From Halobacterium sp. R2-5 (lineage in GTDB: Archaea > Halobacteriota > Halobacteria > Halobacteriales > Halobacteriaceae), in NCBI RefSeq assembly GCF_011734195.1, contig NZ_JAANTH010000002.1, positions 62,001 to 126,000 on the forward strand: a DNA stretch of 64,000 nucleotides, in the 5' to 3' direction. Made by a program: the position numbers and the translations under genes. Below, in pieces: positions 1-64,000 of the stretch (the first letter of the stretch is position 1; every line of letters begins with the position of its first letter). The notes under the pieces were generated by a model. It saw only the letters and a program-made list of their open reading frames with translations. It was not told the DNA's origin and did no database searches.

Positions 1-1
1 C

Positions 2-910
2 GCCGGCACCATCCTCGCGCTCGGCGACCTCGCGCAGAACCCGGTCGCCATCCTCTCCATCGTCGGCCTGTTCTTCACGCTCGCGCTGTACGCCCGCGGC
101 GTCACCGGCAGCATCATTCTCGGCATCGTCTCGACCACCGTCGCCGGCGCCGCCCTCACGTTCGCGGGCGTCGTCGAACCCGGCGTCCTCATCGACGGGT
201 TCGTCCGCAACGGCGGCTTCGCCGCCGGCCAACTCCCGCAGGCCCAGTACGACATCACGCCGCTGGCCGGCGCGTTCGTCTCCGGCTTCCAGAACGTCGA
301 GGCCCTCAGCTTCGCGCTCGTCGTGTTCACGTTCTTCTTCGTGGACTTCTTCGACACCGCCGGCACGCTCGTCGGCGTCGGGCAGGCGGGCGGCTTCCTG
401 AACGAGGACGGCGACCTCCCGGACGCCGACAAGCCCCTGATGGCCGACGCGGTCGGCACCACCGCCGGCGGCATGCTCGGCACCTCGACGGTCACCACGT
501 ACATCGAGTCCGCGACCGGCATCGAGGAGGGCGGCCGCACCGGCATGGTCGCGCTCGTCGTCGCCTGCCTCTTCCTCGCGTCGCTCGTGGTCGTCCCGCT
601 CGCCGCCGCGATTCCCCAGTACGCGAGCCACATCGCGCTCGTCGTCGTCGCGCTGCTGATGCTCGGCAACGTCACCGCGGTCCAGTGGGACGACGTCACG
701 CACTCCATCCCCGCCGGCCTCACCATCCTCGTCATGCCGTTCACGTACTCCATCGCGTACGGCATCGCCGCCGGCATCGTCTCCTACCCCGTCGTGAAGG
801 CCGCGACCGGCGAGTACGACGACGTCTCCCTCGGCCAGTGGCTGCTCGCGGTCGCGTTCGTCGTGTACTTCTTCGTGCGCACCAGCGGCGTCCTCCAGAC
901 CGTCGCCTAG
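2..910 (+). CDS. Purine (guanine/hypoxanthine/adenine-type) permease, AzgA/PbuG group of NCS2, C-terminal part
   Basis: The window opens inside this gene, so only 302 C-terminal codons are visible; the family is usually about 450-480 residues. The visible part is a chain of hydrophobic membrane segments. It contains the motifs FFFVDFFDTAGTLVGV and GTSTVTTYIESATGIEEGGRTG, which are typical of COG2252 nucleobase:cation symporters. The inferred job is uptake of purine bases across the cytoplasmic membrane. Exact substrate cannot be read from the sequence. A glutaredoxin gene follows on the same strand after 50 bases. Confidence 0.88.
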   Translation, partial: AGTILALGDLAQNPVAILSIVGLFFTLALYARGVTGSIILGIVSTTVAGAALTFAGVVEPGVLIDGFVRNGGFAAGQLPQAQYDITPLAGAFVSGFQNVEALSFALVVFTFFFVDFFDTAGTLVGVGQAGGFLNEDGDLPDADKPLMADAVGTTAGGMLGTSTVTTYIESATGIEEGGRTGMVALVVACLFLASLVVVPLAAAIPQYASHIALVVVALLMLGNVTAVQWDDVTHSIPAGLTILVMPFTYSIAYGIAAGIVSYPVVKAATGEYDDVSLGQWLLAVAFVVYFFVRTSGVLQTVA

Positions 911-960
911 GTCCCGCCGCTACCCCGCCGCTCTTCTGCGTCGACGCCGTACGGGCGCGT

Positions 961-1203
961 GTGACGCTGGAACTGTACGCTCTCCCGGGCTGCCCGTACT
1001 GCGCGAAGGTCAAGACCAAGCTCGACGAACTCGACGTAGAGTACGTCGAACACGAGGTCCCGAGCTCGCACAGCCAGCGGACCGAAGTCGAGGAAGTCAG
1101 CGGTCAGACCGGCGTCCCCGTGCTCGTCGACGAGGAGCACGGCGTCGACGGGATGCCCGAATCGGACGACATCGTCGACTACCTCGAAGAGACGTACGCG
1201 TAA
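961..1203 (+). CDS. Glutaredoxin / glutathione S-transferase N-terminal-like thioredoxin-fold protein
   Basis: An 80-residue single-domain thioredoxin-fold protein. The redox motif CPYC is at residues 11-14 and the cis-proline motif TGVPVLV is centred on P53. Haloarchaea generally use gamma-glutamylcysteine rather than glutathione, so the thiol partner is inferred rather than known. The chosen GTG start puts the CPYC motif at the normal distance from the N-terminus. An open frame runs further upstream, but that part is arginine-rich and unlike real haloarchaeal protein. Confidence 0.85.
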   Translation: MTLELYALPGCPYCAKVKTKLDELDVEYVEHEVPSSHSQRTEVEEVSGQTGVPVLVDEEHGVDGMPESDDIVDYLEETYA

Positions 1204-1297
1204 CGCGCGCTCTCTTCGTCCGAATTTTCCGAGAAACAGCGGTCCGAGCCGCGGCGCTACCGACCGACGGCGGTCGTAGAGGAGTGGGGCGGCGTCG

Positions 1298-2260
1298 TCA
1301 GGCTTCCTGGGGGTCGCCGCGGTCCGCGAGCAGGTCGCGGAGGTCGTCGGAGTCCTCGACGTCTTCGAGTTCCTCGCGCTCCACGATGGCGGTGTCGTCG
1401 ACGGATTCGCGGGACGCCTCGTCGACGACGTAGACGGCTCGCGTGTGCGTAATCGCACCGAGCGAGCTCATGATGCGGGCGCGCTTGACCGCGGCGTCCG
1501 TGAACGACGAGTGGCCGGTCAGCAGGCGGTCCGCGCGCGAGGCGTCCTCGCTGACGGCCTTGAACGGCGCGCGGTCCGTCGGGTGGACCTCGAAGCCGAC
1601 GCGGGCGAGCACCGACAGCACGGGCACGTCCTCGGGGTCGGCCTCCGGGTCGTCGGGCGTCGGGTCGGCGTCCCGGACCTCCTCCGCGCCGTCCATCACC
1701 GAGACCGGCGAGGTGAGTTCGCCGCCGAAGAGGTCTTCGAGCTCCATCGCGACCTCGATGCTGGCGTTCATGCCGTCCTCGTACTTCGAGACGGTGCGCC
1801 GGGAGACGCCGAGTTCGCTGGCGAGCTGGCCGAGGCTCAGGTCCTCCTGCTGGCGGCGGTCCGCGAGCACGTCGCCGTCGATGTTCACGTAGAGGCCGCC
1901 GGGCGCCGCGTAGATGAGCGGCGGGACGCCCTCCACGAAGAACTCCATCGCGGTGTCGGGGCTGAGCACGGGCACGCCGTGGCGGAAGTAGACGACGCCG
2001 GGCTTGAGCTCCTCGTCGCGGGTGCGCAGGCCGATGACCATCGGCGTCGCGTCGAGGTACGTGCCGAGCCGCCGCATCTCCGCGCCGGTCGGCGCGTCGA
2101 AGGCGTCGATGTTCCCCAGGATCTTCACGAGGATGACGTCGTTCTCTCGGCGGGCGGCCACGTCGAAGCTCTTGGGCCGCGTCGCGCACCGGTCGCTCAC
2201 CGTGAACCCCGCGTCCGCGAGCATGGCGGTGACGTTCTCGATGAGTACCGACCGTGACAT
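1298..2260 (-). CDS. HTH-type transcriptional regulator (COG1395 family)
   Basis: A 320-residue protein with an N-terminal domain of about 125 residues, a Cro/C1-type helix-turn-helix at about residues 137-165 ([22 protein letters not shown]), and an acidic C-terminal half with little conservation. This layout matches a broadly conserved archaeal family whose targets are unknown. It is divergent from tiaS. A TATA-like box at 2284-2291 lies about 28 bases before the ATG, so the message is probably leaderless. Confidence 0.85.
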
Positions 2261-2283
2261 ACTCGTGGATAAGCCGTCGGCGA

Positions 2284-2291
2284 CATATATG
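2284..2291 (-). promoter_or_regulatory. TATA box of the HTH regulator gene
   Basis: The palindromic CATATATG stands out in GC-rich DNA. It lies about 28 bases upstream of the regulator ATG at 2260, the spacing expected for a leaderless archaeal transcript. Confidence 0.6.
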
Positions 2292-2398
2292 CGTTGTGCC
2301 GATACGGCGGCGCTGCCCCGCGGTTTCGGTCATTCGGCCGCCACTATCCCGGTCGGGACCGGAAGCGCGAAAAGCGGGGCTCCCCTACCACGGAGGCG

Positions 2399-3658
2399 AT
2401 GACGGTCGTCGCGCTGGACGACACTGACTCCCGCGAGCGCGGGATGTGCACGACGTACGCGGCCCACCTCGTCGCCGAGCGGCTGCGCGACCGCGGCGCG
2501 AGCGTCGAGCGCGTGCTGCTCGTGCGCCTGAACCCCGCCGTCGAGTACAAGACCCGCGGGAACGCCGCGCTCGCCGTCCACGCCGACGTCGACCCCGACG
2601 TGGGTCTGGCGGTCGCAGAGGAGGTCGTCGCGGAGGCCGCGGAGACCGACGACCCCAGGACGAATCCGGGCGTCGTGGTCGCGCCCGACGCCGACGCGCC
2701 CGAGCCAATCGCCGAGTTCGCCGAGCGCGCGATGCGCGAGCACCTCGACCCCGGAGAGGCCCGCGCGCTCGCGGCTACCCACGGCTACGACACCGCGCAG
2801 TGGGAGAATGGCCGCGGCGTCGTCGGCGCGCTCGCCGCCGTCGGCGCGTGGTCGGCGTTCGACGACTGGACGTACGAGCGCATCGACTATCGCGAGCCCG
2901 ACCGCTGGGGGACCGAACGAAACGTCGACGCCGAGAGCGTGTTCGCCGCCGCGGACGCCGCCTACCCGGACGCGTGGGACACCGTCGACCGCGAGGAAGG
3001 GGAGCTGGTCTGCGTGCCGCACACGCCCGGCCCCATCCTCTACGGTATCCGGGGCGACGACGCCGACACCGTCACCGAACTCGCCGATTCAATCGAGAGC
3101 GAGCCGGTGTACGCCAGCGAGCTGTTCGTCACGAACCAGGGGACGGACGCCCACCTACGGGACGCCGCGCTCGCGGACCTCGAAGACGGTCGTGCGTACC
3201 GCGCGGACGCCACCGTCGCGAGCGAGCCGGAGACGCGGCGCGGCGGCCACGTCTTCGTGTCCGTCGCGGACGACGCGCGCGTGGAGTGCGCGGCGTTCGA
3301 GCCGACCAAGCGGTTCCGCGACCGCGTGCGCGCGCTCCGACCCGGCGACCGCGTCACCGTCTGCGGCGAGGTCAGCGGCGGCACGCTCAAACTGGAGAAG
3401 TTCGCGGTCCGCGACCTCGAGGAGACGGAATCCGTGACGCCGACGTGCCCCGACTGCGGGACGTCGATGGAGAGCGCGGGCGCCGGGCAGGGCTACCGCT
3501 GCCGGGACTGCGGCACGTCCGCACCCGGGAAAGTCGAGCGCGACGTCGACCGCGACCTGGAACGGGGGTGGTACGAGGTGCCGCCGTGCGCGCGTCGCCA
3601 CGTCGCGAAACCGCTGGTCAGGGGCGAGTGGGACGCGCTGGTCCACCCCGAGCGGTAG
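2399..3658 (+). CDS. tiaS: tRNA(Ile2) 2-agmatinylcytidine synthetase
   Basis: A 419-residue enzyme that attaches agmatine to C34 of the CAU-anticodon tRNA-Ile using ATP, so that it decodes AUA. The N-terminus (VVALDDTDSRERGMCTTYAA) is the catalytic signature of the family. An OB-fold region follows, and a C-terminal zinc ribbon uses C350/C353 and C368/C371. Length is normal. The upstream extension of the frame is not protein-like, so the ATG at 2399 is preferred. It is divergent from the HTH regulator. Confidence 0.93.
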   Translation: MTVVALDDTDSRERGMCTTYAAHLVAERLRDRGASVERVLLVRLNPAVEYKTRGNAALAVHADVDPDVGLAVAEEVVAEAAETDDPRTNPGVVVAPDADAPEPIAEFAERAMREHLDPGEARALAATHGYDTAQWENGRGVVGALAAVGAWSAFDDWTYERIDYREPDRWGTERNVDAESVFAAADAAYPDAWDTVDREEGELVCVPHTPGPILYGIRGDDADTVTELADSIESEPVYASELFVTNQGTDAHLRDAALADLEDGRAYRADATVASEPETRRGGHVFVSVADDARVECAAFEPTKRFRDRVRALRPGDRVTVCGEVSGGTLKLEKFAVRDLEETESVTPTCPDCGTSMESAGAGQGYRCRDCGTSAPGKVERDVDRDLERGWYEVPPCARRHVAKPLVRGEWDALVHPER

Positions 3659-3743
3659 CCGCCGTACAAGTGTCTTCTGCTGCTTGCCACTGCGAACCAA
3701 ACGCCCACAACGCTTTATCCGACTACGGAACGAACGTACGTCC

Positions 3744-3959
3744 ATGCGCCCCGACCGCCGCAGCCCCGACGAGGTTGGCGCCGCTCGCGAGACGACGGAC
3801 CGCGACTCCGTCGCGGGACGACTCGCCGCGCACGTCGAGGTGCAGGACGGCGAGCGGGCGTGTACGCTGTTCCCCGCGGACGCCGACGCCGACGACCTCG
3901 TCACCGAGTGGATGACCGCCGAGGGCGACGCGTTCGTCTCGGTGGCCGACCGGCGGTAA
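3744..3959 (+). CDS. Small haloarchaeal protein, DUF7511-like
   Basis: A 71-residue acidic protein with no membrane segment. The C-terminal half (ERACTLFPADADADDLVTEW, then TAEGDAFVSV) resembles a small haloarchaea-only family with the pattern CTLYPP..W..A...AFV that I associate with DUF7511. Its function is unknown. A TATA-like CTTTATCC at about 3714 lies roughly 30 bases before the ATG. It is convergent with the PLP enzyme gene after 30 bases. Confidence 0.65.
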   Translation: MRPDRRSPDEVGAARETTDRDSVAGRLAAHVEVQDGERACTLFPADADADDLVTEWMTAEGDAFVSVADRR

Positions 3960-3989
3960 GCGAGACAGTCGGCCCCGCGCTCGCAGCCG

Positions 3990-5066
3990 TTACTTCTTCA
4001 GGCCGCTGCCCGTCAGTGCTACGGCCACGTCGTCGCCGGCGACGCCGCGCTCGCGGTACGCGTCGAGCCCAGCCACGGCGACGGCGCTGGTCGGCTCCAC
4101 GTAGAACCCGTGCTCGTGGAGGTCCGCCAGCGCGGCCTCCGTCTCCGCCGCGTCGCACGCGATGGCGTCCCCGCCCGTCGCGTCGATGGCGTCCAGAATC
4201 TGGCTCTTCCGGGCGGGCTCCTGAATCTGGATGCCGTCCGCGACGTCGTTCGTCCCCGCCGCTTCCGCTCCGTGGAGCGCTTCGACGACTGGCGCGACGC
4301 CCGTCGCCTGCACGCCGAGCAGCTGCGGCACGGAGTCCGTCCAGCCCGCTGCTTCGAGCGCGCGGAAGCCGCGGTACGCGCCGAGGAACAGCGTCCCGTG
4401 CCCGAGCGGCAGCACCACGGCGTCCGGAACGGTCCAGTCGCGTTGGGCCGCGAGTTCGAGCGCGAACGTCGACGTCCCCGCGTAGAACGCCGGATTCCAC
4501 GCGTGGCTCGCGTACCACGCGTCCCCGCCAACTGCCTCTTCTACACAGGCGTCCGTGACGTCCTGCCGGCTCCCCTCGACGCGCACCGCCGTCGCGCCCG
4601 CGGCCTCGATGGCGTCGAGCTTCGACTGCTTGGCGTCCGCGGGCACGTAGACGTCGGCGTCGATGCCGGCGCGCGCGGCGTACTGTGCGACGGCCGCGCC
4701 CGCGTTCCCCGAGGAGTCGTCGACGACGCGCTCGACGCCGAGTTCGGCCGCCCGCGACAGCGTCAGCGCCGCGCCGCGGTCCTTGTAGCTCCCCGACGGG
4801 AACACGTAGTCGAGTTTGAACTGCGCGTCCCAGCTCGGCGCGTCCGCCAGCGGCGTCCACCCTTCGCCCAACGTCACCTCCGCGCCAATCGGGAGGAACT
4901 CGTCGAACGCCCACAGCCCCTCGCGGGGGTCGACGTCCGGCTCGTCGCTGTCCGGCAGCGGCCGCTCGGCGAAATCCAGCGCGTGCCCGCACTCGCAGCG
5001 CCAGGGCTCTGACGAGCCGGATTCGTAGGTTCGACCGCACGAACGGCATTCGAGACCCGCTGGCAT
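3990..5066 (-). CDS. Threonine synthase-like pyridoxal-phosphate enzyme
   Basis: A 358-residue fold-type II PLP enzyme. A small N-terminal zinc-ribbon-like motif has C7, C10, C24 and C26. The PLP lysine is K95 in FPSGSYKDRG, and a phosphate-binding SSGNAGAA loop follows. It resembles archaeal ThrC but is not next to other threonine genes, so substrate is uncertain. The ATG at 5066 overlaps the stop of the upstream deacylase gene by one base (TGATG), which indicates translational coupling. An in-frame TTG one codon upstream is the less likely start. Confidence 0.82.
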   Translation of the reverse strand: MPAGLECRSCGRTYESGSSEPWRCECGHALDFAERPLPDSDEPDVDPREGLWAFDEFLPIGAEVTLGEGWTPLADAPSWDAQFKLDYVFPSGSYKDRGAALTLSRAAELGVERVVDDSSGNAGAAVAQYAARAGIDADVYVPADAKQSKLDAIEAAGATAVRVEGSRQDVTDACVEEAVGGDAWYASHAWNPAFYAGTSTFALELAAQRDWTVPDAVVLPLGHGTLFLGAYRGFRALEAAGWTDSVPQLLGVQATGVAPVVEALHGAEAAGTNDVADGIQIQEPARKSQILDAIDATGGDAIACDAAETEAALADLHEHGFYVEPTSAVAVAGLDAYRERGVAGDDVAVALTGSGLKK

Positions 5067-6022
5067 CAATACTCGTCCACGTCCGTGCCGACCGAGCAGA
5101 CGTACTCGCCGGTGGCGACCTGCGGGAGGCGACGGCTGCGCCAGAAGATGCCGTCGTTGTCGGCGGTGACGGTGGCTTTCAGGGTGCCGAAGACGTCGGT
5201 GACTTCGAACAGCGTCTCGCCGGCGCTGACTTCGTCGCCGAGGTCGCGCTTGAACTCGACGAGGCCGCCGACGGGGGAGCCGTAGCGGTCGAAGTCGGTG
5301 GCGCGAGTCTGGGGCTCCGTCTGGACGTCGCCGTCGAGGAAGCCGTAGTACCGGAGGACGTTGAACACGCCGTCGACGCCGTACTGGACGGACTCCTCGT
5401 CGAAGCCGACGCTGCCGCCGAGCTCGGGGTCGACGGTGGGGATGCCGTCGTCGGGGCCGGCGCGGGCGAGCTGGCCCTCGGGGCCCTTCTGGTCGAGGAC
5501 GTGTCCGCAGCCGAACGCCTTCGCGAGTTCGAGGCAGTCGCTGTGCATGCGGTGGTGGCGGCCGCAGCGCACGCGCACCTCGTTGATCATGCGGGAGGTC
5601 GACCCCTGGTGGAGGTCGACGATGAGGTCGGCGTCCTCCGCGGCGGAGAACGTCGCGTGCGCGATTCGCTCGGACGAGGAGCCGTTCGCGCTGCCGGGGT
5701 ACGCGCGGTTGAGCTTCGTGTCGTCGATGGGGTTGCGGTGTTCGGCGATCTGGAACGCGTGGAAGTTCGTGATGCCGACGACGCGCACCTCGCCCGCGAG
5801 CTCCGCGGGGTCGAGCTGGGGGACGACGCGGCGGAGCACGCCGACGCCGTTGAGTTCGTCGCCGTCGCTGGCTGCCTGCAGGTAGAGCGTCTTCCCGTCG
5901 CGTTCGCCGTTCACGACCGCGACCGGGAGACCGACCGCGGTGCCGTCCCGCATCTCCCCGACGGTGAGCCGACCCGTGTCGAACTCGCCGGGGGCCGCGG
6001 ACGCGGTGCCGAGCGTAGTCAT
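5066..6022 (-). CDS. Succinylglutamate desuccinylase/aspartoacylase family protein
   Basis: A 318-residue zinc carboxypeptidase-like protein (COG3608 type). Visible signatures are DGDELNG, LNRAYPG and DLHQGS, plus a C-terminal beta-domain (VSAGETLFEVTDVFGTLKATV). The usual first zinc histidine of HGDE is replaced by aspartate here (SDGDE). The substrate is unknown; the family deacylates N-acyl amino acids. It is the first gene of a two-gene unit with the PLP enzyme, which suggests that one product feeds the other. Confidence 0.8.
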   Translation of the reverse strand: MTTLGTASAAPGEFDTGRLTVGEMRDGTAVGLPVAVVNGERDGKTLYLQAASDGDELNGVGVLRRVVPQLDPAELAGEVRVVGITNFHAFQIAEHRNPIDDTKLNRAYPGSANGSSSERIAHATFSAAEDADLIVDLHQGSTSRMINEVRVRCGRHHRMHSDCLELAKAFGCGHVLDQKGPEGQLARAGPDDGIPTVDPELGGSVGFDEESVQYGVDGVFNVLRYYGFLDGDVQTEPQTRATDFDRYGSPVGGLVEFKRDLGDEVSAGETLFEVTDVFGTLKATVTADNDGIFWRSRRLPQVATGEYVCSVGTDVDEY

Positions 6023-6106
6023 TACACTAATCCCACGCACGCGTCGCCTTGAGCGGTTCGGTCCCGAATCGGCGGCGTTTTCACGCGGCCGACCGAACCC
6101 CCGCGT

Positions 6107-6394
6107 ATGTCCGAGCGGTCCGAGCAGCCGGCCGACACGGCGTCCGACCGCCCCGGCGTCGACAACTTCATGCGCGCGCTCGGCGTCGCCACGCAGGCCA
6201 AACGCGGGTTCGCGGTCGGCCTGCTGGTCGCCGCCGCGACGTACTACTTCTTCGTCGTGGCGTCCGGCGGGTCGCCGCACTCGACGGCGTACCTCGTCGC
6301 GCTGGCGGCGGTGCTCGCGTTCACGGTCGGCCTGCTCGCGACGCTGGCGTTCACGGTCGGCGCCGCCTACCGGCTGTCGCAGCGCCTGGAGTAG
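6107..6394 (+). CDS. Two-helix membrane protein, haloarchaeal, unknown function
   Basis: A 95-residue protein with a polar N-terminus of about 35 residues and two hydrophobic segments (about 36-55 and 63-88). The pattern resembles a small haloarchaeal membrane family (possibly DUF7536). No catalytic motif is visible. It is divergent from the deacylase unit and 50 bases upstream of another unknown gene on the same strand. Confidence 0.65.
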   Translation: MSERSEQPADTASDRPGVDNFMRALGVATQAKRGFAVGLLVAAATYYFFVVASGGSPHSTAYLVALAAVLAFTVGLLATLAFTVGAAYRLSQRLE

Positions 6395-6444
6395 TTGGCT
6401 CCCCGAAGAAAACCTATTGTGTGCGGGCCGACTCCATTCCGGAG

Positions 6445-7038
6445 ATGGCCGAAGACGACTTCCCGACCCGCCTCGCCGCGTTCACCGGCGACGACGCGGA
6501 CGGCGGGGAGGGGTTGCCGTCGCCGTCGGCGGTCGTGGCGGGCGTGCTCGCGCCGCTGCGGGGCGCCGAGAAGTCATCGGGCGGCGAGCGTTTCGACGTC
6601 GCGGAGACCGACCACACCGAGCGGCGGTACGCGTTCTCGTGTCCAGTCGAACTCGCGGGCGCGGACTGCACGTCGCGGCTCGTCGTCCGGCGCGAAGACG
6701 GGTACGTGTACGCGAGCCACGGCGTCCACCCGCCCGAGAGCGGCGGGCTGCTCTCCCGCGTCCGCGGCTCGAAGACCGGCTACGACGCCCTCGACGTCGA
6801 GCCGGACCGCGTCGCTCGGCTCGCGAAGCGCCGACGCAAGGTCGTCGCCGGCGGCATCGACAAACGGGTCGTGACGCCGCGGCTCACCGACGATCCGGTG
6901 GGGTTCGAACTCCGCCTCGAAACCGCGGAGACGGCGGTCCTCTCCGTGACGGGGTACGGTGACGGCCGCGACTACCTCTCGGTACCGCTGCCGGACCTCG
7001 CGCTGCGCGCGCTCGCCGCCGAGCGCGACGCCCTCTAG
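6445..7038 (+). CDS. Conserved haloarchaeal protein of unknown function
   Basis: A 197-residue soluble acidic protein. I do not recognise the family. Alternating hydrophobic stretches suggest an alpha/beta protein, and there is a basic patch in the middle (RLAKRRRKVVAGG). A GGAG sequence sits directly before the ATG. The 3' end overlaps the convergent PhoU/TrkA gene by four bases. Confidence 0.7.
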   Translation: MAEDDFPTRLAAFTGDDADGGEGLPSPSAVVAGVLAPLRGAEKSSGGERFDVAETDHTERRYAFSCPVELAGADCTSRLVVRREDGYVYASHGVHPPESGGLLSRVRGSKTGYDALDVEPDRVARLAKRRRKVVAGGIDKRVVTPRLTDDPVGFELRLETAETAVLSVTGYGDGRDYLSVPLPDLALRALAAERDAL

Positions 7039-8225
7039 GCGGCGAGCGCGCGCAGGCGGTCGGCGCCCGCCCGCGTCCCCTTCGCGAGCAGCACGTCGCC
7101 CGCTCGGACTGCGGTCTCGGGGCCGGGCTGGACGACCCACTCGTCGCTGTCGGCGTCCGGCCGCCGCACCGCGATGACGCGCATCCCGGTCTCGGTCGCG
7201 ACCTCCTCCCCCCCGAGAGTCGCGCCGTCGAGCGTGCTGCCGGCCTCCACTGCTTCCCGGACGATGACCTCGTCGGACTCCTCGACGGCTTCCTGCACGA
7301 CGACGTGGGTGTCGAGGCCGCGCAGCACGCCCTCGCTGATCTCGACCGCGGCGTCGCTGATGACCTCCGTCGCGGTCGCGATGTGGACGAGCCCGCGCAG
7401 CGACACCGGGTCCTCGACGCGGCCCGCCGCGCGCAGCGTCCACGCCTCGAAGCGGGACTTCAGCGCGTCCACCTCCGCTTCCAGCTCCACGACCTCCGCG
7501 GCGAGGTCCGTCGAGTCGAACAGCACGGCGCCGTACGCGAGGTCGACGGACAGCTCGCTCATGTTCTTCATCGTGACGACGGAGTCGACGGCGCGCTCCA
7601 GGTCGTCGAAGTCCGGCTCGGGGACCGCGGGCGGCTCGTAGGGTTCGCCGGTCACCGTCTCGTAGACGCCGCCGATGCGCTCCTCGGGGCCGCGCAGCAA
7701 CAGCACGTCGCCGGCCAGCAGCGCGGTGTCGCGGTCGGGGTTGAGCAGCCAGTCGCCGCCGCGCCGGATCGCGAGCACGCGCACGCCCGTCTCGGTCTCC
7801 AGGTTCACGTCCAGCAGCGTGCGGCCGGCGTACGCGGAGTCGTCGGCGAGCTCCGCGCGCACCAGCGACTCGACGGCCGCCGGGAGCGCGCCCCGGATGG
7901 CGTCCGGCACGCGGATGTCTTCGAGGACGACCTTCGCGATGTCGCCGGCGGCGTCGCTGATCTTCTCGGCGGCGCCGACGACGCCGAGCACGGGCGCCAG
8001 CGTCTCCGCGTCCTCGGGGTTGCGCGCGGCCATCAGGAGGCTCATTCTCGCGCGCAACTGGAGGACGTCCATGCGTTCCTCCAGCTTGAGTACTTCCGCG
8101 GCCACGTCGTCGCTGCCGTGCAGCACCGCCGAGTAGGAGAGGTCGATGAGGAGTTCGGCGGTGTCTTTCATCTCCGCGAGGAGGGATTTCACGCTCGCGG
8201 GCTCGTACTCGACGCGGCCGCTCAT
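7035..8225 (-). CDS. PhoU/TrkA-C domain regulatory protein (COG3273-like), duplicated architecture
   Basis: A 396-residue protein built as two repeats of a helical PhoU-like unit (about 15-110 and 210-300) followed by a TrkA-C/RCK_C beta unit (about 120-195 and 305-390). The marks of the second unit recur as RTLLDVNLETETGVRVLAIR and ATLGGEEVATETGMRVIAVR, each followed by AGDVLL. RCK_C domains bind small ligands and usually gate potassium channels or transporters. No membrane segment is present, so it probably acts with a separate channel. The start at 8225 is chosen because upstream codons are not conserved-looking. Confidence 0.82.
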   Translation of the reverse strand: MSGRVEYEPASVKSLLAEMKDTAELLIDLSYSAVLHGSDDVAAEVLKLEERMDVLQLRARMSLLMAARNPEDAETLAPVLGVVGAAEKISDAAGDIAKVVLEDIRVPDAIRGALPAAVESLVRAELADDSAYAGRTLLDVNLETETGVRVLAIRRGGDWLLNPDRDTALLAGDVLLLRGPEERIGGVYETVTGEPYEPPAVPEPDFDDLERAVDSVVTMKNMSELSVDLAYGAVLFDSTDLAAEVVELEAEVDALKSRFEAWTLRAAGRVEDPVSLRGLVHIATATEVISDAAVEISEGVLRGLDTHVVVQEAVEESDEVIVREAVEAGSTLDGATLGGEEVATETGMRVIAVRRPDADSDEWVVQPGPETAVRAGDVLLAKGTRAGADRLRALAA

Positions 8226-8355
8226 GTCCGCGGATTCGACCCCGTACCCGAAAAACGTTCGCGTCACTCGGGGCTCCAGTCCCGGCTGTATGTGGAATAT
8301 ACGACCGTGAAGGAAACCGACACACATTAAGTAGAACCGTCAGAAACCGTAGGAC

Positions 8356-9492
8356 ATGGCCGACGAACTTAAGAAGGGTTTGGAAGGTGTGCTCGTCGCG
8401 GAGTCGGAGCTGAGTTACATCGACGGCGACGAGGGCAAACTCGTCTACCGCGGGTACACCATCGAGGATCTCGCGCGCGGCGCGAGCTACGAGGAGGTCC
8501 TCTACCTGCTCTGGCACGGCCGCCTCCCGAATCGGGAGGAGCTCGAGTCGTTCCGCGACGACATGGCCGGCCACCGTGAGCTGGACGACGACGTCCTCGA
8601 CCTCGTCGCGGACCTCGCGGCCGCCGACGAGGACCCGATGGCGGCGCTCCGGACGGCGGTCTCGGAGCTGTCCGCGTACGACCCGGACGGCGACGCGGAC
8701 CCGACAGACCGCGAGGCGAACCTCCGGAAGGGCAAGCGCATCACCGCGAAGATGCCGACGATCGTCGCGGCGTTCACACGCCTGCGCGACGGCGACGACC
8801 CCGTCGAGCCCCGCGAGGACCTCGGGCACGCTGCGAACTTCCTCTACATGCTCAACGACGAGGAGCCCGACGACGTGCTCGCGGACGTCTTCGACCAGGC
8901 GCTCGTGCTCCACGCCGACCACGGCCTGAACGCGTCGACGTTCTCCTCGATGGTGACGTCGAGCACGCTCGCGGACCTCCACTCGGCGATCACGTCGGCC
9001 ATCGGCACGCTCGGCGGGAGCCTGCACGGCGGCGCGAACGCGAACGTGATGCGGATGCTCCAGGAGATCGACGAGTCCGGCAAGGAGCCAGTCGAGTGGG
9101 TTGAGGACGCCCTCGAAGAAGGCAAGCGCGTCGCCGGGTTCGGCCACCGCGTCTACAACGTGAAGGACCCGCGCGCGAAGATTCTCGGCGAGCGCAGCGA
9201 GGAGCTCGGCGAGGCCGCCGGCGACACGAAGTGGTACGAGATGAGCGTCGCCATCGAGGAGTACATCAGCGAGGAAAAGGGCCTCGCGCCGAACGTCGAC
9301 TTCTACTCGGCGTCGACGTACTACCAGATGGGCATCCCCGTCGACATCTACACGCCCATCTTCGCGATGTCCCGCTCGGGCGGCTGGATCGCCCACGTGC
9401 TCGAACAGTACGAGGACAACCGTCTCATTCGGCCGCGCGCCCGGTACGTCGGGGAAGAGGACCGCGAACTCGCGCCTCTCGACGAGCGGTAA
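8356..9492 (+). CDS. gltA: Citrate synthase
   Basis: A 378-residue type I/archaeal citrate synthase that condenses acetyl-CoA and oxaloacetate, the entry step of the TCA cycle. Signatures include SYEEVLYLLWHGRLP, SLHGGANANV, GFGHRVYNVKDPRAK with the catalytic histidine, and the C-terminal arginine region. Length is normal. A TATA-like tract (ACACATTAAG, about 8322-8331) lies about 30 bases before the ATG. The last 79 bases are repeated downstream at 9638-9716. Confidence 0.95.
   Translation: MADELKKGLEGVLVAESELSYIDGDEGKLVYRGYTIEDLARGASYEEVLYLLWHGRLPNREELESFRDDMAGHRELDDDVLDLVADLAAADEDPMAALRTAVSELSAYDPDGDADPTDREANLRKGKRITAKMPTIVAAFTRLRDGDDPVEPREDLGHAANFLYMLNDEEPDDVLADVFDQALVLHADHGLNASTFSSMVTSSTLADLHSAITSAIGTLGGSLHGGANANVMRMLQEIDESGKEPVEWVEDALEEGKRVAGFGHRVYNVKDPRAKILGERSEELGEAAGDTKWYEMSVAIEEYISEEKGLAPNVDFYSASTYYQMGIPVDIYTPIFAMSRSGGWIAHVLEQYEDNRLIRPRARYVGEEDRELAPLDER
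9414..9492 (+). repeat. Copy 1 of the duplicated citrate synthase 3' end (in the gene)
   Basis: These 79 bases, through the stop codon, match 9638-9716 at 75 positions. All four differences are transitions. One is a stop change (TAA to TGA), two are synonymous in the gene frame and one gives Asn to Asp. Confidence 0.95.
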
Positions 9493-9596
9493 ACGCGAGC
9501 TATCTACTGCGAGCGCTGGGAGGCGCGAGCAGGCCGACGAACCGTCGAACCCGCGTACTGCGCGGGTGAGGCGGTGAGGACGGCTTTTTGCCGGAG

Positions 9597-9632
9597 CTTT
9601 TTGCAAGCGACCGAAGGGAGCGCTGCAAAAAG
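9597..9632. repeat. Hairpin with GACCGAAGGGAGCG apex
   Basis: CTTTTTGCA (9597-9605) pairs perfectly with TGCAAAAAG (9624-9632). After a bulged A, GCG/CGC also pairs. The hairpin sits just before the duplicated gltA end. The same core recurs near tRNA-Thr, tRNA-Ser and trm1. Confidence 0.8.
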
Positions 9633-9637
9633 GTCCT

Positions 9638-9716
9638 GGACGACCGCCTCATTCGGCCGCGCGCCCGGTACGTCGGGGAAGAGGACCGCGAACTCGCGCC
9701 CCTCGACGAGCGGTGA
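9638..9716 (+). repeat. Copy 2 of the citrate synthase 3' end (orphan fragment)
   Basis: It is 75/79 identical to 9414-9492, including a stop codon (TGA). It has no start or upstream coding sequence, so it is not an expressed gene by itself. The arrangement is that expected of an attachment-site duplication at a gene 3' end. Confidence 0.93.
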
Positions 9717-9961
9717 TCGCGGATCGACACCGAGTAACCCGTTTCAGCTGTCGGCGGTCACTGCCCTCGGACACTCGGTGTCAATCGCCTATCAAGTAGG
9801 CTCACCGGCCCTCAGTCGGGCACTTTCACTTTCACTGCGCTTTGGTTGCTTTTATCACCCTCCCGGCCATTCGTCCAGTCGTCACACGCTCCGGTTCCCT
9901 CGATTCTCGGGGCGGCGGTACACCACCAACCGTTAACAGCGGCTGCGTCGTAGCCGGCGGC

Positions 9962-11191
9962 ATGATCGGACTCGACGACGTCCTCGACGCCCGCGAACGC
10001 GTCGCGGACGTCGCCCGCCACACCCCGCTGGACTACTCGAACACGTTCTCCACGATGACGGGTGCGGAAGTCCACCTCAAACTGGAGTGCTTCCAGCGCA
10101 CCGGCTCGTTCAAGATTCGCGGCGCCACCAACCGCGTCCGCACGCTCTCCGAAGCCGAGCGCGAGGCCGGCGTCGTCACGGCGTCCGCGGGCAACCACGC
10201 GCAGGGCGTCGCGCTCGCGGCGTCCCGGTCGGGCGTCGACTCGAAGGTCGTGATGCCCGAGGCCGCGCCCATCTCGAAGATCAAGGCGACGAAGAGCTAC
10301 GGCGCCGAGGTCGTCCTCCACGGCGTCGACTACGACGCCGCCCAGGCTCGCGCCCACGAGCTCGAAGACGAGGAGGGCCGGACGTACGTCCACGCGTTCG
10401 ACGACGAGCGCGTGATGGCCGGGCAGGGGACGCTCGGCCTCGAAATCGTCGACGACCTCCCGGAGCTCGACACCGTGGTCGTCCCCATCGGGGGCGGCGG
10501 GCTCATCTCCGGCGTCGCGACCGCCGTGAAAGCCCACGACCCCGACGTCCGCGTCGTCGGCGTGCAGGCCGAGGGCGCCTCGACCGTGGCGTCCTCGCTC
10601 CGGAAGGGACAGCCGCAGGCCGTCGACTCCGTGGACACCATCGCGGACGGCATCGCCGTGCGGCGGGTCGGCGAGAAGACGTTCCTGGTCATCCGGGAGC
10701 GCGTCGACGAGGTCGTCACCGTCTCCGACGACGAGATCGCGACCGCGCTGATGCTGCTGCTCGAACGCGGGAAGACCCTCGTCGAGGGCGCGGGCGCGAC
10801 GCCGCTCGCGGCGCTCCTGGAGGGGAAGTTCGTCTACGAGGACGACGAGGTCATCGTGCCCGCGCTCTGCGGCGGCAACATCGACCTCAACCTCCTCACG
10901 ACGGTCATCATGCGCGGGCTCGTCGACCAGGGCCGCTACGTGAAGGTGCGAACCGTCCTGAAGGACCGCCCGGGCGCGCTCAACGACCTCCTCGATGTCG
11001 TCGCCGACGCGCGCGCGAACATCTACGCCATCCAGCACGACCGCACGAACCGCGACATCGCGATGAACGCCACGGAGGTCGAACTCGACCTCGAAACCCG
11101 CGGCCCCGAGCACGTCGACGCGCTCCTCGACCGCATCCGCGACGAGGGCTTCGAAGTCACCGTCCTCAACGGCCCGCGGCCGCAGGAGTGA
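9962..11191 (+). CDS. ilvA: Threonine ammonia-lyase (threonine deaminase) with C-terminal ACT domain
   Basis: A 409-residue PLP enzyme converting threonine to 2-oxobutanoate and ammonia, the first step towards isoleucine or threonine breakdown. The PLP lysine is K51 in GSFKIRGA. ASAGNHAQGVA and the glycine loop PIGGGGLISGVA follow. The last 80 residues or so form an ACT-like domain (YVKVRTVLKDRPGALNDLLD), which suggests amino-acid feedback control. The start is the ATG at 9962; the upstream extension is non-conserved. Confidence 0.92.
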   Translation: MIGLDDVLDARERVADVARHTPLDYSNTFSTMTGAEVHLKLECFQRTGSFKIRGATNRVRTLSEAEREAGVVTASAGNHAQGVALAASRSGVDSKVVMPEAAPISKIKATKSYGAEVVLHGVDYDAAQARAHELEDEEGRTYVHAFDDERVMAGQGTLGLEIVDDLPELDTVVVPIGGGGLISGVATAVKAHDPDVRVVGVQAEGASTVASSLRKGQPQAVDSVDTIADGIAVRRVGEKTFLVIRERVDEVVTVSDDEIATALMLLLERGKTLVEGAGATPLAALLEGKFVYEDDEVIVPALCGGNIDLNLLTTVIMRGLVDQGRYVKVRTVLKDRPGALNDLLDVVADARANIYAIQHDRTNRDIAMNATEVELDLETRGPEHVDALLDRIRDEGFEVTVLNGPRPQE

Positions 11192-11192
11192 T

Positions 11193-12032
11193 TCACGCCC
11201 GCCGAATCGCGTACTCGACGGTGAGGAACTGCGCGCCGCAGAGCCACATCTCGTGGGTCGCCAGCGCCACCGCGTCGCCGCCCGTCGGGTCGCCCACGTC
11301 GGGCGCTGCTACGGAGCCATCCGTCGGCCACACGTGGAATCGCTGGTCCGCCGGGAGCGCGAACCCGACCGGCGGTACGACCCAGTACAGCCCCGGGTCG
11401 CCGGCGGCCCTCGTGGTCAGTTCCACGCCCGTCGCGTCGCCCGCGCCGAGGTGGTCGACGCGCAGCACCGTCGAGAGGTTGCCGCCGGGCAGCGGCGCTG
11501 CGATGTTCACGAACCGCTCGCCGTCGCTCTCGTGGCTGGCGTACAGCGCGACGAACACCGCGTCGCCGCCCCCGTCCGTGCGAATCCACGCCCGCGCGCC
11601 GTCTCGCGGGTCGATAACCGGGTCGAGCGCGACGAACCGACTCTCGAGCCGGCGCCAGTCCTCGTCGCCCGGCCCGGGGAGGTTCAACTGCGCGACGCGG
11701 GACGTTATCGGGCTAGCGAGCGCCGCGCCCGTCCGGAACGGCCGGTGCCAGCGCGCACGAAGCAGCATCTCGTACTCGGCCGTGCGCTCGTAGAACCGCC
11801 GTACGTCGCCGGCGACCCGACCCGGGTCGAAGCCCTCTCGCGCGTACGCAGCCATGTCGTCCATCTCGCCCGCAATCGCGGGCGCGCTCGGGTCGGCGAG
11901 CCCCCGATGTGCGACGAACTCCGCGCCGATTCGCGCGCCGCCAGAGACGGGGCTGAACGGGACGCCCCGCGCCCGCCACGCCGACGCGCCCGCGAGCAAG
12001 CCGACGACGCCAGCGGCGGTTCGACCGCGCAT
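11193..12032 (-). CDS. Haloarchaeal protein of unknown function, possibly exported or membrane-anchored
   Basis: A 279-residue protein. Its N-terminus has one moderately hydrophobic stretch after two arginines (MRGRTAAGVVGLLAGASAW), which could be a weak signal or anchor. The rest is soluble with scattered aromatic residues. I do not recognise the family. It lies between ilvA and ridA on the opposite strand, with one base between its stop and that of ilvA. Confidence 0.65.
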   Translation of the reverse strand: MRGRTAAGVVGLLAGASAWRARGVPFSPVSGGARIGAEFVAHRGLADPSAPAIAGEMDDMAAYAREGFDPGRVAGDVRRFYERTAEYEMLLRARWHRPFRTGAALASPITSRVAQLNLPGPGDEDWRRLESRFVALDPVIDPRDGARAWIRTDGGGDAVFVALYASHESDGERFVNIAAPLPGGNLSTVLRVDHLGAGDATGVELTTRAAGDPGLYWVVPPVGFALPADQRFHVWPTDGSVAAPDVGDPTGGDAVALATHEMWLCGAQFLTVEYAIRRA

Positions 12033-12091
12033 ACTCCCGCTTGCGACCGCACCGACCAGAGGTTTGCGGGCGCCGGCGGGGACGCGGGCAT

Positions 12092-12099
12092 TTAATATG
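12092..12099 (+). promoter_or_regulatory. TATA box of ridA
   Basis: TTTAATAT lies about 25 bases before the ridA ATG at 12121, consistent with a leaderless transcript. Confidence 0.6.
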
Positions 12100-12120
12100 C
12101 GGCGCCGCGACGCATCTGCC

Positions 12121-12504
12121 ATGAAGCGGACCATCGAGACGCCCGACGCCCCCGCCGCGGTCGGCGCGTACAGCCAGGCGACGACTGACGGCGACGTCGT
12201 GTTCACGGCCGGCCAGATTCCGATGACGCCGGACGGCGAGCTCCTCGACGACGAGCCCATCGCCACCCAGACCCGCCAGAGCCTCGAGAACGTCAAGGCC
12301 ATCCTCGAAGCCGAGGGGCTCACGATGCAGGACGTCCTCAAGGTCTCCGTGTTCATGGACGACATCGACGACTTCGACGCGATGAACGACGCGTACGCGG
12401 AGTACTTCCAGGACAACCCGCCCGCCCGGTCGGCCGTCGAGGTCGCCGCGCTCCCGAAAGGCGTCGGCGTCGAAATCGAAGCCGTCGCCGCCCAGCGCGA
12501 CTAG
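12121..12504 (+). CDS. ridA: RidA family enamine/imine deaminase
   Basis: A 127-residue YjgF/YER057c/UK114 protein. RidA hydrolyses reactive enamine/imine intermediates such as those released by PLP enzymes like threonine deaminase. Signatures include AVGAYSQA, FTAGQIPMTPDGEL, R103 in PARSAVEVAALPKG and the C-terminal EIEAVA. Its closeness to ilvA, with one opposite-strand gene between, fits that role. The next start codon follows its stop directly. Confidence 0.92.
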   Translation: MKRTIETPDAPAAVGAYSQATTDGDVVFTAGQIPMTPDGELLDDEPIATQTRQSLENVKAILEAEGLTMQDVLKVSVFMDDIDDFDAMNDAYAEYFQDNPPARSAVEVAALPKGVGVEIEAVAAQRD

Positions 12505-12693
12505 ATGGACCGCTCCACGCTCGACACGCTGGCGTGGGGCGCTGTCGGCGCGCTCGCGTTCCTCGTGCTCGCACAGGGCTACCGGCTGTTCGCCGGCGAC
12601 GGCGTCGGCTTCCTCCCGCTGCTCGGCGTCGCCGCCGTCGTCTTCGCCGCCTCCACCGGCGTCGCGCACCTCGCCGCAACCCGGCTGCGCTGA
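12505..12693 (+). CDS. Small two-helix membrane protein
   Basis: A 62-residue protein with two hydrophobic segments (about 8-27 and 35-57) joined by a short acidic loop. The ATG follows the ridA TAG with no gap, so it is very probably co-translated with ridA. Function is unknown. Confidence 0.65.
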   Translation: MDRSTLDTLAWGAVGALAFLVLAQGYRLFAGDGVGFLPLLGVAAVVFAASTGVAHLAATRLR

Positions 12694-12706
12694 CCCGAAA
12701 AGAAGG

Positions 12707-12714
12707 GTTTAAAC
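12707..12714 (+). promoter_or_regulatory. TATA box of tRNA-Ser
   Basis: GTTTAAAC, preceded by the purine-rich BRE-like CGAAAAG, lies about 30 bases before the mature tRNA 5' end. Confidence 0.65.
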
Positions 12715-12739
12715 GACAGACCCGGATAGATTACGACGG

Positions 12740-12821
12740 GCCGGGATGGCCGAATGGCAAAGCGCACGCCTGGAAAGCGTGTCCCCTTACGGGGTTCAGG
12801 GTTCAAATCCCTGTCCCGGCG
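12740..12821 (+). tRNA. tRNA-Ser (anticodon GGA)
   Basis: A class II tRNA. The acceptor stem GCCGGGA pairs with TCCCGGC and the discriminator is G. The anticodon stem CACGC/GCGTG carries loop CTGGAAA, giving anticodon GGA. The long variable arm is TCCCC-TTAC-GGGG and the T arm is CAGGG-TTCAAAT-CCCTG. CCA is not encoded. Its last 23 bases are repeated exactly at 12937-12959. Confidence 0.95.
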
Positions 12822-13204
12822 CTTCTCGTGACGTAACGGCTCCGAGCGGCGCGTCTCGTCGCGCCGCGAGAGCCATCGTCGAGTGAACGCGAGGGATTTG
12901 CACCACGGCAGACCGAACGCGGTGAGGGCTGGCATCGGGTTCAAATCCCTGTCCCGGCGTTGTACCTTTTTACTCCTCGGGTGCGCTCGCTTCGCTCGCG
13001 CACCGCTCGTCGCAAAAATCTACGCTACAAACTCCCCGCTCGCTCTTCGTTCGCTCGCGGTGAAACGCGCGGCCGAGCCGCGCGTATGCTTGCTCCGCTA
13101 TTGGGGATTTAGTGCCTGAAAGTCGCAGCCCACGCGGCTATGCGGGCGCGACTGTTCTCCGCACGGCCCAAGCGTTCTTCTCGTCGGCTGCCGAAGGTCA
13201 CAGT
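12822..13204. other. Intergenic region after tRNA-Ser
   Basis: I see no gene here. It contains an inverted fragment of the tRNA T arm (12892-12904), an apex with GACCGAACGCGG, the exact 23-bp copy of the tRNA 3' end (12937-12959), and then GAGCGA-rich palindromic sequence of the kind common between haloarchaeal genes. Confidence 0.8.
12937..12959 (+). repeat. Exact 23-bp copy of the tRNA-Ser 3' end
   Basis: It is identical to 12799-12821 (T arm, 3' acceptor strand and discriminator). There is no 5' half, so this is a fragment and not a second tRNA. A near-perfect inverted copy of its first 13 bases lies at 12892-12904. Confidence 0.95.
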
Positions 13205-13426
13205 ATGAGTGACCGGGATTCTTCTGTGCCCGTCGAGGAGGACGAGGAGTACGTCGTGGACGTCGAGAGCATCGGCGAGGAGGGCGACGGCGTCGCGCAC
13301 GTCGACGACTTCGTTGTGCTGGTTCCCGAAGGCGACATGGGCGACCGGGTGCGGGTGCGCATCGACCGCGTGGAGGCCGACTACGCGATGGCGGAGCTGG
13401 TCGGCCACGAGTCCGACGTCGCGTAA
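13205..13426 (+). CDS. TRAM domain protein
   Basis: A 73-residue protein consisting of one TRAM (OB-fold) domain: VVDVESIGEEGDGVAHVDDF, then VLVPEGDMGDRVRVRIDRV. TRAM domains bind RNA. Single-TRAM proteins are frequent in archaea, where some act as RNA chaperones. It has its own position upstream of the thermosome gene, with 169 bases between. Confidence 0.88.
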   Translation: MSDRDSSVPVEEDEEYVVDVESIGEEGDGVAHVDDFVVLVPEGDMGDRVRVRIDRVEADYAMAELVGHESDVA

Positions 13427-13559
13427 CTTAAAGCCCCACTCTCCGAGGGCACCTCGTGGTAACGACTGTCACACTATTCGGCATCTGTAGTTATTTTGCG
13501 CGGGATTCACGGCGTATCGGCCGTTCCGACACGAGGCGACCTCGGGGTAACATAGGAAC

Positions 13560-13568
13560 CTTTATATA
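13560..13568 (+). promoter_or_regulatory. TATA box of the thermosome gene
   Basis: CTTTATATA is a strong match to the haloarchaeal TATA element and is centred about 32 bases before the ATG at 13596. The surrounding 169 bases are the only space for heat-shock control. Confidence 0.75.
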
Positions 13569-13595
13569 GAATCACATTCAATCTTTCAGGTACCT

Positions 13596-15263
13596 ATGGC
13601 ACAACAGCAGCGGATGCAGGGTCAGCCCATGATCATCATGGGAGACGACGCACAGCGCGTGAAGGACAAGGACGCTCAGGAGCACAACATCTCCGCGGCG
13701 CGAGCCGTCGCGGACGCCGTCCGCTCCACACTCGGGCCGAAAGGCATGGACAAGATGCTCGTCTCCTCGATGGGCGACGTCACCGTCACGAACGACGGCG
13801 TCACCATCCTCCAGGAGATGGACATCGACAACCCGACCGCGGAGATGATCGTCGAAGTCGCCGAGACCCAGGAAGACGAGGCCGGCGACGGCACGACGAC
13901 CGCGGTCGCCATCGCGGGCGAACTCCTCAAGAACGCCGAGGACCTCCTCGAGCGCGACATCCACCCGACCGCTATCATCAAGGGCTACAACCTCGCCGCC
14001 GAGCAGGCCCGCGAGGAAGTCGACAACGTCGCTATCGACGTCGACCCCGACGACGAGGACCTCATCCGCAGCGTCGCGGAGACCTCCATGACCGGCAAGG
14101 GCGCCGAGCTCGACAAGGAGCTGCTCTCCGGCATCATCTACCAGGCCATCAATCAGGTCTCCGTGAAGGCCGACGACGGTAGCGTCGTCGTCGACGCCGC
14201 GAACATCAACATCGAGACCCAGAACGGCCAGAGCGTCGGTAACTCCGAACTCCTCGTCGGCGGCGCCATCGACAAGGACCCCGTCCACGACCAGATGCCC
14301 AGCGAGGTCGAGGACGCCAAGATCCTCCTCCTCAACGAGGCCGTCGAGGTCGAGGAAGCCGAAGCCGACACCTCCGTCAGCATCGACAGCCCCGACCAGC
14401 TCCAGTCCTTCCTCGACCAGGAAGAAGAGCAGCTGAAGGAGAAGGTCCAGCAGATCGTCGACACCGGCGCGAACGTCGTCTTCTGCCAGAAGGGCATCGA
14501 CGACATGGCCCAGCACTACCTCGCGAAGGAGGGCATCCTCGCGGTGCGCCGGACGAAGAAGTCCGACATCGAGTTCCTGACGAACGTCCTGAACACGTCC
14601 GTCGTCACGGACCTCGACGCCGCCTCCGAGGCCGACGTCGCCAGCGGCTCCGTCACTCGCGACGCCGAGGACGAGCTGTTCTACGTCGAGGGCCACGACG
14701 ACGAGGCCCACGGCGTCACCATCCTCCTGCGCGGCTCCACCGACCACGTCGTCGACGAGCTCGAGCGCGGCGTCACCGACGCCCTCGACGTCTCCGCGCA
14801 GACGCTCTCCGACGGCCGCGTCCTCCCCGGCGGCGGTGCCGTCGAGGTCGAGGTCGCCGACCGCCTCCGCGACTTCGCGGACTCCGTCGAGGGCCGCGAA
14901 CAGCTCGCCGTCGAAGCGTTCGCGGACTCCCTGGAGCTCGTGCCGCGCGTGCTCGCCGAGAACGCCGGCCTCGACTCCATCGACACGCTCGTCGACCTGC
15001 GCTCCGCCCACGAGTCCGGCGAAGCGCGCACCGGCCTGAACGTCCTCTCCGGCGACCTCGAAGACACCTTCGAAGCCGGTGTCGTCGAGCCCGCACACGC
15101 CAAAGAGCAGGCCGTCACGAGCGCCTCCGAGGCCGCGAACCTCGTGCTCAAAATCGACGACATCATCTCCGCCGGCGACCTGTCGACCGACAAGGGCGAC
15201 GACGAAGGCGGCGCCGGCGGCATGGGCGGCGGTATGGGCGGCGGCATGGGCGGCATGATGTAA
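13596..15263 (+). CDS. Thermosome (group II chaperonin) subunit
   Basis: A 555-residue ATP-dependent folding chaperonin subunit; two eight-membered rings act in the cytoplasm. The marks are the N-terminal [15 protein letters not shown], the nucleotide motif [17 protein letters not shown], and the C-terminal glycine-methionine tail (repeated GGM). Haloarchaea often have two or three paralogues, so alpha versus beta is not assigned. The stop codon lies inside a 29-bp palindrome (15259-15287). Confidence 0.96.
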
Positions 15264-15287
15264 AATCGGTCTGAGACCGATTTTACA
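15259..15287. repeat. Perfect palindrome over the thermosome stop codon
   Basis: 14-bp arms (15259-15272 and 15274-15287) surround a single central base. The stop codon TAA is in the left arm. It may act as an mRNA 3' stabiliser or terminator hairpin. Confidence 0.9.
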
Positions 15288-15575
15288 GCAGCCGACGGAG
15301 CTCCGCTCAGTCGGAACGATGTAAACCCACGTTTCGCCCTGCGCTCGCGGCGCTTCGCGCCGCTCGCTCGGCCAAAACTTGGGGGAAAAGCCCCGTCGGC
15401 CCACCGAAGGTGGGCCTCGGGGCCCGAGCGCTTTGCGCTCGGGGAATCGCGCGGCTTCGTCGCGCGAATGCTAGCCCCTACTGACCCGCTCCGCCTGCAC
15501 CGCTCGCTGACCGATTCGCGATTTTCTTCCGGTAGTTCGCTCGACAGCCGAGCGGCCGCGAAAAACGGGGCCGGC
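15264..15575. other. Intergenic hairpin cluster between thermosome and lrp
   Basis: No gene is visible. After the stop-codon palindrome come perfect hairpins with arms at 15347-15353/15357-15363 (loop TTC), 15398-15405/15409-15416 (loop GAA, extended by CCCCG/CGGGG), 15423-15431/15435-15443 (loop TTT) and 15447-15453/15461-15467. The sequence GATGTAAA from the gene end recurs at 15318-15325. Confidence 0.85.
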
Positions 15576-16037
15576 TTACTCGTCGTCGATGTCGAGTTCG
15601 AACTGCTCGTGTTCGGCCGCGGCGTTCAGCACGACGCTCGTGTTGGACTCCTTGATGTCGGCGTCCGCGAGCAGTTCCTTGATGAGGGAGTTCATGTCGT
15701 CGGTGTCATTGAACTTCCCGACGGCGATGACGTCGTGGTCGCCGGTGACCTCGTAGACGGACACCATCTGCTTGTGGTCGCGGAAGCGGTCGGTGATGTC
15801 GGGGAGCGCGCCGCCCTCTACCTTGAGCTGGATGATGGCGGTGACGTCGTAGCCGAGCTGGTCGTAGTCGACGACGGGCACGTACCCCTCGATGACGCCC
15901 TCGTTTTCCAGGTCTTTGAGGTGGTTCGAGACGGTAGTGACGGATACGTCGAGCTCGTCGGCGAGGCTACGGAGGCTCGCGCGGCCGTCCGCGAGAAGTT
16001 CGTTGACGAGGTGCGCGTCGAGGTTTTCGTACGTCAT
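15576..16037 (-). CDS. lrp: Lrp/AsnC family transcriptional regulator
   Basis: A 153-residue regulator with an N-terminal winged HTH (about residues 5-55, [24 protein letters not shown]) and a C-terminal RAM/ligand domain ([18 protein letters not shown]). Lrp proteins bind amino acids and act as octamers. It is divergent from glnA. Related lrp-glnA pairs occur in other haloarchaea, so control of glutamine synthetase and of itself is likely. The ATG at 16037 is preferred: a TATTCTATA-like box lies about 28 bases upstream and a GGGGGAG tract sits just before it. Confidence 0.92.
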
Positions 16038-16161
16038 ATCTCCCCCTTCACCCTCCTCCGTATAGAAGTTTACGAATGTCCAGTTATCGGTTGGAAGCAC
16101 AAATTTACGTTAACCCATACTGCTTTAATGGTGGACGGCATCGTCTGTCCTGTCCACACAA
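16038..16161. promoter_or_regulatory. Divergent lrp-glnA promoter region
   Basis: On the minus strand TTCTATA at about 16061-16067 serves lrp. On the plus strand CTTTAAT at 16123-16129 serves glnA, about 36 bases before its ATG. The 50 or so bases between the boxes are AT-richer (AATTTACGTTAACC) and are the likely Lrp operator. Confidence 0.6.
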
Positions 16162-17535
16162 ATGACGGACGGGAATCCTAGCGAGGGCCTCGGCCCGAGC
16201 GAGCAGGCGGTACTCGAAAAGATCGACGAACAGAACATCGACTTCCTCCGCCTCCAGTTCACGGACATCCTCGGCACCGTGAAGAACGTCTCGATCCCCG
16301 CGAGCCAGGCGGAGAAGGCGTTCACGGACGGCATCTACTTCGACGGCTCGTCCATCGAGGGCTTCGTCCGCATCCAGGAGTCGGACATGCGCCTCGTCCC
16401 CGACCCCGACACGTTCTCGGTGCTCCCGTGGCGCACCCGCGAGGACGAGGGCTCCGGCGGCGCCGCGCGCCTCATCTGCGACGTCATCAACACGTCGACC
16501 GGCGAGCCCTTCGAGGGCGACCCGCGGTACGTCCTCAAGCAGGCGCTCGACCGCGCCGAGGAGATGGGCTACACCGTCAACGCCGCGCCCGAACCCGAGT
16601 TCTTCCTCTTCGAGGAGGACGAGGATGGCCGCGCCACCACGAACACCAACGACGCCGGCGGGTACTTCGACCTCGCGCCGAAGGACCTCGCCAGCGACGT
16701 GCGCCGCGACATCATCTACGGCCTCGAAGACATGGGCTTCGAGATCGAGGCCTCCCACCACGAGGTCGCGCAGGGCCAGCACGAGATCAACTTCGAGTAC
16801 GACGACGCCCTCTCGACGGCCGACAACGTCGGGACGTTCCGCACGGTCGTGCGCGCTATCGCGGCCCAGCACGACCTCCACGCGACGTTCATGCCTAAGC
16901 CCATCCCGCGCATCAACGGCTCCGGCATGCACACCCACATCTCGCTGTTCAAGGACGGCGAGAACGCGTTCCACGACGGCGACGACGAGTTCGACCTCTC
17001 GGAGACGGCCAAGCAGTTCACCGCCGGCATCCTCGAACACGCGCCCGCCCTCGCCGCGGTCACCAACCCGACCGTGAACTCCTACAAGCGCCTCGTCCCC
17101 GGCTACGAGGCGCCGGTGTACGTCGCGTGGTCGGACCGCAACCGCTCCGCGCTCATCCGGAAGCCGGCCGCGCGCGTGCCGGCCGCGAGCCGCATCGAGG
17201 CGCGCTTCCCCGACCCGTCCTGTAACCCGTACCTCGCGCTCGCGGCGCTCATCCACGCCGGCCTCGACGGCATCAAGAAGGGCCTGGAGTGCCCGGACCC
17301 GGTCCGCGAGAACATCTACGAGTTCGACGAGCAGAAGCGCGAGGAGTACGGCATCGAGACGCTCCCGTCGAACCTCGGCGAGGCCCTCGACGCCCTCGAG
17401 GAGGACGAAGTCGTCCAGGACGCCCTGGGCGAGCACGTCGGCGAGAAGTTCCTCGAAGCGAAGAACTCCGAGTACGACGACTACCGCGTCGACGTCTCTC
17501 AGTGGGAGCTCGACCGCTACCTCGAGAAGTTCTGA
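16162..17535 (+). CDS. glnA: Glutamine synthetase, type I
   Basis: A 457-residue enzyme making glutamine from glutamate, ammonia and ATP. Signatures include [42 protein letters not shown] and [19 protein letters not shown]. The length and C-terminal region fit the GSI-alpha type, which lacks the adenylylation loop, so regulation is probably by transcription and GlnK-like partners. A divergent Lrp gene lies 124 bases upstream. Confidence 0.96.
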
Positions 17536-17584
17536 GCGCCCCCCCTCGACTTTTCTTTCGCGTCGACGGACCCGACAGCGACCG

Positions 17585-18409
17585 CTACCGGCCGAGAATC
17601 GGGAGTGCGACGAACGCCACGCCGGCGGCGGCGTGTGCGACGCCGACCGCTGGCAGCGCGACGTCGAACGCGAGCGTGAACGCGGCCGCGCCGCCGAGGA
17701 CGGCGAGCACCGGTACTACCACTTTCACGGAGACCGCGTCGTGGAGCGCGCCGCGACGGGTGACGAGTAGCCAGCCGGCGAGCGCGCCGATCGTCCCGCC
17801 GAGTGCTGCGATCGGGTCCTCGACGGGGCCGACGACGACGACGGCGGCGGCGGCGGTCGCGACCGCGACGCCGAACCCGTAGCCGACGCGGCGCCGCGTC
17901 AGCGCGAGCAGCACGGCGACGAACGCCGCGCCCACGAGCGCGCCCGCGACGACGTCCGCGAGGTAGTGGACGCCGAGCACGAGCCGCGTGAACGACACGA
18001 ACGCGATCATCCCCGCGGCCGCCGCGTACCGGCGGGTTCGCTCGCCGGTGTCGAGCAGCGCGGCGAGCGCGCCGTAGAACGCCGCCGACCCCATCGCGTG
18101 CCCGCTCGGGAAGCCGTTGCCCTCCTCGGGGATTCGCATCACGGTCTCGGGCGGCCGCGGCTCCGCGAACGCGCCCTTCGCGAGCACGACGAGCGCGAGC
18201 GCGCCGACGCTCGCCGCGAGCAGGCGCGCGCCGTCCCGCCGCGACAGCCAGCCCCGTTGCGGGCCGAACAGGTAGACGGCCGGGCCGACGGTCGTCACGA
18301 ACCACGTGCTCCCGAGGTACGTCAACACCACGAACACCGGCACTAACGCGTCCGGGAGGCCGCCGGCGAGCGCGTCAGTGACGCCGGCGTCCCGGCCGCC
18401 GAGGCTCAT
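17585..18409 (-). CDS. PAP2 superfamily membrane phosphatase
   Basis: A 274-residue membrane protein with about six hydrophobic segments. The three phosphatase motifs are in order: KGAFAEPRPP, PSGHAMGS and SFTRLVLGVHYLADVVAG, the last two with the catalytic histidines. Family members dephosphorylate lipid or polyprenyl phosphates. The start overlaps the end of the YihY gene by four bases (ATGA), so they form an operon. Confidence 0.88.
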   Translation of the reverse strand: MSLGGRDAGVTDALAGGLPDALVPVFVVLTYLGSTWFVTTVGPAVYLFGPQRGWLSRRDGARLLAASVGALALVVLAKGAFAEPRPPETVMRIPEEGNGFPSGHAMGSAAFYGALAALLDTGERTRRYAAAAGMIAFVSFTRLVLGVHYLADVVAGALVGAAFVAVLLALTRRRVGYGFGVAVATAAAAVVVVGPVEDPIAALGGTIGALAGWLLVTRRGALHDAVSVKVVVPVLAVLGGAAAFTLAFDVALPAVGVAHAAAGVAFVALPILGR

Positions 18410-19608
18410 TGCCGCCACGACCGCCAGCGGTCGGCGACGCGGCCGGGCAGTCCGATGGCGCTGAAGCCGACGCCGAACAGCACCATCAGCACGTACAGCC
18501 CGAGCGTGGAGAGCCACACCACGAGCATCGCCAGGATCGCCCAGCCGCCGGAGAGGTAGACGAACGCTCCGACGGTCATCGCGGTGCCGTACAGCAACAC
18601 GAGGTACGGCCCCCAGCCGCGGGCCTTCCCGCGGCGCAGCCGCTGGCGGACGTACTGCTTGAGGTCGGCCTGTAGCTCGGATTTGCTCACGGTCTTGGCG
18701 TCGAGCTCCGCGCGCAGCTCCTCGACCTCGGCGCCGAGCTCGGCGACGTCTGGTGCCTCGTTCGGCGGCTCACGTTCCGGTTCCGGCGAGTCGTCGTCTC
18801 CGTGTCGGTCCGACAGCACGGCGTTGAATACCGCACCGAGCGTGATAACGATGCCGCCGAAGTACAGCCACGTCACCAACAGGAGCGCACCGCCGAGGAT
18901 GCCGTACACCTCGCCGCCGCCCGCGTACGCGGTGTACAGGCGGAAGCCCTGTGCGAGCAGCGTCCACCCGATCGCCGCGAACACCGCGCCCGGCAGCGCC
19001 TCGCGGACGGTCATGTCGACGTCCGGGAAGACGTAGTACGCCGGCAGGAACACGAGCACGAGCGCGATGGGCAGCGTCAGCCCGCTGATGGCGGTGACGT
19101 ACGGAATCACGGTGAGCAGCGGGAGGACGACGGCTAGCACGACCGCCGCGGCGACCGCGAGCGGCACCGTCACCAAGACGATGAGGGCGTCGACGATCTG
19201 CTCGGGGAGCGACTCGACCTCGTCGGCGCCGTACACCTTCGAGAACGCCACGTCGAGCCCGCGGAACAGCTTGAGCGCCGACCACGTCAACAGCAGGAGG
19301 CTGGCCACCGACGCGCTCGCGCGGCCGCGGTCGCTGGTTAGCGTCTCCCGGAGCGCCTCCTGGCCGGAGGTCGACAGGAACTGCGACATCGACTCGACGA
19401 CGGCGTCGACCAGCCCGACGCTACCGACGGCCGTGCTGACCGCGACGCCCAGTACCAGTAGCGGGATCAGCGAGACGAACGCGTAGTAGGCGACGGCGGC
19501 CGAGAGGAACGTCACTTGCTCGTCGCTCGCCGTCTCTGCGACGCTGCGCACGACGCCGACGGCGTTCCCGATTCGTGTCACGGTACTGTCTTCGACGCGG
19601 GGCGACAT
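18406..19608 (-). CDS. YihY/BrkB family membrane protein
   Basis: A 400-residue protein with about six transmembrane helices in the first 270 residues, signature FLSAAVAYYAFVSLIPLLVL and WLYFGGIVITLGAVFNAVL. A charged coiled-coil-like stretch (about 285-340) and two further hydrophobic segments at the C-terminus follow. The family is widespread and its function is not settled. It is co-transcribed with the PAP2 phosphatase. Confidence 0.87.
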   Translation of the reverse strand: MSPRVEDSTVTRIGNAVGVVRSVAETASDEQVTFLSAAVAYYAFVSLIPLLVLGVAVSTAVGSVGLVDAVVESMSQFLSTSGQEALRETLTSDRGRASASVASLLLLTWSALKLFRGLDVAFSKVYGADEVESLPEQIVDALIVLVTVPLAVAAAVVLAVVLPLLTVIPYVTAISGLTLPIALVLVFLPAYYVFPDVDMTVREALPGAVFAAIGWTLLAQGFRLYTAYAGGGEVYGILGGALLLVTWLYFGGIVITLGAVFNAVLSDRHGDDDSPEPEREPPNEAPDVAELGAEVEELRAELDAKTVSKSELQADLKQYVRQRLRRGKARGWGPYLVLLYGTAMTVGAFVYLSGGWAILAMLVVWLSTLGLYVLMVLFGVGFSAIGLPGRVADRWRSWRQ

Positions 19609-19624
19609 AAATCACCGCGGACGC

Positions 19625-20743
19625 CTACTCGCGCACCGCGGCCTCGACGTCCGCGAGCGACCCGTCGGTCTTGAACGTCGTGCCGCCGAACTGGGTGCGG
19701 GAGGCGGCGAGGCCGGCGTCCCGGAGCGAGTCGAGGAACTCGTCCATACCGACGGCGGGCTCGGACCACCGCTTGTAGAGGCGGTGCTGGTCGTAGTGCG
19801 TGGGTTCGTGGAGCTCGCCCTCGATCGTGTCGAGGAGCTTCCGCGCGCGCTTGGCGGCCCCCATGTAGTCGGTGACGTGCTCTCGCACCTCGGCGACGAA
19901 GTCGGCGTCGTGGGCGGGCCCGAGCCACAGCGGGCCCGCGGGCAGCACCTGCGAGCCCCCGCAGTGCGCGCAGGACTCGGGCGGGTCCGCAATCAGGCCG
20001 CGCTCGTGCTCGCGGTGCAGGCACTCCTGGCAGTGGTAGACGTAGCCGAGTTCGTCGATGGCGTTGTTCGCGTCCGTCGCGCGGTGCGAGAGGTCGAGGT
20101 ACGTGCGCACGTAGTGGTCGCTGACGTGGCTGAGGATGGGCGTGACGCCGACGTCGTAGCGCGCGGCGGTGCGCGCGAGCGCGGACAGCAGCACGCGCAG
20201 CCCCATCTCCGCGTGGTACTCGGTGTTCCGCGGGACGGCCGAGTACTTCCGGACGCCGGACTCGAAGTGCGCGCCACACAGCGGCGCGGTGTCGGTCGCG
20301 GTCACGCAGACGAGGTTGCGCGCGTTCGCGAACGCCGCGTCCGCGAACGGGATCGGCGTCCCGAACGGGTCGAGGTCGACCACGTCGAAGAACCGGCCGT
20401 CGTCGTGCAGGAGGCTGTTGACGTTGCGCTCGACGACCTCGCCGTCGAGGTCGTTGCGCGAGAGGTTCTCCCGCGCGAGCGCGACCGCGTCGGGGTCGAG
20501 GTCCGCGAGCGTCGCCGTCCAGCCGTGCTCGGCGGCGCGCACGCCGCGGACGCCGCTGGCGGCCATCGCGTCGAGGTACGTCTCCGCGCGCGGCTCGCGC
20601 TCCCGGTACGCCGACAGCGCGGCGACCGTCAGGTCCCGGTTGAGCTCCTGGGTCGGGTTGAAGAACACGCCGTCGCCGGCGCCCTCGCCGCCGCCGGACT
20701 CCCCGGGGACTTCGACGGTCACGCGGCCTTCCTCGACGAGCAT
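19625..20743 (-). CDS. trm1: tRNA (guanine26-N2)-dimethyltransferase
   Basis: A 372-residue SAM-dependent enzyme that dimethylates G26 of tRNAs. The Rossmann part has [19 protein letters not shown] and the catalytic [15 protein letters not shown] zinc ribbon (CQEC...CAHC) lies in the C-terminal half. Length is typical for the archaeal family. The ATG at 20743 is preferred to longer frames whose N-termini are not conserved-looking. Confidence 0.93.
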
Positions 20744-20783
20744 ACCGCTACTCCGAGCGACGCCGAAAAAAGGCCGACGGTTG

Positions 20784-20900
20784 CGAGGGCCGAAGGCCCT
20801 CGACAATGCGAACGGGGAGCGCGTGCTCGACCGAAGGAGAGCACGGAACGACGAACGGCGAACGCAGTGAGCCGTGAGCTACGAGGAACGAAGTTCCTCG
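20784..20900. repeat. Three GAA-loop hairpins between trm1 and aceB
   Basis: CGAGGGCC-GAA-GGCCCTCG at 20784-20802 and CGAGGAAC-GAA-GTTCCTCG at 20882-20900 are perfect 8-bp stems with the same loop. Between them, 20822-20845 pairs CGTGCTC with GAGCACG around GACCGAAGGA. The stretch 20744-20965 holds no gene. Confidence 0.85.
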
Positions 20901-20965
20901 GAACGAGCGAGCGGCGAGAAACTACTGCGAGCCGCGGGAGTGAGCACGTCCGCGGGCGGCTCGCC

Positions 20966-22270
20966 CTAGTTCCCGACGTCGGTCGCGCGCTCGACGACGT
21001 CGCTGCCGTACTTCGCTTCGAGCTCGTCGTGCTGGTCGGGCCGGTGCTCGTAGACGTCCTGGAACAGCGTGATGGGCGTCTGCGCGGCCTGGTAGGTGGC
21101 TTCGTCCCACATGCGGTCCTTGCTGAGGTCGACCTCGACGCCGTCGACGTCGAGGGTGGCGGACTGGGTCATCGCGATGGCGCCCTTGCCCGCCTCCTTG
21201 GCGGCCTCGAACTCCTCCATGGAGTCGACGATGTCGCTCATGCTCGGGACGTACGCGGTCCGGTCGAGCAGCTCCTCGCGGAGCTCGTCCTCGTCGAGTT
21301 CGCGCTCGTCGCCGCGCGCGCGGAGGACGTAGGTGTCGCCGTTCTCCTCCAGGTCGAGGTCGTCGCCGTCGTACACCTGGCGGCCGTCCTCGGCGTCGAG
21401 TTCGACCTCGCGGCCGCCGACGTCGAGCAGCCAGCTCCCGGTCTCCGGCGGGAGCGGCGCGGCGTTGGCCACCTCGACCTGTTCGGGGGTGAGCGACCAG
21501 ATGCCGGTCATCCCCTTCGAGCGGTTGTCCCGCATGCGCTCGCGGTAGCCGTCGACGTCGCGGATGTCGTCGTACGGGCCGTCGACGGCGACGAGGCCGG
21601 CGGCAGCGGCGCCCCGCGAGGTGTTGTGGCGGAGTTCCGCCCACGGCGGCAGTTCGCCGGTGGGCGTCATCGCGCGCATGTCCTTCGTGTAGTCGACCTC
21701 GCCGTCCACGAGCAGGAACATGCGTTCGAGGTTGTTCGACGGCTTGCCCATCTCCTCGCGGAGGTCGCCCATCGCGAGCTCGGCGGCGCCGCTCTCGACG
21801 ATGACGGACATCGAGAGGCTGCCCTCCTCGAGGCCGTGCTCGTGCTCGACGACGGTGATGGCCTCGTCGGCCTTCTTCCAGTCGTCGACGTCGCCAACCT
21901 CGGGAATCACGAAGCCGTCGACGTGCTCGACGGCGCCGCCGTCGGGGTCGGCGATGGTGCGAATCTGCTCGAAGCCGCGGCGGCGGGCGCCCGGGCTGTC
22001 GCGGTGCCAGACCACCCGCGGGTGGATCTCCCCGGGGAAGTCGGCGCCGTGCTCGCTCACCACCTCGACGATGTTCTCGGCGCCCTCCTCGCGCATCGAC
22101 GGCGCGGTGGCGTCCTCGTTGTCCGGCACCCAGACGTCGGGGGCCTCCATCCCGCTGAGTCCGGCGGCGCTACGCAGCATCTTCGCGGAGTCGTCTTCGC
22201 CTTCGACCGCGGTCGGCGTCGTGAAGAACGTGCGCACGAACTCGCGGTCGTAGTGTCGCTCGGTACTCAT
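20966..22270 (-). CDS. aceB: Malate synthase, haloarchaeal type
   Basis: A 434-residue enzyme that makes malate from glyoxylate and acetyl-CoA, the second glyoxylate-bypass step. It is the short haloarchaeal isoform, related to the CitE/HpcH fold rather than to bacterial AceB or GlcB. Visible features are VWVPDNEDATAPSMR, HPRVVWHRDSPGARRRGFEQ and the acidic metal site around VIPEVGD. It lies 43 bases after aceA on the same strand, so the two form an operon. Confidence 0.9.
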   Translation of the reverse strand: MSTERHYDREFVRTFFTTPTAVEGEDDSAKMLRSAAGLSGMEAPDVWVPDNEDATAPSMREEGAENIVEVVSEHGADFPGEIHPRVVWHRDSPGARRRGFEQIRTIADPDGGAVEHVDGFVIPEVGDVDDWKKADEAITVVEHEHGLEEGSLSMSVIVESGAAELAMGDLREEMGKPSNNLERMFLLVDGEVDYTKDMRAMTPTGELPPWAELRHNTSRGAAAAGLVAVDGPYDDIRDVDGYRERMRDNRSKGMTGIWSLTPEQVEVANAAPLPPETGSWLLDVGGREVELDAEDGRQVYDGDDLDLEENGDTYVLRARGDERELDEDELREELLDRTAYVPSMSDIVDSMEEFEAAKEAGKGAIAMTQSATLDVDGVEVDLSKDRMWDEATYQAAQTPITLFQDVYEHRPDQHDELEAKYGSDVVERATDVGN

Positions 22271-22313
22271 GTGTCCGTCATGTGTGTCTTCGCATATTAA
22301 TCATGTAGGCGAC

Positions 22314-23369
22314 TCAGTCGTCCTGGCCGGCTTCCGGCGTCGCCTCGTCGGCCGTGATGGGGTCGCTCTCGTCCTCGGTGAACCCCTCGGACTCCTCCAT
22401 GCGGCGACGGGCCTCGGGGTCGAACTGGGTCTCGATGTCCTGGTAGCGGCTGACCAGCGAGAGGTCGTGGTGGGACTCGGTCTCGTGGCCGAGGTAACGG
22501 TCTTCGAGGTCGAACTGCGCCTGCTCGGCGTTGTTCGCGATGTTCTCCATGTCCTCGTAGACGGCGTGTGCGCCCGAGTGCAGGCCGTAGAGGGTGATGA
22601 AGATGTACTCGTAGCCGAGGTCGCCGAGCTCCTCGAACGTCAGCGGGTCGTCTTCCTCGCTCCACGCGAACGACGACGAGTAGTTGAACGCCAGATCGAG
22701 GTCCGGGTGGGTCTCGTGGATGGTCTCGGCGTACTCGACGGCGTCCTCGCGGGACGGGTCGGGCATCTCCGGCCAGACGAGGTCGGCGCCGGCGTCCGCG
22801 TAGATGCGGCCGCGTTCGAGGTGGTCCTCCCAGCTGCCGTTCGCGGAGCCGTACGAGTCGATGCGAGCGATGATGACCGTGTCCTCGCTCTGCTTGGCGT
22901 CGACGGCGGCCTCGAAGCGCGAGCGCGCCTTCTCCTGGGAGACGACTTCCTTCCCGGCGATGTGGCCGCAGCGCTTGGGCGTCGTCTGGTCCTCGATGTG
23001 GATGGCGGCGACGCCGGCCTTCTCGTACTCGCGGACCGCGCGCCGGACGTTGTGGACGCCGCCGTAGCCGGTGTCGGCGTCCGCGATGACGGGGAGGTCG
23101 GTGGCGTCGACGATGCGCTTGGCGTTCTCGACCATCTCGGTCATCGACACCATCTCGAGGTCCGGGAAGCCGAACTGCCCGAGGACCGTGGAGTAGCCGC
23201 TCATGTAGACGGCGTCCAGGCCGGCGCGCTCGGCGAGCCGCGCGTCGAGGGCGTGGTAGAGCCCGGGCGCGAACACGTAGGGGTCGTCGTTTGCGAGCAG
23301 GTCGCGGAACTCGCGGCCTGCGGGGTTGTCGAGGTCTCGGTGCGTGTAGTCGGGGTAGTCGTCACTCAT
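22314..23369 (-). CDS. aceA: Isocitrate lyase
   Basis: A 351-residue enzyme that cleaves isocitrate to succinate and glyoxylate. The catalytic signature KRCGH is in [19 protein letters not shown]. The metal-site motif ADADTGYGG and the [11 protein letters not shown] region are also present. It heads the aceA-aceB operon. Acetate or fatty-acid growth is the expected inducer. Its start overlaps a possible 43-codon upstream reading frame by eight bases. Confidence 0.94.
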
Positions 23370-23493
23370 CGGTGGGTTCCGTGTGTCGGTGGCTCCAGAC
23401 GGTCTCGGAGAGCGATTCCTGCTGGTCGGCGTCGGCGCTGAGGTCCGGGACGACGGGCGCGCCGGTGTTCTCTATGTCCGTGTAGGTGGGCAT
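23362..23493 (-). CDS. Possible small protein upstream of and overlapping aceA
   Basis: A 43-codon frame ([18 protein letters not shown] to the C-terminal [10 protein letters not shown]) with haloarchaeal acidic composition and high GC third positions. Its stop overlaps the aceA start by eight bases, as in translational coupling. It is not a known family to me and has no clear Shine-Dalgarno sequence. It could be a real small protein, a leader peptide or an older aceA N-terminus. Confidence 0.45.
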
Positions 23494-23591
23494 GGTGGGT
23501 TGTCGGTGGGTCGGCGTGGTGGTCGGTAGCCGGTGCGTGCGTTCGTCGGGTGGGGTGCTACGTGCATCGCGACTGGTGAGGCGACGGGCAG

Positions 23592-23680
23592 CCGCATAAA
23601 GTTAATGAATAATAATGTAATATGGCACGAATGGCATTAACAATAATTAAGGAATTATTTTGATACGTCACTACATACCA
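23592..23680. promoter_or_regulatory. AT-rich divergent promoter region of aceA and the SWIM gene
   Basis: Strikingly AT-rich for this window. On the minus strand TTTATG at 23595-23600 would start transcription near 23570, giving a leader of about 200 bases before aceA. On the plus strand CTACATACC near 23670-23678 is a weaker TATA for the zinc-finger gene. Repeated AATAAT/AATTAA tracts lie between and are possible regulator sites. Confidence 0.5.
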
Positions 23681-23728
23681 CAGTCCGGCACCGAACCTGC
23701 TAAACCACGCCCCGCCCAACACCGGTGC

Positions 23729-24067
23729 GTGCCCGAGGTCGACGACTGGCGGGCCGCACTCGCCGACGCCGGCGAACTCACCGCCCCCATCACCCAACGC
23801 ATCCTCGCCGAACACGGCGACCGCGGCCAACGCGCCATCGAAGCCGCCAGCGAAGGCCGCGTCAAACAGTACAACGACTTCACGGTCGTCGTCGGCCACG
23901 AAGACGAGTACATCGTCGAAGACGGCAACTGCAACTGCCAGGACAGCCAGTACAACCTCGACCCCGACGAGTCCTGCTGGCACGCCATCGCCACCGACAT
24001 CGCCGAACGCGTCGGCGAAGTCGACCACCACGACATGTACTACAGCGAAGTCCGGGATTTCCTATAG
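23729..24067 (+). CDS. SWIM zinc-finger protein
   Basis: A 112-residue protein with a C-terminal SWIM motif CNCQDS...CWH (C-x-C-x(n)-C-x-H), a zinc-binding fold found in DNA-binding and protein-interaction contexts. The GTG at 23729 is preferred because upstream codons do not look conserved, but a longer form cannot be excluded. It is divergent from aceA. Its role is unknown; control of the neighbouring glyoxylate genes is conceivable but not shown. Confidence 0.75.
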   Translation: MPEVDDWRAALADAGELTAPITQRILAEHGDRGQRAIEAASEGRVKQYNDFTVVVGHEDEYIVEDGNCNCQDSQYNLDPDESCWHAIATDIAERVGEVDHHDMYYSEVRDFL

Positions 24068-24071
24068 CGAC

Positions 24072-24116
24072 CTTTTACGCTTCGCTCGGCGGCTACGCCG
24101 CCTCGCTCGGTAAAAG
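24072..24116. repeat. Imperfect palindrome after the SWIM gene
   Basis: CTTTTAC (24072-24078) pairs with GTAAAAG (24110-24116), and the centre GGCGGC-TAC-GCCGCC (24088-24102) is perfect. A GACCGAACGGAGCG core on the minus strand follows near 24137-24155. It is a likely terminator or dispersed repeat. The 197 bases to the next gene hold no other feature. Confidence 0.65.
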
Positions 24117-24264
24117 CTCGGCCAAAAGCACTCCTCCCTCACTTCGCTTCGCTCCGTTCGGTCGTCGGCCCGCGCTCGTTCGCTGCGCTCACTCGCGCGG
24201 TGAACCGCGACCCTTCCGGGTCCTCCGGACCGCTCGGGTCGCGGATGCTCGTCGCCATTTTTCC

Positions 24265-24456
24265 TCACTCTTCGTCGCGCCGGTGTAGCATCCACGAGAG
24301 CGGTTCGGGGTCGCCGTCCTCGCGCAGGAGCACCGTCTCGTCGGTGTGTTCGAGCGCGCGGCGGACGCTCTCGGTGTCGCGGTCGGCCCACCAGTCGTAC
24401 TCGCGGTACAGCGACTGGAGCTCCTCGGCGGTCGCGCCGAACTCGACGGTGGCCAT
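24265..24456 (-). pseudogene. Short protein resembling the N-terminus of a GNAT acetyltransferase
   Basis: A 63-codon frame, starting MATVEFGATAEELQSLYREY, whose first 50 residues look like the start of haloarchaeal GNAT enzymes (YDWWADR...VRRAL). The acetyl-CoA-binding part is absent and the frame ends in SWMLHRRDEE. It may be a decayed GNAT gene cut after its first quarter or a genuine small protein. It lies 55 bases downstream of hisH on the same strand. Confidence 0.4.
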
Positions 24457-24511
24457 ACCGAGTCGTCGGCGAAGCGGGAGAAAAGCGTTGCTCGGGCGGG
24501 GGAGCGGTTCC

Positions 24512-25168
24512 CTACTGGTCGGCGCAGATGTCCACGAAGTTCCGGAGGATCTGGAGCCCCGTCTCCCCGGACTTCTCCGGGTGGAACTGCGTACCGAAGA
24601 CGTTGCCCTCGTCGTTCGCGACGATGGACGGGAACGTCTCGCCGTAGTCGGTCTCCGCGACGACGTGGCCGCCGTCCTCGGGCTCGGCGTAGTAGGAGTG
24701 GACGAAGTACGCGTACTGGCCGTCGACGCCGTCGACGAGCGGGTGGTCGCGCGTCACGTCGAGCTCGTTCCAGCCCATGTGCGGGACCTTCACGTCGCCC
24801 GTGAACCGGCGGTTCCGCCCCGGAATCAGGTCTAACCCCTTCACGTCGCCCTGCCCCTCGCGTTCGGCCTCCTCGCTCTCCGTGAGCAGCATCTGCATCC
24901 CCAGACAGATACCGAACAGCGGCCGCCCCTCCTCGGCGGCGTCGGTGAGCGCGTCCCGGAACGGCCCCGCGTTCTCCATGCCGTCGCCGAACGCGCCGAC
25001 GCCCGGCAGCACGATGCCGTCTGCGTCGTCGAGCGCGCCCGGATCGTCGGAGATCGTGATGTCCGCGTTCGCGCGCTCGAGCCCGCGCGTGACACTCCGG
25101 AGGTTCCCCAGCCCGTAGTCCACGACCACGACGGACGCCGTCGTCTGGTCGGTCGACGAGATACTCAT
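24512..25168 (-). CDS. hisH: Imidazole glycerol phosphate synthase, glutamine amidotransferase subunit
   Basis: A 218-residue class I glutamine amidotransferase that feeds ammonia to HisF in histidine synthesis. The catalytic cysteine is in LFGICLGMQMLL, and the His/Glu pair is in FGTQFHPEKSG. The chosen ATG at 25168 gives an N-terminus just before VVVVDYGLGNLRSV; longer frames are not conserved. The hisF partner is not in the window. Confidence 0.94.
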   Translation of the reverse strand: MSISSTDQTTASVVVVDYGLGNLRSVTRGLERANADITISDDPGALDDADGIVLPGVGAFGDGMENAGPFRDALTDAAEEGRPLFGICLGMQMLLTESEEAEREGQGDVKGLDLIPGRNRRFTGDVKVPHMGWNELDVTRDHPLVDGVDGQYAYFVHSYYAEPEDGGHVVAETDYGETFPSIVANDEGNVFGTQFHPEKSGETGLQILRNFVDICADQ

Positions 25169-25241
25169 GGTCGTGCCTTCTCCCCCCAGGCGCAAGTGGG
25201 TTTCCCTCCGCCGTTTGGTACATAGTGATGGGTATTCCTCG

Positions 25242-25248
25242 TTATAGT
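25242..25248 (+). promoter_or_regulatory. TATA box of the phnDCE-type operon
   Basis: TTATAGT lies about 55 bases before the phnD ATG, leaving a short leader of about 25-30 bases. Confidence 0.5.
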
Positions 25249-25298
25249 TGAATGGCAAATCTTTTCAGGCACCTCTCGTATTCACAAACGAATTCCCC

Positions 25299-26333
25299 AT
25301 GGCGGGACGACGCAACTTCCTCAAAATCGCAGGCGCGACAGGTATCGCTGGACTCACTGGACTCGCTGGCTGCACTGGTGACGGCAGCGGCGGCGACGGC
25401 GACGGTGGGAGCGGCACGACCGAGAGCAACGGGACGACCGCCGGCACGACCGAGAGCGGCGCGGCCGAACTCACGTTCACGCTCACGCCGGCCGAGTCCG
25501 AGGTCGACGTCAAGCAGCAGTACCAGCCGATGTTCGACTACCTCGAGTCCGAGGCGGACGTCGAAATCACCTCCAGCGTCGCGGCGGACTACGCCGCGGT
25601 GTACTCCTCGCTGGAGTCCGGCCAGACGGACGTCGCGGACGCCGCCCCGGCGATCGCCATCCAGAGCGCTGACAACGACGTCGCGGAAGTTGCGGGCATC
25701 CGCATCGCGTACGGCGCCGCGAAGTACTTCTCGCTCATCACCACGACGACGGACAGCGACATCGAGGAGCTCGCCGACCTCGAGGGCGAGACGGTCGCGT
25801 TCGCCGACCGGCTCTCCACGAGCGGCTCCATCTTCCCGCTGTACATGCTCAACGAAGCGGGCCTCGACACGGGCGGCGCGCCCAACGGTACGCCCAACGA
25901 CTTCGAGGGCCAGTGGTCGGACCACTCCCAGGCCCGCGAGACCCTCATCAACCGCGACCCCGTGAAGGCCGCCGGCACCGGCGCGTTCTCCACGGCGACC
26001 CACGTCCCCAAGGACCAGTTCCCCCAGCAGTTCCTCGATATGTCCGCGGAGAACGACGGCGACCTCGGCACCGAGGACCCGGACCTCGACCTGATCGCGA
26101 CCTCGGACCCGATTCCGCGCGCGCCCATCCTCATCCGGACGGGACTCGACGAGACCGTCAAGTCCGACGTGACCGACGCTCTGCTGAGCGCCACCGAGGA
26201 GGACCTCATCAACGAGGACCTCGGCGACGACCAGCAGCTCTGGTTCACGGGACTCGAAGAGGGTACCGTCGACGACTACCAGCCGGTCCGTGACGCCTTC
26301 GACGCGCTCGGCGTCGAACTCGGCGACGCGTAA
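25299..26333 (+). CDS. phnD: PhnD-like phosphate/phosphonate ABC transporter substrate-binding lipoprotein
   Basis: A 344-residue secreted binding protein. The N-terminus has a Tat motif (RRNFLK) and a lipobox ending at LAGC, followed by a Gly/Ser/Thr-rich linker, so it is a Tat-exported lipoprotein. The mature part has PhnD-family features (LTFTLTPAESEVDVKQQYQP, VAFADRLSTSGSIFPLYML). The substrate may be phosphonate, phosphite or phosphate. It begins a three-gene operon. Confidence 0.88.
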   Translation: MAGRRNFLKIAGATGIAGLTGLAGCTGDGSGGDGDGGSGTTESNGTTAGTTESGAAELTFTLTPAESEVDVKQQYQPMFDYLESEADVEITSSVAADYAAVYSSLESGQTDVADAAPAIAIQSADNDVAEVAGIRIAYGAAKYFSLITTTTDSDIEELADLEGETVAFADRLSTSGSIFPLYMLNEAGLDTGGAPNGTPNDFEGQWSDHSQARETLINRDPVKAAGTGAFSTATHVPKDQFPQQFLDMSAENDGDLGTEDPDLDLIATSDPIPRAPILIRTGLDETVKSDVTDALLSATEEDLINEDLGDDQQLWFTGLEEGTVDDYQPVRDAFDALGVELGDA

Positions 26334-26419
26334 CGCGACACCGCTAACCGATTAACCTATTTGTTCCCCGTGATGACTGCCCACAAGCCCGCCAGTCGGG
26401 TTAGGCGGCCGTACAAGCA

Positions 26420-27163
26420 ATGATCGAAGTCTCAAATCTGAGCAAATCCTACGGCGACATTCAAGCTGTCGACGACGTCTCGTTCACGATCCCCGACGGT
26501 GAGTTCGTCGTCGTGCTCGGCGAGTCCGGCGCGGGGAAGTCCACGCTCCTGCGCTGTCTCAACGGCATCACCGAGCCGACGGAGGGGACGATTACCATCA
26601 ACGGTGACCCCGTCGAGGGGCCCCGGGACGACGTCGCGATGGTGTTCCAGCAGCACTACCTCATCGAGGAGATGAGCGCGTACAACAACTCCCTCACGGG
26701 CGCGCTCGGTCGCACGACGTTCTTCAACAGCCTCCTCGGCCGCTACACCGAGGCGGACAAGTACGAGGCGCTGCGCGCGCTCGAAACCGTCGGCTTGCTC
26801 GACGAATCCGGGCAGTCAGTCGGGCAGATGAGCGGCGGCCAGCAGCAACGCGTCGGCATCGCTCGCGCGCTCGTCCAGAAACCGAACCTCCTGCTCGCCG
26901 ACGAGCCGGTCGCGAGCCTCGACCCGGCGTCCGCCGAGCAAGTGATGGCGTACATCCGGCAGGCCGCCGACGAGCGCGGCCTGTCGACGCTCGCGAGCCT
27001 CCACCAGGTGAACATCGCTCGCGAGTTCGGGGAGCGGTTCCTCGGCATGAAGGACGGCGAGGTCATCTTCGACGGCTACCGCGAGGACCTCACTGTCGAC
27101 ATCATCGACGAGATCTACGGCGCGATCGAGACTGAAGCGATTCGCACGGAGGCGGAAGCATGA
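26420..27163 (+). CDS. phnC: PhnC-like ABC transporter ATP-binding protein
   Basis: A 247-residue ATPase. Walker A is GESGAGKST (residues 34-42), the signature motif is MSGGQQQRVGIARAL, and Walker B is LLLADEPVASLDP. It powers import by the PhnD/PhnE system at the membrane. Its stop overlaps the phnE start by four bases. Confidence 0.92.
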   Translation: MIEVSNLSKSYGDIQAVDDVSFTIPDGEFVVVLGESGAGKSTLLRCLNGITEPTEGTITINGDPVEGPRDDVAMVFQQHYLIEEMSAYNNSLTGALGRTTFFNSLLGRYTEADKYEALRALETVGLLDESGQSVGQMSGGQQQRVGIARALVQKPNLLLADEPVASLDPASAEQVMAYIRQAADERGLSTLASLHQVNIAREFGERFLGMKDGEVIFDGYREDLTVDIIDEIYGAIETEAIRTEAEA

Positions 27164-28173
27164 GCGCGGAGACCGAAGGCGCCGACGCCTCCGCCTCGGG
27201 CGCCGTCAAGGAGCAGTTCACGCGCATCCGCATCAACAAACGCGCGCGGCAGGTGTTCGCGCTGTTCGCGCTGGTCGTGTTCGGGTGGCTGTTCTCGCTG
27301 GCGCTCGGCCAGGTCGGCTTCTCCATCGCGGAGATCATGGAGTACTGGCCCGACTTCGAGGACGCGCTCGGGCAGTTCTTCCCGCCGGGCGAGGTGTTCG
27401 GCATCCCGTTTGTCGACCTGGGTGCGTACTGGTCGTTCATCCAGGCGAACAACCTCCTGTTCCAGCTGGACACGAACGGCGCGGGCGTCGCGTTCTGGAA
27501 CTGGACGTTCGTCCCCGGGCAGATGTTCGTCACGCTCGCGATGGGGTTCGCGGGCACCGTGCTCGGGCTGCCGGGCGCGCTCCTGCTGGGCGTGCTGGGC
27601 TCCGAGCGCGTCACGCCGTACCCGTTCAACTTCATCTTCCGCGGTACGATGAGCGTCATCCGCGCGATTCCCGCGCTCGTCTGGGCGCTCATCTACATCC
27701 CGCTGGGCGGCGTCACGCCGTTCACGGCGACGCTCGCCATCGGCACGGACACCATGGGGAACCTCGGCCGCCTGTTCACCGACGCCCTCGAAGAGGTCGA
27801 GGACGGCCCCATCGAGGCAATCGGCTCGACGGGCGCGAACGGCCCGCAGCGCGTCGTCTTCGGGATGCTGAGTCAGGTGTTCTCGCCGTTCATCGCGTGG
27901 ACGATGTACATCCTCGAGATCAACACGCGCATCGCCGTCACGATGGGGCTCATCGGCGGCGGCGGTCTGGGGTTCGTCCTCCAGACTCAGCGCGGGCTGT
28001 TCAAGTACACGAACATGATGGCGACGATTCTGGTCATCTTCGTGCTCGTCATCTCCGTGGAGATCGTCAGCCAGCGCGTCCGGTCGTACATCCGCGGCAC
28101 CGAGGAGTCCTCCGGACTCATCGCGCTCATCGTGGAGTTCCCACAGCGGATGGTCCGCACGCTCTGGCAGTGA
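27160..28173 (+). CDS. phnE: PhnE-like ABC transporter permease
   Basis: A 337-residue inner-membrane permease with about six helices. The cytoplasmic EAA-type loop is DALEEVEDGPIEAIGSTGANGPQRV. The N-terminal region up to residue 110 contains an extra helix and an extracellular loop. It is translationally coupled to phnC. The operon ends two bases before the convergent UDG gene. Confidence 0.9.
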   Translation: MSAETEGADASASGAVKEQFTRIRINKRARQVFALFALVVFGWLFSLALGQVGFSIAEIMEYWPDFEDALGQFFPPGEVFGIPFVDLGAYWSFIQANNLLFQLDTNGAGVAFWNWTFVPGQMFVTLAMGFAGTVLGLPGALLLGVLGSERVTPYPFNFIFRGTMSVIRAIPALVWALIYIPLGGVTPFTATLAIGTDTMGNLGRLFTDALEEVEDGPIEAIGSTGANGPQRVVFGMLSQVFSPFIAWTMYILEINTRIAVTMGLIGGGGLGFVLQTQRGLFKYTNMMATILVIFVLVISVEIVSQRVRSYIRGTEESSGLIALIVEFPQRMVRTLWQ

Positions 28174-28174
28174 C

Positions 28175-28771
28175 TCAGTAGTCCCCGAGCTGGGACTGCC
28201 CGCCGCTCTCGCCCGCCATCGTCGCTGCTTTCGCTATCGTCTCCGTGAACGCGTCCCGCTGGCTCGCGTCGTACAGCGTCGCCGCCGGGTGGAGACAGAT
28301 CAGTACTTCCCGCCGCTCGCCCCCGAGTTCGACGCGCTCGACGCTCCCGGTCTCGTTGGTCACCGCGACATCTCTGCCGAGGAGGTGTTCGCCCGGCACT
28401 TTCCCGAGCGTGACGACGACTTCCGGGTCGACGAGGTCGATTTCGCGTTCGAGGTACGGCCGGCAGTTCGCGAGCTCTTCTTTCGTCGGGTCGCGGTTCT
28501 CGGGCGGCCGGCACCGAACGCAGTTCGTGATGCGGACGTCCGCCCGCGAGAGCCCGGCGTCCCGGAGTTCGTCGTCGAGCACGCCGCCGCTGCGCCCGAC
28601 GAACGGCACGCCCTCCTCGTCCTCGCTGGCGCCCGGCGCCTCGCCGACGAACAGCACGTCCGCGTCCTCGGGGCCGTCGCCGTTAACGATCTGGCTGCGG
28701 GAGTCGACGAGCGCCTCGCAGCGCGTGCACTCGGTGACTTCCAACCCCTCCATGCCGTCGGTGTCGCTCAT
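28175..28771 (-). CDS. Uracil-DNA glycosylase, Fe-S family 4-type
   Basis: A 198-residue base-excision repair enzyme. Motif 1 is GEAPGASEDEEGVPFVGRSG, and motif 3 is the histidine in CLHPAA. Four cysteines suited to an iron-sulfur cluster are visible: CTRC near the N-terminus, then TNCVRC and LANC. It removes uracil from deaminated cytosine, a real need in GC-rich DNA. The start at 28771 is preferred to one five codons upstream. Confidence 0.9.
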   Translation of the reverse strand: MSDTDGMEGLEVTECTRCEALVDSRSQIVNGDGPEDADVLFVGEAPGASEDEEGVPFVGRSGGVLDDELRDAGLSRADVRITNCVRCRPPENRDPTKEELANCRPYLEREIDLVDPEVVVTLGKVPGEHLLGRDVAVTNETGSVERVELGGERREVLICLHPAATLYDASQRDAFTETIAKAATMAGESGGQSQLGDY

Positions 28772-28923
28772 ACCTACGCCGTCCACGGCCGCGTGGTTAA
28801 GCGTTGCAACCTGCGGTCACGCTCGGTGTTCGTCGGCCGCGCGGCTCACGGTTCACTCCCGCCTCACTGCGTTCGCCGCTCGTCCGCACTCTCCCGGTGG
28901 TCGAGCACGCGCTCACCGTTCGC

Positions 28924-29475
28924 TCAGTCAGCGGCCTCCATGCGGTCGGCCGCTCGCGCAGCCAATCGCGCGACCCGCAACGGCTCCGGCCGGCCGCCTT
29001 CGGGCGCGAACGCGCGCACGACCTCCGCGGGGTTCTCGCAGCCGACGCTCCGCACGAACACGCGCTCGCCGTTCACGTCGACGGGCCGGCGGTCGGGCTG
29101 GCGCTCGTACACCGCGAGGCGTTCGTCGCGCTCCTCGCCGGAGAACTCCCGCTCGATGGCGGCTTCCAGTCCCTCACTCGCTTCGAAGGAGACGGAGAGC
29201 ACGGGCCGCGAGACCGCCTCGTGGACGGCGTGCAGGTCCACGACGTTGAACCACGCGGGCGCGATTCCGGAGACGAAGACGTACCGGACGTCCTCGCGGT
29301 CGAGCCGCTGGTAGCACTCGACGACGGCCGCGGTGCTGTCGAGGCCGCCGACCGTACACGAAGTGAACGAGAATCCGTCCGCGACGCGGGACGCGCGCAC
29401 GACGGCTCCGGCGAGCGTCGACGCGTTCCCCCGATACGACTCCGCGACGCCGAGCGCGCGCGTCCCGGACTTCAC
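28924..29475 (-). CDS. DUF99 / UPF0215 family protein
   Basis: A 183-residue archaeal protein. The N-terminal ALGVAESYRG and the VVGGLDSTAAV-like strand (TVGGLDSTAAVVECY) match DUF99, which is distantly related to endonuclease V. The enzymatic role is unproven. It is 150 bases away from the UDG gene on the same strand, with GAGCGA-type repeats between. Confidence 0.82.
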   Translation of the reverse strand: MKSGTRALGVAESYRGNASTLAGAVVRASRVADGFSFTSCTVGGLDSTAAVVECYQRLDREDVRYVFVSGIAPAWFNVVDLHAVHEAVSRPVLSVSFEASEGLEAAIEREFSGEERDERLAVYERQPDRRPVDVNGERVFVRSVGCENPAEVVRAFAPEGGRPEPLRVARLAARAADRMEAAD

Positions 29476-29556
29476 CGCCCTACTCGTTTCCGTCGGTCGT
29501 CTTCTCGCGGGCTCCGCCCGCTCGCTGGTCCCGTGGACGCTCCACAGCCGTCCACG

Positions 29557-29736
29557 CTACTCGCCCTTGATGTCCTGCAGCCGGTCGAGGAGCTCGTCGT
29601 TCGACGCCCCGATCTCGTAGTTCACGTCGCCGCTGTGTTCGAATTCCTCGGTGTCGAGTCCGTCGTCGGCGTCGATGTCTTCCGAGTCGAGAGACTGGTT
29701 CTCCTGTTCGGATTCGTCGTAGCTCCCGAAACCCAT
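29557..29736 (-). CDS. DUF5786 family small acidic protein
   Basis: A 59-residue, very acidic haloarchaeal protein starting MGFGSYDESEQENQ, the hallmark of DUF5786. Its C-terminus (NDELLDRLQDIKGE) is probably helical. Function is unknown. The ATG at 29736 is favoured over a GTG two codons upstream. Confidence 0.82.
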   Translation of the reverse strand: MGFGSYDESEQENQSLDSEDIDADDGLDTEEFEHSGDVNYEIGASNDELLDRLQDIKGE

Positions 29737-29842
29737 GTTCACTTGAACCTACGGGCCCCTCCCCCAAAAATTCCCCGCCGCGTTGGACGCCGACGCTGAA
29801 AAACCCCGCCGTTTTACGACCGCCGCGGGCGTGGGTGGTCGC

Positions 29843-30448
29843 ATGGACGTCACCAACGTCACGCGCGACGCCGAGTCGTTCACGTGCAACGCCTACCTCG
29901 CGGACGGCGAGGAGTCGACGCTCGTGGACGCCGGCGCCTACGACGGCGTCGTCGACGAAATCCGCGAGCAGGTCGACGACCTCGACAGCGTCGTGCTCAC
30001 CCACCAGCACGGCGACCACGTCGAACAGCTCCCCGCAGTCGTGGACGCCTTCGACCCGGACGTGTACGCGTTCGCGGACCACCGCCTCCGCACGCACGAA
30101 CTCGAAGACGGCGACACCGTCCGCGTCGGCAGCGAGGCGGCGGAGGTCGTGTTCACGCCCGGGCACGCCCCCGACCACGTCTCGCTCGTTTCCGAGTCGT
30201 CGCTGTTCTCCGGGGACGTCGTCGTCCACGACGACGGCGCGTTCGACGACGGGAGCTTCGGTCGCACCGACATGAGTGGCCAGTCCCGCGAGCGACTCAT
30301 CGGGAGCATCCGGGAGCTCCTCGACCGGATGCCCGCCGGTGTCGAGCACATGTACTCGGGCCACGGCGGCGTCTTCGACGGCGACGTCCGCGAGGTCGTC
30401 GAGCGCGCGCTCGAACGCGCCGAGCGCCGCGAGCCCAAGTACGACTGA
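29843..30448 (+). CDS. MBL-fold metallo-hydrolase
   Basis: A 201-residue metallo-beta-lactamase-fold hydrolase of the glyoxalase II-like group. The zinc motif is LTHQHGDHVEQLP, with later ligands in FTPGHAPDH, FSGDVVVHDDG and SGHGG. The substrate is unknown. It is followed by a GNAT gene 64 bases downstream on the same strand. Confidence 0.87.
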   Translation: MDVTNVTRDAESFTCNAYLADGEESTLVDAGAYDGVVDEIREQVDDLDSVVLTHQHGDHVEQLPAVVDAFDPDVYAFADHRLRTHELEDGDTVRVGSEAAEVVFTPGHAPDHVSLVSESSLFSGDVVVHDDGAFDDGSFGRTDMSGQSRERLIGSIRELLDRMPAGVEHMYSGHGGVFDGDVREVVERALERAERREPKYD

Positions 30449-30512
30449 GAGGTCTGGGACCGTCTGTCACACCTCGGGAATCCTTTTTCTGATAGGCGGC
30501 GTGTTCTCGCGC

Positions 30513-31109
30513 ATGCCCGGGAGACCGTTCCTCGAAGGCGATACTGTCGACCTCTGCGCGGTCGCAGAGGACGACCTCGACTTCCTCCGCGAGACGCTGA
30601 ACGACCCCGCGGTCTGGCCGTCGCTGTCCGCGCGAACGCCGCTCACCGAGCAACAGGAACAGGAGTGGTACGAGGAACGCGCCAGCGACGAGAACGGCGA
30701 CGTGAATTTCGTCGTCGCCGTCGACGCTCGGAACTCGCGGAGCGATTCCGACGTCCATCAGAACGCCACGCGTTCTGAGGGTATCCAGCCAGTCGGCAGC
30801 GTCGGCGTGCACGGCCTCGACGACGTCGACGGCGGCGCCGAGGTCGGGCTCTTCCTCGGCGAGGAGTTCTGGGGGAACGGCTACGGCACCGAGGCCGGCC
30901 GGCTCGCCACCGACTACGCGTTCGCCCAGCACCGCCGCCACCGCGTGCTCGCGCGGGTCTTCGAGGACAACGAGGCGTCCGCGCGCATCTGGGAGAAGCT
31001 CGGCTTCGAACTGGAGGGCACGCACCGAGACGAAGTCTACGTCGACGGCGAGTACAAGGACGTGCGCTACTACTCGGTGCTCGAAGACGAGTGGAACGGC
31101 GAGAACTGA
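30513..31109 (+). CDS. GNAT family N-acetyltransferase (RimJ/RimL type) with in-frame insertion
   Basis: A 198-residue acetyltransferase. Acetyl-CoA binding is in LGEEFWGNGYGTEAGRLATDYAF, and ARVFEDNEASARIWEKLGFELEG is the typical C-terminal part. Between VVAVDA and QPVGSVGVHG there are about 19 extra residues (RNSRSDSDVHQNATRSEGI), unlike the family and encoded partly by a perfect palindrome (30758-30778). The substrate, often a protein N-terminus or amino sugar, is unknown. Confidence 0.87.
   Translation: MPGRPFLEGDTVDLCAVAEDDLDFLRETLNDPAVWPSLSARTPLTEQQEQEWYEERASDENGDVNFVVAVDARNSRSDSDVHQNATRSEGIQPVGSVGVHGLDDVDGGAEVGLFLGEEFWGNGYGTEAGRLATDYAFAQHRRHRVLARVFEDNEASARIWEKLGFELEGTHRDEVYVDGEYKDVRYYSVLEDEWNGEN
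30758..30778. repeat. Palindrome inserted in the GNAT coding sequence
   Basis: TCAGAACGC (30758-30766) and GCGTTCTGA (30770-30778) are perfect 9-bp arms around CAC. The palindrome keeps the reading frame open and sits where family members have a short surface loop. Confidence 0.88.
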
Positions 31110-31110
31110 G

Positions 31111-31254
31111 TTACGTCGAGCGGGACTCCTTGGCCTTCGGACGCAGGTTCTTGTACCCGCACTTCCGGCACTCGCTGGCGCGCTTGGGGTTCCGGGCGTT
31201 ACACCGCATGCAGATCTGCTTCTCGAGCAGTCGGGCCTCGATGGACTCGCTCAT
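31111..31254 (-). CDS. rpl40e: 50S ribosomal protein L40e
   Basis: A 47-residue zinc-ribbon ribosomal protein. The sequence begins [18 protein letters not shown] and continues [20 protein letters not shown], with the four zinc cysteines in two CxxC pairs, and ends in a basic tail. It is a normal length for archaeal L40e. The stop lies one base beyond that of the convergent GNAT gene. Confidence 0.94.
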
Positions 31255-31414
31255 GCGCTCCCGTTCGCTCGGGGCGCGTTTAAGCGATTCGGAACCAAGC
31301 CCTCCCTCGCTCGTTGCACTCGCTCGGTCGCCCTTGGTGATTCCACCAGGTTACTGCGTGTTGAACCGGCTACTAGAGTAGGTTGTCGAGTCTTACATGA
31401 GGATACCGGCCGTT

Positions 31415-31912
31415 TCACTCCTCGTCGGCGAGGTAGTCCTCCTGTACCTCGACGACCTCGGCGGAGTCTTCGCACTCGCTGTACCGCCGCAGGGGCTCCT
31501 CGTTGAGTTCGAGGAACGTGTGCCCCCACGTGAACTTCGAGAGGATGCGCTCGGCGTGCTCGCGCTCCCCCAGGATGGCGAGCGCGCCCGCGAACGCCTC
31601 CACGGTGTTGAGCTGGAACGGCTGCCCGTAGTTCACGGGGTTCGCCGCGACGAGGAACGGGAGCGCGCGGTGCACGCCGTCGATCTCGAACATCGCCCGG
31701 CCCGCCGTCTCCCACGAGCAGTCCAGGGCCACCAGCCGGCCGTGCTCGGCGTCCGCCGGCGACAGCGCGGTGTCGGCGTGCGGATTCAGGACGACGCCGT
31801 ACGGCGTCGCTCGCGCGGTCTCGTGGAGGACGGCCTCGTCGAAGCGCGCGAGCTTCCGCGCCGTGCACTTCTCGGGGTCGTCGTCGCCCTCGTACCGGAC
31901 GTGCAGTTCCAC
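31415..31912 (-). CDS. tsr3: Tsr3-type 16S rRNA aminocarboxypropyltransferase (DUF367)
   Basis: A 165-residue SAM-dependent enzyme that transfers the 3-amino-3-carboxypropyl group to a hypermodified small-subunit rRNA base. Signatures are [42 protein letters not shown] and [15 protein letters not shown]. Length is normal for archaea. It and L40e are near each other on the same strand, separated by 160 bases of repeat-rich DNA. Confidence 0.92.
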
Positions 31913-31995
31913 GGGCGCAGTTGGGCGCCGGCGGGCAAAAGCCCCCCGCTCGACTGGACGACGGTCCGTGCTCGCTCGCGTTGTCGGAGATACTT

Positions 31996-32109
31996 CCTCG
32001 AAAGCCCCGGCGCTGTCGACTCGGGGGACTCGCTGCGCTCCTCGGCCTTCGGCCTGCGGTGCTTGCGTCGTCCGCCGTCGCCGACAGCGCCGCCCCTTTC
32101 AGTCCCGCC
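31996..32109 (-). repeat. Candidate structured-RNA / palindromic element, copy A
   Basis: On the minus strand it begins with GGGACTGAAAGGGGCGGC (32089-32106) and ends with GCCGGGGCTTTCGAGG (31996-32011). The boxes enclose a perfect 10-bp stem, GGCGCTGTCG with CGACAGCGCC (32082-32091 and 32009-32018). An inner GGCC-TTC-GGCC hairpin is at 32044-32054. Copy B at 48663-48779 has the same boxes and a different but paired stem. It ends 84 bases upstream of tsr3, in the same orientation. Confidence 0.8.
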
Positions 32110-32177
32110 CGTCCCGTCGGCTGCGCCCCCGGCTACTGTCCCCCGCTTTCTTGGCCCCGTATCGCTTCTCTCACCGC

Positions 32178-32540
32178 ATGGACGACGACGCCCTCGCGCA
32201 GGCGTACTACGACGCCATCGACGCCGGGGACTACGACGCGCTCCGCGACCTGCTCGCGCCCGACTTCGAGCACGTGCGCCTGGACATGACACTCTCCGGC
32301 AGGGAGGCGTTCGTCTCGTTCATGCGCGATGACCGCCCCAAGACCGACACGCGCCACGTCGTCGACGCGGTGTACGACGGCGCCGAGGGCGTCGCGGCGC
32401 GGGGCCGGCTGCTGGACGCGAACGGCGGCGAGCTGTTCGCGTTCGTGGACGTCTTCGACGTCGCGGACGGCGAAATCGCGGGACTGACGACTTACGCGAG
32501 CCCGGCGTCCTCGACGGCGGGCAGCACCTCCTCCTCGTAG
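32178..32540 (+). CDS. SnoaL-like / NTF2-fold protein
   Basis: A 120-residue protein with an NTF2-like cone fold (LAQAYYDAIDAGDYDALRDLLAPDFEHVR, then AFVDVFDVADGEIAGLTTY). Such domains serve as small enzymes or binding proteins; the ligand here is unknown. The last 16 codons (ASPASSTAGSTSSS) lie on the complement of the next gene and are probably not part of the fold. The two convergent genes overlap by 49 bases. Confidence 0.8.
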   Translation: MDDDALAQAYYDAIDAGDYDALRDLLAPDFEHVRLDMTLSGREAFVSFMRDDRPKTDTRHVVDAVYDGAEGVAARGRLLDANGGELFAFVDVFDVADGEIAGLTTYASPASSTAGSTSSS

Positions 32541-33460
32541 AACTCCAGGAATCGCTCCTGCTCGGGGCCGACCTGGTGGATGTGGACGTGGTCGTAGCCC
32601 GCGTCGACGGCCTGCCGGATGGAGTCGACGTGGTCCTCGGGGTCGCGGCTGGTGACGAGCCCGGACTCCGCGACGTCCTCCTGGCTGACCGTCTGGCAGG
32701 CCTGCTCGAAGTGCGCGGTCGTCGGGAGCACCGCGGCGAGCTCGCCGGGGAGTTCGCTGTTCGGCCACCACTCGTGGGCGGTTTCGACGCCTTCCTGCTC
32801 GCTGTCGGCGTAACACGTGCTGAGCTGAGTGTACCGCGGACCCTCGCCGCCCGCGTCCGCCCACGTCTGGACGGTGTCTGCGGGGCCGACCGCCCAGAAG
32901 CCGTCCCCGAAGTCGGCGGCCGCGCGCGCCGTCGTCGGCCCGAACGCCGACACGACGATGGGCGGCGTCTCCTCGGGGAGCGTGAACAACCGCGCGTTCT
33001 CCACGGTGAAGTGCTCGCCGCGGTAGCTCTGCTGGCCGCCCGACCAGAGCGTCCGGATGATTTCGACCGCCTCTTCGAGCATCTCCAGGCGCACCTCGTG
33101 CTCGGGCCAGTGCTCGCCGACCACGTGCTCGTTGAGCAGTTCGCCCGTGCCGACGCCGAGGAAGAACCGGCCGTCGAGCATCGACGCCGCCGTCGCCGAC
33201 GCCTGCGCGACGACGGCGGGGTGGTATCGTTTGATGGGGCAGTTCACGCCGACGCCGACGGGGATCTCGTCGGTCGCCTGCGAGACGCCGCCGAGCGTCG
33301 CCCACACGAACCCGCTCTCGCCCTGCTGGCTCACCCACGGGTGGAAGTGGTCCGAAACCGTGAGGAAGTCGAAACCCGCGTCCTCCGCGCGGGCGGCGTA
33401 CTCCACGAGGTCGCTCGGCGGGTGTTCCTCGCTGGAGAGCGTGTACCCGACGTCGACCAT
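32492..33460 (-). CDS. F420-dependent LLM-class oxidoreductase (TIGR03557-like)
   Basis: A 322-residue luciferase-like TIM-barrel enzyme. It resembles the F420-dependent glucose-6-phosphate dehydrogenase group: VGYTLSSEEHPPSDLVEYAARAEDAGFDF, TVSDHFHPW, LGVGTGELLNEH, and the C-terminal YDHVHIHQVGPEQ. Haloarchaea make F420. The physiological substrate is unknown. Confidence 0.88.
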   Translation of the reverse strand: MVDVGYTLSSEEHPPSDLVEYAARAEDAGFDFLTVSDHFHPWVSQQGESGFVWATLGGVSQATDEIPVGVGVNCPIKRYHPAVVAQASATAASMLDGRFFLGVGTGELLNEHVVGEHWPEHEVRLEMLEEAVEIIRTLWSGGQQSYRGEHFTVENARLFTLPEETPPIVVSAFGPTTARAAADFGDGFWAVGPADTVQTWADAGGEGPRYTQLSTCYADSEQEGVETAHEWWPNSELPGELAAVLPTTAHFEQACQTVSQEDVAESGLVTSRDPEDHVDSIRQAVDAGYDHVHIHQVGPEQERFLEFYEEEVLPAVEDAGLA

Positions 33461-33540
33461 TCACCCGCACCTCCGGCTGTCAATTTCTCGAACCATTACA
33501 CTAGCACGTCGGCGCGAACCCGCAAAAGCGTGGTTGCAGA

Positions 33541-34920
33541 TTACTCCCGGTCGCCCGCGCCGAGCGCCGACTCGCCGACTTTCGCCGAGCCCTCGACGAG
33601 TTCCTGGCCGCCCATGTACGGCTGGAGCGCCTCGGGGACGTCGACCGTGCCGTCGTCGTTCTGGTAGTACTCCAGAATCGCGACGAGCACGCGCGGGACG
33701 GCGAGCCCCGACCCGTTCAGCGTGTGGAGGTACTCCGCGCTCTCGTGGCGCTCGGGCCGGTACTGGATGCCCGCGCGCCGCGCCTGGAAGTCCTCGAAGT
33801 TCGAGACCGAGGAGACTTCGAGCCACCGGCCGCCCTGCTCGGGCCCCTCGTCCATGTCGTCGCCGGGCGCCCACACCTCGATGTCGTACTTCTTCGCCTG
33901 CGTGAACCCGAGGTCGCCCGTGCACATCTCCAGAATCCGGTACGGGAGCTCGAGCCGCCGAAGCACCTCCTCGGCTTCGTCGAGGAGGCCCTCGAAGCGC
34001 TCGTCGCTCTCCTCGGGTTCGACGAAGTTCACCATCTCCACCTTGTTGAACTGGTGGACGCGCACGATGCCGCGGGTCTCGGTGCCGTGCTCGCCGGCCT
34101 CCCGCCGGAAGTTCGGGGTGTACGCCTGCTTCTTCACGGGGAGGTCGTCGCTGAGCAGAATCTCGTCGCGGTACATGTTCGTCACCGGCACCTCCGCGGT
34201 CGGCAGCAGCCAGAGGTCGTCGTCGTCGTAGTCGGCGTCGTTGACGTCGCCGACCCGGTAGGCGTCCTCCACGAACTTCGGGAACTGGCCGGTGCCCTCC
34301 ATCGACTTCGAGTTCACGGGAATCGGCGGGAAGACGTCCTCGTAGCCCTGCTCGCGGTGGACGTCGAGCATGAACTGCACGAGCGCGTGTTCGAGGCGCG
34401 CACCCGCGCCCTTCGCGAAGTAGAAGCCGCCGCCCGCGACCTTCGCGCCGCGCTCGAAGTCGAGGATGTCGAGTTCCTCGCCGAGGTCGTAGTGCGGGGT
34501 GACCTCCTCGGGGAGGTCGCGGAGGTCGTCGAAGCCCTCGCGGCGGCGCTCGACGTTCTCGGACTCGTCGGCGCCCACGGGCACGTCCTCGTGGGGGACC
34601 ATCGGGAGCGTGAGCAGCTTCCGCTCCAGCTCGCTCTCCAGGTCGTCCGCGCGCTCCTCGACGTCTTCGAGCTCGTCTTTGAGCTCCTGCGACCGCTCGA
34701 TGGCGTCCTGGGCCTCCTCCTCGTTGCCCTCCTGTTTGAGTTCGCCGATCTCCGAGGAGACCTCGTTGCGCTCGTGGCGGAGCTCGTCGCCGCGCGCCTT
34801 GAGTTCTCGCCACTCCTCGTCGACTTCCAGAATCCGGTCGAGGTCCGCGTCCACGCCCTTCTTCTCCAGGGCCTCGCGGACCTCTTCGGGGTGTTCGCGG
34901 ACGTACTGTCTGCTCAGCAT
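33541..34920 (-). CDS. serS: Seryl-tRNA synthetase
   Basis: A 459-residue class II synthetase that charges tRNA-Ser. The N-terminal 110 residues form the coiled-coil arm that clamps the long variable arm of the tRNA. The catalytic core has motif 2 (TPNFRREAGEHGTETRGIVRVHQFNKVEM) and motif 3 (NGSGLAVPRVLVAILEYYQ). A long frame continues upstream, but MLSRQYVREHPEEVREAL is the conserved start. It is separated from the LLM gene by 80 bases. Confidence 0.96.
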   Translation of the reverse strand: MLSRQYVREHPEEVREALEKKGVDADLDRILEVDEEWRELKARGDELRHERNEVSSEIGELKQEGNEEEAQDAIERSQELKDELEDVEERADDLESELERKLLTLPMVPHEDVPVGADESENVERRREGFDDLRDLPEEVTPHYDLGEELDILDFERGAKVAGGGFYFAKGAGARLEHALVQFMLDVHREQGYEDVFPPIPVNSKSMEGTGQFPKFVEDAYRVGDVNDADYDDDDLWLLPTAEVPVTNMYRDEILLSDDLPVKKQAYTPNFRREAGEHGTETRGIVRVHQFNKVEMVNFVEPEESDERFEGLLDEAEEVLRRLELPYRILEMCTGDLGFTQAKKYDIEVWAPGDDMDEGPEQGGRWLEVSSVSNFEDFQARRAGIQYRPERHESAEYLHTLNGSGLAVPRVLVAILEYYQNDDGTVDVPEALQPYMGGQELVEGSAKVGESALGAGDRE

Positions 34921-35059
34921 TTGCCCGAGTTTGCGCGGGCGGCGGCAAGAACGTATCGCATCCCCGTCAGCCGGTCGCACGCCCGGGCTGCGGCCGCACC
35001 CACAGCCGTCGGTCCCTATCCCGAATCTATACGAAACCCAACCGCGTACCTCTCGGCAC

Positions 35060-36235
35060 ATGACCACGGGGCTCCTGCTCGTCGGCGTCGCCGCCGCGGC
35101 GTTCGTCGGGTTCAACGTCGGCGGGTCGTCGACGGGGGTCGCGTGGGGGCCGTCGGTCGGGGCGGGCGTCACGGAGAAGACGACCGCGGCGGCGCTGATG
35201 ACCGGGTTCGTGCTGCTCGGCGGGTGGACTGTCGGCCGGAACGTAATCGAGACGCTGGGCAGCGGCGTCGTCGCGCCGAGCGCGTTCACCGTGGAGGCGA
35301 GCATCGTCGTGCTGGCGTTCATCGGACTCGGGATGGCTGTCGCGAACGGCTACGGCGTCCCCGTCTCCACGTCGATGACCGCGGTCGGCGCCATCGCCGG
35401 TCTCGGCCTCGCGACCGGCACGCTCGACCGGGCGGTGCTCGGCGAAATCGTCGTCTGGTGGCTGCTCGCGCCCGTCGCGGGGTTCTGGTGTGGCGCGGTC
35501 GTCGGCCGCTACCTCTACGTCCACCTCGACCGCGTCGTCGAGATCGAGCAGTCCGACGGCCCACTCGTCGTTCTCGACCGCTCCGGCCCCGTCCCCGCGC
35601 CCGCGCTCGGCCCCGGGACGACGCCGCAGGAGTTCGCGAGCACCGCGCTCGTCGTCGCCGTCGCGTGCTACATGTCGTTCTCGGCGGGCGCGAGCAACGT
35701 CGCGAACGCGGTCGCGCCGCTGGTCGGCGGCGGCCTCCTCGACGTCGGGCCGGCGGTCGTGCTCGCGGCGGCGGCCATCGGCCTCGGCGCGTTCACCATC
35801 GCGCGGCGCACGATGGCGTCCGTCGGCAGCGAGCTTACGGAGCTCCCGCTGCTGGCGGCGACGGTCGTGACGGTGGTCGCGGCGACGATTACGACCGCCG
35901 CGTCCTGGCTCGGCGTCCCCATCAGCCTCGCGCTGTCGACGGTGATGACCATCGTCGGCCTCGGCTGGGGGCGGGCGTCGCGGACCGCGACCGCCGCCGA
36001 ACTCGCGCGCGGCGACGTCGAGGCCGACGTCTCCGTGAGCGCGGTCACGGTCGACACCGGCGACTCGGTGCCCGAAATCGGCGAGGAGGGGTCCGCCGAA
36101 CTCGGGGAGGCGGCGGCGCTGTTCGACGCGTCGACGGTCGCGCGCTTCGTCTCCTTCTGGATTCTCGGCCCGAGTCTCGCGACCGTCCTCTCGTATCTGG
36201 CCTTCCTCGCGCTGCCGGTCGCGGGGACGCCGTGA
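35060..36235 (+). CDS. PiT family inorganic phosphate transporter (copy 1)
   Basis: A 391-residue permease with about ten membrane helices arranged as two inverted halves. The PiT signatures are GFNVGGSSTGVAWGP in the first half and SFSAGASNVANAVAPLVG in the second. A hydrophilic acidic loop (about 320-355) lies near the C-terminus. It imports phosphate with a cation. A TATA-like CTATAC near 35026 precedes it. A paralogue lies at 61021-62220. Confidence 0.93.
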   Translation: MTTGLLLVGVAAAAFVGFNVGGSSTGVAWGPSVGAGVTEKTTAAALMTGFVLLGGWTVGRNVIETLGSGVVAPSAFTVEASIVVLAFIGLGMAVANGYGVPVSTSMTAVGAIAGLGLATGTLDRAVLGEIVVWWLLAPVAGFWCGAVVGRYLYVHLDRVVEIEQSDGPLVVLDRSGPVPAPALGPGTTPQEFASTALVVAVACYMSFSAGASNVANAVAPLVGGGLLDVGPAVVLAAAAIGLGAFTIARRTMASVGSELTELPLLAATVVTVVAATITTAASWLGVPISLALSTVMTIVGLGWGRASRTATAAELARGDVEADVSVSAVTVDTGDSVPEIGEEGSAELGEAAALFDASTVARFVSFWILGPSLATVLSYLAFLALPVAGTP

Positions 36236-36299
36236 CGCGGCCGCGCTTGCGCGTTCCTCCACGCGAAATCTTTTGCGTCCGGCACGCGGGACTTCGTGT

Positions 36300-37214
36300 A
36301 TGGCTCCCGGCGACGTCTCCGACGTCGAACAGTGTACCGACATCGCGTACGTCGACACCGGCATGTACGACACCGCCGAGTACGGGTCGGTGTACGTCGT
36401 GGACGCCGACCGTCCGGCGATCGTCGACACCGGCATCGGCACGAACTACGAGCGCGTCCTCGACGCCCTCGACGAGCGCGGCATCGCTCGCGAGGACCTC
36501 GAAGCGATTCTGGTCACGCACGTCCACCTCGACCACGCGGGCGGCGCCGGCTTCATCGCGGAGGCGTGCCCGAACGCGGACGTCTACGTCCACGAGGTCG
36601 GCGCGCGCCACCTCGTCGACCCGTCGCGGCTCGTCGAGGGGACGAAGGAGGCGGTCGGCGAGCAGTGGCAGTACTACGTCGAGCCCGAGCCCGTCCCCGA
36701 GGACCGCATCGTGGAACTCGAAGACGGCGACACCGTCGACCTCGGGTCGCGGGAGCTGACCGCCCACCACGCCCCCGGCCACGCACCCCACCAGGTGGTC
36801 TTCGAGGACCACGAGGACGACGCCGTCTTCACCGCCGACGCCGCCGGCATCTGGATTCCCGCTCAGGACCGCGTTCGGGAGACGAGCCCGCCGCCGAACT
36901 TCGCCCTCGAACAGTGCGTGACGGACGCCGAGCTGATTCGCCGGCTCGACCCCGACGTCCTCCTGTACGCGCACTTTGGCCCCGGCCCCGAGGACGTCGA
37001 CGCCGTCCTCAAGCAGTACGAGCAGGTGCTCCGGGACTGGGTCGAGGCCGTCAAGGCCGAGGTGATCGAGCGCGGCAGCGAGGAGGCCGCCATCGACCAC
37101 CTCTCCAGCACGAACGAGGTGTGGCAGGTGTGGGGCGACCACAAGGCCCGCGCGGAAACTGCGATGAACGTTCGTGGAGTTCTCCACTACCTTAAGACAG
37201 AGGAGTCCCATTAG
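36300..37214 (+). CDS. MBL-fold metallo-hydrolase, glyoxalase II-like
   Basis: A 304-residue hydrolase. The zinc motif is VTHVHLDHAGGAGF; other ligands are in HHAPGHAPHQ, TADAAG and YAHFGPG. A C-terminal helical region of about 90 residues may bind substrate. It lies five bases upstream of an acyl-CoA synthetase gene on the same strand, so a thioester or lactone substrate from fatty-acid metabolism is plausible. Confidence 0.87.
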   Translation: MAPGDVSDVEQCTDIAYVDTGMYDTAEYGSVYVVDADRPAIVDTGIGTNYERVLDALDERGIAREDLEAILVTHVHLDHAGGAGFIAEACPNADVYVHEVGARHLVDPSRLVEGTKEAVGEQWQYYVEPEPVPEDRIVELEDGDTVDLGSRELTAHHAPGHAPHQVVFEDHEDDAVFTADAAGIWIPAQDRVRETSPPPNFALEQCVTDAELIRRLDPDVLLYAHFGPGPEDVDAVLKQYEQVLRDWVEAVKAEVIERGSEEAAIDHLSSTNEVWQVWGDHKARAETAMNVRGVLHYLKTEESH

Positions 37215-37219
37215 CGGCC

Positions 37220-39157
37220 ATGGACTTCCGCGAGGCGGAACGCGACTACGAGGACGAGGTCACGGGGCAGACGACGCTCCCGCGACTGTTCGAGGACGCG
37301 GCGGCGCGGCACGCGGACCGGCCCGCACAGGGCTACAAGGGCGGCGTCTACGACCGCACGCTCACGCCGGACGTGCTGCCGCCCGCGCCGGACGGCGACT
37401 TCGCGGACGTCACGTACGGCGAGATGCGCGACGTCGTCCGGAACCTCGCCGCGGGCTTCCGGGACCTCGGCGTCGAGGCCGGCGAGCGCGTCGGCATCTT
37501 CTCGCACACCCGCATGGAGTGGGCGCAGAGCGACTTCGGGATTCTCGCCGCGGGCGCCGCGGTCACCACCGTCTACGCCAGTTCCAGCCCGCGACAAGTG
37601 AAACACCTCCTCGGCGACAGCGAGGCCGTCGGCGTCGTCGTCGAGGGCGAGACCGAGCTCGCTCGCGTCCGCAAGGTCGAAGACGACCTCAACCTGGAGT
37701 TCGTCGTCACGATGGACCGCGTCGCCGACGACGACGCCATCTCCCTCTCGGCGGTGTACGAGCGCGGGCAGGACGCCTTCGACCGCGACACCTACGAGTC
37801 GTGGGTCGACGACTGCGCGTACGACGACCTCGCGAGCCTCATCTACACGTCCGGCACCACCGGGAAGCCCAAGGGCGTCGCGCTCACGCACGAGAACTTC
37901 CGGGAGAACGTCAATCAGTGCCGCAAGCGCTTCGGCCCGCGACCCGACAAGGCCGGCGCCGGCGCCATCACCGCCGAGTCCAGCGTGGTGTCGTTCCTCC
38001 CGCTCGCGCACGTCTTCGAGCGCCTCGCCGGCCACTTCCTGATGTTCGCGTCGGGCGCGCACGTCTACTACGCGGAGTCCCCGGACACGCTCCGGGAGGA
38101 CTTCTCGCTGTGCGAGCCCACGTCGGGGACGAGCGTCCCGCGCGTCTACGAGAAGATCTTCGACGCCGTCCGCGAGCAGGCCACCGAGTCCCCCGTCAAG
38201 GAGCGCATCTTCGAGTGGGCGACCGGCGTCGGCCGCGAGTACTTCGAGGCCGACGACCCCGGGCTGGCGCTGCAGGCGAAACACGCCGTCGCGGACAAAC
38301 TCGTCTTCGAGCAGGTGCGGGACGCGCTCGGCGGCAACGTCGAGTTCTTCATCTCCGGCGGCGGGTCGCTCTCCGCCGAGCTCTGCGCGCTCTACCACGG
38401 CATGGGCCTCCCGATTCTGGAGGGGTACGGTCTCACGGAGACCAGCCCCGTCATCTGCGTGAACCCGCCCGGGCGCCCGCAGGCCGGCACCATCGGACCG
38501 GCCGTCACCGACACCGAGATCACCGTCGACGAGACCGTCGCCAGCCCCGAGCAGCGCGAGCGCACGGACGGCGAGGCCGGCGAACTGCTCGTGCGCGGCC
38601 CGCAGGTCTTCGACGGCTACTGGGGGCTCGACGACGCCACCGAGCAGGCGTTCACCGAGCGGGAGGGCCGGGAATGGTTCCGCACCGGGGACGTCGTGGA
38701 GATTCGAAACGACGGCTACGTCGCGTTCCTCGAGCGCGCGAAACAGATTCTCACGCTCTCGACCGGGAAGAACGTCGCGCCCGGACCCCTAGAGGACGCG
38801 TTCGCCGCGAGCCCGCTGGTCGAGCAGGCGATGGTCGTCGGCGACAACCGGAAGTTCGTCTCCGCGGTCATCGTCCCGAACTTCGACGGCATCCGGAAGT
38901 GGGCCGACGGCGAGGACGTCGACCTCCCCGACGACAAGGCCGCCGTCTGCCGGGACGACCGCGTCGAAGCCCGCATCCAGCGCGAGGTCGACGCGGTCAA
39001 CGAGAACTTCGAGAGCTACGAGCAGATCAAGCAGTTCCGCCTCGTCCCCACGGAGTTCACGGAGGACAACGACCTGCTCACGCCGACGATGAAGAAGAAG
39101 CGCCGCAACATCCTCGACGAGTTCGCGGACGAAATCGGCGACATCTACGCCGAGTAG
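37220..39157 (+). CDS. Long-chain acyl-CoA synthetase (AMP-forming)
   Basis: A 645-residue ANL-superfamily enzyme of the FadD/FAA1 type (COG1022), activating fatty acids to acyl-CoA via acyl-AMP. The P-loop is LIYTSGTTGKPKG. Other motifs are GYGLTETSPV, WFRTGDVVEIRNDGY and the C-terminal LSTGKNVAPGPLE. The MBL gene upstream is probably co-transcribed. Membrane association is likely but no helix is evident. Confidence 0.93.
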   Translation: MDFREAERDYEDEVTGQTTLPRLFEDAAARHADRPAQGYKGGVYDRTLTPDVLPPAPDGDFADVTYGEMRDVVRNLAAGFRDLGVEAGERVGIFSHTRMEWAQSDFGILAAGAAVTTVYASSSPRQVKHLLGDSEAVGVVVEGETELARVRKVEDDLNLEFVVTMDRVADDDAISLSAVYERGQDAFDRDTYESWVDDCAYDDLASLIYTSGTTGKPKGVALTHENFRENVNQCRKRFGPRPDKAGAGAITAESSVVSFLPLAHVFERLAGHFLMFASGAHVYYAESPDTLREDFSLCEPTSGTSVPRVYEKIFDAVREQATESPVKERIFEWATGVGREYFEADDPGLALQAKHAVADKLVFEQVRDALGGNVEFFISGGGSLSAELCALYHGMGLPILEGYGLTETSPVICVNPPGRPQAGTIGPAVTDTEITVDETVASPEQRERTDGEAGELLVRGPQVFDGYWGLDDATEQAFTEREGREWFRTGDVVEIRNDGYVAFLERAKQILTLSTGKNVAPGPLEDAFAASPLVEQAMVVGDNRKFVSAVIVPNFDGIRKWADGEDVDLPDDKAAVCRDDRVEARIQREVDAVNENFESYEQIKQFRLVPTEFTEDNDLLTPTMKKKRRNILDEFADEIGDIYAE

Positions 39158-39256
39158 CGCGCCCGCCCCCCGTTTCCTGTCCTCGCTCGCCGGGACCGCG
39201 GTGCTTTAACACCGGTGTTGCGAAAGCACCTCCGTGTTGATGCCAGAGGTGTCCCC

Positions 39257-41122
39257 GTGAGCGCAGAACTCATCCCCGTCGTCGCCACGATAATCGCACT
39301 CGGCGTGGCGTCGCAAGTGCTCGCGGCCCGCCTCCAGGTGCCGAGTGTGCTGTTCCTCATCCTCACGGGCATCCTCGTCGGCCCCGAGGTGTTGGGCGTC
39401 GTCACCCTGGAGTCGTTCGGCGGCATCGAGACGCTGTCCGGCATCGTCGGGCTCTCCGTCGCCGTCATCGTCTTCGAGGGCGCGTTCCACCTCAAGGTCG
39501 AGAAGCTCCGGGAGGCGCCGGGCGCGTGGCTCCGCCTCGTCACGGTCGGCGCCGCGGTCGCGCTCCTCGGCACGACGCTGGCGGTGCGACTGCTGCTGGG
39601 CGCCGACTGGGGGGTCGCGTTCCTCGTCGGCAGCCTCCTGGTCGCGACCGGCCCGACGGTCATCACACCCATCCTGGACGTCGTCCCGGTGCGGGACCGA
39701 GTCGGCGCCGCCCTGGAGACCGAGGGGGTCGTCAACGACGTCACGGCGGCCATTCTCGCCGTCGTCGTCTTCGAAGTGGTGAAAAACCCCGAGCGCTCCG
39801 TCGAACTCGCCGTCCAGGACTTCGTCAGTCGGCTCGGCACCGGCGTCCTCGTCGGCCTCGTCGTCGCCGCGGTCGTCTGGTATCTCCTCCGGCACGTCGA
39901 CCTCTCCCGGGGGAACGCTCCCCAGAACGCGCGGCTCATCGTGCTCGCCGGCGCGCTCGTCGCGTACGGCGCGGCGGACACCTTCTACGTCGAGGCCGGC
40001 ATCGCCGCCGTCGCCACAGCCGGCGTCGTGCTCGGGAACGCGAACCTCCCTTACGAGGAGGAGATTGAGGCGTTCAAGGGCGACGTGACGCTGGTCGTCC
40101 TGTCCTTCGTCTTCATCGGGCTGGCCGCCCTGTTGTCCTTCGATACGCTGCTGGATCTCGGGTTCGCGGGCCTCGCGGTCGCCGTGGTCGCAGCGGCCAT
40201 CGTGCGACCGCTCGCGGTGTTCGCGTCCACGACCGGCGACCGGTACGAGGTCGCCGAGCGCGCGTTCATGAGCGCGGTCGGCCCGCGCGGCATCATCCCG
40301 GCGTCGGTCGCGACGCTGTTCGCCGCGCAGCTCCAGACCCTCGGGATGGAGGAGGCCGCGAACCTCCTCGTCGGCACCGTCTTCCTCACGATCCTCCTGA
40401 CCGTCGTCGTGGAGGGGGGATTCGCCAGGCACATCGCTCAAGCACTCGACGTCATACCAATGCGTGTCATCATCGTCGGCGGCGGCACCGTCGGTCGCGC
40501 GCTCGCGGAGCGCCTCGAAGACCGCGGTGAGAACGTCGTCATCGTGGAGAACCGTGAACCGGCAGTCGAACGAACGCGGAACGAGGGATACTCCGTCCAC
40601 CGGGGTGACGGGACGGACACCGACGAACTCCGAGCGGCGGGCGCGGAGAACGCCAAGATACTGGTCGCCGCGACCGGCGATGACGACGTGAACCTCCTCG
40701 TCGCCCAGCTCGCCGAGTCGAAGTTCGACGTGGAGACCATCATCGCTCGCGCGAACAACCCCGACAACGTCGACGCGTTCGAGGACCTCGGCGTCCGCAC
40801 CGTCTCCTCGTCGCTCGCGACCGCGTGGGGCATCGACAACATCATCGAGCGCCCCGCGCTCGCGAACTGGATGACCGAAATCGGGCGCTCCGGCGACGTC
40901 CAGGAGGTCGAAGTGACCTCGCCGGACCTCGTCGGACAGACCATCGAGGAACTCGACGAGGACCTGCCGTCGGGCGTCATCATCGCGCTCGCCGGCCGCG
41001 ACGGCGAGAACCAGGTGCCGGACGCGGACTTCACGCTCCAGGAGGGCGACCACCTGACGTTCCTCGGGCGGAAGGACGCCGTCAGGGACGCCCTCCAGTG
41101 GTGTCACCCGGAGAACGCGTAG
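39257..41122 (+). CDS. Cation:proton antiporter (CPA type) fused to TrkA-N/TrkA-C
   Basis: A 621-residue protein. Residues 1-400 or so contain about 12 hydrophobic helices with family motifs (VFEGAFHLK, GSLLVATGPTVITPIL, VGPRGIIPAS). A NAD-binding TrkA-N domain follows (VIIVGGGTVGRALAERLEDRGENVVIVE), then TrkA-C (EVEVTSPDLVGQTIEEL). It probably exchanges Na+ or K+ for protons under nucleotide control. The GTG at 39257 is chosen because GAGGTG precedes it by six bases and a TTTAAC box is at 39205-39210. Confidence 0.9.
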   Translation: MSAELIPVVATIIALGVASQVLAARLQVPSVLFLILTGILVGPEVLGVVTLESFGGIETLSGIVGLSVAVIVFEGAFHLKVEKLREAPGAWLRLVTVGAAVALLGTTLAVRLLLGADWGVAFLVGSLLVATGPTVITPILDVVPVRDRVGAALETEGVVNDVTAAILAVVVFEVVKNPERSVELAVQDFVSRLGTGVLVGLVVAAVVWYLLRHVDLSRGNAPQNARLIVLAGALVAYGAADTFYVEAGIAAVATAGVVLGNANLPYEEEIEAFKGDVTLVVLSFVFIGLAALLSFDTLLDLGFAGLAVAVVAAAIVRPLAVFASTTGDRYEVAERAFMSAVGPRGIIPASVATLFAAQLQTLGMEEAANLLVGTVFLTILLTVVVEGGFARHIAQALDVIPMRVIIVGGGTVGRALAERLEDRGENVVIVENREPAVERTRNEGYSVHRGDGTDTDELRAAGAENAKILVAATGDDDVNLLVAQLAESKFDVETIIARANNPDNVDAFEDLGVRTVSSSLATAWGIDNIIERPALANWMTEIGRSGDVQEVEVTSPDLVGQTIEELDEDLPSGVIIALAGRDGENQVPDADFTLQEGDHLTFLGRKDAVRDALQWCHPENA

Positions 41123-41146
41123 CTCGCCCGTCTCCCGGGCTCGTCC

Positions 41147-41626
41147 TCACTCGCGGTGGACCTGCCACGTGAACAGGCTCTCGAAGACGTAGTTCACGAG
41201 CATCGCGACGCCGATAGCGCCGCCTTTCACGACGACCAGCCAGAGGTCCACGCCCGCCAGCGAGAGGTCGACGGTCACGTTGTAGAACACCGCGACGAAC
41301 AGCACGTACTGGAGCGTCGACCCGCCAGCGCGGACGAGATGCGAGCGCACCAGCCGCCGACCGATAGAGCGCGCGCCCGCCTCGCCGTGGCTCGCGAACG
41401 TCCAGCGCTCGTTCACCGTGAACATCACGAGAATCGCCGTCTCGATGCTGACGACGTTCGCGACGGCCGCCGGCAGCCCCGCGAGTTCGGTGAGCACGAC
41501 GAGCGTCGTGACGTCGAAGACCGCGCCGATGGCGCCGACGGAGACGAACTGCCCGAAGCGCACCGTCGAGACGAGCGCCGCGAGCCTGTCCGGGAGCGCC
41601 TCTCGCAGCCGGTCGGCCCGGCTCAT
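41147..41626 (-). CDS. GtrA family membrane protein
   Basis: A 159-residue protein with four predicted helices and the GtrA signature (FGQFVSVGAIGAVFDVTTLVVLTE, NERWTF). GtrA proteins are thought to help move polyprenyl-linked sugars across the membrane. It overlaps the upstream glycosyltransferase gene by four bases, and the pair probably works together in cell-surface glycan assembly. Confidence 0.9.
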   Translation of the reverse strand: MSRADRLREALPDRLAALVSTVRFGQFVSVGAIGAVFDVTTLVVLTELAGLPAAVANVVSIETAILVMFTVNERWTFASHGEAGARSIGRRLVRSHLVRAGGSTLQYVLFVAVFYNVTVDLSLAGVDLWLVVVKGGAIGVAMLVNYVFESLFTWQVHRE

Positions 41627-42384
41627 CGTCGCTCCACGAGCGCGGCCTGGTCGTCGCGGCGCGCCGCGATGGCCTCGTGTAGCTGGCTGTCCCGCAGCAG
41701 CTTCGACCGGTGGCGGGCCGCCAGCAGCGCGCGGAACAGCGCGACCGACGTCTCCACCGGCGACACCGTCGACCCCGGCTGGTCCTCCCACTCGATGGGG
41801 ACTTCGAGCACGCGCAGGTCGAGCGCGCCCGCCATCGCGACGAGCTCGACGTCCCACGCGAACCCGGGCTCGTAGAGGTGGTTCCGGACCTCCTGCCACC
41901 CCTCGCTCGTGATGGCTTTCGCGCCGCACTGGTAGTCGTAGAGGTCGACGTCGAGCAGGCGGCCGGCGAGCCACGCGAACCCGTCGCCGAGGAACCGCCG
42001 CGCGAACGTCTGGTGGCTCGCGACGGCCGAATCCGGGTGGCGGCGCGACCCCACCGCGAGGTCGGCGTCGCCGTCCCGCACAGGGCCGATGACGCGCGCC
42101 AGCGACGCCGCGGGCGTGGCGCCGTCGGCGTCAGCGAACGCGAGTACGTCCGTCTCCAGCGTCTCGAAGCCCGCCGTGACCGCCGCGCCCTTCCCGCGAC
42201 GGCTGTCGGCGTCGTTGACTGTCGCTCCGGCCTCCCGAATCGCCGCGACGGTCGCCGCGCTCCCCGCGTCGAGTTCGACGTGGAGGCGCTCGGGCGCGAG
42301 CGCCTCCCGGAGGGCGTCGAGGTAGGAGACGAGCACCTCGACGTCGGGGTCGTAGGCGGGGACGACGATACCGACGGAACGCAT
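41623..42384 (-). CDS. Family 2 glycosyltransferase
   Basis: A 253-residue GT-A enzyme resembling polyprenyl-phosphate sugar transferases. The nucleotide site is in IVVPAYDPD, the metal-binding DxD-type motif is FADADG, and DYQCGAKAIT is an acceptor-side motif seen in dolichyl-phosphate glucose synthase-like proteins. No membrane helix is present; the adjacent GtrA protein may supply one. Confidence 0.9.
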   Translation of the reverse strand: MRSVGIVVPAYDPDVEVLVSYLDALREALAPERLHVELDAGSAATVAAIREAGATVNDADSRRGKGAAVTAGFETLETDVLAFADADGATPAASLARVIGPVRDGDADLAVGSRRHPDSAVASHQTFARRFLGDGFAWLAGRLLDVDLYDYQCGAKAITSEGWQEVRNHLYEPGFAWDVELVAMAGALDLRVLEVPIEWEDQPGSTVSPVETSVALFRALLAARHRSKLLRDSQLHEAIAARRDDQAALVERR

Positions 42385-42463
42385 TGCGTCGAGAGAGTCG
42401 AGCGAACGGTATCAATTTCGTGGTATCGACGCGGGCGGCGGCCCACAGAAAGACGAAGTGCGA

Positions 42464-43609
<1,146 letters not shown>

Positions 43610-43710
43610 GCGTACGTGTGGGGGTCCGCGGACCATAAACCTCCGACAACGCGTCGCCCGCGGCTCGCCGTTTACTTCGGGGCGCGCGTAGTGCTGACGC
43701 GAGCCGAATC

Positions 43711-43717
43711 TTAATTA
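43711..43717 (+). promoter_or_regulatory. TATA box of the FAD/Fe-S dehydrogenase gene
   Basis: TTAATTA is centred about 27 bases before the GTG at 43741, which supports that start and a leaderless message. Confidence 0.6.
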
Positions 43718-43740
43718 TCGATACTGTGGAACACGGCGGT

Positions 43741-46700
43741 GTGACTTCCGAGCACTCGACGTGGTCCGCGCGGGAACTCGACGTCGACCGACCGGACGCC
43801 GCCGAGTACCAGGCTCTGGCGAGCGATCTCCGCGCTCGCGTCGACGGCCGCGTGGCGTTCGACGAGTACGCGCGCGTCCTGTACGCGACGGACGGCAGCA
43901 TCTACGGCGCACAGCCCGCCGGCGTCGTCTTCCCCACGGACGTCGACGACGTGCGAGCAGCGGTGGCGGTGGCGACCGACCACGGCGTCCCGATTCTCCC
44001 ACGCGGCACGGGGTCGTCGCTGGCGGGTCAGACGGTCGGCCCGGGCTGCGTCGTCCTCGACGTCTCCCGGCACATGGACGACGTGCTGTCCGTCGACCCG
44101 GACGCGAAGCGGGCGCGCGTCCAGCCCGGGGTCGTGCAGGACGACCTCGACGACTACCTCGCCGAGCACGGCCTGAAGTTCGCGCCCGACCCCGCGTCCT
44201 CGAACCGCGCGACCGTCGGCGGCGGCATCGGGAACAACTCCACTGGCGCCCACTCCGTCCGCTACGGCATCACCGACGCCTACACGGAGGCCGTCACCGC
44301 AGTCCTCTCGGACGGCTCCGTCATCGAGGCGCGGGAGGTCGTCGTCGACTCCCCGGAGTGGGACGACATCGTCGCCGGCGACGACCGCGAGGCCGAAATC
44401 TACCGAACCGTCCGCGCGGTGGTCGAGGACAACGCCGACGAAATCGAGGCGCGCTACCCCGACCTGAAGCGCCGCGTCACGGGGTACAACCTCGACCGGG
44501 TCGTCTACGAGAACGACGACGGCGAGCGCGTGCTGAACCTCGCGAAGCTGTTCGTCGGCGCCGAGGGTACGCTCGGCGTCGTCGTCGAAGCCGAACTGTC
44601 GCTCGTGACCGTTCCGGAGGAGACGGCGCTGGCGCTGTACTGCTTCGAGGACCTCGTGGACGCGATGCGGATGGTCCCCGTCGCCCTGGAGTACGACGTC
44701 AGCGCGGTCGAGTTGATGGACGACGAGGTGTTCCGGCTGGCCGCCGACTCGGACGGCTACGCCGAGTACGTCGAGCCGATTCCCGCCGGCGCCGACGCCG
44801 CGCTCATGCTGGAGTTCGACTCCGAACTCCACGATGACTTCGGGGCCGCCGTCGCCGCGACGAACGAGCGGTTCCTCGACGACGGCCCGGCGTTCGACGT
44901 CGTGGAGGCGTACACGGAGTCCGCCCAGGACAACCTCTGGAAGCTCCGGAAGGCCGCGATTCCGCTGCTGATGTCCCTCGACGGCGACCCGAAGCCGTAC
45001 CCGTTCATCGAGGACGCGACCGTCCCCCCGGAGGAGCTCGCGGAGTACGTCGAGAAGTTCCAGGCCGTCCTCGACGACCACGGCACGTCCGCGGCGTACT
45101 TCGCGCACGCCGGCTCCGGCACCCTCCACATCCGGCCGATTCTGAACCTCAAGGAGGAGTCCGGCGTGGAGGCGATGCACTCCATCACGGAGGACGTCAC
45201 CGACCTCGTGCTCGACCACCACGGCTCGTTCTCCGGCGAGCACGGCGACGGCATGGCGCGCACGGAGTTCACCCCGAAGATGTACGGCGACGACCTCTGG
45301 GCGGCGTTCAAGGAGGTGAAGACGGCCTTCGACCCAGAGTGGTGGATGCACCCCGGGAACGTCGTCTACCGCGACAGCGCCGCGGACGTCGGCCCGGACG
45401 CCGACCGCGGCGTCGGCGCGGACAACCGCGACCACCTCCGGTACGGCCCCGAGTACCAGTCCGTCGAACCGCAGACCGCACTCGACTTCTCAGAGGAGGG
45501 CGGGTTCACGGAGCTCGTGGAGCTCTGCAACGGCTGCGGCACCTGCCGGCAGACCGGCTCCGACGTGATGTGTCCCACGTACCGCGCGTCCGAGGAGGAG
45601 GTCCAGACGACCCGCGGCCGCGCGAACATGCTCCGCGCCGCCATCAGCGGCGACCTCCCCGAGGACGAGATTCACTCCGAGCGCTTCCAGTCGGAAGTTC
45701 TGGATCTCTGCGTCGGCTGCAAGGGCTGCAAGAGCGACTGCCCCACGGGCGTCGACATGGCGAAGCTCAAGGCCGAGACGAAACACCGCCACCACGAGCA
45801 GGAGGGCGCGACGCTGCGCGAGCGCCTGTTCGCTGACATCGACGCCGCCTCGAAGCTCGGTTCCGCGCTCGCCCCCGTCTCGAACTGGGCGACCGAGATT
45901 CCCGGCGCCCGGAAGGTCCTCCAGTCCGTCTTCGGCATCGCGCCCGAGCGCGAACTCCCGCCGTTCCGGCGCGAGACCCTCCAGGACTGGTTCGACGACC
46001 GCGGCGGCTCCGTCGTCTCGCCCGAGAACGCCGACCGCCGTGTGCTCCTGTTCCCGGACACGTACACGAACTACTCCTATCCCGCCGCCGGGAAGGCCGC
46101 CGTCCGCGCGCTCGAAGCCGCCGGCGTTCACGTCGCGATTCCCGACGACGCCGCGCCCTCCGGCCGCGCGGCGTTCTCCGCCGGAATGCTCGACCGCGCC
46201 GGCGAGCGAGCGCGCGCCAACGTCGACCAGTTCGCGCCGCGCGTCGCCGACGGCTGGGACGTCGTCTTCGTCGAGCCCTCGGACGCCGTGATGTTCCAGG
46301 ACGAGTACCTGGACCTGCTCGGCGACCACGCCCACGCTGCGGACGGCGGCTCCCGCGCGCCCGTCGAGCGCGTCGCCGACAGCGCGTACGGCGTCTGCGA
46401 GTACCTCGACGCCTTCGGCCTCGACGAGAACCTCCCCGTCCCCGACCGCTCTCCCGGGGCCGCCGGCGCGCTCAGTTACCACGGCCACTGCAACCAGAAA
46501 GCCACCAACAAGGACCACCACGCAGTCGGCGTCCTCCGGCGCGTCGGCTACGACGTCGACCCCCTCGACACGACGTGCTGCGGGATGGCCGGGAGCTTCG
46601 GCTACCACGACGAACACTACGACCTCTCGCAGGCCATCGGCAGCCGGCTCTTCGAGCAGGTCGAGGACAGCCACGCCGACCGCGTCGTCGCCCCCGGCGG

Positions 46701-46794
46701 CTCCTGTCGCTCCCAGCTCGGCGACCGCGACGGCGTCGACGACATCCCCCCGCACCCCGTCGAAGCCATCGCCGAACGGCTGGACGAGTCGTAG
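43741..46794 (+). CDS. Fused FAD-linked oxidase / Fe-S / CCG dehydrogenase (D-lactate or glycolate type)
   Basis: A 1,017-residue fusion. Residues about 50-240 form the FAD PCMH domain (PILPRGTGSSLAGQ, SSNRATVGGGIGNNSTGAHS), followed by the FAD-oxidase C domain (HAGSGTLHIRP, GSFSGEHGDGMAR). Two 4Fe-4S motifs come next (CNGCGTC...C and CVGCKGCKSDCP), then a CCG domain (DTTCCGMAGSFG). This is GlcD plus GlcF in one chain. It probably oxidises D-lactate or glycolate and passes electrons to quinone at the membrane. Confidence 0.92.
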   Translation: MTSEHSTWSARELDVDRPDAAEYQALASDLRARVDGRVAFDEYARVLYATDGSIYGAQPAGVVFPTDVDDVRAAVAVATDHGVPILPRGTGSSLAGQTVGPGCVVLDVSRHMDDVLSVDPDAKRARVQPGVVQDDLDDYLAEHGLKFAPDPASSNRATVGGGIGNNSTGAHSVRYGITDAYTEAVTAVLSDGSVIEAREVVVDSPEWDDIVAGDDREAEIYRTVRAVVEDNADEIEARYPDLKRRVTGYNLDRVVYENDDGERVLNLAKLFVGAEGTLGVVVEAELSLVTVPEETALALYCFEDLVDAMRMVPVALEYDVSAVELMDDEVFRLAADSDGYAEYVEPIPAGADAALMLEFDSELHDDFGAAVAATNERFLDDGPAFDVVEAYTESAQDNLWKLRKAAIPLLMSLDGDPKPYPFIEDATVPPEELAEYVEKFQAVLDDHGTSAAYFAHAGSGTLHIRPILNLKEESGVEAMHSITEDVTDLVLDHHGSFSGEHGDGMARTEFTPKMYGDDLWAAFKEVKTAFDPEWWMHPGNVVYRDSAADVGPDADRGVGADNRDHLRYGPEYQSVEPQTALDFSEEGGFTELVELCNGCGTCRQTGSDVMCPTYRASEEEVQTTRGRANMLRAAISGDLPEDEIHSERFQSEVLDLCVGCKGCKSDCPTGVDMAKLKAETKHRHHEQEGATLRERLFADIDAASKLGSALAPVSNWATEIPGARKVLQSVFGIAPERELPPFRRETLQDWFDDRGGSVVSPENADRRVLLFPDTYTNYSYPAAGKAAVRALEAAGVHVAIPDDAAPSGRAAFSAGMLDRAGERARANVDQFAPRVADGWDVVFVEPSDAVMFQDEYLDLLGDHAHAADGGSRAPVERVADSAYGVCEYLDAFGLDENLPVPDRSPGAAGALSYHGHCNQKATNKDHHAVGVLRRVGYDVDPLDTTCCGMAGSFGYHDEHYDLSQAIGSRLFEQVEDSHADRVVAPGGSCRSQLGDRDGVDDIPPHPVEAIAERLDES

Positions 46795-46930
46795 CGCGGC
46801 GCGCCTCGCTGTTCGCGGCTCGCTGTCGTTCATTCCGAGGCGCCGTTGCTCTCCGCTCGCGGCTCACTCCGCTCGCCGCTCGCGTTCCCGAGAGCCCTCA
46901 CCTCGTTCGGGCTCTCGCTATCCGGAAAGC

Positions 46931-46937
46931 GTTTATC
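46931..46937 (+). promoter_or_regulatory. TATA box of the Agl23-like gene
   Basis: GTTTATC lies 27 bases before the ATG at 46960, the spacing of a leaderless archaeal gene. Confidence 0.55.
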
Positions 46938-46959
46938 GAACCCGTGGAAACGCCGTGGT

Positions 46960-48636
46960 ATGTTCTCCTCGAGTGACGGGCGCGGCCGACGCCGGGTCGT
47001 CCTCGCGCTCGTCGCCGTCGCCGCCCTCGCCCTCCTCGCGCGGCTCTGGGACCTCGGCTGGCGGGTCGCCCACCAGGACGAGGGCCGGGTCGCGGACTGG
47101 ACGCTGCACTACATGGAGGTGGGCGCGTGGCAGTACCGCCCCATCATCCACGGGCCGTTCCTCCCGCACGTCAACGGTGTCGTCTTCGACCTGCTCGGGC
47201 CGTCGGACTTCGCGATGCGGCTGGTCGTCGCGGTCGTCGGCGCGCTCCTCGTCCTCACGCCGTGGCTGCTCCGGGACCGGCTCTCGAACGCCGAGGTCGT
47301 CGCGACGAGCCTCTTCTTCGCGGGCAACCCCCTGCTGCTGTACTACTCGCGGTTCATGCGCAACGACCTCCTGCTCGCGGCGTTCATGTTCGCGGCGTTC
47401 GGGCTGTTCGTCCGGGCCCTCGACACCCGGAAGGCGCGGTACCTCTACGCCGCCGCGATTCCGTTCGGGCTCGCGTTCACGACGAAGGAGAACGCGCTGC
47501 TGTACCCCGTCTGCTGGCTGGGCGCGCTCGTGCTCGTGCTCGACGGCCGGCTCGTGCTCGCCGGCGCGGTCGACGACAGCCGCTGGGACGTCGTGCGCTC
47601 GCACGTCCGGCGCATCGCCCGCGCGGCGTGGCGGTACAAGCTCCACGTCGGCGCCGCACTCGCCGAGGCCGCGGCCGTCGTCGTGATGTTCTACGCGCCG
47701 AAGCCCGACCTCTACGAGGCGCTGTCGAACCCCGCGCTGCTGCCGGGCGTGCTCCGAGACGCGACCCTCGGATCGTGGAGCGAGTTCATGCGGCTCTGGG
47801 GGTCGACGGGGATGCAGGAGCACTCCTACATCGCGTTCCTCGAACACGACCTCACGGTGCTCGCGGTCGGCGCCACCGCGCTCGTCGCGTTCGCCCTCCT
47901 CGGCTTCTTCTACGAGCGCTACGTCACCGCGGAGCCCCGCTCCGTCGTCGAGGTGTGCTTCTACTGGGGGGCGTTCTCGCTGTTCGGCTACCCGGCGGTC
48001 GCGGACATCTCCGCGGCGTGGACGATGATCAACGTCGTCGTGCCGCTGGCGGTGCCCGCGGGCGTCGGCGCCGGCCTCCTCTTCAGCCAGGGTCGCGCGG
48101 CCGTCGCCGCCGGGAACGCGCCCGCCGCGCGCGCCGTCGCGCTCGCGTTCCTCGTCGCCGCCGCCGGCACCGGCGCCGTCGCCGCCCAGACGACGTACGT
48201 GAACGCGCAGGGCCCGGACAATCCACTCGTCCAGTACGCCCAGCCCTCGGGCGAGATGAAGCCCACGCTCTCGGAGGTCCGGGAGATCTCCGCACGGAAC
48301 GACGGCGTCGACGTCATGTTCTACGGGAGCGAGTTCAACAACCCGAACGACCTCACGACGACGCCCAGGCTGAACGTCACGACGGGCTCCTACGAGGGGT
48401 GGTTCGAGCGCCTGCCGCTCCCGTGGTACCTCGACCGCTACGGCGCGAACGTCTCCAGCACCACCCGCAACGAGACGCTGTTCGAACACGAGCCGCCCGT
48501 CGTCGTCGCGCTCGACAGCGACGATGACGGCATCGAGGACGAACTCACCGAGCGCGGCTACGAACGGGAGGTCTACCAGGGCTACCAGTACGCCCGCCCG
48601 CTCGTCTTCTACGTGCAGGAGAACGCGACTGTCTGA
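46960..48636 (+). CDS. Agl23-like membrane protein (TIGR03663, flippase-associated)
   Basis: A 558-residue protein with about ten to twelve helices and an extracytoplasmic C-terminal domain. The early loop VAHQDEGRVADW has the acidic pair seen in GT-C enzymes, and YYSRFMRNDLLLA is typical of the family. TIGR03663 members are linked to archaeal N-glycosylation, aiding dolichol-linked sugar flipping. Proof of transferase activity is lacking. Its gene is followed by RNA-like element B. Confidence 0.87.
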   Translation: MFSSSDGRGRRRVVLALVAVAALALLARLWDLGWRVAHQDEGRVADWTLHYMEVGAWQYRPIIHGPFLPHVNGVVFDLLGPSDFAMRLVVAVVGALLVLTPWLLRDRLSNAEVVATSLFFAGNPLLLYYSRFMRNDLLLAAFMFAAFGLFVRALDTRKARYLYAAAIPFGLAFTTKENALLYPVCWLGALVLVLDGRLVLAGAVDDSRWDVVRSHVRRIARAAWRYKLHVGAALAEAAAVVVMFYAPKPDLYEALSNPALLPGVLRDATLGSWSEFMRLWGSTGMQEHSYIAFLEHDLTVLAVGATALVAFALLGFFYERYVTAEPRSVVEVCFYWGAFSLFGYPAVADISAAWTMINVVVPLAVPAGVGAGLLFSQGRAAVAAGNAPAARAVALAFLVAAAGTGAVAAQTTYVNAQGPDNPLVQYAQPSGEMKPTLSEVREISARNDGVDVMFYGSEFNNPNDLTTTPRLNVTTGSYEGWFERLPLPWYLDRYGANVSSTTRNETLFEHEPPVVVALDSDDDGIEDELTERGYEREVYQGYQYARPLVFYVQENATV

Positions 48637-48662
48637 ATCAGGTGCCAGCCGAAACAACCGGT

Positions 48663-48779
48663 GGGACTGAAAGGGGCGGCTCGCTCGCGCTCTGTGCAGT
48701 CGCCTCGTCGACCACTATCCGCGAGCGCAGCGAGCGGATATGTCGGCGAGCGACCGCAAGCGAGCCGGGGCTTTCGAGG
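48663..48779 (+). repeat. Candidate structured-RNA / palindromic element, copy B
   Basis: It starts with GGGACTGAAAGGGGCGGC (48663-48680) and ends with GCCGGGGCTTTCGAGG (48764-48779), both identical to copy A. The enclosed stem is GGCTCGCT (48678-48685) with AGCGAGCC (48759-48766). An inner hairpin pairs TATCCGC with GCGGATA around GAGCGCAGCGA (48716-48740). It ends 97 bases upstream of the AAA ATPase gene, in the same orientation. Confidence 0.8.
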
Positions 48780-48876
48780 CGTTCTCGGTGCCGTCCTCGC
48801 CGACACTACCCTGGATATTTACCGGTCAAGTCGACTGCGACGCGCTTATGCGCCCCGAGTTGGTAGGTTGAGGGTA

Positions 48877-50196
48877 GTGACTGAGGCGCTCGACGTCGTC
48901 GAATTCCTGTTGACGGCCCGTGTCTACGACAAGCACCGGGAGCTCGACGAGAACGACCTGCCGCCGGCGTACCGTAGCGTGCTGTGGGACGACGACGGCG
49001 TCCCGCGGCCACCGCAGACGACGGAGACGGCTGTCAGCGAGGGGACCGACGTGGACGACCCCTGGGACGCCATCTCCGAGTTGATGTTCACCGACCGGGA
49101 CACGTTCTCGGGGGGGATGAGCCTCGTGGACGACGAGATGGCCGTCGACTGGTTCGTGGACAACGCGGACGCCGACCGGGTGCGGGAGAACCCGGCGATG
49201 GCGTACGCGGTCGGCGACGAGTTCGGCGTGGACTACGAGGCCGCCCGCGACGAGAACCGCCCCGTGCAGGCGGACCCGCAGTGGATCGACGGCCTGCTCG
49301 CGGAGTACTTCGACGAGGACGACGAGGAGATGCTGGACCTCGTGGAGGTGCGCTCGCCCGCCGAAATCGACGTGACCCTCGACGACATCGTGCTCACGGA
49401 GGAGCAGGAGGCCGAGATCTCGAAGGTGGCGAAGGCCATCGAGCACCGCGACTACCTCGCGACGATCGGGCTCAGCGAGATCGGGAAGCTCCTGTTCGTC
49501 GGCCCGCCGGGCACGGGGAAGACCTCGACCGCCCGCGGGCTCGCCCACCAGCTCGACCTGCCGTTCGTGGAGGTAAAGCTCTCGATGATCACGAGCCAGT
49601 ACCTCGGCGAGACGGCGAAGAACGTCGAGAAGGTCTTCGAGGTGGCCAAGCGCCTCTCGCCGTGCATCCTCTTCATGGACGAGTTCGACTTCGTCGCGAC
49701 GACGCGGACGGGCGACGAGCACAACGCCATCAAGCGCGCGGTGAACACGCTCCTGAAGTCCATCGACGAGGTGAGCCTCGTCAACGACGACGTGCTGCTC
49801 ATCGGCGCGACCAACCACCCGGACGAGCTCGACGCCGCGGCGTGGCGGCGCTTCGACGAGATCCTCTCGTTCCCGCGGCCGGACGAGGGGATGCGCGCGG
49901 AGATTCTGGAACTCGTCACCCAGGAGCTCGCGGTCGACGACTTCAACCCCGAGGAGCTCGCCGCCGAGACGGAGGGCCTGACGGGCAGTGACCTCCGGCT
50001 CGTGCTCCGGGAGGCCGTCCTCGACGCGCTCGTGGAGGACCGCCGCACGCTCACGCAGGACGACCTCGTGGCGGCGGTCGAGGACTTCGAGGACCGCGAC
50101 CACCTCCGCAACCTCGACACCCTCGAGGAGGCCATCGACGACCCCGACGAACCCGACCACGACGACGCGCCCCACGCCGGCCACGACCACGCATGA
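48877..50196 (+). CDS. AAA-family ATPase, haloarchaeal
   Basis: A 439-residue single-AAA protein. The N-terminal 170 residues are family-specific and acidic. The ATPase core has Walker A VGPPGTGKTSTARG, Walker B CILFMDEFDF, sensor LIGATNHPDEL, the arginine-finger region AAWRRFDEI and a C-terminal lid helix domain. Its clients are unknown. The GTG at 48877 is preferred: a CTTATG box at 48845-48850 lies about 30 bases before it. It overlaps the MBL gene by four bases. Confidence 0.87.
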   Translation: MTEALDVVEFLLTARVYDKHRELDENDLPPAYRSVLWDDDGVPRPPQTTETAVSEGTDVDDPWDAISELMFTDRDTFSGGMSLVDDEMAVDWFVDNADADRVRENPAMAYAVGDEFGVDYEAARDENRPVQADPQWIDGLLAEYFDEDDEEMLDLVEVRSPAEIDVTLDDIVLTEEQEAEISKVAKAIEHRDYLATIGLSEIGKLLFVGPPGTGKTSTARGLAHQLDLPFVEVKLSMITSQYLGETAKNVEKVFEVAKRLSPCILFMDEFDFVATTRTGDEHNAIKRAVNTLLKSIDEVSLVNDDVLLIGATNHPDELDAAAWRRFDEILSFPRPDEGMRAEILELVTQELAVDDFNPEELAAETEGLTGSDLRLVLREAVLDALVEDRRTLTQDDLVAAVEDFEDRDHLRNLDTLEEAIDDPDEPDHDDAPHAGHDHA

Positions 50197-51011
50197 GGGT
50201 CACGCTGCTGGGCACGGGTGACACCACGGGCACGCCGACGCCCGGGTGTGACTGCGAGACGTGCCGGGCAGCCCGCGACCGCGGCGTCGAGCGCACGCGA
50301 TTCGCCGTCCACGTCGAGGACGAGGCCACGGGCGACGCGCTCCTCCTCGACTTCAGCCCGGACTTCCGCACGCAGTTCCTCCGCGAGGACGTCGCCTTAC
50401 CGGACGCGGGCGTGGTCTCCCACATTCACTTCGACCACCTCGACGGCCTCGGGAACGCCTACCGGCTGTTCGACCACCTCCCGGTGTACGCGGCCGACGA
50501 GACCGACTCCAAAACGGGTGAGAGCGTCGCGGAAACCGTCGCGTCGAAGTACGACTACCTCGACAACGTGGAACCCAGAGCAGTCTCGCCGTTCGAGCCG
50601 TTCGACGCCGCCGGCTTCGAGGTGACGCTCGTCCCCGTCGACCACCCGCCGTTGTTGTGCTACGGCGTCGTCGTCGAGCGCGACGGCGCGAAACTCGCGC
50701 TCTCCGGCGACACCACCTACGACGTCCCCGACGAGTCGCTGGACGCGCTGCGGGATCCGGACCTCCTGCTCGCGGACGGCATCGTGCCCGCGCACCTCGC
50801 CGACCACCACCCCGTCGGCGGCCGCCACGAGGACGAGGACGGCGTCCCGCGGACGTTCGGCACGAAACACATGACCCGGGAGGGCGCGCTCGCGCTCGGC
50901 GACGACCTCGCCGCCGACGAGACTCGCGTCGTCCACGTCTCCCATTTCTACCCCGCCGACGAGGCGTTCGCGGACGAACTCGCCGTCGACGGCGAGACGT
51001 TCACGCTCTAG
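50193..51011 (+). CDS. PhnP-like MBL-fold phosphodiesterase
   Basis: A 272-residue MBL protein related to PhnP and tRNase Z-like phosphodiesterases. An N-terminal zinc-type motif CDCETCRAARDRG is present. The metal motif is VSHIHFDHLDGLGN, with LSGDTTYD and VSHFYPADE later. The function of the ATPase/MBL pair is not known. Translational coupling suggests a shared process, possibly nucleotide or RNA clean-up. Confidence 0.87.
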   Translation: MRVTLLGTGDTTGTPTPGCDCETCRAARDRGVERTRFAVHVEDEATGDALLLDFSPDFRTQFLREDVALPDAGVVSHIHFDHLDGLGNAYRLFDHLPVYAADETDSKTGESVAETVASKYDYLDNVEPRAVSPFEPFDAAGFEVTLVPVDHPPLLCYGVVVERDGAKLALSGDTTYDVPDESLDALRDPDLLLADGIVPAHLADHHPVGGRHEDEDGVPRTFGTKHMTREGALALGDDLAADETRVVHVSHFYPADEAFADELAVDGETFTL

Positions 51012-51349
51012 GACGGTTCGGGACGGCTGCGCGCCCACGCGACACCGACCGCGAACCCGAACGAAGCGAGGCCGAAGCCGTAGACGAGCAACCACGGGGG
51101 CGCGTTAACGGTCGTCAGCCCGAACAGCCCGAGGGTGAGACCGCCGCCGAGCGCACCGGCGACCCAGTCCGGCTTCGGTCGCTCGGAACCGCCCCCGAGG
51201 ACGTCGGGATACCGTGCGACGTAGAAGCCGGTAGCGGCGTACAGCGCGCCGGTCGGAAGCAGGGACACCGACGGCGCATCGAGGACCACGGAGACGCCGA
51301 CCGCAGCGAGCGCGGCCGCCACCGCGGCTGCTCGCTCTCGTCGTCGCAT
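51008..51349 (-). CDS. Four-helix membrane protein of unknown function
   Basis: A 113-residue protein with about four hydrophobic segments (8-25, 28-45, 60-78 and 85-105) and short polar loops. No motif is recognisable. It overlaps the convergent MBL gene by four bases. Confidence 0.65.
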   Translation of the reverse strand: MRRRERAAAVAAALAAVGVSVVLDAPSVSLLPTGALYAATGFYVARYPDVLGGGSERPKPDWVAGALGGGLTLGLFGLTTVNAPPWLLVYGFGLASFGFAVGVAWARSRPEPS

Positions 51350-51407
51350 ACCTGCTTCGTCGCGCCGTCGGAACTTGAAACGGCTGGCGGACTCGCAGCG
51401 CGTGCAG

Positions 51408-52394
51408 TCAGAACTGGTCGAGGCCGGACTGCCGGCGGCGACCGCCCGCGTCAGCGCGCCACGGCGTGTGCCGCTCGCGCTCCGCGTCGAGGTCCGCCTC
51501 GGGGGCGTCGGCCGTCTCGTAGCCCGGGCAGTCGGCCCCGCACTCGCTGGCGGCGTCCACGAGCCGGTCCTTGTACGCGCAGAACGGGAGCGTGTCGGCG
51601 TCTGCTTCGGTCCCCCGCTCGGCTCGCGCACACGCCGGGAGGTCGTACGTCCGCCAGCCCTTGCCGTACGCGCGCTCGGCGACCCGGCGGCGCTGGCGGG
51701 CTTTCTCCGCGGCCGTCACCGGCCGCACGTCCGTCCGCCCCGGTTTCGCGTCGAGCACCTCCAGGCCCGGGCCCGCCGAATCGAGCGGCTCGGGTTCGCG
51801 GACGACCTCGACCGGGTCGTTGGCGTCGAAGTCCACGCGCCAGACGCCGACCGCGTCGGGGAGCCGGTTGAGGTGGGCGCGCGTGACGTGGGACGCGGTC
51901 GCGACGACGGCGTAGTCGAGGACGCCGAGGCTGGCGTCGTGGCGCAGCTGGCGTTCGAGGTCCCCCGGGCGCCCGAGGTCGGGCTTGTTCTCGACGCCCA
52001 CCAGCCCTCCTATCCAGTCGGGATAGCGGGAGTGCTGGCGGACGACCGTCTGGCCGCCGCGGCGGTCGAGGTCGAGGAAGCCGGTGTCGGCGCCGCGCTC
52101 CGCGAGGCTGCGGGCGCGCTCGGGCGGGCCGTCGAAGACGCGGGCGACGCGCTCGTACTCGCCGACGGGGACGTCGGCGTCGAGGACCGCGGGCGGAATC
52201 GTCTCGCTCGCGAGGCCGGTGCGGGCGTCGAACTCCGGACCGGGGAGCACGCAGACGGCGTCCACGATGCGGCCCCCGGCCTCGTGGACGCTCGTGCCGA
52301 GCTGGCGGGCGACCACGCCCGTGTCGCCGACGCTCGGGACGCCGTCGGCCTCCAGGCGGGCGCACAGCCGGAGTTCGAACCCGAACTCTCGCAC
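51408..52394 (-). CDS. DUF5787 family protein, possibly a PD-(D/E)XK Fe-S nuclease
   Basis: A 328-residue haloarchaea-specific protein. In the middle VGVENKPDLGRPGDLERQL followed by LDYAVVAT looks like the E-x-K strand and following helix of a restriction-type nuclease. The C-terminal part has four cysteines (LPACAR, LPFCAYK, SECGADCPGY) in a spacing reminiscent of Cas4 or AddB iron-sulfur domains. Both points are my reading, not established. It is divergent from aIF2-gamma. Confidence 0.8.
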   Translation of the reverse strand: MREFGFELRLCARLEADGVPSVGDTGVVARQLGTSVHEAGGRIVDAVCVLPGPEFDARTGLASETIPPAVLDADVPVGEYERVARVFDGPPERARSLAERGADTGFLDLDRRGGQTVVRQHSRYPDWIGGLVGVENKPDLGRPGDLERQLRHDASLGVLDYAVVATASHVTRAHLNRLPDAVGVWRVDFDANDPVEVVREPEPLDSAGPGLEVLDAKPGRTDVRPVTAAEKARQRRRVAERAYGKGWRTYDLPACARAERGTEADADTLPFCAYKDRLVDAASECGADCPGYETADAPEADLDAERERHTPWRADAGGRRRQSGLDQF

Positions 52395-52561
52395 GCCACG
52401 GCGTTGGTCGTTGACGGGGTTAAACGCCGCGCTCGGCGCGGCGACTCCGGCCGCAGCCGAAACGCGAGTTCGCGGCGCCCAGCGCCGCCGCGACGACGGC
52501 TCCGTAACAGTAGGTTTATCAGTCGTTCGGGGCGAAATTCACGCAAGATTACTCTGTGAAC

Positions 52562-53800
52562 ATGGCAGACAACCACCGACAACCGGAGGTGAACATCGGA
52601 CTGGTCGGCCACGTCGATCACGGCAAGACCACGCTCGTCCGTGCGCTCAGCGGTGAGTGGACGGACCAGCACTCCGAGGAGATGAAACGCGGCATCTCCA
52701 TTCGCCTCGGGTACGCCGACGCTACGCTGCGGCAGTGTCCGGACTGCGAGGTACCCGACGCGTACACCGTCGCCGAGGAGTGCCCCGAGCACGGCACGGA
52801 GACGGAGGTACTGCGCACGGTCTCGTTCGTCGACGCACCCGGCCACGAGACGCTGATGGCGACGATGCTCTCGGGCGCATCGCTGATGGACGGCGCGGTG
52901 CTGGTCGTCAGCGCCAACGAGCCCGTCCCCCAGCCCCAGACCGAGGAGCACCTGATGGCGCTGGACATCATCGGCATCGACAACGTCGTCATCGCGCAGA
53001 ACAAGGTCGACCTCGTCGACGGCGAACAGGCCCGCGAGAACTACGAACAGATCCAGGAGTTCGTCGAGGGAACGGTCGCCGAGGGCGCGCCAATCGTCCC
53101 GATCTCCGCCGAACAGGAGATCAACATCGACCTCGTCATCGACGCGCTCGAAACGGAGATTCCGACGCCGGAGCGCGACCCGGACGCCGACCCCCGGATG
53201 TACGTCGCGCGCTCGTTCGACATCAACAAGCCCGGGACGAAGTGGGGCGGCCTGCTGGGCGGCGTGCTCGGCGGCAGCCTCGTACAGGGCGAACTCGATG
53301 TCGACGAGGAGATCGAGCTCCGCCCCGGCCGCGAGGTCGAAGAAGGCGGCCAGACGGAGTGGCGGGCGGTCTCGACGACGGTCCGGAGTCTCCAGGCGGG
53401 CGGCGAGAACGCCGACTCCGTCTCGCCCGGTGGCCTGCTCGGCGTCGGCACGGGCCTCGACCCGAGCCTGACGAAGGGCGACGCGCTCGCCGGCCAGGTC
53501 GCCGGCCCGCCCGGGTCGCTCCCGCCGACGTGGAACTCCTTCACGATGGACGTCGAGCTCCTCGAACGCCTCGTCGGCGCCGAGGAGGGTGAGACCATCG
53601 ACGAGATCAACACTGGTGAACCGCTGATGCTGACCGTCGGCACCGCCACCACGGTGGGTTCGGTGACGAGCGCCCGCGACGGCGAGTGCGACGTCCAGCT
53701 GAAGCGGCCGGTGTGCGCGCCCGCCGGCTCGAAAATCGCCATCAACCGCCGCGTCGGCGCGCGCTGGCGCCTCATCGGCGTGGGGACGCTCACGGAGTGA
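52562..53800 (+). CDS. eif2g: Translation initiation factor aIF2, gamma subunit
   Basis: A 412-residue GTPase that carries initiator Met-tRNA to the 30S subunit. G1 is [13 protein letters not shown]3 is DAPGHE and G4 is QNKVDLV. A zinc knuckle ([20 protein letters not shown]) and two C-terminal beta-barrels follow. The gene opens a long co-directional cluster. Its stop overlaps the next start by one base (TGATG). Confidence 0.96.
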
Positions 53801-54177
53801 TGCGGGTCGCCATGGACGCCAACGCGCTGATGATGCCGGTCGAGGCCGACGTGCGAGTGTTCGACGAACTCGACCGCATCTTAGAGGACTACGCTGCCGT
53901 CGTCCCCGAGACTGTGCGCGCCGAGTTGGAGAAGCTCGCCGCGGGCGGCGGGGACGAGGCGACGGCCGCGAGCGTGGCGGCGGACCTGGCGGACCGATGC
54001 GACACCGTGAGCGCAGAGGAATCGTACGCGGACGACGCGCTGTACGCGCTCGCCACCGATGGCGACGCCGACGCTGTCGTCACGAACGACGGCCCCCTCC
54101 GTGAGCGCCTGCTCGACGCGGGCGTGCCGGTAATTCATTTAAGGGGTCGGAATCAACTGACTATCACTCAACCATAA
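53800..54177 (+). CDS. PIN-domain protein (Fcf1-like, COG1412)
   Basis: A 125-residue PIN-fold protein. The acidic residues expected for a metal nuclease are in VAMDANALMM, in VPETVRAELEKL and in DAVVTNDGPLRERLLDAGVPVI. Relatives in this position may act in rRNA processing, which fits the neighbours. The start overlaps the aIF2-gamma stop and the next gene begins immediately after it. Confidence 0.87.
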   Translation: MRVAMDANALMMPVEADVRVFDELDRILEDYAAVVPETVRAELEKLAAGGGDEATAASVAADLADRCDTVSAEESYADDALYALATDGDADAVVTNDGPLRERLLDAGVPVIHLRGRNQLTITQP

Positions 54178-54747
54178 ATGTACAAGCGAGCACGGCTGAA
54201 GGACACGATAGAGGTTCCCCCCGAGCACCTCGGGGACGTGAGTCCGGACCTCGTGAAGCGGCTGCTGCAGGACAAACTGGAAGGACGGATGGACGAGGAC
54301 ATCGGGAGCGTCGTCACCGTCACCGAGGTCCACGACCTCGGCGACGGCGCGGTGCTGCCGAGCCGTCCGGGCGTCTACTTCGAGGCGGAGTTCGACGCCG
54401 TCACGTTCGACCCCGAGATGCAGGAAGTCGTCGACGGCGAGATCGTCGAAGTGGTGAGCTTCGGCGCGTTCGTCGGCATCGGCCCCGTCGACGGCCTCCT
54501 GCACGTCTCCCAGATCAGCGACGAGTACCTCGCGTTCGACGAGGAGAACCAGCAGCTCGCCTCCCGGGAGTCCAACAGCGTCATCGGGACCGGCGACGCG
54601 GTGCGGGCCCGCATCGTCACGAAGAGCATCGACGAGCGCAACCCCCGGGAGTCCAAGATCGGGCTCACGGCGAAACAGCCCGGCCTCGGGAAGCACGGCT
54701 GGCTCCGCGAGGAGCGCGAGCGCGAACAGAGCGAGGAGGCCGAGTAG
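54178..54747 (+). CDS. rpo7: DNA-directed RNA polymerase subunit Rpo7 (E')
   Basis: A 189-residue polymerase stalk subunit: an N-terminal RNP-like domain (YKRARLKDTIEVPPEHLG) and an S1 RNA-binding domain (GEIVEVVSFGAFVGIGPVDGLLHVSQIS). With Rpo4 it guides exiting RNA. Its stop is directly followed by the spt4 ATG. Confidence 0.95.
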   Translation: MYKRARLKDTIEVPPEHLGDVSPDLVKRLLQDKLEGRMDEDIGSVVTVTEVHDLGDGAVLPSRPGVYFEAEFDAVTFDPEMQEVVDGEIVEVVSFGAFVGIGPVDGLLHVSQISDEYLAFDEENQQLASRESNSVIGTGDAVRARIVTKSIDERNPRESKIGLTAKQPGLGKHGWLREEREREQSEEAE

Positions 54748-54945
54748 ATGGCGTCGAACCGCCTGGCCTGCCACGACTGCCACCGCATCGTCGAGCCGGA
54801 CGAGGAGATGTGCCCGTACTGCTCGTCGACGAGCCTCACGGAGGACTGGGCGGGGTACGTGGTCATCACGCACCCCGAGGAGTCCGAAATCGCGGAGAAG
54901 ATGGAGGTCTCGGAGCCGGGCGAGTACGCGCTGAAGGTCCGGTAG
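54748..54945 (+). CDS. spt4: Transcription elongation factor Spt4 (Rpo E'')
   Basis: A 65-residue zinc protein (CHDC...CPYC) that pairs with Spt5 to increase polymerase processivity. TEDWAGYVVITHPEESEIA is the Spt4 signature. The gene is tight between rpo7 and the dephospho-CoA kinase gene. Confidence 0.95.
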   Translation: MASNRLACHDCHRIVEPDEEMCPYCSSTSLTEDWAGYVVITHPEESEIAEKMEVSEPGEYALKVR

Positions 54946-54946
54946 C

Positions 54947-55480
54947 GTGGCCCGCGCGGCCGCGACTCTCCCGCCGGACGCCCGCGGGGCGTTCAAGGAG
55001 CCGCTGGGCCCCGTCTACGAGGACGCCCAGCGACTGCTGGCGGACGCCGGCGACCCCGTAATCGCCGTCGGTGACGTCGTGACGTACCACCTCGTGGAGG
55101 CGGACGCGCCGCCGAAGGTCGCAATCGTGGACGGGAAGACCGAGCGCGAGGCCGTCACCGAGGAGGTGGCTGACGGCCGGCCGGACGCCGACCGCACCGT
55201 CGAGGTCGCCAGCGAGCCCGGCACTATCTCGGAGGAGCTGCTCGCGGCGCTCGTCGAAGCGATCGAGGCCGAGGGGTCGACGCTGCTAGCGGTCGACGGA
55301 GAGGAGGACCTCGCGACGCTGCCCGCGGTCCTCGCGGCGCCGGTCGGCGCGAGCGTCGTCTACGGCCAGCCCGGCCAGGGGATGGTGCTGGCGAACGTGA
55401 CGAGCGCGCTCGAAGAGCAGGCCCGCGAACTCTGCGAGCTCTTAGAGACCACCGACGCGTTCTGGTCGCTGCTGGAGTGA
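54947..55480 (+). CDS. GTP-dependent dephospho-CoA kinase (DUF359)
   Basis: A 177-residue enzyme of the archaeal COG1909 family, which phosphorylates dephospho-CoA with GTP in the last step of coenzyme A synthesis. Motifs visible are VGDVVTYHL, VDGKTER and AVDGEEDLATLP, plus VVYGQPGQGMV. A GTG start follows the spt4 stop after one base. Placement among transcription and translation genes is usual for archaea. Confidence 0.9.
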   Translation: MARAAATLPPDARGAFKEPLGPVYEDAQRLLADAGDPVIAVGDVVTYHLVEADAPPKVAIVDGKTEREAVTEEVADGRPDADRTVEVASEPGTISEELLAALVEAIEAEGSTLLAVDGEEDLATLPAVLAAPVGASVVYGQPGQGMVLANVTSALEEQARELCELLETTDAFWSLLE

Positions 55481-55520
55481 CGGCTGGGCGCTCGCGTGCG
55501 CAATCAGCCCTTCGAAATGC

Positions 55521-55526
55521 TTTTAC
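55521..55526 (+). promoter_or_regulatory. TATA box of the rps24e operon
   Basis: TTTTAC with the BRE-like CGAAATGC upstream lies about 35 bases before the rps24e ATG, so the ribosomal genes probably also have their own promoter. Confidence 0.5.
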
Positions 55527-55557
55527 TGATTTCGCGTGCATATACGAACAACTGACC

Positions 55558-55869
55558 ATGGAAATCGAGATTCTGGAGCAGGAGGACAACCCCCTGCTTC
55601 ACCGGACTGAGGTCAAATTCGAGATCGAACACGAGGACGCCACGCCGTCGCGGCTCTCCGTGCGGGACAGCCTCGCGGCGAAACTCGACAAGGACTCCGA
55701 GGAAGTCGTCATCCACGAGCTCGACACGAAGTTCGGGATGCGGAAGACCGTCGGCCGCGCGAAGACCTACGAGTCCCCGGAGGACGCCGCCGAGGTCGAA
55801 CACGAGCACATGCTCGACCGGAACAAGATCGGCGCCGAGGAGGAAGCCGACGCGGAGGAGGCCGAATAG
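55558..55869 (+). CDS. rps24e: 30S ribosomal protein S24e
   Basis: A 103-residue ribosomal protein with the family features EQEDNPLLHRTEVKFEIEHE and FGMRKTVGRAKTYES. An acidic haloarchaeal tail (EEEADAEEAE) closes it. The stop is directly followed by the S27ae ATG, with one base shared (TAGATG lacks a gap). Confidence 0.95.
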   Translation: MEIEILEQEDNPLLHRTEVKFEIEHEDATPSRLSVRDSLAAKLDKDSEEVVIHELDTKFGMRKTVGRAKTYESPEDAAEVEHEHMLDRNKIGAEEEADAEEAE

Positions 55870-56004
55870 ATGCCCCGGAGCGACTACTACAACGACGACG
55901 GCACCACGGACAAGGAGATGTGCCCGCGCTGCGGGGACACGTTCCTCGCGGACCACGGCGACCGGCAGTACTGCGGGAAGTGCGGCTACACCGAGTGGGA
56001 CTAA
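55870..56004 (+). CDS. rps27ae: 30S ribosomal protein S27ae
   Basis: A 44-residue zinc-ribbon ribosomal protein (CPRC and CGKC pairs, ending GYTEWD). It is too short for most gene finders. It lies between rps24e and the Kae1-Bud32 gene, the standard archaeal order. Confidence 0.95.
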
Positions 56005-56012
56005 CCCGGTAG

Positions 56013-57641
56013 ATGCGGGTTCTCGGAATCGAGGGGACAGCGTGGTGTGCGAGCGCGGCGCTGTACGATTCCGGGACTGATTCTGTCGTCATCGAGTCCG
56101 ACGCGTACGCGCCCGACAGCGGCGGCATCCACCCGCGCGAGGCCGCCGAGCACATGCGGTCGGCGATTCCCGAGGTCGTGGAGACCATCCTCGACGAGAG
56201 CGACGGTCAGGTAGACGCGGTCGCGTTCTCTCGCGGACCCGGCCTCGGGCCGTGCCTGCGAATCGTCGGGTCGGCGGCGCGCGCGCTCGCGCAGACGCTC
56301 GACGTCCCCCTCGTGGGCGTGAACCACATGGTCGCCCACCTCGAGATCGGGCGCCACCGCTCGGGATTCGACGCCCCCGTCTGCCTGAACGCCAGCGGCG
56401 CGAACGCCCACGTGCTCGCGTTCCGGAACGGCCGGTACCGCGTGCTCGGGGAGACGATGGACACGGGCGTCGGGAACGCCCTCGACAAGTTCACGCGGCA
56501 CGTCGGCTGGAGCCACCCCGGCGGCCCGAAAGTCGAATCCCACGCCAAAGACGGCGAGTACACGGACCTGCCGTACGTCGTGAAGGGGATGGACTTCTCC
56601 TTCTCCGGTATCATGAGCGCCGCCAAGCAGGCCTACGACGACGGCACGCCCGTCGAGGACGTCTGCCGCGGGCTGGAGGAGACGGTGTTCGCGATGCTCG
56701 CGGAGGTCAGCGAGCGCGCGCTCTCGCTGACCGGCCGGGACGAGCTCGTGCTCGGCGGTGGCGTCGCGCAGAACGACCGCCTGCGGGGGATGCTCGCGGA
56801 GATGTGCGAGCAGCGCGGCGCGGACTTCTTCGCGCCCGAACCCCGCTTCCTGCGGGACAACGCGGGGATGATCGCGGTGCTCGGCGAGAAGATGGCGCGC
56901 GCGGGCGACACGCTCGAAATCGAGGACTCCGCCATCGACTCGAACTTCCGGCCGGACGAGGTCCCGGTGACGTGGCGCGACCCCGAGCCGCCGGTGCGCC
57001 CGGACCGCGACGTCCTGCAGGGCGCGGAGGCCACCGTCACTTTCGAGAACGACCACGTGACGAAGGTACGGCTCCCGAAGAGCTACCGCCACGGCCGCCT
57101 CGACGCGCGCCTGCGCCGCGACCGCACCGTCCTCGAAGCCCGCCTGACGAGCGAGGCGCGCCGGCACGGCGTCCCCACGCCGCTTGTCTGGGACGTCGAC
57201 GTGCCGGAGTCGACGCTGACGCTCCAGCGCGTCGGCGACAGCGACCTCCGGGACGCCCTCACCGAGTCCCGCGTCCGGGATGTCGGCCGCCACCTCGCGG
57301 CGATTCACGACGCCGGGTTCGTGCACGGCGACCCGACGACGCGGAACGTGCGCGTGACCGCGGAGCAGTCACGGGACGAACCAGCGGGGAGCGAGACGAC
57401 CCGCGAGCGCGTCTCCGCGAGCGACGACCGCACGTTCCTCATCGACTTCGGGCTCGGCTACTACACGGACGACGTCGAGGACTACGCGATGGACTGCCAC
57501 GTCTTCGAGCAGAGCCTCGCGGGCACCGCCGACGACGCCGAGGCGCTGACCGCGGCGTTCGAGGACGCATACGGGGAGGCGGGCGACGAGGCGGTCCTCG
57601 ACCAGCTGCGAGCAATCGAGGGCCGCGGGCGCTACCAGTAG
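56013..57641 (+). CDS. Fused Kae1-Bud32: tRNA t6A synthase subunit and kinase
   Basis: A 542-residue fusion. Residues 1 to about 325 are Kae1 (TsaD): GIEGTAWCAS, the metal-binding NHMVAHLEIG, GNALDKFTRHVGW. Residues from about 335 are Bud32, with the catalytic loop GFVHGDPTTRNV and LIDFGLGYYTDDVEDYAMD. The KEOPS complex adds threonylcarbamoyl to A37 of ANN-decoding tRNAs. Fusion of the two subunits is common in euryarchaea. Confidence 0.95.
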   Translation: MRVLGIEGTAWCASAALYDSGTDSVVIESDAYAPDSGGIHPREAAEHMRSAIPEVVETILDESDGQVDAVAFSRGPGLGPCLRIVGSAARALAQTLDVPLVGVNHMVAHLEIGRHRSGFDAPVCLNASGANAHVLAFRNGRYRVLGETMDTGVGNALDKFTRHVGWSHPGGPKVESHAKDGEYTDLPYVVKGMDFSFSGIMSAAKQAYDDGTPVEDVCRGLEETVFAMLAEVSERALSLTGRDELVLGGGVAQNDRLRGMLAEMCEQRGADFFAPEPRFLRDNAGMIAVLGEKMARAGDTLEIEDSAIDSNFRPDEVPVTWRDPEPPVRPDRDVLQGAEATVTFENDHVTKVRLPKSYRHGRLDARLRRDRTVLEARLTSEARRHGVPTPLVWDVDVPESTLTLQRVGDSDLRDALTESRVRDVGRHLAAIHDAGFVHGDPTTRNVRVTAEQSRDEPAGSETTRERVSASDDRTFLIDFGLGYYTDDVEDYAMDCHVFEQSLAGTADDAEALTAAFEDAYGEAGDEAVLDQLRAIEGRGRYQ

Positions 57642-57682
57642 GTCCCCAAACTGATTTGAGTCCCGCCGCCGAACTGGCGCGT

Positions 57683-57958
57683 ATGGCCGAGAAACCGTCC
57701 AGCGGCGAACTGTTCGGCGTTCCGTACAACTTCGAGCGCCCGAAGCTCAGCCGGATGCTGCAGTCCTACTGGCAGCCCGGCGAGGGGATGCTCGTGGAGA
57801 AGCCGTTCGGCATCGGGTACACGCTGAACCTCGCGAACTGGCGGTCGTGGATCGTGCTGGCGGTCGCGGGCGGACTGCTCTGGCAGCAACAGCAGAGCGA
57901 CAGCGACGAGAGCGGCGACGGCGACGCGGAGGCCGTGGAAGTCGTCGTCGACGACTGA
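57683..57958 (+). CDS. DUF5808 domain membrane protein
   Basis: A 91-residue protein. The N-terminal part (GELFGVPYNFERPKLSRMLQ) has the DUF5808 pattern. One hydrophobic helix (about 53-69, WRSWIVLAVAGGLLW) is followed by a short acidic tail. Function is unknown. It lies 41 bases after the Kae1-Bud32 gene. Confidence 0.8.
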   Translation: MAEKPSSGELFGVPYNFERPKLSRMLQSYWQPGEGMLVEKPFGIGYTLNLANWRSWIVLAVAGGLLWQQQQSDSDESGDGDAEAVEVVVDD

Positions 57959-58001
57959 TTCTAATCGACGCTTCCAACTCGGTGCGGGTCGACGCGCCGG
58001 T

Positions 58002-58556
58002 ATGCGCACGCTCCGGTTCGTGACGACCAACCCCGGGAAGGTCCGGGAGGCCGAGCAGTACCTCGACGGCGTCTACGACGTCGAGCAACACGACTACGAC
58101 TACGCCGAGATTCAGAGCGACGAGCTCGCCGAAATCGCGGCCCGCGGCGCCGAAGACGCCTACGAGGCCCAGGACGCCGACGTCCCCGTCGTCGTCGACG
58201 ACGCGGGACTGTTCGTCCGCGCGCTCGACGGCTTCCCGGGGCCGTACTCGTCGTACGTCGAGGACACGCTCGGCGTCGAGCGCGTCTGGAATCTCGCGGA
58301 GGACCTCGAAGACCGCCGCGGCGCGTTCCGCTGTACGGTCGCGTACGCGGACGGCGACGTCACGGAGACGTTCTCGGGGGCCGTGCGGGGCACCATCGTC
58401 GCGCCGCGCGGGGACGGCGGGTTCGGCTACGACCCCATCTTCGAGCACGACGGCGAGACGTTCGCGGAGATGGACACCGACGAGAAGAACGCGCTCAGCC
58501 ACCGCGGCCGCGCGCTCGCGAAGCTCGCGGACTGGCTGGCGGACCGGCAGGACTGA
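58002..58556 (+). CDS. XTP/dITP diphosphatase (RdgB/HAM1 family)
   Basis: A 184-residue house-cleaning enzyme that hydrolyses deaminated purine nucleotides such as dITP and XTP. FVTTNPGKVREA, VVVDDAGLFVRALDGFPGPYSSYV, GFGYDPIFEHDG and LSHRGRAL are all family motifs. It closes the co-directional cluster begun by aIF2-gamma. Confidence 0.94.
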   Translation: MRTLRFVTTNPGKVREAEQYLDGVYDVEQHDYDYAEIQSDELAEIAARGAEDAYEAQDADVPVVVDDAGLFVRALDGFPGPYSSYVEDTLGVERVWNLAEDLEDRRGAFRCTVAYADGDVTETFSGAVRGTIVAPRGDGGFGYDPIFEHDGETFAEMDTDEKNALSHRGRALAKLADWLADRQD

Positions 58557-58557
58557 G

Positions 58558-59028
58558 CTACTCGCGGGGGTCGCGGTCCGGACCGGGGTAGTCGCCGCCG
58601 ACCACGGTCGGGTAGAGCTTCGCCGGGTCGAACAGCGCCGCGAAGCCGTCAGGCGCCTTCACGCTGACGTCCACGCGCTCCTTGAGCTCCATCCCGGCTC
58701 GCGCGGAGCGCAGGCGCTCGTCGTACGTGAGCACGTGTGCGGCGCCGCCGGCGTGTGCGGCGGCGAGCGCGGGCTGGTCGCCCTCGGGGTGGTCGACGAG
58801 CACCGCTTCGTCCTCGACGCGTTCGCGCCACTCCGCCGCGAGGTCGGCGTCGGCGAGCGCCGCAATCACGGCCTCGGCGTCGTCGAGCAGCGGGTCGCTG
58901 GCGACGAGGTCGACCCACGAGTGCGAGCGCACGTGGTCGAGCGCGTCCCGCGCGTCCCCGTCCGCGAAGAGGTCCGCGGCGAGCACGTCCGCGTCGGCCG
59001 TGACGCGCGCCGGGTTCACGTCAGTCAT
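58558..59028 (-). CDS. PIN-like protein (haloarchaeal, DUF7384-like)
   Basis: A 156-residue protein with PIN features: an N-terminal ADADVLAADLF strand with acidic residues, a central acidic helix, and HVLTYDERLRSA near the C-terminal acidic site. Nuclease activity is not established. Its start overlaps a small upstream reading frame by eight bases, which in turn overlaps the lipoprotein gene. Confidence 0.72.
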   Translation of the reverse strand: MTDVNPARVTADADVLAADLFADGDARDALDHVRSHSWVDLVASDPLLDDAEAVIAALADADLAAEWRERVEDEAVLVDHPEGDQPALAAAHAGGAAHVLTYDERLRSARAGMELKERVDVSVKAPDGFAALFDPAKLYPTVVGGDYPGPDRDPRE

Positions 59029-59119
59029 CGTCTCGGTGTTCGGTCAGCGCCGCGCGCACGTCGTCTGCGTCGGCGTCACGCTCGGCGGCGCGGTCGAACA
59101 GCTCGCGCCACGTGGTCAT
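59021..59119 (-). CDS. Small coupled protein upstream of the PIN-like gene
   Basis: A 32-residue frame, MTTWRELFDRAAERDADADD then VRAALTEHRDDD, with acidic haloarchaeal composition and good codon use. It overlaps the lipoprotein stop by four bases and the PIN-like start by eight, so all three are coupled. It may be an accessory or antitoxin-like peptide of the PIN protein; that role is inference. Confidence 0.6.
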   Translation of the reverse strand: MTTWRELFDRAAERDADADDVRAALTEHRDDD

Positions 59120-59883
59120 CTCGTTGCGGCCATCAGCCCTCGGACCTCCGTCCGGTACTCGTCGGGCGTGAGCCCGAGGTCGACGTCCACGGTGACGGAG
59201 ATGGCCTCAGAGAGGTCCGTCTCGGTCGTAGTCGCGAAGTTCTCGCCGGGGTACGCGCCGCCAGCGACGACGACGTAGTCGCCGTCGTTCCACACCGCGA
59301 GGTCGCCCGCGACCTCGATGGGCTCGCCCCCGAGCTCGAACGTCTCCCCGCCGGCCTCGTAGGACATGTCGCCGACCGGGAACTCCGCGCTGAACGTCGT
59401 GACGCCGGGGCTGGCGCCGGAGTCCGTCTCGAACTCCTCCTCGCCGGTCTTGGAGACGTTCTCCAGGCCGTTGTCCCGCATCTGCTGTTCGAACTGCTGC
59501 TCGGCGGCGGCCTCGACCTCGTTGAGCACCTCCTTGCGGCCGACGCCGCCGGGGAGGTTGTTGAGGTCCGGCGAGAAGTTGATGTGCGACGCCGAGTAGA
59601 TGGCCAGCGGCCCCTCGACCTGGCCGAGCGTCTTCTCGCGCACGTCGGCGGTGAGCGCTTCGTCCTCGTAGATCACCGACGAGGACGTCGCGGTGATCGT
59701 GACTGGCCCGTAGCTCTGCTCGAAGACGGTCTCCTCGCTGCTGTCGGTCTGCGTCCACCCGCCCTCGCTGAGCTCGCCTTCGGGAACTGACGGCGGTGCG
59801 ACCGAGCCGGCCGCGCTCGAACAGCCCGCGAGCGCGGCGAGCCCGGCGACGCCGGCGGCGCCGAGGAATCTGCGACGGTTCAT
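59116..59883 (-). CDS. DUF6517 family Tat-exported lipoprotein
   Basis: A 255-residue secreted protein. The N-terminus has a twin-arginine motif (NRRRFLG) and a lipobox ending LAGC. The mature part is mixed alpha/beta with repeated GWTQTDSSEETVFEQSYGP-type strands. The function of DUF6517 is unknown. It is first in a coupled three-gene unit. Confidence 0.82.
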   Translation of the reverse strand: MNRRRFLGAAGVAGLAALAGCSSAAGSVAPPSVPEGELSEGGWTQTDSSEETVFEQSYGPVTITATSSSVIYEDEALTADVREKTLGQVEGPLAIYSASHINFSPDLNNLPGGVGRKEVLNEVEAAAEQQFEQQMRDNGLENVSKTGEEEFETDSGASPGVTTFSAEFPVGDMSYEAGGETFELGGEPIEVAGDLAVWNDGDYVVVAGGAYPGENFATTTETDLSEAISVTVDVDLGLTPDEYRTEVRGLMAATR

Positions 59884-59942
59884 GCAACAGATTCGGACGC
59901 TCCGCGCTAATGGGTCTTCCGCCGCGCCTCGGCGGGCTGACG

Positions 59943-60809
59943 TTACGGGAGCGCGTCCTCGACGAGTGCCGCGAGCTCCGCTTCGGTGTCGTCGTCGGCG
60001 GGGCGGTGGGGCGACCGCACGGTCCCGGCGGGCTGGCCCCGCGAGCGCATCGCGGCTTTCAGCCCGGGGACGCCGTACTCGGCGGTGACGGCGTGGTTGA
60101 GGTCGAGCACGCGGCGGTTGACGTCCCGCGCGGCCTCGCCCTTGCCGGCGGCGTGCAGCTCCGCGATTTCGCTGGCGCGCTCGGGGACGACGTTCGACAC
60201 CGCGAGGATGCCGCCGTCCGCGCCCGCGTCGAGAGCGGGCGCGAACACGCCGCCGCTCCCGACGAACAACTCGAAGTCCGCGTCCGCGGTTCTCGCGCGC
60301 GTGCGCTGGAACGCCGTGAGGTCGCCCGAGGAATCTTTCATCCCGGCGACGTTCGGGTGGTCGGCCAGCGACCCCGCGGTCTCGGGGCTGAGCTTCACGT
60401 CCGTGTACGCGGGGACGCTGTAGAGGTACACCGGTAGCGGTGACTCGTCGGCGACCTCCCGGTAGTACGCTTCCAGGTCCGCGTCGTCGTGGTCGAAGTA
60501 GAACGGCGTCACGACGAGCGCAGCGTCGGCGCCCGCGTCGGCGGCGCGCTCGGTCGCCTCGAGCGTCTCCCGGATGCCGGGGCTGCCCGTGCCCGCGAGT
60601 ACGGGAACGTCGACGGCGTCGACGACGGTCTCGACGACCGCCGCGCGCTCGCCCGCGGTGAGCAGTTCGGCCTCGCTGTTCGACCCGCAGGGCACGATGA
60701 AGTCCACGCCCTCGTCGGTCACCCACGCGGCCAGGTCCGCGAGGGCGTCGTGATCGACAGCACCGTCCTCGTCGAAGGGCGTCGCCAGTGGCACACCGAG
60801 TCCGTCCAT
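59943..60809 (-). CDS. DapA/KdgA-family class I aldolase
   Basis: A 288-residue TIM-barrel lyase of the dihydrodipicolinate synthase superfamily. The Schiff-base lysine is in NVAGMKDSSGD and the proton-relay tyrosine is in VYLYSVPAYTDVKL. PCGSNSEAELLTAGER replaces the usual GTTGE motif. The family includes haloarchaeal 2-keto-3-deoxygluconate aldolase as well as DapA, and the substrate is not decidable here. No lysine or sugar genes are adjacent. Confidence 0.87.
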   Translation of the reverse strand: MDGLGVPLATPFDEDGAVDHDALADLAAWVTDEGVDFIVPCGSNSEAELLTAGERAAVVETVVDAVDVPVLAGTGSPGIRETLEATERAADAGADAALVVTPFYFDHDDADLEAYYREVADESPLPVYLYSVPAYTDVKLSPETAGSLADHPNVAGMKDSSGDLTAFQRTRARTADADFELFVGSGGVFAPALDAGADGGILAVSNVVPERASEIAELHAAGKGEAARDVNRRVLDLNHAVTAEYGVPGLKAAMRSRGQPAGTVRSPHRPADDDTEAELAALVEDALP

Positions 60810-60874
60810 GCAGCCACCCACGACGGCCGGCGACGTAGGCTTTCGCGTCGAGCCGGCGGTGCGTCTGACGAATC

Positions 60875-60993
60875 TTTATAACCCGTCGGTAACCACGGAC
60901 CACCTGGACGCGCGTTCGATTCTCCCCACCTCCCCCCGCGCGTCCGGCACTCCCCCACTCCCGCTTTCGATTCGAGTGAGAAGCGATTATATT
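60875..60993 (+). promoter_or_regulatory. Two candidate TATA boxes upstream of the second phosphate permease
   Basis: TTTATA at 60875-60880 and ATTATATT at 60986-60993. The second is centred about 31 bases before the GTG start of the permease. The first could give a longer transcript, perhaps for phosphate-dependent switching. Confidence 0.5.
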
Positions 60994-61020
60994 CCACTCG
61001 CTCCTAGCGTCGCCCGAACC

Positions 61021-62220
61021 GTGACAGGTACGCTGCTCGCTGTCGGCGTACTCATCGCGTGTTTCGTCGCGTACAACGTCGGCGGGTCGACGACGGGACC
61101 CGCGTTCGGGCCGGCCGTGGGCGCGGGCGCCATCTCGAAGGTGGGCGCCGCCGCGCTCATGTCGGTCTGCTTCTTCGCGGGCGCGTGGACGCTTGGCCGC
61201 CGGGTCGTGGACACGCTCGGCGAGGGTCTGCTCGCCGACCCCGGCGTGTTCACGCTCCCGGTGAGCATCACCGTCCTGTTCTTCGTCGGCGGCGCGCTCC
61301 TCGTCGGCAACCTCTCGGGCGCGCCCGCGTCGACGTCGATGACCGCGGTGGGCGCCATCGTCGGCCTCGGGCTCGCTGCCGACAGCGTGAACTGGGCGGT
61401 CGTCGGGGAGATCGCGAGCTGGTGGCTGGTGTCCCCGGCGATCGGCTTCTGGGTGTCCGTGATGATCGGGCGGTACGGCTACTCGCGCGTCGACCGCGTG
61501 TTCGCCATCGACCAGACCGACGGCCCGCTGCTCGACGTCGAGTGGACCGGCCCGCTCCCGCGGCCCGCGCTCGGTCCGAACACTACCCGCCGCGAGTTCG
61601 TGGGGACGCTCGTCGTCGTCGCCATCGGCTGCCTGATGGCGTTCAGCTCGGGGACGAGCAACGTCGCGAACGCCGTCGCGCCGCTCGTCGGGAGCGGCGA
61701 ACTCGGCATGAACACCGCCATCCTCGTCGGCTCCGCCGCCGTCGCGGTGGGCGCGTTCACGATCGCGCGGCGCACGATGGAGACGCTCGGCAACGACATC
61801 ACCGACCTCCCGCTCACCGCGGCCATCGTCGTCGCCGTCGTCAGCTCCACTATCGTCGTCTCGCTGTCGGCGGTCGGCATCCCCGCGAGCTTCGTCGTCA
61901 TCGCCACCATGTCCATCGTCGGCCTCGGCTGGGGGCAGGCGACCCGGACGTTCACCGTCGCGGACGCCGTGCGCGGCCGGGCGTCCCCGCGGGTGTCTGT
62001 CGGCGCGCTCACCGACGACGACGCACCCACCGTCGGCGACCCGGAGGTTGCGGGCGAGGACGCGACCAGCGACATCGGCGAGGACGCCCCCGAGGACCTC
62101 CCGGACAGCTCCGAGCTGTTCGACCCGTCGACGACCGTCCGCGTCGTCGCGATGCAGAACCTCGTCCCCGTCGCCGCCACCGTCGGGTCGTTCCTCGCGT
62201 TCGAACTCGCGTTCTTCTGA
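61021..62220 (+). CDS. PiT family inorganic phosphate transporter (copy 2)
   Basis: A 399-residue permease, a paralogue of the one at 35060-36235. The halves carry YNVGGSTTGPAFGPAVGAGAIS and FSSGTSNVANAVAPLVGSG. A long acidic linker (about 320-370) precedes the last helix. A GTG start is chosen by the conserved N-terminus and the TATA box upstream. It is divergent from the aldolase. Confidence 0.93.
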   Translation: MTGTLLAVGVLIACFVAYNVGGSTTGPAFGPAVGAGAISKVGAAALMSVCFFAGAWTLGRRVVDTLGEGLLADPGVFTLPVSITVLFFVGGALLVGNLSGAPASTSMTAVGAIVGLGLAADSVNWAVVGEIASWWLVSPAIGFWVSVMIGRYGYSRVDRVFAIDQTDGPLLDVEWTGPLPRPALGPNTTRREFVGTLVVVAIGCLMAFSSGTSNVANAVAPLVGSGELGMNTAILVGSAAVAVGAFTIARRTMETLGNDITDLPLTAAIVVAVVSSTIVVSLSAVGIPASFVVIATMSIVGLGWGQATRTFTVADAVRGRASPRVSVGALTDDDAPTVGDPEVAGEDATSDIGEDAPEDLPDSSELFDPSTTVRVVAMQNLVPVAATVGSFLAFELAFF

Positions 62221-62264
62221 GACCGGCGTAGCGCCTTTTAGCGGACGGGACGAAGGGGCGAGTG

Positions 62265-62657
62265 ATGCCACCGCTCAGTGGGCGACAGACGCAGTTCTAC
62301 ATCGACGTCGTCTACGGGATCGCGTTCAGTCTCGGCTTCGGCTACCTGCTGGTCTTCGGGATGGACGCTCGCGTCGCCGCGCTCCAGGGCGGCCTCGTGC
62401 TCGGGTACTTCCTGCGCGTCTGGGAGAACATGAGCATCTACGAGCAGATCCTCGAGGAGGAGGTCGCCCAGGAGGCCGAGACACAGGTCGCCGCGGAGGT
62501 CGAAGACCAGGTGTCGGGCGCGGTCGCCGACGAGGTGGAGACGCACGTCGAAGAACAGGTGGACGAACGCGTCGAGGAGCGCGTCGAGTCGGAGGTTAGC
62601 GACCAGGTCCAGGAGCGCATCGAGGACGCCGACCGCGTCAGCGACCCCTCGGCCTGA
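62265..62657 (+). CDS. Two-helix membrane protein with acidic coiled-coil tail
   Basis: A 130-residue protein. Two membrane helices lie at about 12-30 and 35-50. The C-terminal 75 residues are a heptad-like acidic stretch of repeated VEEQV/VEERV units, probably a coiled coil. It is unknown to me; a structural or adaptor role at the membrane is possible. The start may be the ATG or the GTG three bases upstream. Confidence 0.72.
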   Translation: MPPLSGRQTQFYIDVVYGIAFSLGFGYLLVFGMDARVAALQGGLVLGYFLRVWENMSIYEQILEEEVAQEAETQVAAEVEDQVSGAVADEVETHVEEQVDERVEERVESEVSDQVQERIEDADRVSDPSA

Positions 62658-62673
62658 CGCGCCGGCTCCGCCG

Positions 62674-62865
62674 CTACCCCGACCAGCCGCCGGGTACGTC
62701 GCCGCCGACGCGGTCGCGCCACGTGTCGAAGTCCGCGCTGCACTCGGGGTTCTCCTCGACGTGAATCATGAACCCCTTCCCCGGGGAGGCGACGTGCTCC
62801 CCGCAGAACGGGCACTGGTGGGGGTCCGTCTCGTGCGCGTCGGCGTTCGGGTTCTTCGCTGCCAT
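62674..62865 (-). CDS. Small zinc-finger-like protein (DUF7501-like)
   Basis: A 63-residue protein with CPFCGEHV, GKGFMIHVEENPEC and a C-terminal WRDRVGGDVPGGWSG. The C-x2-C...H...C set could hold one zinc. A TATA-like AGTTATATTT (62888-62897 complement) lies about 26 bases before the ATG, so the mRNA is probably leaderless. Confidence 0.75.
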   Translation of the reverse strand: MAAKNPNADAHETDPHQCPFCGEHVASPGKGFMIHVEENPECSADFDTWRDRVGGDVPGGWSG

Positions 62866-62909
62866 ACGAGACACTGGCCGCGAGAGAAATATAACTCTAT
62901 CCCGAATAC

Positions 62910-62945
62910 AGGTTATTCCGGTATAATGTGGTTATATATCAATTA
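62910..62945 (+). promoter_or_regulatory. Orphan AT-rich promoter-like tract
   Basis: TTATATA at 62932-62938 lies in the most AT-rich stretch of this end of the window and points towards DNA with no protein gene (62960-63138). It may serve an unannotated RNA. Confidence 0.4.
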
Positions 62946-63028
62946 AGACGTTCGAGGGGGTACTCCGACGCGGAGCTCACGCCGGAACGCGGAGCCGTGA
63001 CTCCGCAGTGAATCGCTCGGAAGAAGAG

Positions 63029-63110
63029 CCCGGGCCGGAATCTGAACGTCGTCAGACGGTCGCTCCATCGGTCGCGCTGCGACTGACTGGCTCAAATTCC
63101 GGCTACGGCG
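63029..63110. repeat. Degenerate inverted and direct fragments of the tRNA-Thr 3' end
   Basis: GCCGGAATCTGAAC at 63034-63047 resembles the tRNA-Thr T arm and 3' acceptor in the same (minus) orientation. TCAAATTCCGGC at 63092-63103 is an exact 12-base match in inverted orientation. Between them, on the minus strand, is GCGACCGATGGAGCG. Confidence 0.65.
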
Positions 63111-63138
63111 TCCGCTCGTCACGTGGCTCCTCGCAGAA

Positions 63139-63210
63139 AGCCTAGGCCGGAATTTGAATCCGGGGTCTCGTCCTTACCAAGGACGCGCTTTACCGCTAAG
63201 CTACCCAGGC
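63139..63210 (-). tRNA. tRNA-Thr (anticodon GGT)
   Basis: A 72-base tRNA. The acceptor GCCTGGG pairs with CCTAGGC with one G-U, and the discriminator is U as in archaeal tRNA-Thr. The anticodon stem CGTCC/GGACG has loop TTGGTAA, giving GGT. The T arm is CCGGA-TTCAAAT-TCCGG. CCA is not encoded. Confidence 0.95.
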
Positions 63211-63254
63211 ACGCATTCGTTAGAAGGCACGGGGACTTCTTTAGGCGTTTCGAT

Positions 63255-63917
63255 TCAGCGGTCGGCGGTCGAGGTGGGGCTGACGCGGTCGTCGGCCTGC
63301 CGGCTGCCGACTCGGGCCATCACGTCCTCGATCTCATCGGGGAGCGCGTCGCCGGCGCCGGGGAGCGGGACGGCCGCGTTGTCCGCGAGCCCGACGACGT
63401 ACTGGCGCAGCGCCACCGGCGTCTCGCCGCCCGCCGCGGTGCCGCCCGCGATGGCCGCGAGCTCGAAGACGTTCGACTCCAGCGAGCGCGACGTCGACGC
63501 GCGGCCCTCCTGCTCGTCGGTCTGCTGGCGGCCGAACTCCCGGACGGTCTGGACCGCGTGGCCGGCCGCCTCGGTGCGCGCGAGCAGCCGGAAGCCGCGC
63601 GCGACGAGCACGTCCGCCGCGAGCACGTCGAGGTCGTCGCCGGGGTCCTGTTCGTCGGTGTCCGCCCACGGCTCCTCGGCGACGAGGTCCCGCGTGGTGC
63701 GCAAGCCTTCGTAGATTAGCTGGACGCCCGCGGCCCGCCGCGTCACCGCGTCGTCGTCGGTCGACCCGTCGACGACGCGAGCGCTCAACACCGTGAGTAC
63801 GCCGGGGAGCATCGAGGACGACGCGACGTGGTCGTCGATGACCGCCCGGAGCCCGTCGGGCTCGATGTCCGCGACGGCGTCCCGGGCGGCAGCCCGCGCC
63901 TGCTCGGCCTCCTCCAT
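63255..63917 (-). CDS. Haloarchaeal helical protein (DUF7114-like)
   Basis: A 220-residue, almost wholly alpha-helical acidic protein (MEEAEQARAAARDAVADIEP, AAGVQLIYEGLRTTRDLVAEEPWAD, LDVLAADVLVARGFRLLARTEAA). The helices and the DVLVARGF..LA pattern recall polyprenyl synthase relatives, but the DDxxD motifs are not clear. Function is unknown. The ATG at 63917 is the conserved-looking start. Confidence 0.72.
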   Translation of the reverse strand: MEEAEQARAAARDAVADIEPDGLRAVIDDHVASSSMLPGVLTVLSARVVDGSTDDDAVTRRAAGVQLIYEGLRTTRDLVAEEPWADTDEQDPGDDLDVLAADVLVARGFRLLARTEAAGHAVQTVREFGRQQTDEQEGRASTSRSLESNVFELAAIAGGTAAGGETPVALRQYVVGLADNAAVPLPGAGDALPDEIEDVMARVGSRQADDRVSPTSTADR

Positions 63918-63976
63918 CGACGAAGCGTAGCGGCGGGAACGGCAAAGACCTTTGGAAACCGCCGCCACCGTCCGGT

Positions 63977-64000
63977 ATGCTCCGCGTGACAGACGGTGAC
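63977..64000 (+). CDS. Possible start of a gene running off the window
   Basis: An ATG followed by eight open codons (MLRVTDGD). It is divergent from the DUF7114-like gene with 59 bases between. Too little is visible to name it. Confidence 0.4.

Follow-up and report, generated by a model that had tools for sequence, protein, structure and literature searches.

Citrate synthase of Halobacterium sp. R2-5 carries a second gene end next to a small palindromic element of a family found across Halobacteriales

Downstream of the citrate synthase gene of Halobacterium sp. R2-5 (genome G000), a small palindromic hairpin is directly followed by a duplicate of the gene's last codons, and similar hairpins are found throughout the order Halobacteriales. 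What looked like a single oddity in the 64,000-nt stretch of DNA that we analyzed (the window) becomes an instance of a repeated, order-wide genome process. We designate the functional gene end X, the hairpin element E and the second gene end X'. On balance, we lean toward reading positions 9493-9716 of the window as E plus X', a unit that would spread and be lost by homologous recombination. The parts of the locus are as follows (positions in the window):

8356..9492, + strand: citrate synthase gene (gltA/citZ), 378 aa, from the open reading frame list; Pfam Citrate_synt, E 8e-135
9414..9492, + strand: copy 1 (X), the functional 3' end of the gene, with stop TAA, from the direct repeat
9493..9583, + strand: spacer containing inverted repeats rich in G+C, such as CCCGCGTACTGCGCGGG from 9550
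9584..9592, + strand: first T5 tract (CTTTTTGCC), counterpart of CTTTTTGGT in the order-wide family
9593..9636, + strand: element E, GGAG-CTTTTTGC-hairpin-GCAAAAAGG-TCC, whose outer triplets GGA/TCC pair
9637..9716, + strand: copy 2 (X'), second citrate synthase 3' end, with stop TGA, directly after E
9717..9962, + strand: native flank on the downstream side, followed by a threonine dehydratase-like gene that starts at about 9963

A base-by-base comparison confirmed the repeat described in an earlier note: positions 9414-9492 and 9638-9716 are identical at 75 of 79 bases, both copies end in a stop codon (TAA and TGA, respectively) and all four mismatches are transitions. From copy 1 to copy 2, one A>G change replaces Asn with Asp (AAC>GAC), two T>C changes are silent (CGT>CGC and CCT>CCC) and a second A>G change swaps the stop codon (TAA>TGA). 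Direct-repeat detection extended the match in full to 9414-9497 and 9638-9721, at an offset of 224. The note had raised a miniature element between the copies as one possibility but had not noticed the 44-nt hairpin that we found there (GGAGCTTTTTGCAAGCGACCGAAGGGAGCGCTGCAAAAAGGTCC, 9593-9636), the last base of which touches copy 2. The RNA fold of 9594-9637 has a predicted energy of -19.8 kcal/mol (z -3.4), and the spacer at 9493..9583 is the counterpart of a variable left hairpin (HP1) in relatives. The citrate synthase end is the sole near direct repeat in the 64-kb window (at least 32 of 40 bases, within 3 kb), and no other gene-end duplication of this kind was found in 400 kb more of the same genome. 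No Rfam model matched, and a known RNA family was rejected. Elsewhere in the genome, at G000:C1:290407-290495 of locus L053, some 76-89 nt are repeated at an offset of 132; the repeat contains CGCCCGTCTGGGCTTCGATCTCACTCTCACGAGTGAGG, looks non-coding and has no link to E.

Citrate synthase was searched in 59 relatives, whose 3' flanks we then read. The order gene, spacer, hairpin and second gene end recurred in 2 of the 12 congeners searched (G002 and G012) and the remainder were single-copy. Thus, the empty-site relatives envisaged in the earlier note do exist: G004, G008, G009, G010 and others have one gene end and no hairpin, and the G012 flank past copy 2 corresponds to the G004 flank past its single copy. 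Because G002 and G012 share the layout with their own sequence variants, the duplicate is not an assembly artefact. Apparent gene-end duplicates in these genomes should not be taken for assembly errors. The two copies in G000 differ from each other at 4 of 78 sites and from the G002 and G012 copies at 13-17 of 78; the divergence between copies within a genome is 3/78 in G002 and 13/78 in G012. At one site, copy 2 of both G002 and G012 has an arginine codon, as more distant congeners typically do; copy 1 and the single-copy ends of the clade encode glutamine there. This suggests that copy 2 in these two species may retain the older state and that sister species would have lost theirs. In G012 it is copy 1, not copy 2, that is nearer to the E-less sister G004, so a scheme in which X' is the native end and X the import is not simply true everywhere. 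Also in G012 (L014), copy 1 has unusual residues (EKGQEFVPLNER) and copy 2 canonical ones (EEERDFVPLDER), and the two copies hardly differ over their first 42 nt, as if conversion had reached part of the sequence.

The repeat had first been read as a scar from the attachment of a tyrosine-integrase element to the end of a gene. The direct repeat at the gene 3' end, the restored functional end and the single-copy relatives are all features of such a scar, and integrase attachment sites resemble the arrangement X-E-X' in that a duplicate 3' end keeps the gene intact. Nonetheless, the nearest of ten integrase-type matches in the genome lies about 490 kb away on the contig, and no relative examined carries cargo, let alone the predicted large insert, between the copies. 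Furthermore, the repeat length depends on the gene, and one constant type of hairpin borders the copies in dozens of unrelated genes, neither of which resembles an integrase site. We rejected this reading, which we regard as very improbable, on the distance to the integrase and the absent cargo, but we retain the proposals in the note of a miniature element and of a gene end that once worked.

To sample E across the order we used the pattern CCAG-N-TTTTT-(30-60)-AAAAAGGTGG, with the reversed pattern as control. The pattern matched 197 of 392 Halobacteriales genomes, with up to 28 copies per genome, and the reversed control gave zero. In a phylum-wide sample, 23 of the 24 E-positive genomes were within Halobacteriales and the remaining match was chance-like; the family is essentially absent beyond the order. 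The copies are roughly 45-90 bp, non-coding, palindromic, multicopy and intergenic. As the sampling patterns fix both ends of E, the absolute counts are lower bounds and a copy as divergent as that of the window would be missed; indeed, G000 has no exact CCAGNTTTTT...AAAAAGGTGG match, the window copy included. The inner part of E folds better than its shuffles (mean z -3.1, 206 copies) and the outer triplets covary, with CCA/TGG in the order, GTA/TAC elsewhere in the genus and GGA/TCC in the window and two congeners. The window hairpin has the T5/A5 hairpin, the -GG- after A5, the paired outer triplets and the gene-end copy to its right. Judged by this architecture and by the intermediates in the genus, it is a diverged member of the E family.

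The element also multiplies, because one Halorubrum-like genus has eight near-identical dispersed copies in each of three species and none in some of its other species. Short, palindromic, intergenic, dispersed and gene-free, E resembles the transposase-free REP, MITE, PATE and SMR elements of haloarchaea and bacteria (PMC3119063, PMC12306157), which share with it recent amplification in single lineages. None of the elements in the descriptions that we consulted borders a copy of the 3' end of a neighboring gene. The right end of E is precise, and among E copies only the Halorubrum-like ones show a possible target duplication, a short flanking repeat in place of the gene-end copy. In those loci (L298-L317), E is the right portion of a longer dispersed repeat, CTGTA(N)TGA flanks both sides as a possible 9-bp target duplication, and a second dispersed repeat (GACTGCCCCTTTGAGTCCCACC...CACCTCACACCTCCCCAGC) lies upstream. 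We found no description of the combination of gene-end copy and hairpin in the literature, in which subscription journals were only partly covered. Viral and plasmid carriage were both rejected: 18 IMG/VR pattern matches were low-GC chance matches, and three haloarchaeal replicons matched in their citrate synthase genes only, leaving the spacer uncovered. Near one E copy (L157), there is an array of units of about 131-132 nt with GTTACAGAACYACCCTAGTAGGATTGAAG that is possibly a CRISPR.

The position of E relative to genes points to a function at transcript ends. E is followed by a direct copy of the sequence just upstream in 82 of the 206 sampled copies, compared with a duplicate rate of 0.4% in control pairs of mismatched loci; what is copied is almost always the 3' end of the gene in front. 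In another 61, a convergent gene has its stop codon no more than 19 nt from E, compared with 7% at control positions, and in 12 the neighbor is a convergent tRNA gene whose 3' end adjoins E. A further 44 have neither a gene-end copy nor such a neighbor and often lie before a promoter, and the last 7 are at contig ends. No inverted gene-end copies were seen next to E in the sampled loci. In Haloferax volcanii, T5C tracts end about 95% of transcription in vivo (PMC7237163). Hence, the T5 tracts on both strands and the location of copies lacking a gene-end copy, mostly at convergent genes, tRNA ends and promoters, suggest that E is most likely a bidirectional T5 transcription terminator. Like E, the haloarchaeal T5C terminators have a T5 tract after the stop and a hairpin nearby (PMC7237163); unlike them, E has a T5 tract for each direction, ends that pair and are conserved, and gene-end copies beside it. 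Its location at convergent tRNA ends suggests that it may serve there as the tRNA terminator. In the tRNA loci (L073, L074, L101, L126, L170, L180, L182, L198, L224, L249, L259 and L260), the right end of E is within a few bases of tRNA-Ala, Pro, Ser, Arg, Lys or Leu genes.

Gene ends copied next to E belong to about 36 gene families; the 42 gene clusters that we obtained include a few array or alternative-frame duplicates, so that 36-39 is the safer count. The clusters are partly related by descent. The bordering genes include those for the DNA polymerase II large subunit, IleS, IlvD, malic enzyme, GatB, PheT, Spt5, ornithine carbamoyltransferase and citrate synthase. In a tandem-repeat screen of 1.0 Mb, the gene-3'-end repeats at a stop codon were linked to E where inspected, including one T4/A4 variant, and coding-internal repeats had no such link.

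The second gene ends have diverged as coding sequences do. Mismatches between X and X' amount to 3.6, 1.9 and 11.8% at codon positions 1, 2 and 3, respectively; counting one event per gene cluster, the numbers are 29, 19 and 107 (P 3e-6 against a neutrally decaying X'). The terminal stop is kept by X' in 60 of 65 cases, an internal stop occurs in 1 of 65, and the codon pattern of X' between species equals that of X. These results bear out, across the family, the earlier proposal that the copy once completed a working gene. The nearest relative of X' is the X of its own genome in 35 of 41 cases. Repeated overwriting of X' by X cannot yield the observed ratio of changes among codon positions, since positions 1 and 2 of a free copy would go on changing. 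Consequently, X' must recently have been, or have been exchanged with, a working gene end, and is no long-decaying pseudogene. The offset from X to X' has no favored frame (25/26/18 modulo 3), which argues against joint translation of X' by readthrough or frameshift, a candidate that we rejected. A TnpB guide, with E as its scaffold and X' as the guide part, was another candidate reading.

The codon-position test weakened the alternative of a local duplication set off by the hairpin, in which slipped replication or a plain tandem event copies X in place, alone or together with HP1 and E, and gene conversion between the copies follows. Hairpins are prone to breakage, the right end of E is a constant breakpoint and some loci are tandem arrays of the form X-E-X-E-X with second E copies. 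The citrate synthase locus of G321, for example, reads X-E1-X-E2-X with two different hairpins and three X copies that are almost the same, one of which ends in a different stop; several relatives are single. Furthermore, L122, L133, L088, L258 and G229 look as if X and the hairpin had simply been duplicated in tandem or by unequal crossing-over, which counts against spread by recombination. Yet the changes between X and X' are too synonymous for a neutral copy overwritten from X, the E copies differ at several loci where the X copies are nearly identical, and some single-copy sister loci are without any E. We consider local duplication an unlikely source of these loci as a whole.

Spread by homologous recombination, the reading that we favor, would follow from the layout of the locus itself. 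An allele with gene-X-E-X' would match an E-less allele on both sides, through the gene body on the left and X' on the right. With homology at both flanks, ordinary recombination can carry X-E-X' between cells, whatever lies downstream. Conversely, recombination between X and X' would delete E scar-free. Gene conversion is highly efficient in the polyploid H. volcanii (PMC8223754). The arrangement could have originated from a break at the right end of E that was joined into, or invaded, a gene at a preferred site.

The junction between E and the gene-end copy bears on this first step. X' begins 0-8 nt past GGTGG in 79 of 81 cases: three to five gene bases come immediately, then one or two extra bases, usually C or T, and then the gene sequence resumes. 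One extra base was present in 31 of 64 testable junctions and two in 14 of 34, compared with an offset of zero in 1 of 65 and 0-3 cases for other offsets. The genus-specific E form in G010 has an equal scar (GGTAC|GAC[T]GGGACG). The target position is weakly, but significantly, biased toward NNN|G..A, which fits 10 of 24 genes where 1.8 would be expected. The duplicated length differs gene by gene, yet different families use the identical position of one gene, as in citrate synthase, where X' starts at ...|AGGACAACC in the Haloarcula-like G294 and within a base of it in Halobacterium-like genomes. Homologous exchange alone is no explanation for a scar of 1-2 nt and a repeatedly used gene position. 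Nuclease cleavage and microhomology joining both fit the first joining of E to a gene and its scar.

The same junction data would agree with a nuclease acting in trans that cuts the gene just before the stop, with repair from the E allele swapping the end and displacing the old end downstream. A precedent is found in the WHO elements at FBA1 of the yeasts Torulaspora and Lachancea (PMC7282813), where 3' fragments of the target gene lie downstream, start at the cleavage site (an approximately fixed position) and provide a second arm of homology. Different WHO elements accumulate at a single target, and 1-bp indels remain after repair. However, WHO elements encode their endonuclease and target mainly one gene. 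In contrast, E is a non-coding hairpin of about 45-90 bp, too short for a LAGLIDADG or intein-like endonuclease, and borders about 36 gene families. Without a nuclease gene, E works like a WHO element but is not one. We identified no candidate cutter, about 36 unrelated genes would need cutting and microhomology joining could equally yield the scar and the target preference; for these reasons we give trans cleavage a small chance. By analogy, the hairpin might be the visible part of an order-wide, gene-specific homing-like system, in which a host or mobile trans nuclease would cut conserved genes close to their stops and E alleles with refreshed ends would spread by repair and leave the old end behind a terminator, a broader proposal that we also hold to be doubtful.

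Under the recombination reading, essential genes (IleS, GatB, PheT, Spt5, DNA polymerase D, IlvD and citrate synthase) appear to have had their 3' ends repeatedly exchanged beside a mobile terminator hairpin. X-E-X' can serve to trace recombination among haloarchaea in nature and gives a testable case of a tiny non-coding element that would travel on the homology of the adjacent gene. In Haloarcula-like genomes, we also observed another type of E, whose left end is TTTTTCGCCCACGTTTTT (L332 in G321, L331 in G229, L330, L334 and L327). At citrate synthase, this type lies either next to X' or against the stop codon of a convergent, putatively TrkA-like gene.
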